Shown: positions 1-12,785 of the stretch, in pieces | Layout: every line of letters begins with the position of its first letter | Numbering within the stretch: position 1 is the first letter of the stretch | Origin: DRGV01 sp018903055 [NCBI: bacterium] | GTDB taxonomy: Bacteria > UBP18 > UBA7526 | Assembly: GCA_018903055.1 (NCBI GenBank) | Contig: JAHIPW010000187.1 | Location: 1-12,785, forward strand | Direction: 5' to 3' | Length of the DNA stretch: 12,785 bases | The notes under the pieces: model-generated | The model's input: the letters and a program-made list of their open reading frames with translations, nothing else | What the model was told of the DNA's origin: nothing | The model's database searches: none | Program-made: the position numbers and the translations under genes

Positions 1-1372
1 GGACTTCACTGAGTGTTTCCAGGATCTTTCCTATCTTTGGTCCCGGAGAAAGATTAAATCTCTTTATAATCTCATTTCCATTGACCAACTTCTTAGGCTT
101 GACAATGGACTTTCTCTCATAGTAATCCCCAAGCATCTCTTCTACTACTTCCCCATGCCTCTTAATCATCTCAGAAGTCGCGAGAGGACCACAGGAAGCC
201 AATCTATCTCCGTAGGACAGAATCAGGGTTTCAACTCCCTCTTCCTTGCAGTCTCGGAAGAATCTAAAGATAGCCCGAATGGTCAACTCGGGAACTCCAC
301 TCAAATTACCTGGTCGCATATGATAAAGAATTTCTCTCTTGACAGTTTCGATTGCTTTTCGGGAAAGCCTCAGTCTTTTTCCAATCTCCTCTGCCATCTC
401 CACTCCCTTCTCTTCGTGGCCGATGAACCTCATCCTTCCTTCCGGAGTAATGGCCTGTGTCTGGGGTTTCCCTAAATCGTGAAAAAGAGTGGCTAACTTC
501 AAAAGGGTGATCCGGGGTTGCTTATCCGCCACTTCCTCTTCCAGGTGTTTATTAATCTTCTTATAAAATTTAGGAAAGAGTTTCTTCAGATTCTTTAGTA
601 TCTCTTCAGTATGTTTCAAGGCCTCAAGAGAATGTTCCCAAACATCGAGGTGATGAAAACCCTCCTGATCTGTTTTCCTTAATGCTTCTATCTCGGGAAT
701 AATCTGGGTGAGGAGTTTCAATTTATCCAGTTCTCTTATGAACCTGTGGCTATCTTCCAGGGCCAGGATCCCGAAGAGTTCCTCCCTTATCCTCTCCCCG
801 GAAACTTTTTTAAGTAGGGGGGCTTTTTGTATGATAAGTCTCTCTGTTTTCCTTTCGATTCTAAAATTCAAAAGGGCTCGGAAGCGAATGCTACGCAGGA
901 GGCGTAAAGGGTCATCGCTAAATGCTCTTTCACTGACTACTCTAATTACTCTCTTTTGAATGTCCTCTCTTCCCTTATAGGAGTCAATCACTTTTAAAAG
1001 AACAGGCTTTTCAAGATCTAAGGCCAAAGCATTGATGGTAAAGTCTCTCTTCTTCAGGTCCTCCTCTATCGACCTCCCGCGTATTCTGGTAAAGTCGTAG
1101 GTCAAACCATTTTTCTTATCAATGACTCTATTTGTCTGGTATCTATCATTTAAGAGGAAGAAGGTGCCATTTATTCTCTTAGCAAATTCCTTTACAAAAT
1201 CTGTGAGTCCACCGGTAAGCCCCGAAAGACGCTTTGCGTCTAACGGGGCAAGAATAAAGTCCAGATCCTTGTTCTTCCTCTCTAAGATTAAATCTCTTAG
1301 GTATCCTCCGACAAGATAAATCTTTGTCTTCCTTTTCTTGGACAGAGAACTTAGTAATTTAAAGGTTTTCAT
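1..1372 (-). CDS. cca: CCA tRNA nucleotidyltransferase / poly(A)-polymerase family protein with HD domain (3' end beyond left edge)
   Basis: 457 residues are readable from an ATG at 1372 and the frame is still open at base 1, so the C-terminus is missing. The product should add or repair the 3' CCA of tRNA from CTP and ATP. Visible class II nucleotidyltransferase motifs are LVGGYLRD (20-27), the metal-binding DLD (36-38), KKRDFTINALA (107-117) and DDPLRLLRSIRF (153-164). An HD phosphohydrolase-like domain follows, with HHLDVWEHS (240-248) and LFHDLGKP (296-303). The start codon overlaps the thiC stop (ATGA) and has no clear Shine-Dalgarno sequence, so translation is probably coupled to thiC. 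About 15 residues after the DLD motif (roughly 42-56) look extra compared with my memory of relatives, and they coincide with a palindromic element at 1219-1249. CC-only, A-only and poly(A) activities cannot be told apart by eye. Confidence 0.9.
   Translation of the reverse strand, partial: MKTFKLLSSLSKKRKTKIYLVGGYLRDLILERKNKDLDFILAPLDAKRLSGLTGGLTDFVKEFAKRINGTFFLLNDRYQTNRVIDKKNGLTYDFTRIRGRSIEEDLKKRDFTINALALDLEKPVLLKVIDSYKGREDIQKRVIRVVSERAFSDDPLRLLRSIRFRALLNFRIERKTERLIIQKAPLLKKVSGERIREELFGILALEDSHRFIRELDKLKLLTQIIPEIEALRKTDQEGFHHLDVWEHSLEALKHTEEILKNLKKLFPKFYKKINKHLEEEVADKQPRITLLKLATLFHDLGKPQTQAITPEGRMRFIGHEEKGVEMAEEIGKRLRLSRKAIETVKREILYHMRPGNLSGVPELTIRAIFRFFRDCKEEGVETLILSYGDRLASCGPLATSEMIKRHGEVVEEMLGDYYERKSIVKPKKLVNGNEIIKRFNLSPGPKIGKILETLSEV
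1219..1249. repeat. 31-bp palindromic hairpin element inserted in-frame in cca
   Basis: On the plus strand the outer arm GCCCCG (1219-1224) pairs with CGGGGC (1244-1249). The inner arm AGACGC (1227-1232) pairs with GCGTCT (1236-1241) around a TTT loop, and the arms are separated by an AA/AA internal mismatch. It is G+C-richer than the surrounding gene. It encodes part of the segment just after the DLDFIL motif of the cca product and keeps the frame open. The word CCCGAAAG is shared with the hairpin at 5521-5542. It looks like a small dispersed palindromic element, but its copy number elsewhere is unknown. Confidence 0.65.
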
Positions 1373-2640
1373 CTAAAGTACTCTTTTACTCTTTTTATGG
1401 CGCAGTATTCGCCGCACATAGTGCAGGTATCTTCCTTTAGCGAAGGATGGTACCTCTTGGCCTTTTTAGTATCCAGGGCAAGGTTAATCATCTTCCTCCA
1501 CCTTAAATCTCCTCTGGCTCTTGACATCTCATCATCCCAATTCCTTGCTCTTTTTATTCCCTTGGCGATATCGGCACTGTGGGCAGCAATACGAGTCACT
1601 ATCACTCCCTCCCAGACATCTCGGGCAGTGGGAAGTCTCAGATGCTCAGCCGGGGTGACATAGCATAGGAAGTCTGCTCCCTTCCAGGCAGCCAGGGCTC
1701 CACCGATGGCCCCGGCGATATGATCATAGCCACTGGCAACATCCGTAGTTAGAGGACCCAGAACATAGTAAGGCGCTCCCTGGCAGAGTCTCTTCTCTAA
1801 TTCGACATTGGCCTCTATCTGATCCAGGGGCATATGGCCTGGCCCCTCGATCATAACCTGTACCCCAGCCCTTCTTGCTCTCTTGGCCAACTTTCCTAAA
1901 GTTACCAGTTCTTCTATCTGGGCCTCATCAGAAGCATCGGCCAGGGAGCCAGGTCGCAGACCGTCTCCCAGACTCAAGGTAACATCATACTTTTTAGCGA
2001 TTTCCAAGACTTCATCATACTCTTCATAGAGAGGATTCTCTCTCTCATTAAAGATCATCCACTCGGCTAAGAAAGCCCCTCCCCTACTAACGATACCCGT
2101 CATCCTCTTCTTCTTTTTTAGGATTTCCAAGGTCCTCTGGGTAACCCCAGCGTGAAGAGTCATGAAGTCTACCCCGTCCCTGGCCTGCTCTTCGATTACT
2201 CCCAGGATATCCCCTTTTGTCATCTTAGCAATAAACTTTTTTTTCTTTACAGTATTAATAATTACCTGATAGATGGGCACGGTTCCCAATGGAAGATTGG
2301 TCTCACTTATAATCCTTCTCCTTATTTTCTTTAAATCTCCCCCGATACTTAAATCCATGACGGTATCTGCGCCTGCTTCCTGAGCAGCCTTAAGTTTGGC
2401 TAATTCATTTTTAGTATTCACCTTTTGGGGAGAGGTTCCGATATTGGCATTTACCTTTACTCTCAATCCCTTGCCGATTCCACACCATTTAATTCTCTTT
2501 CGTCCAGTATTTGCCGGGATGACGATCTCCCCTTTAGCTATTCTCCTTCTTATTACTTCTGGCTTTAAGCCTTCCTGCCTGGCAACATAGCGCATCTCTT
2601 TAGTTATTCTGCCTTTCCTAGCTTCAGTCAACTGAGTCAT
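1369..2640 (-). CDS. thiC: Phosphomethylpyrimidine synthase ThiC (short form)
   Basis: Radical-SAM enzyme that rearranges aminoimidazole ribotide into HMP-P, the pyrimidine precursor of thiamine. At 423 residues it is the short form, without the N-terminal extension of the ~600-residue E. coli type. Family signatures seen are SLGDGLRPGSLADAS, MIEGPGHMPLDQ, GPLTTDVASGYDHI and a TPAEHLRLP stretch. The C-terminal cluster motif is C406-x2-C409-x3-C413, one residue tighter between the last two cysteines than the CX2CX4C I know from E. coli-type ThiC. I believe short-form enzymes often have this spacing but cannot verify it. The ATG at 2640 follows a strong GGAGGG Shine-Dalgarno. Upstream is a 167-bp gap with a decamer repeat and no riboswitch. 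The stop overlaps the cca start (ATGA). Confidence 0.96.
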   Translation of the reverse strand: MTQLTEARKGRITKEMRYVARQEGLKPEVIRRRIAKGEIVIPANTGRKRIKWCGIGKGLRVKVNANIGTSPQKVNTKNELAKLKAAQEAGADTVMDLSIGGDLKKIRRRIISETNLPLGTVPIYQVIINTVKKKKFIAKMTKGDILGVIEEQARDGVDFMTLHAGVTQRTLEILKKKKRMTGIVSRGGAFLAEWMIFNERENPLYEEYDEVLEIAKKYDVTLSLGDGLRPGSLADASDEAQIEELVTLGKLAKRARRAGVQVMIEGPGHMPLDQIEANVELEKRLCQGAPYYVLGPLTTDVASGYDHIAGAIGGALAAWKGADFLCYVTPAEHLRLPTARDVWEGVIVTRIAAHSADIAKGIKRARNWDDEMSRARGDLRWRKMINLALDTKKAKRYHPSLKEDTCTMCGEYCAIKRVKEYFR

Positions 2641-2670
2641 TCTTTCCCTCCTGAATCGGTGAACGGTAGT

Positions 2671-2720
2671 CGGTTACGAATAGTTACGAAGCGGTTACTA
2701 ACGGTTACGAACGGTTACTA
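2671..2720. repeat. Five helically phased GGTTAC-type decamers upstream of thiC
   Basis: Copies of (G/A)GTTAC(G/T)A begin at 2672, 2682, 2693, 2703 and 2713, spacing 10, 11, 10 and 10 bp. More degenerate GGT-containing words extend left to about 2657. In the thiE-thiC transcript they read as repeats of GTAACCGTTC, ending about 25 nt before the thiC ribosome-binding site. They could be protein-binding sites or members of the general gap-filling repeats of this genome. Confidence 0.7.
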
Positions 2721-2774
2721 GTACTAAAAAGGAGTCGCAGTGAAAAGAGTAATCGGTAAACAGTGCGAAGAAAT

Positions 2775-2811
2775 CTAATTTGCGAGAACCGTCTGGCGAG
2801 GAACAAATTAG
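2775..2811 (-). other. Candidate stem-loop across the thiE stop codon
   Basis: An 8-bp perfect inverted repeat, CTAATTTG (2775-2782) and CAAATTAG (2804-2811), encloses a 21-nt loop. The loop region also holds a near-direct repeat of GCGAG(G)AAC. The thiE stop TAA (2808-2810) lies in one arm. There is no U-tract after the stem in the minus-strand transcript, so an intrinsic terminator is unlikely. An RNA-processing or stability element between thiE and thiC is possible. Confidence 0.35.
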
Positions 2812-3449
2812 TTCCTTCTTTTCAATCTCTTTACCTCTTTGATTTGCCTTAATAATTCCCCGGTAGTTTTTCGGATATTTTTTGCTCCCACCACTGCCGA
2901 GGCAGCTGCTACCCCATCTGCCCCGGCCCTTATTACACTGGCTACATTGTCCCTATTTATTCCCCCGATAGCAATCAGGGGGAGTCTGATCTTTTCTTTA
3001 ATCTGGGCAATTGTTTTTAAACCTCGTGGTGGAGGTAGGTCTTTCTTTGTTTTAGTAGAAAAGATGGGCCCCAGACTGACATAGTCTGCTCCCTCCCTTT
3101 GGGCCTTTAATGCTTGTGAGAGATTACGCACCGTTGCCCCAATAATCTTATTTCTTCCCAAAAGTTTCCGTGCTATTTCTATAGGAAAATCCTCTTGACC
3201 CAGATGAACCCCATCGGCATCTACTGCTTGAGCAATGTCTATTCGATCATTAACTATGAATAGCGCTTTTTTCTTCCTGGCTACTTTCTTAAGAGAGGAG
3301 GCTAGGTGGCATAAATCCCTGCTCTCCATCTCCTTCTCCCTCAACTGGATAGCGGTTGCTCCTCCGGCAATTGCTTCCCTTGCCACCCGAATGGGCGACC
3401 TACCATTCATCATTCTTCTATCAATGATAACATAAAGGCTTAAATCCAT
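2808..3449 (-). CDS. thiE: Thiamine-phosphate synthase ThiE
   Basis: Condenses HMP-PP with hydroxyethylthiazole phosphate to give thiamine phosphate and pyrophosphate. The 213-residue length is normal for this TIM-barrel enzyme. Motifs in order are QLREK (35-39), the metal/pyrophosphate-binding NDR (67-69) and GVHLGQED (80-87), GPIFSTKTK (127-135) for pyrophosphate binding, IGGI (161-164) and the C-terminal phosphate-loop region ADGVAAASAVVGA (177-189). The ATG at 3449 has only a weak GGTGA upstream, so translation may lean on upstream thiD2. It sits between thiD2 and thiC on the same strand. The gap to thiD2 is filled by heptamer repeats. No TenI-type change is obvious, and the ThiE assignment is supported by the flanking thi genes. 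Confidence 0.95.
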   Translation of the reverse strand: MDLSLYVIIDRRMMNGRSPIRVAREAIAGGATAIQLREKEMESRDLCHLASSLKKVARKKKALFIVNDRIDIAQAVDADGVHLGQEDFPIEIARKLLGRNKIIGATVRNLSQALKAQREGADYVSLGPIFSTKTKKDLPPPRGLKTIAQIKEKIRLPLIAIGGINRDNVASVIRAGADGVAAASAVVGAKNIRKTTGELLRQIKEVKRLKRRN

Positions 3450-3460
3450 TGTTCACCATG

Positions 3461-3544
3461 CAGGCCACAAGCTTCATGCTTCAAGTCACAAGCTTCAAGC
3501 CGCAAGCTTCTTTTGTAGCCTGTAGCCTGAGACCTGTAGCCTGT
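3461..3544. repeat. Array of twelve degenerate 7-bp units between thiE and thiD2
   Basis: The tract divides without a break into twelve heptamers. The left seven are of a CAAGCTT type (exact at 3468, 3489 and 3503, variants between). The right units are of an AGCCTGT type (3517-3523, 3524-3530, 3531-3537, 3538-3544). The array ends two bases before the thiD2 stop codon. The AGCCTGT family recurs at 11106-11147, 7.5 kb away. CAAGCTT units contain a palindromic AAGCTT core, so the transcript could fold on itself. Confidence 0.85.
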
Positions 3545-3546
3545 TT

Positions 3547-3969
3547 CTATTGAGCTTCCAGTTTTTCCAGCAGTTCTCTTTCCATGTCGTAGGCCTGGAA
3601 GCGTAATCTTTTAAACCTTGCCCCGGCAGAAGGATTGATCTTTTTAGTAAACTCTTCTAAGACCCTTAAGGATTCTTCCACCCGCTTCATATTAGAGGTA
3701 ACAATATCCTCATAATTCTTTCTTTTTCCTTCACTCCTGGGATAGGTTCTGGCTCCCACGTCCTTTCTGATATCCCGAATGGCAAGTAATTTTTTAGTGT
3801 CAATCTTTAGGCTTTGGATAATCTTTGTTACCTGATGACGGATGCCTTTGAGTTTCTTAGTCAGTTTCTCATCACAGAGGATGAACCGGGCTACTTCTTC
3901 ACAGACCCTCAGACCCTCTCTTGCCCGATTGATATTGGCATCGAATACCCTGTAAATTTCTTCTCTCAT
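3547..3969 (-). CDS. thiD2: ThiD2-type hydroxymethylpyrimidine phosphate kinase
   Basis: A 140-residue protein matching the ThiD2 domain, known both fused to the N-terminus of ThiE and free-standing. The family is described as a monofunctional HMP-P kinase unrelated to the ribokinase-fold ThiD. It should turn ThiC's product HMP-P into HMP-PP for ThiE. Recognised signatures are DANINRAREGLRVCEEVARF (10-29), IRDIRKDVG (64-72), SNMKRVEESLRVLEEF (92-107) and RFQAYDMEREL (123-133). The protein looks all-helical and soluble. It is the first gene of the thi operon, with ATG at 3969, a good AGGAG Shine-Dalgarno and a sigma70-like promoter immediately upstream. The stop TAG sits directly against the heptamer array. 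Function rests on motif memory plus the fit between thiE and thiC. Confidence 0.88.
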   Translation of the reverse strand: MREEIYRVFDANINRAREGLRVCEEVARFILCDEKLTKKLKGIRHQVTKIIQSLKIDTKKLLAIRDIRKDVGARTYPRSEGKRKNYEDIVTSNMKRVEESLRVLEEFTKKINPSAGARFKRLRFQAYDMERELLEKLEAQ

Positions 3970-3989
3970 ATCTTTCTCCTTATTGTTTT

Positions 3990-4019
3990 ACTATATCATA
4001 AATAAGCTATTTTGGTCAA
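3990..4019 (-). promoter_or_regulatory. Candidate sigma70-type promoter of the thi operon
   Basis: Read on the minus strand, TTGACC (4014-4019) and TATAGT (3990-3995) are separated by 18 bp. The predicted transcript starts about 15 nt before the thiD2 ATG, which leaves no room for a TPP riboswitch. Confidence 0.55.
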
Positions 4020-4077
4020 ACTTTGTTTCTTCGGGATGACCAATCTCTGTTTTTCCTTGCCTTTAGTAACGATCGTT
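4012..4077. promoter_or_regulatory. Dyad-symmetric sites in the divergent thiD2/MFS control region
   Basis: TTGGTCA (4012-4018) and TGACCAA (4037-4043) form a 7-bp inverted repeat with an 18-bp spacer, overlapping the -35 box of the thi promoter. A separate perfect 10-bp palindrome AACGATCGTT (4068-4077) touches the weak -35 of the MFS promoter. Both are placed where operators would lie, but they are short enough to arise by chance. This gap (3970-4160) is the only long gap without a tandem repeat array. Confidence 0.3.
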
Positions 4078-4104
4078 TATCTAAGTAAGGAGTTTATTTA
4101 TAAT
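4076..4104 (+). promoter_or_regulatory. Candidate promoter of the MFS transporter
   Basis: A perfect -10 hexamer TATAAT (4099-4104) lies 17 bp after a weak -35, TTTATC (4076-4081). The gene's Shine-Dalgarno AGGAGG (4146-4151) lies 9 nt before its ATG. Confidence 0.5.
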
Positions 4105-4160
4105 TTCTGCTTGCCAAATGGAGGAAAAAAGGTTAGAATGAAGATAGGAGGTAGGAGAAA

Positions 4161-5450
4161 ATGAGCGATTCCTTGAGAAAATGGAAGAGTGAAGTCTTAA
4201 AGAATCATAGGTGGAATACTACAATTACCATTTTGGATGGGGCATTCTTCTTTTTTGGATTGGGGTTTGTCTTTGAGATTACTATCCTGCCTCTATTCAT
4301 CAGTAAACTAACCCCTTATAAGTCTGTGGTGGGCCTGGTTCCTGCTTTATGGATGCTCGGTTTCTTTGGTCCCCAGATTATCTCTGCCCGCCTAGTAGAG
4401 CCCCTGGCACGCAAGAAAAGGCTGGTCTTTTTGGTAGGAATGGGGCAGCGTCTCCCCTGGTTATTCTTAGCCCTGGCTACCTATTTTTTCATAAGGGCGG
4501 GTTCTCTGGTGGGTCTCCTTCTCTTTTTTTTCCTCTATGGATGTTACGCTTTTTCCGGGGGGTTCAGCTTCGTTCCCTGGCTGGATCTAATGGGTAAGGT
4601 TCTTCTTCCCAAGAAAAGGGGCCGGGTTCTGGGATTCAATCGCCTTGCTGGAGGTACCCTGGGAATAGCAGGGGCTTTGGTAGCGGGTCGTATCTTGGGT
4701 CATCTCCCTTTTCCCAATAACTTCTCCCTCTGCTTCCTCCTGGCCTTTCTTATGACCTCTATCTCCCTGACTGTCTTCTCTTTTTACAGAGAGCCTGATT
4801 ATCCAGTGGTCAAGAAGAGAGTGGCCTGGAAAGTTTATTTCAAGGGGTTGGGAAGGATTTTGAGGGAGAATAAGAATTACTCCTACTGCCTCCTGGCCAA
4901 TATCATCCTCTGCTTTGTGGCCATGGCCACTCCCTTCTACGCCCTCTACGGAATTGAAAAGTTAGGAGCCCCAGAGGGATGGATAGGAAGATTTACCGCC
5001 TTAATCCTGGGAGCGCAGACGATAACCTTTGTTCTCTGGGGATACTTAGGGGATAGGCAGGGCTATAAAGGAGTGATGGTCTTGGCTGCTTTATTCGCAG
5101 GCGGAGCTGCAGTTCTGGCCCTTCTGGCAGAAAGTATTGGACTCTACTTGCTGGTCTTTGTTCTTTTGGGTTTCTATACGAGCGCTGTCATGCTGGGATA
5201 TATGAATATCGTCTTAGAGTTTTCTCCACCCGAAGAAAGGGCCACCTATATCGGTTTGGGTCATACCATACTTGCCCTCCCCTTAACTATTGCTCCCCTT
5301 CTGGGTGGTCTCTTAATAGATAGGATAGGCTATCGTTTCGTCTTTGGTCTAACCGCTCTTGTAGCCTTTGTGGGCCTATCCATCCTGATTTTAGTGGTGA
5401 AGGAGCCCCGTCGTCACTACTCCTTCTTTAACACGGATGGGCGCGGATAA
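4161..5450 (+). CDS. Major facilitator superfamily transporter, substrate unknown
   Basis: A 429-residue membrane protein with about twelve hydrophobic segments in two halves split by a basic central loop near 210-240 (YREPDYPVVKKR). A loop-8/9 motif A variant, GYLGDRQGYKG (294-304), supports MFS membership. LPKKRGRVLGFNRLAGG (149-165) fits the cytoplasmic loop of the first half. It is a secondary transporter of the inner membrane. Divergence from the thi operon makes a thiamine-related substrate conceivable, but nothing in the sequence shows it. It is the only plus-strand gene. Its last residues (about NTDGRG) and stop codon are encoded by a decamer tract of the ACACGGAT type (5431-5450), so the original C-terminus has probably been overwritten or extended by repeat DNA. 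Confidence 0.85.
   Translation: MSDSLRKWKSEVLKNHRWNTTITILDGAFFFFGLGFVFEITILPLFISKLTPYKSVVGLVPALWMLGFFGPQIISARLVEPLARKKRLVFLVGMGQRLPWLFLALATYFFIRAGSLVGLLLFFFLYGCYAFSGGFSFVPWLDLMGKVLLPKKRGRVLGFNRLAGGTLGIAGALVAGRILGHLPFPNNFSLCFLLAFLMTSISLTVFSFYREPDYPVVKKRVAWKVYFKGLGRILRENKNYSYCLLANIILCFVAMATPFYALYGIEKLGAPEGWIGRFTALILGAQTITFVLWGYLGDRQGYKGVMVLAALFAGGAAVLALLAESIGLYLLVFVLLGFYTSAVMLGYMNIVLEFSPPEERATYIGLGHTILALPLTIAPLLGGLLIDRIGYRFVFGLTALVAFVGLSILILVVKEPRRHYSFFNTDGRG
5431..5450. repeat. ACACGGAT-type decamer pair forming the MFS gene 3' end
   Basis: Two decamers, ACACGGATGG and GCGCGGATAA, share the core CGGAT and supply the final codons and the TAA of the transporter. The same word appears in inverse orientation at 5581-5600 and in the tract at 6301-6330. 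Confidence 0.55.
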
Positions 5451-5452
5451 CT

Positions 5453-5578
5453 AAATGCAAAATGTAAAAATCAAAGTGCAAAATGACAAATCAAAATTTA
5501 AAATTTTGGACTTTAATATGTCCCGAAAGGATCCCTTTGGGATAATTTTGATTTTTGATATTTGATTTTTAAATTTAA
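5453..5578. repeat. Two opposed A/T-rich heptamer arrays flanking a hairpin
   Basis: 5453-5508 divides into eight heptamers of AAATGCA/AAAATCA type. 5544-5578 divides into five heptamers of ATTTTTG type, the reverse complement of the same family. Between them lies the stem-loop at 5521-5542. The whole is an inverted repeat of arrays between the convergent MFS and efp genes. The AAAATCA family recurs on the other side of efp (6178-6212). Confidence 0.8.
5521..5556 (+). terminator. Probable intrinsic terminator of the MFS gene
   Basis: TCCC-AAAGG (with one bulged G) pairs with CCTTTGGGA around an ATC loop at 5521-5542. It is followed on the plus strand by a T-rich stretch (TAATTTTGATTTTT). On the minus strand no U-tract follows, so it is less convincing as a terminator for efp. 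Confidence 0.55.
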
Positions 5579-5580
5579 AC

Positions 5581-5600
5581 TAATCAGTGCTAATCCGTGT
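5581..5600. repeat. Decamer pair (TAATCAGTGC-type) abutting the efp stop
   Basis: TAATCAGTGC and TAATCCGTGT match at 8 of 10 positions and end one base before the efp TAA. On the minus strand they read as ACACGGATT/AGCACTGATT, the same family as 5431-5450. Confidence 0.6.
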
Positions 5601-5601
5601 A

Positions 5602-6159
5602 TTAGGCTCTCTCCAGATACTCTCCAGTTCTGGTATCTAACTTAACAATATCCCCGGTGTTTATAAATAAAGGAACCTGAATTATAGCACCGGTCTCCAG
5701 GGTAGCCGGTTTTGTGCCCGAAGTTGCCCGATCTCCCTTTAATCCTGATTCAGTACGGGTAACCTTTAAAGAAACGGTAATGGGTAGTTCTACCCCCAGG
5801 ATCCTTCCCTTATGGGTTAAAAGCTCAATCGTGACGTTCTCTTTTAAGAAGCGGATCCCTTCCCCTATCTGGGAGGTATTCAGGTTTACTTGTTCGTAGG
5901 TTTTACTATCCATAAAGACCAGGCTCGTGCCTTCCCGGTAAATGTACTCCATCTTCTTTTTTATTAAATGCGCTGCCTCAAACTTAGTACCTGCCCTGAA
6001 AGTTTTTTCTACAATACTTCCTGTGGCGAGATTCTTGAGTTTGGTGCGCATCACTGCCCCACCCTTGCCCGGCTTATGGTGCTGGAACCAGATAATAAGA
6101 TGAATCTGGCCATCAATGATAATGGCCACCCCGTTTTTAAAATCTTTTGTAGAAAGCAT
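5602..6159 (-). CDS. efp: Elongation factor P
   Basis: Binds stalled ribosomes and restores peptide-bond formation at consecutive prolines. Signatures are an N-terminal KOW-like domain, the exposed loop HKPGKGGA with the lysine expected to be modified (K32 with the start used here, the B. subtilis position), RTKLKN, and the C-terminal OB signature SGLKGDRATSGTKPATLETG. I place the start at the ATG at 6159 (185 residues, beginning MLSTKDF as in other EF-Ps). An in-frame GTG at 6168 would add three residues but lies within the presumed Shine-Dalgarno GGGTGGAG. No modification enzyme (EpmA, YmfI or EarP type) is in the window. The gene lies downstream of a Xaa-Pro peptidase, a common pairing, and is flanked on both sides by the same repeat families. 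Confidence 0.95.
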   Translation of the reverse strand: MLSTKDFKNGVAIIIDGQIHLIIWFQHHKPGKGGAVMRTKLKNLATGSIVEKTFRAGTKFEAAHLIKKKMEYIYREGTSLVFMDSKTYEQVNLNTSQIGEGIRFLKENVTIELLTHKGRILGVELPITVSLKVTRTESGLKGDRATSGTKPATLETGAIIQVPLFINTGDIVKLDTRTGEYLERA

Positions 6160-6177
6160 CTTCTCCACCCTTTTATT

Positions 6178-6212
6178 AAATTCAAAAATTAAAAGTTAAA
6201 AATCAAAATTTG
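6178..6212. repeat. Five A/T-rich heptamers upstream of efp
   Basis: Consecutive units are AAATTCA, AAAATTA, AAAGTTA, AAAATCA and AAATTTG. They are the same word family as 5453-5508 on the other side of efp. Confidence 0.7.
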
Positions 6213-6213
6213 G

Positions 6214-6363
6214 AACCACAGATGAACACAGGTAAACACTGTTAAACTAAACCACAGATTAAAAACCACAGAAACCACTGAAGACACTGAATTTATTGGG
6301 AACCACGGATTAGACAGATTTAACAGATTATAAAACCACAGATAAACACAGGTGAACACTGTT
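6214..6363. repeat. Decamer repeat region with a duplicated 30-bp block
   Basis: The blocks at 6214-6243 and 6334-6363 match at 28 of 30 positions, and each is three decamers (AACCACAGAT, RAACACAGGT, RAACACTGTT). Partial copies of AACCACAGAT or AACCACGGAT start at 6250, 6264 and 6301. This fills most of the 275-bp gap between pepP and efp, and no gene is visible in it. Confidence 0.8.
6327..6356 (-). promoter_or_regulatory. Possible efp promoter inside the decamer repeat
   Basis: On the minus strand, TTCACC (6351-6356) and a perfect TATAAT (6327-6332) are 18 bp apart. The -35 box is contributed by the repeat unit itself. It could give efp its own transcript apart from the polysaccharide operon. 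Chance occurrence in A/T-rich repeat DNA is a serious alternative. Confidence 0.35.
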
Positions 6364-6380
6364 TGTCAAATTTCACCTGC

Positions 6381-6428
6381 ACTTTCTTACTTTCCCACCT
6401 GCCCACTTTCTCATTTTCTCACTTTCTC
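6381..6428. repeat. Six 8-bp ACTTTCTC-type units after pepP
   Basis: Consecutive octamers are ACTTTCTT, ACTTTCCC, ACCTGCCC, ACTTTCTC, ATTTTCTC and ACTTTCTC. In the minus-strand transcript this is a purine-rich GAGAAAGT tract starting seven bases after the pepP stop codon (TGA, 6435-6437). The period is 8, unlike the neighbouring arrays. Confidence 0.75.
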
Positions 6429-6434
6429 CGACTT

Positions 6435-7502
6435 TCATAGTTCTGGTAACTCTTTTGGAGCGCGTCTACTTAGGACTTTGCATCCTCTCTCAGTGACCAG
6501 AACCATATCTTCAATCCTCATCCCTCCCCATCCAGGAATATAGATTCCCGGCTCTACTGTCAAAACCATTCCTGGCTCAAGAAGAGTGTCGTCCTCTGAT
6601 TTCAGATAAGGTTCTTCATGCACTTCCCTTCCTATTCCATGTCCCAGTCCATGGCCAAAGAACTTTCCGTAACCTTCCTTGGTGATTATATCTCGGGCTA
6701 TCTTATCTACTCGGGCACATTCTATTCCTGGTTTAATCTTCTCTATTGCTTCACTCTGTGCGCGATAAAGAAGGGAATAGATTCTTCTCTGTTTTTCAGT
6801 TGCTCTTTCAAAAACAAAGATGCGCGTAAGATCGGAAGAGTATCCCTGATAAATTGCTCCCCAATCTATCTTGATTAGATCTCCTTTTTTTAGCCTTGCT
6901 GAAGAGGGTTTACTGTGGGGATAAGAAGTTCTTCTGCCAAAGGCCACTATGGGAGGAAAAGCGCTTCCCTCTGCTCCTGCTTTTTTTATTTCGTATTCTA
7001 AAAGGGCGGCAACTTCTCTTTCTTTTATAGAAGCTTTTATTTTCTTTAGCGTTTTAACTAAAGCCTTTTCAGTAATTTCAATTGCCTTCCTGATTAAGCT
7101 AATCTCCCCCTGGTCTTTAAGGCGACGAAGATCTTCTACCAAACCTCGGGTGGGGATTAATCTGATCCCCTTTAGATTTTTAGAAAAGAAACGATGGCGG
7201 GAATAGGATAGATGCTCTGCCTCAAATCCTAATTTTTTAATCTTTGGCTTATTTAGGGCAGGGACTAAGGCCTTGAGAAGTGGGCCTTTTCTTTTTTTTA
7301 TCTGAAAATTGATTACCTTTTTCTTTGCCTCTTCCAGATAGCGAAAATCAGTAAGGAGTATTGCTTTTTTGAAAGTAACCAAGGCAATATCTTCAGAACC
7401 AGCGAAACCACTCAAGTAACCTATATTTATGGGATTGGTTAATAAGAGAGCCGGAATCTTCTCTTTAGCCATCCCCTCTCTCAACCTTACTAATCTCGTC
7501 AT
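6435..7502 (-). CDS. Xaa-Pro aminopeptidase/dipeptidase, peptidase family M24B
   Basis: A cytosolic dinuclear-metal peptidase that cleaves Xaa-Pro bonds. The 355-residue length is that of the compact bacterial form. The N-terminal creatinase-like domain (about 1-125) contains NPINIGYLSGFAGS. The pita-bread catalytic domain carries the five expected metal ligands: D213 (KIDWGA), D224 (SSDLTR), H288 (HGLGHGIG), E317 (VEPGIY) and E331 (RIEDM). It also has the substrate-site histidines H196 (YPHSKPS) and H295 (VHEEP). The ATG at 7502 overlaps the glycosyltransferase stop (ATGA) and has AAGGG upstream, so it is co-transcribed with the polysaccharide genes. Next to efp it makes a proline-metabolism pair seen in many bacteria. 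Aminopeptidase and prolidase activity cannot be separated by eye. Confidence 0.93.
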   Translation of the reverse strand: MTRLVRLREGMAKEKIPALLLTNPINIGYLSGFAGSEDIALVTFKKAILLTDFRYLEEAKKKVINFQIKKRKGPLLKALVPALNKPKIKKLGFEAEHLSYSRHRFFSKNLKGIRLIPTRGLVEDLRRLKDQGEISLIRKAIEITEKALVKTLKKIKASIKEREVAALLEYEIKKAGAEGSAFPPIVAFGRRTSYPHSKPSSARLKKGDLIKIDWGAIYQGYSSDLTRIFVFERATEKQRRIYSLLYRAQSEAIEKIKPGIECARVDKIARDIITKEGYGKFFGHGLGHGIGREVHEEPYLKSEDDTLLEPGMVLTVEPGIYIPGWGGMRIEDMVLVTERGCKVLSRRAPKELPEL

Positions 7503-8659
7503 TGAAGCCCTTTAGTCCTCGTCAGTTCCTGATAAAGGTCATCGATCTTCTCAACCATTAAATCGATATCAAACTCCGGGAAGACCTTCTCCTTTCCTTT
7601 TTTCCCCATCTTCTTTGCCATTCCGGGATTATCTAGTAGACTGATTATCTTTTCTGCCATACCCCCAATGTCACCTACCGAGATCAAGAATCCATTCACC
7701 CCTTCCTCTACGGCTTCCGAAGCCCCATCTACCTTAGTAGCAACGATGGGCAACTCACTCGCCATGGCTTCTGGAAAGACCCGGGGAAGACCCTCCCAGC
7801 GAGAGGTCAAAGTCAAAACGTCTATAACTTTTAGAATCTGGGGGATATCTTTTCTCCAGCCAGCGAGGATTACCTTCTTCTCTAAATCAAAAGTTTTTAT
7901 TAATCTCTCAATCTCTGGCCTCAATCTCCCATCCCCGATAAGAAGGAATTGAGTTTTAGGTCTCTTCTTTATTACCTGATTAGCCACTTTAACAAAGTCC
8001 AGAGGGGCCTTCTGGGGTTTGAGGCAGGCAATCATAGCTACTACTTTAGTATCTTCCTCAAGGCCCAACTCTTTCTTCTTCTCGGCAACATCCACTTCCA
8101 CATTCTGGAACCGAAAAGGTTTTATTCCGCTTCGGATAAGGGTGTATTTTTCTTTCCTTCCAATTCTATTCTCTATTCCAGTCTCAATATTTGCTCGGGA
8201 GACGGCGATTAATCTATCCGTAATTTTAGCTGTCATCTTCTCTAAGAAGATGAAGAGCCTCTTCTTTAAGAGGCCCTGTTTGGGATAGAAACCCCAGCCA
8301 TGAATGGTATGAGTAATAATCGGTACTCTGGCTAACTTGGCTGCCCCCCTCCCCAAAATCCCGGCCTTTGAGGAATGGGTATGGATGATATCTATCTTCT
8401 CTCTTTTGCAAAAGCGAAATAGCTTAACCAGGGCCATTAGATCTTTTAAGGGACTGATGGGTCGTATGAGTTCGGGAATGAAAAATGCTTCTACATCCTT
8501 CATTCTTTTCGCTTCTTCTACTAATATTCCTTCATCATTGGCTGCCAGGAAAAGGTTATACCTTTTCCGGTCAAGGTTCTTTAGGGTGTAGAGAGTATTC
8601 TCCTGTGCTCCACCCAGTTCTAACTTGGTAATAATATGTAAAATATTTAGTTTTCTCAT
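7499..8659 (-). CDS. GT4-family glycosyltransferase
   Basis: A retaining GT-B enzyme, likely adding a sugar to a lipid-linked glycan at the cytoplasmic face of the membrane. With the start at ATG 8659 (386 residues, MRKLNILHIITKLELGGAQ) it has the classic N-terminal glycine motif GGAQENTL, then THSSKAGILGRGAAKLARVPIIT-type acceptor-domain sequence. The C-terminal donor domain has LIGDGRLRPEIE, LAGWRKDI and the EX7E motif EGLPRVFPE (289-297). I prefer 8659 to an upstream in-frame ATG at 8707: AAAAGG lies 4 nt before it, and the extra 16 residues (QPQKHKIQLKGTKGT) are encoded by overlapping epimerase and repeat DNA. The stop overlaps the M24B peptidase start. The donor and acceptor sugars cannot be inferred. 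Confidence 0.92.
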   Translation of the reverse strand: MRKLNILHIITKLELGGAQENTLYTLKNLDRKRYNLFLAANDEGILVEEAKRMKDVEAFFIPELIRPISPLKDLMALVKLFRFCKREKIDIIHTHSSKAGILGRGAAKLARVPIITHTIHGWGFYPKQGLLKKRLFIFLEKMTAKITDRLIAVSRANIETGIENRIGRKEKYTLIRSGIKPFRFQNVEVDVAEKKKELGLEEDTKVVAMIACLKPQKAPLDFVKVANQVIKKRPKTQFLLIGDGRLRPEIERLIKTFDLEKKVILAGWRKDIPQILKVIDVLTLTSRWEGLPRVFPEAMASELPIVATKVDGASEAVEEGVNGFLISVGDIGGMAEKIISLLDNPGMAKKMGKKGKEKVFPEFDIDLMVEKIDDLYQELTRTKGLQ

Positions 8660-8665
8660 AGTACC

Positions 8666-8701
8666 TTTTGTGCCTTTAAGTTGAATTTTGTGTTTTTGTG
8701 G
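8666..8701. repeat. Degenerate 9-bp CCACAAAAA-type repeat at the epimerase-GT junction
   Basis: On the minus strand four nonamers follow one another: CCACAAAAA, CACAAAATT, CAACTTAAA and GGCACAAAA. They encode the last residues (TKTQNST) and stop of the epimerase and provide the spacer before the GT ribosome-binding site. Confidence 0.5.
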
Positions 8702-9626
8702 TTGCAAGCCAGGCTACTTCTTTTTTCAGGCCTTCTCTTAACTTTACCTTGGGCTGATAATCTAATAATCTCTTCGCCTTTGATATATCGGCAAAGGTAT
8801 GAAGCATGTCTCCCTTTTGCTTCTCAATATATCTTACCTTTGCTTTCTTCTTAGTAATCTCTTCTAATATCTTTAGGGTTTCATTTACTGTAACCTGTGC
8901 CCCTCCTCCAATATTTATTATCTCCCCCCCCGCTTCACACTGAGCTGCTTTTATGGTGGCCTCTACAGTATCGGAGACATAGGTAAAGTCCCGGGTCTGA
9001 TTCCCGTCTCCATAGATGGTAATCTCCTCGTTATTTAATATGGCCTTAATGAATCTATGGAGGGCCATATCCGGTCTCTGCCTCGAGCCATATACTGTGA
9101 AGTAGCGCAAAATAATCACGGGCGCTTTATAAGACCTATAATAAAGATAGCCCAGTTTTTCAGAGGCCAATTTGGTAACCCCATAAGGAGATATGGGCCT
9201 TAAGACATTATCCTCCTTCATGGGTAAGGGACTTTCTCCATAGACAGAGGAAGAGGAGGCCAAGACAACTTTCTTTAAGGGTAATCCCTTTGCCTTTTCC
9301 AATAGTCTCTGGGTAACAGTAATATTATTTCTAATGTAGTACTCAAAATTCTTTCCCCAGCTTTTTCTCACCCCAGGCTGGGCCGCTAAATGGAAGAGAT
9401 AATCAATCTCTTCCAAATCTTTTTTCAGGTTTAATTCTAAAAGGTCTCCTTCTTGAAAGGAAAAGCCCTTATCTCCTTTTAGATTCCTTAGGTTGTCTTC
9501 TTTTATCTTTCGGGAGTAGTAGTCAGTAAAGGAGTCGATACCCTTCACTCCCCATCCCAATTTCAACAATCCCTCTGCTAAATGGGAACCAATGAATCCC
9601 GCCACCCCCGTTACTAACGCTTTCAT
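8676..9626 (-). CDS. NAD-dependent sugar-nucleotide epimerase (extended SDR; GalE/UDP-glucuronate epimerase type)
   Basis: A cytosolic Rossmann-fold enzyme interconverting UDP-sugars, most likely at C4. Seen are GVAGFIG (7-13) for NAD, D31 after the second strand, HLAAQPGVRKSW (79-90), the catalytic SSSSVYG (124-130) and Y148-x3-K152, then RYFTVYGSRQRPDMA (174-188) and GDGNQTRDFTYVSD (206-219). FTDYYSRKIKEDNL (33-46) resembles UDP-glucuronate or UDP-GlcNAc 4-epimerases, but a dehydratase or another UDP-hexose epimerase is possible. The ATG at 9626 has a strong GGGAGGT. A run of eight G (8934-8941 in window coordinates) lies in the codons for AGGE. The C-terminus (TKTQNST) is encoded by repeat DNA. 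The 155-bp gap upstream could carry its own promoter. Confidence 0.92.
   Translation of the reverse strand: MKALVTGVAGFIGSHLAEGLLKLGWGVKGIDSFTDYYSRKIKEDNLRNLKGDKGFSFQEGDLLELNLKKDLEEIDYLFHLAAQPGVRKSWGKNFEYYIRNNITVTQRLLEKAKGLPLKKVVLASSSSVYGESPLPMKEDNVLRPISPYGVTKLASEKLGYLYYRSYKAPVIILRYFTVYGSRQRPDMALHRFIKAILNNEEITIYGDGNQTRDFTYVSDTVEATIKAAQCEAGGEIINIGGGAQVTVNETLKILEEITKKKAKVRYIEKQKGDMLHTFADISKAKRLLDYQPKVKLREGLKKEVAWLATTKTQNST
8934..8941. repeat. Eight-base C/G homopolymer in the epimerase gene
   Basis: Eight consecutive C on the plus strand, read as GCG GGG GGG GAG in the gene (A-G-G-E). It is in frame here. A one-base slip would truncate or alter the last third of the enzyme. Confidence 0.9.
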
Positions 9627-9729
9627 AGCTTAACCTCCCAGACGCTGATTTCTTTTTACTGCTTACTGCGTGGGTATATTTGACGCAGATACTCAACGCA
9701 CTTTGTTTGCCTTGAGATGTTAGCCGTAG

Positions 9730-9735
9730 ATTATA
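9730..9735 (-). promoter_or_regulatory. Isolated -10-like TATAAT in the flavoprotein-epimerase gap
   Basis: A perfect TATAAT on the minus strand about 100 nt upstream of the epimerase ATG. No good -35 hexamer stands 16-18 bp before it. Apart from this, 9627-9755 holds the epimerase Shine-Dalgarno and two ACTGCTT-like heptamers (9658-9671), with no gene. Confidence 0.2.
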
Positions 9736-9755
9736 AATGTTTGATATCAGATTTT

Positions 9756-9790
9756 ACTGATCACTGATTACCGATTACTGATTACTGACC
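9756..9790. repeat. Five ACTGATT-type heptamers at the 3' end of the flavoprotein gene
   Basis: Consecutive units are ACTGATC, ACTGATT, ACCGATT, ACTGATT and ACTGACC. The array starts inside the coding sequence: it encodes the final Gly-Gln and supplies the TAA stop. Confidence 0.85.
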
Positions 9791-11092
9791 ATTGAGCTGC
9801 TGGGCCGTTTCTCTACCTTGCTCAATGACGTCTTCCATGGAGAGATACTCCCAAGAGCCGAACCTTCCCATGGAATAGATGTCATTCGCTCTCAAAAATC
9901 TTTGAATGGTGGCTACACTCTCTCTGTGGTTATGGTCATAGAGAGGATAGGCATATCTGATGTCTAAGACAAGTTTTGCCAGAATTTTATCTCGGGAAGT
10001 AATAATACCTGCCTTTATTAAATCCTTTATTACTCTTCTTGTTATCCCTTTCCTATCAAGTGGTTTATCTTTAGAATAGGAAACCTCGGTATAGATAGAA
10101 CTCGTCCCCCGGGGAGCAAGATAAGAAGAGAAATTAGAGTTAAAACCCACCCGATAGAAAGTAAACTCTTTCTCCGGGAAATAAATCCAGTGCTTGTCTG
10201 ATATTTTCTCTCGTCTAATCCCCAAGTTTAGATTGAAGACTGAAACATATCTTAGGCGCTTAGAAGCCTTGTTAATTTTCTCTGGTATTCGGTCGATAAT
10301 TTTTATCAGTTCTGGTAAAGGAATAGTAGATACCAATCTTTGATATTTTTTCTCTTTACCGTTGTTGAATCTAATCTTTTTATCTTTAAGCGAGATTCTG
10401 GTCGCTTCCGAGTTAAGGTCTATCCTTCTAACAAAAGGGAGGAAAGACTTGGGCAGTTCCCCTATCCCCCCCGTTAAAGGATAATAGAAACGAATATTAT
10501 AGCCAAAGTCCTTTTCTTGTCTCCCCCTTGCTCCCGCCAAGGCCTCCTTCAATGTAGGAATAGGAATGAACCTCTTGGTCCATTCTGTGGACATCTCCTC
10601 TATGGGGACGGTCCATAATTTCTCATTGTAGGGGATCATGAAATGCTTAGCATAGCCTCGGCCGAAGTTTCTATAGATCCAGTCCTTAAAGTTAGTTCGG
10701 AGTTTGGAGTTCGGAGTTCGGAGTCGAGAATGTTTTCTGGCTTCTTTGAGGCCATTGATGCATTCTTCTATAACCTCTTCAGGTAATCCATAGATATTGG
10801 CCTGAAAGGGATACTTGGTATAGATTCCTTTGGAATAGATCCAGGCCTTTCGCTTCTGAAGAAAGAGATTCTTTCTTAAAAGTTCTTTAATTAATTTTTT
10901 ATTTTCATTTCTCTTAAGGTGGAGTAAGTGTCCAGTATAGTCGAAAGTAAAGCCGTCTATTTTCTCGCTTCTGCATAATCCTCCTGCCCTGGATTCCTTT
11001 TCAAAGATAGAATAATTTTTATTCAGATAATAGGCGCAAGTTAAGCCACCCAGCCCGGCACCTAGAATAATTATTTCGTTGGATTTTTTCAT
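9782..11092 (-). CDS. FAD-dependent UDP-galactopyranose mutase-like / amine-oxidase-fold protein
   Basis: A 436-residue flavoprotein of the UGM/protoporphyrinogen-oxidase fold. The FAD dinucleotide motif GAGLGGLTCAYYL (11-23) is followed by the ribose-binding acid E31 and AGGLCRSE. GFTFDYTGHLLH (47-58), NFGRGYAKHFMIPYNEKLW (142-160) and the C-terminal GRFGSWEYLSMEDVIEQG resemble eukaryotic-type UGM relatives found in bacterial polysaccharide loci. A likely job is conversion of a UDP-hexopyranose to the furanose, but a redox role is not excluded. Residues about 122-134 are encoded by a heptamer array, an apparent insertion in a linker. The last residues and stop also come from repeat DNA. The ATG at 11092 has no clear Shine-Dalgarno and follows an A-rich leader downstream of another heptamer array. 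Confidence 0.85.
   Translation of the reverse strand: MKKSNEIIILGAGLGGLTCAYYLNKNYSIFEKESRAGGLCRSEKIDGFTFDYTGHLLHLKRNENKKLIKELLRKNLFLQKRKAWIYSKGIYTKYPFQANIYGLPEEVIEECINGLKEARKHSRLRTPNSKLRTNFKDWIYRNFGRGYAKHFMIPYNEKLWTVPIEEMSTEWTKRFIPIPTLKEALAGARGRQEKDFGYNIRFYYPLTGGIGELPKSFLPFVRRIDLNSEATRISLKDKKIRFNNGKEKKYQRLVSTIPLPELIKIIDRIPEKINKASKRLRYVSVFNLNLGIRREKISDKHWIYFPEKEFTFYRVGFNSNFSSYLAPRGTSSIYTEVSYSKDKPLDRKGITRRVIKDLIKAGIITSRDKILAKLVLDIRYAYPLYDHNHRESVATIQRFLRANDIYSMGRFGSWEYLSMEDVIEQGRETAQQLNGQ
10694..10721. repeat. Four 7-bp units inside the flavoprotein coding sequence
   Basis: On the plus strand AGTTCGG, AGTTTGG, AGTTCGG and AGTTCGG follow in direct tandem, with a partial unit on each side. Read in the gene they give the peptide LRTPNSKLRT. 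Because 7 is not a multiple of 3, gain or loss of one unit would shift the frame. Confidence 0.85.
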
Positions 11093-11105
11093 TTTTAGTT
11101 TTTAC

Positions 11106-11147
11106 TGTAGCCTGCAGCCTGAGGCCTGGAGCTTGAAGCCTGAGGGA
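11106..11147. repeat. Six TGTAGCC-type heptamers between wecA-like gene and flavoprotein gene
   Basis: Consecutive units are TGTAGCC, TGCAGCC, TGAGGCC, TGGAGCT, TGAAGCC and TGAGGGA. They fill the 55-bp gap and end exactly at the wecA-like stop codon. They are the same family as the right half of the array at 3517-3544. Confidence 0.85.
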
Positions 11148-12173
11148 CTATCCATGTGTCTCTTCTCTCATCTCAATCTGGGCCAATCTATGGCCGATTA
11201 AAAAAGAGAGTAAAATAACTAAACAATAGATAGAAATAGCCCATCTAATCTCTACCAAAGTAACAAGCACTCCAGTAACGGCCAATAGGATACTAATAAG
11301 ATAGATAATTAGAACTGTCTTTTTTCTGCTCAGACCAAGGGCTACTAAGCGGAGTGCAAAGTGGTCATTGCTTGCCCGCAGGATAGAGCGACCTTTCTTT
11401 GTTCGCAGGGCAGTAACCAGGAAGGTATCGTAAATGGGGATCCCCAAGATAAGAATGGGGGCGAAGAGGGCGATTCTATTTACTGCGGTATAACTCGTCC
11501 CGATGGCCAGGGCAGCCATGACAAAACCCAAGAAGAGGCTTCCCGCATCGCCCATATAGATCTTTGCCGGAAATAAGTTGTGTCTCAAGAATCCCAGACA
11601 GGCCCCAGCTAAAGCAACGCAGGCTAAGATGACAAAGGCCTGCTCACCAGGTAAGGCAATGGCAATCAATGCTAATGCGGCAATGAAGGCCACTCCGCTC
11701 GATAGACCATCCATGATATCGATAATGTTGAAAGCATTAGTAATTCCCACTACCCAGAGTATAGTCAAGGGAATGCTTGGCAAGACGGGTAGAAATTTAA
11801 GCCTTACACCAAAAGCGATTAAGAGAATAGCAGCAATAGTTTCTACAAAGAGCTTGGTTTTAGCAGATAGACCTTTTAGATCATCGGCTAAGCCCAGGGC
11901 AATGATTATCGTTCCCCCTAAAAGAATGCCTAGTAATTGCTCTCTCCCTTCCTCGGGGATGTTAAGAAAAAATAATCCGGCTATCACCGGAACCAGAAAG
12001 GCGAGGAAAATGGCCACTCCTCCCAGGTAGGGAACTGGTTCTTTATGTACCTTCACCGGTGCTCGGGGATGGTCCAGAATATCAAACCTAAAGGCCATCC
12101 TCCTCGCCAGAGGAGTCAATAGAAAAACCAAAATCAGTGAAGAAAAGAAGGCGATGAAATAATATTTCAACAT
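11148..12173 (-). CDS. WecA/TagO-like polyprenyl-phosphate N-acetylhexosamine-1-phosphate transferase
   Basis: An inner-membrane enzyme of the WecA/MraY superfamily that would load a sugar-1-phosphate onto undecaprenyl phosphate, the first step of glycan assembly. About ten hydrophobic segments are visible. Motifs with the start at 12173 (341 residues) are LGG (50-52), ADDLKGL with D97-D98, NAFNIIDIMDGLSSG (146-160), IYMGDAGS (205-212) and NDHFALRLVALGLS (269-282). The usual NAFNLIDGLDGL and DHxxHRL motifs are thus altered: I-M replaces G-L, and the second histidine is leucine. The acidic residues are kept, so activity is likely. I chose 12173 over an in-frame ATG at 12215 because GAGGAG precedes it at good spacing and the longer form would overlap asnB. 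UDP-GlcNAc as donor is the common case, not shown here. Confidence 0.92.
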   Translation of the reverse strand: MLKYYFIAFFSSLILVFLLTPLARRMAFRFDILDHPRAPVKVHKEPVPYLGGVAIFLAFLVPVIAGLFFLNIPEEGREQLLGILLGGTIIIALGLADDLKGLSAKTKLFVETIAAILLIAFGVRLKFLPVLPSIPLTILWVVGITNAFNIIDIMDGLSSGVAFIAALALIAIALPGEQAFVILACVALAGACLGFLRHNLFPAKIYMGDAGSLFLGFVMAALAIGTSYTAVNRIALFAPILILGIPIYDTFLVTALRTKKGRSILRASNDHFALRLVALGLSRKKTVLIIYLISILLAVTGVLVTLVEIRWAISIYCLVILLSFLIGHRLAQIEMREETHG

Positions 12174-12187
12174 ATTTAACTCCTCAA

Positions 12188-12785
12188 TTAATTCTCGATG
12201 TAGGCCTTGCTCCATAACTCGAAGACTAATAGAGACCAGATCTCTCGGCTGTAATCCCTTTTTCCTTCAAAATGTTCTTTTAGAATATGTTTGATATAAT
12301 TATAATTGAAATACCCTCTTTTGGCAATATTATTCTGAGATAAAATTTCTTGAGCAAATTCTTTTAGTTCTTTCCTAAGCCAGGGAGTGAGAGGGACGGT
12401 AAATCCTTGCTTTCTGCGTTTCAGAATTTCTTCCGGGATGAGGCTCGAAAATGCCTTCCTCAGAATATACTTACTGGTGAAGCCTTTTAGCTTCAGATGG
12501 ATGGGCATGGAGGTACATAGTTCCACTATTCTATGATCCAAATAGGGCACCCTTGTCTCCAGAGAAGTGGCCATACTCATCCTGTCTATCTTTACCAATA
12601 GATCGTCTGGCAGCCAGGTCTTAATATCACAGTAGAGCGTTCGGGAAAGAAAATCCCTTTCTTGCGAAAGTGTGAAATAGGATCTGAAGATAGAGGTTAA
12701 TTCTCCTCTTTTAATCTCCTCTTTCACTTCTTTAGTATACAGGTTTTCCAGCGTCTCGTCACTAAATTTTGATATCCAATTAAGA
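12188..12785 (-). CDS. asnB: Asparagine synthetase (glutamine-hydrolysing) type AsnB, C-terminal part
   Basis: 198 residues are readable and the frame is open at the right edge. An internal GTG at 12727 is not the true start, since in-frame sequence (ISKFSDETLENLYT) continues upstream. The part seen belongs to the ATP-pyrophosphatase synthetase domain: LPDDLLVKIDRMSMATSLE-type helix, RVPYLDHRIVEL, and RRKQGFTVPLTPWLRKEL near the C-terminus. The N-terminal Ntn glutaminase domain must lie outside the window and cannot be checked. AsnB-like proteins are frequent in capsule and O-antigen loci, where they may amidate sugar acids or simply make asparagine. The stop is 14 nt upstream of the wecA-like start, so the two are co-transcribed. 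Confidence 0.9.
   Translation of the reverse strand, partial: LNWISKFSDETLENLYTKEVKEEIKRGELTSIFRSYFTLSQERDFLSRTLYCDIKTWLPDDLLVKIDRMSMATSLETRVPYLDHRIVELCTSMPIHLKLKGFTSKYILRKAFSSLIPEEILKRRKQGFTVPLTPWLRKELKEFAQEILSQNNIAKRGYFNYNYIKHILKEHFEGKRDYSREIWSLLVFELWSKAYIEN

Follow-up and report, generated by a model that had tools for sequence, protein, structure and literature searches.

The window, by which we mean the whole stretch of 12,785 nucleotides analysed here, carries thiC, thiE, a ThiD2-family gene, a pair of convergent genes and, on the minus strand, a flavin oxidoreductase gene (9782-11092). The gaps between its genes hold short-period tandem arrays (Table 1), and a preliminary description had read nearly every gap as filled by them, with periods of 7, 8, 9 or 10. 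That observation largely holds, and we grade it as partly confirmed and its interpretation as partly supported. Each array was tested against 300 dinucleotide shuffles of the host stretch, scored at the best lag from 5 to 12 at any position. Ten of the 11 proposed arrays are periodic as described, one of them being borderline; the eleventh, a supposed period-9 array at 8666-8701, has a lag-9 identity of 0.37 that 299 of the 300 shuffles matched or beat. Since the proposed arrays occupy 436 of the 1082 gap bases (40%), "filled" is an overstatement. Six of the seven window gaps of at least 25 bases exceed 500 shuffles (P ≤ 0.004 each), and region 3970-4160 had rightly been called free of arrays (P = 0.234 against 500 shuffles).

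Table 1. Periodic arrays and foldbacks of the window; shuffles are those that reached the array's score.
Feature	Position	Strand	Observations
Period-10 array, GGTTACGAAC / GTTACTAACG family	2671-2720		between thiC and thiE; lag-10 identity 0.70; 0/300 shuffles
Period-7 foldback, words GCTTCAA / TGTAGCC	3461-3544		lag-7 identity 0.61; 0/300 shuffles
Nested foldback element, period-7 arms AAATGCA.. and ..TTTTGAT	5453-5579		both arms 0/300 shuffles
A-rich period-7 array	6178-6212		1/300 shuffles
ACCACAGATG period-10 array, borderline	6214-6243		16/300 shuffles
CCACAGATAAACACAGG period-10 array	6334-6363		2/300 shuffles
CACTTTCY period-8 array	6381-6428		lag-8 identity 0.78; 0/300 shuffles
TTACTGA period-7 array	9756-9790		lag-7 identity 0.82; 0/300 shuffles; overlaps 3' end of oxidoreductase ORF
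AGTTCGG period-7 array in flavin oxidoreductase gene	10694-10724	+	lag-7 identity 0.92; 0/300 shuffles
TGTAGCC / GAAGCCT period-7 array	11106-11147		lag-7 identity 0.69; 0/300 shuffles

Relatives carry other content at these places. The thiC-thiE gap has a different sequence in genome G003 and is absent in G005, and the gap between thiE and the ThiD2-family gene, which holds the foldback at 3461-3544, has a period-8 CACTTTC array in G003 instead. The nested foldback between the convergent genes consists of two period-7 arms (5453-5508 and 5544-5578), with remnants of period-10 CACGGATAAC arms outside both ends (approximately 5430-5452 and 5580-5600); at this gap, the foldbacks of G001 and G003 are all of period 10. 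The gap of the 11106-11147 array contains an A/T-rich foldback in G003 and nothing in G005. The array inside the flavin oxidoreductase gene had been overlooked in the preliminary description; at its site, G003 and G005 carry another period-7 array, of the GTTTACG type.

Intergenic autocorrelation, the check that had been proposed, bears out the periodicity beyond the window. In 82 gaps (14,269 bases) on 42 contigs of the same genome that were not picked by array matches, peaks stand at lags 7 (z 18.2), 10 (z 11.0) and 8 (z 4.5), with multiples at lags 14 (z 10.4), 21 (z 8.1) and 20 (z 5.8). Lag 6 is weaker (z 2.7), and there is no peak at lags 5, 9 (z 0.4), 11 or 12 (both below zero). Arrays are present on other contigs of the genome, and a strict detector assigns them 14% of the intergenic bases of these 42. 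Among 172 gaps, a sample that takes in 14 contigs chosen for AGTTCGG matches, there are 42 arrays of period 7 (0.1 expected), 21 of period 8 and 13 of period 10. Of the periods said to coexist, 7, 8 and 10 therefore stand and 9 does not. Coding sequence has no peak at 7, 8 or 10 in values listed without a shuffle test. Lags 7 and 8 are likewise prominent between the genes of two relatives; in most other named organisms lag peaks are weak once the matched gap is left out, and Latescibacterota CSMAG_2404, treated in the same way, has none at lags 7, 8 and 10. Being a fragmented draft of 191 contigs with 85% completeness, the assembly might invite an explanation by chance low complexity or assembly artefact. 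Because the lag peaks reach z 18 and 11, the families turn up again in assemblies produced independently, and the isolate genome of Prevotella ruminicola KHT3 (L158) has a period-8 CACTTTCY array, we consider this explanation highly improbable.

The arrays sort into word families: within a family the period is constant, the core is conserved and variation falls at set positions. Identical consensus words recur across the gaps of G000, G001 and G003 in 106 pairs at period 7 (29.1 in shuffled letters), 125 at period 8 (4.8) and 8 at period 10 (0.0); with one mismatch allowed, period-7 recurrence shows no excess (113 against 112.7). In the GTTTACG family the core varies by 1-3% and two middle positions by 19-32% (P = 6e-11), and the variable positions, fixed per family, recur across independent arrays. 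Even the order of units is repeated at different places: among the matches listed, where some pairs share one contig, there are at least six such pairs in G004 (0.54 expected; 0/2000), at least three in G003 (0.65; 46/2000) and at least four in G000 (1.33; 64/2000). GGCTRCA occurs in five of six family genomes and in 0/235 others, and fourfold GTNNACG in all six and in 2/120 others, where it forms uniform arrays. CACTTTCY (period 8) is found in five of the six and in records whose names point to about a dozen phyla; as it is the sole widespread word, a vocabulary common to many phyla was rejected. Six array words were looked for in open-licence PMC literature, and no mention was found there.

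Arrays with an inverted partner show nearly constant polarity. Fourteen family words were tested: the partnered arrays of 11, 26 in total, had a single polarity, and three A/T-rich words were mixed. In 80 records of other organisms, CACTTTC arrays had their partner on the 5' side 27 times and on the 3' side once (mirror control, 1 and 3). The stem score of 78 array gaps was 25.0 against 16.8 for the mirror. Two counts point the other way: 15 of 71 gaps without arrays reach a stem score of at least 24, so foldback is frequent there too, and single arrays have partners in 56/107 cases against 44/107 in mirror controls, which is little excess. Certain arrays belong to palindromic elements that are dispersed and nested. 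In the third of the genome that was sampled, a GGTTAGG foldback of 108-130 bp lies at nine places; four copies contain a nested 20-bp palindrome and one another insert. The composite element in the gap at 5430-5600 of the window recurs at two other places: its right part matches L038 with 98% identity over 58 bp and is related to L045. Mirror pairing of units within GTNNACG arrays was not above chance (285/1000 shuffles). The foldback layout of two window regions had also been overlooked: 3445-3550 (RNA fold, z -3.4) and 5430-5610 (DNA fold, z -5.4), each with 0/200 shuffles.

The abundance of heptamers in bacteria has so far been attributed to polymerase slippage. On that account the arrays would be ordinary long simple sequence repeats, arising from chance seeds by site-independent slippage, decaying by point mutation and made frequent by lost mismatch repair. 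The heptamer preference of prokaryotes and its explanation by slippage are published (Mrazek 2007, as related in the available parts of PMC4679880 and PMC4692102). MutS domain I is absent from all six family genomes (present in 11/14 controls), and a MutL-type ATPase is above cut-off in none of them, with weaker matches in four. Neighbouring units, however, differ at 11-25% of sites, depending on stringency, with a transition fraction of 0.33-0.45, compared with 0.32 for random pairs and 0.74-0.78 at 4-fold sites. Because these differences lack the transition richness of 4-fold sites, the degeneracy among units is something other than ordinary decay by mutation, and the earlier statement that the period is kept through substitutions is misleading, given that the lineage's real substitutions do show that bias. 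Slippage also does not account well for variable positions that recur across independent arrays, for words recurring at unrelated gaps far above chance, or for paired arms of fixed polarity. Furthermore, of the 15 genomes outside the family that bear arrays, 13 possess MutS; arrays thus do not require its loss, and we rejected mismatch-repair loss as a necessary cause. The spectrum of unit differences, the free positions fixed in each family and the pattern of replacement or retention described below speak against slippage plus decay, which we regard as distinctly unlikely. We also rejected complement swap between arms as what makes the units vary: differences of the A-T and C-G kinds stand at 0.87 and 0.51 of expectation, with no enrichment, and the self-complementarity of the words does not exceed that of shuffled ones.

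Between relatives, gap content is either replaced or kept nearly letter for letter. In counts that rest on stretches around array matches, the corresponding G003 gap has other sequence in place of 20 of 35 G004 arrays; of the 15 scored as conserved, six proved clearly different when the sequences were read. At four well-kept loci, picked after the fact, G003 and G004 show 1 difference in 136 array bases, while the flanking genes differ by 8-23% and 4-fold divergence is 0.225. Constraint seems to act on some of the retained elements. It is conceivable, though in our judgement unlikely, that the arrays are selected cis-acting sites, at which the word core is read by a protein or at the RNA level (as a terminator, 3' end or processing hairpin) and selection holds core and period. 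A conserved core with other positions free, the four kept loci, and the occurrence of arrays in only 3/14 divergent gaps against 75/145 codirectional ones would all fit. Against this stand the extent of replacement, the after-the-fact choice of those loci, neighbour genes of every functional class and a number of different words too large for one protein. The preliminary description suggested possible roles in spacing, transcript processing or chromosome structure; a strand-specific role lacks support, since arrays and gaps free of them have the same strand skew (0.100 against 0.105). CACTTTCY matches (not arrays) lie opposite to codirectional genes by 23 to 2; with the overall skew equal, this orientation reflects general strand composition, and a transcription-linked orientation was rejected.

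The reading that we favour, and to which we give roughly even chances, is that the arrays are parts of non-coding foldback repeat families copied as blocks. It draws on the recurrence of families at unrelated gaps, the near-constant polarity of the arms, the replacement or close retention of gap content and the lack of transition richness among units. In an element, tandem words would form one arm and their complements the other, with a loop between the two, and elements would nest in each other. Multi-unit blocks may be copied to new places, with arms later lengthened or shortened by unit duplication; with blocks copied whole and arms resized in this way, unit variation would come with the block and be inherited rather than produced by decay. 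The shared generating process envisaged in the preliminary description gains only indirect support, from the families' common layout and turnover. Turnover of intergenic DNA outside arrays is nearly as rapid as that of the arrays (unaligned fraction 53% against 56% for G004-G003 and 86% against 90% for G000-G001), which counts against block copying. The origin of the arrays becomes testable through comparison of close strains.

Block copying is also weakened by the mobility search, which covered three gene families (Y1, RVT_1 and DDE_Tnp_1) in the six family genomes, 53-93% complete; with MutS, four mobility or repair families are absent from all six. None of these genomes has a Y1 (IS200-like) transposase (PF01797; controls 5/14), an RVT_1 reverse transcriptase (3/14) or a DDE_Tnp_1 transposase (9/14). 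At thirteen candidate clean insertions the direct repeats were only 0-4 bp long, and no target-site duplication was found; such duplication and a transposase acting in trans are the marks of MITEs. If blocks are copied, this genome, which has none of the enzymes covered by the search, would have a mobility route not yet known. REPs rely on Y1 transposases, whose absence from the six genomes sets REP/REPIN with RAYT apart from the arrays. A diversity-generating reverse transcriptase was rejected because RVT_1 was not found in the six genomes, which also speaks against a retron product. REPs are moreover not periodic arrays, unlike the arrays here; the two share small dispersed intergenic hairpins, also a trait of other palindromic repeats, as far as the available parts of PMC3733652 and PMC3116915 describe them.

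More broadly, the gaps of some bacteria may harbour a wide and largely undescribed class of period-locked foldback DNA, made or copied as blocks by a process that fixes unit length and free positions at birth, and exchanged like cassettes at gene borders while the genes diverge; we hold this tentatively and consider it unlikely. STRR sequences of heterocystous cyanobacteria likewise comprise several intergenic heptamer words in one genome. To our knowledge they are heptamers only, and their description includes neither periods 8 and 10 nor nested foldbacks; here period 7 is the commonest, yet 8 and 10 coexist with it. STRR and long simple sequence repeats have near-identical, slippage-made units, in contrast to the divergence and missing transition bias of the units here. 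The likeness to cyanobacterial heptamers drawn in the preliminary description is fair: the available part of PMC4692102 describes Nostoc and Xanthomonas heptamers in like style and mentions a Calothrix STRR case. Borg-element tandem repeats are fast-evolving and also occur within genes, as here, but belong to extrachromosomal archaeal elements (PMC9879509, available part). TAACTGA repeats of Beggiatoaceae, some Cyanobacteria and Bacteroidetes resemble the arrays as intergenic heptamers in scattered, distant phyla; according to the available part of PMC4679880, they differ in being one exact word, almost always direct (169 direct sets and one indirect), mostly immediately 5' of start codons, with single-base variants seldom repeated.

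The closest described case is that of the Xanthomonas and Nostoc heptamers GGGAATC / GGGGA(C/T)T, which, in the available part of PMC4692102, are intergenic and genome-wide in short arrays of about four units, have a fixed core with set variable positions (GGGANTN), are paired in convergent orientation at 70 of 186 sites in one genome, are scarce in gaps flanked by divergent genes, vary among close species and seem more stable than the sequence around them. These traits are shared here, including the fixed core with set variable positions and paired convergent copies. Those genomes have one word and one period each; the new part is many words and three periods within one genome. The Xanthomonas and Nostoc words are also G-rich and quadruplex-forming (same source), whereas most words here are without GGG: in the unit tables it is missing from GTTTACG, GGCTACA, GATAAGTT and GTTAATAACA and present in GGGAAAGT and GGGGAAAC.

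The preliminary description had placed degenerate tandem arrays of short units at eleven sites in the window (contig C182, one of 191 in an 85%-complete draft genome of 1,085,295 bases) and had them filling nearly every gap. Ten of the eleven hold against shuffled sequence, one of them only at the borderline, and the period-9 array does not; six of the seven gaps exceed shuffles, but arrays make up 40% of gap bases. The same periodicity is confirmed elsewhere in the genome, where the gaps of 42 contigs not selected for hits peak at lags 7, 14, 21, 10, 20 and 8, and a strict detector assigns 14% of their intergenic bases to arrays. Among 172 gaps, a count that includes the window and 14 contigs chosen for AGTTCGG hits, 83 bear an array (3/14 divergent, 75/145 codirectional and 5/13 convergent). 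At scores of at least 14 there are 42, 21 and 13 arrays at periods 7, 8 and 10 in these gaps, with at most 0.1 expected by chance at each period; period 9, which had also been claimed, has only 2, and periods 5, 6 and 11 have none. Of the comparison genomes, G001 belongs to the same genus, G002 to G005 to the same family, and all others only to the same domain. Intergenic lags 7 and 8 also stand out in G001 (z 24 and 36) and G003 (z 16 and 11), with lesser excess at several further lags in both.

The arrays draw on recurrent words. Among 232 arrays of periods 7, 8 and 10 from G001, G003 and our own genome, G000, identical consensus words were shared across different gaps in 106 pairs at period 7 (29.1 for shuffled letters), 125 at period 8 (4.8) and 8 at period 10 (0.0), the period-7 test becoming uninformative once one mismatch is allowed. 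Each repeat family consists of a core and set free positions (P <1e-4 in five of seven families, about 0.01 in two A/T-rich ones). In 14 GTTTACG arrays, each of the core letters G, T, A and C differs in 1-3% of units, compared with 19 and 32% for the two middle positions (P 6e-11). Four consecutive GTNNACG units with exact core and free middle letters occur in all six genomes of the family and, with uniform units, in 2 of 120 others; the pattern read backwards gave no matches.

Transitions account for 0.42, 0.43, 0.45, 0.42 and 0.33 of unit differences across array lag-identity classes from 0.60 to at least 0.85, for 0.32 of differences between random pairs, and for 0.78, 0.74, 0.74 and 0.74 of those at 4-fold sites of window genes against four relatives. 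Since the array values lie far below those of the 4-fold sites, the units did not diverge by the usual substitutions of this lineage, and their degeneracy is not ordinary mutational decay. Our preferred reading is that blocks of units would be copied to new places. Recurring unit order within one genome exceeds expectation clearly in G004 and weakly in G000 and G003. The domains Y1_Tnp, RVT_1 and DDE_Tnp_1 are absent from all six family genomes (53-93% complete), as is MutS domain I (MutS_I), and no MutL-type ATPase scored above cut-off in them; the lineage apparently has no classical mismatch repair.

Two window gaps fold more stably than expected (see table). Stem scores reach 25.0 in array gaps, compared with 16.8 in mirror controls (n 78); the excess is weaker in array-free gaps (19.3 and 13.2, n 71). 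An inverted partner accompanies 56 of 107 single arrays and 44 of 107 in mirror controls. Arm polarity is a clearer foldback sign than this small excess: for 11 of 14 words, the partner of every one of the 26 partnered arrays lies on the side that a G-richer 5' arm predicts; polarity is mixed in the three A/T-rich words. Some arrays are parts of longer dispersed palindromes. The GGTTAGG foldback occurs at 9 places, the AGAAAAC foldback at 6, and an AGTTCGG site with its adjoining palindrome, which is nearly identical among copies, at 12 sampled places. A palindrome of about 20 bases is nested at two different points of the GGTTAGG foldback. Overall, 130 of 165 gaps of at least 40 bases have a match at another place among the sampled stretches, which include those of relatives.

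Coordinates of arrays, foldbacks and dispersed elements in the window and in sampled stretches (L numbers)
Stretch	Position	Feature	Counterpart or other copies
Window	3445-3550	Gap, fold z -3.4	
Window	3450-3546	Gap, period 7	Period 8 in G003
Window	3970-4160	Divergent gap, no tandem repeat of the counterpart's kind	G001 gap (L073): ~43-base tandem repeat ATTTTATGAGCAAAGCGAATAAAAGAGACAACTTGCTTGACTC, >3 copies
Window	5430-5600	Gap, one composite element	L038, L045
Window	5430-5610	Gap, fold z -5.4	
Window	6214-6243	Array, borderline	
Window	8666-8701	Period-9 array, rejected	
Window	9639-9690	52 bases, non-orthologous gaps of two genomes	L071 6296-6347, 92% identical
L015	12318-12389	AGTTCGG site with 38-base palindrome CTCTCGTCCCGAGGGGACTCGAGGTCCCCGAGGGAGAG	Eleven other places
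L015	14664; 15984	CCTGCCTG..CAGGCAGG palindrome in GGTTAGG foldback	
L025	10372; 12236	CCTGCCTG..CAGGCAGG palindrome in GGTTAGG foldback	
L083	3292-3356	65-base dispersed element (AACGGCGCGCTTCGCTCTCCGCCGTC...), no short period	Six other places

The ten window genes scanned are all ordinary in type (tRNA nucleotidyltransferase, ThiC, ThiE-type, ThiD2, elongation factor P, M24 peptidase, glycosyltransferases, sugar epimerase and flavin oxidoreductase), and their order is kept in the four relatives compared. Arrays were present in both genomes in 7 and in one in 3 of 14 orthologous gaps for G000-G001, in 9 and 14 of 30 for G000-G003, and in 6 and 14 of 25 for G001-G003. Where both sides carry arrays, the word and even the period are often unlike, and one site inside the oxidoreductase gene holds AGTTCGG units in the window and GTTTACG-type units in G003 and G005. 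Turnover of intergenic DNA outside the arrays is almost as rapid. In the comparison of G003 with G004, 61 gaps contained 35 arrays, of which 20 were scored as replaced and 15 as conserved; on reading, 7 of the latter have at most one difference, 2 are partly alike and 6 are different sequences forced into alignment. At four of the seven near-identical loci the flanking genes are 8-23% different (250 bases next to the gap), and there we counted 1 difference in 136 array bases, 4-fold sites differing by 22.5%. Much of the gap around these arrays is equally well kept, and they may reflect constraint or recent exchange. Picking these stretches around GTNNACG matches biases the sample towards retention in that family; of the four kept arrays, three have other words.

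As described in PMC4692102, the heptamers of Xanthomonas and Nostoc resemble the arrays here: units combine a core with free positions, pairs are convergent, repeats are scarce between divergent genes, and they vary between close species yet are unusually stable. Among open-licence papers we found no description of multiple words and periods within a single genome, nor of the unit-difference spectrum of such repeats.

Three consecutive CACTTTCY units occur in five of six family genomes and in 1 of 235 others (G023, 31 matches), which also has arrays of periods 8, 7 and 6, part of its stretches having been chosen for CACTTTCY matches. A scan of named genomes for this word gave at least 114 stretches. 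Among the 80 listed, which are mostly metagenome bins whose organism titles may err, titles name Acidobacteria, Poribacteria, Planctomycetes, Bacteroidetes, Latescibacteria, Verrucomicrobia relatives, Chloroflexi, Nitrospiraceae, Neomarinimicrobiota, Chlamydiota, gamma-proteobacteria, Ruminococcus and one archaeon. In 80 records from other organisms, the partner of the CACTTTC array lies on one side in 27 cases and on the opposite side in 1.
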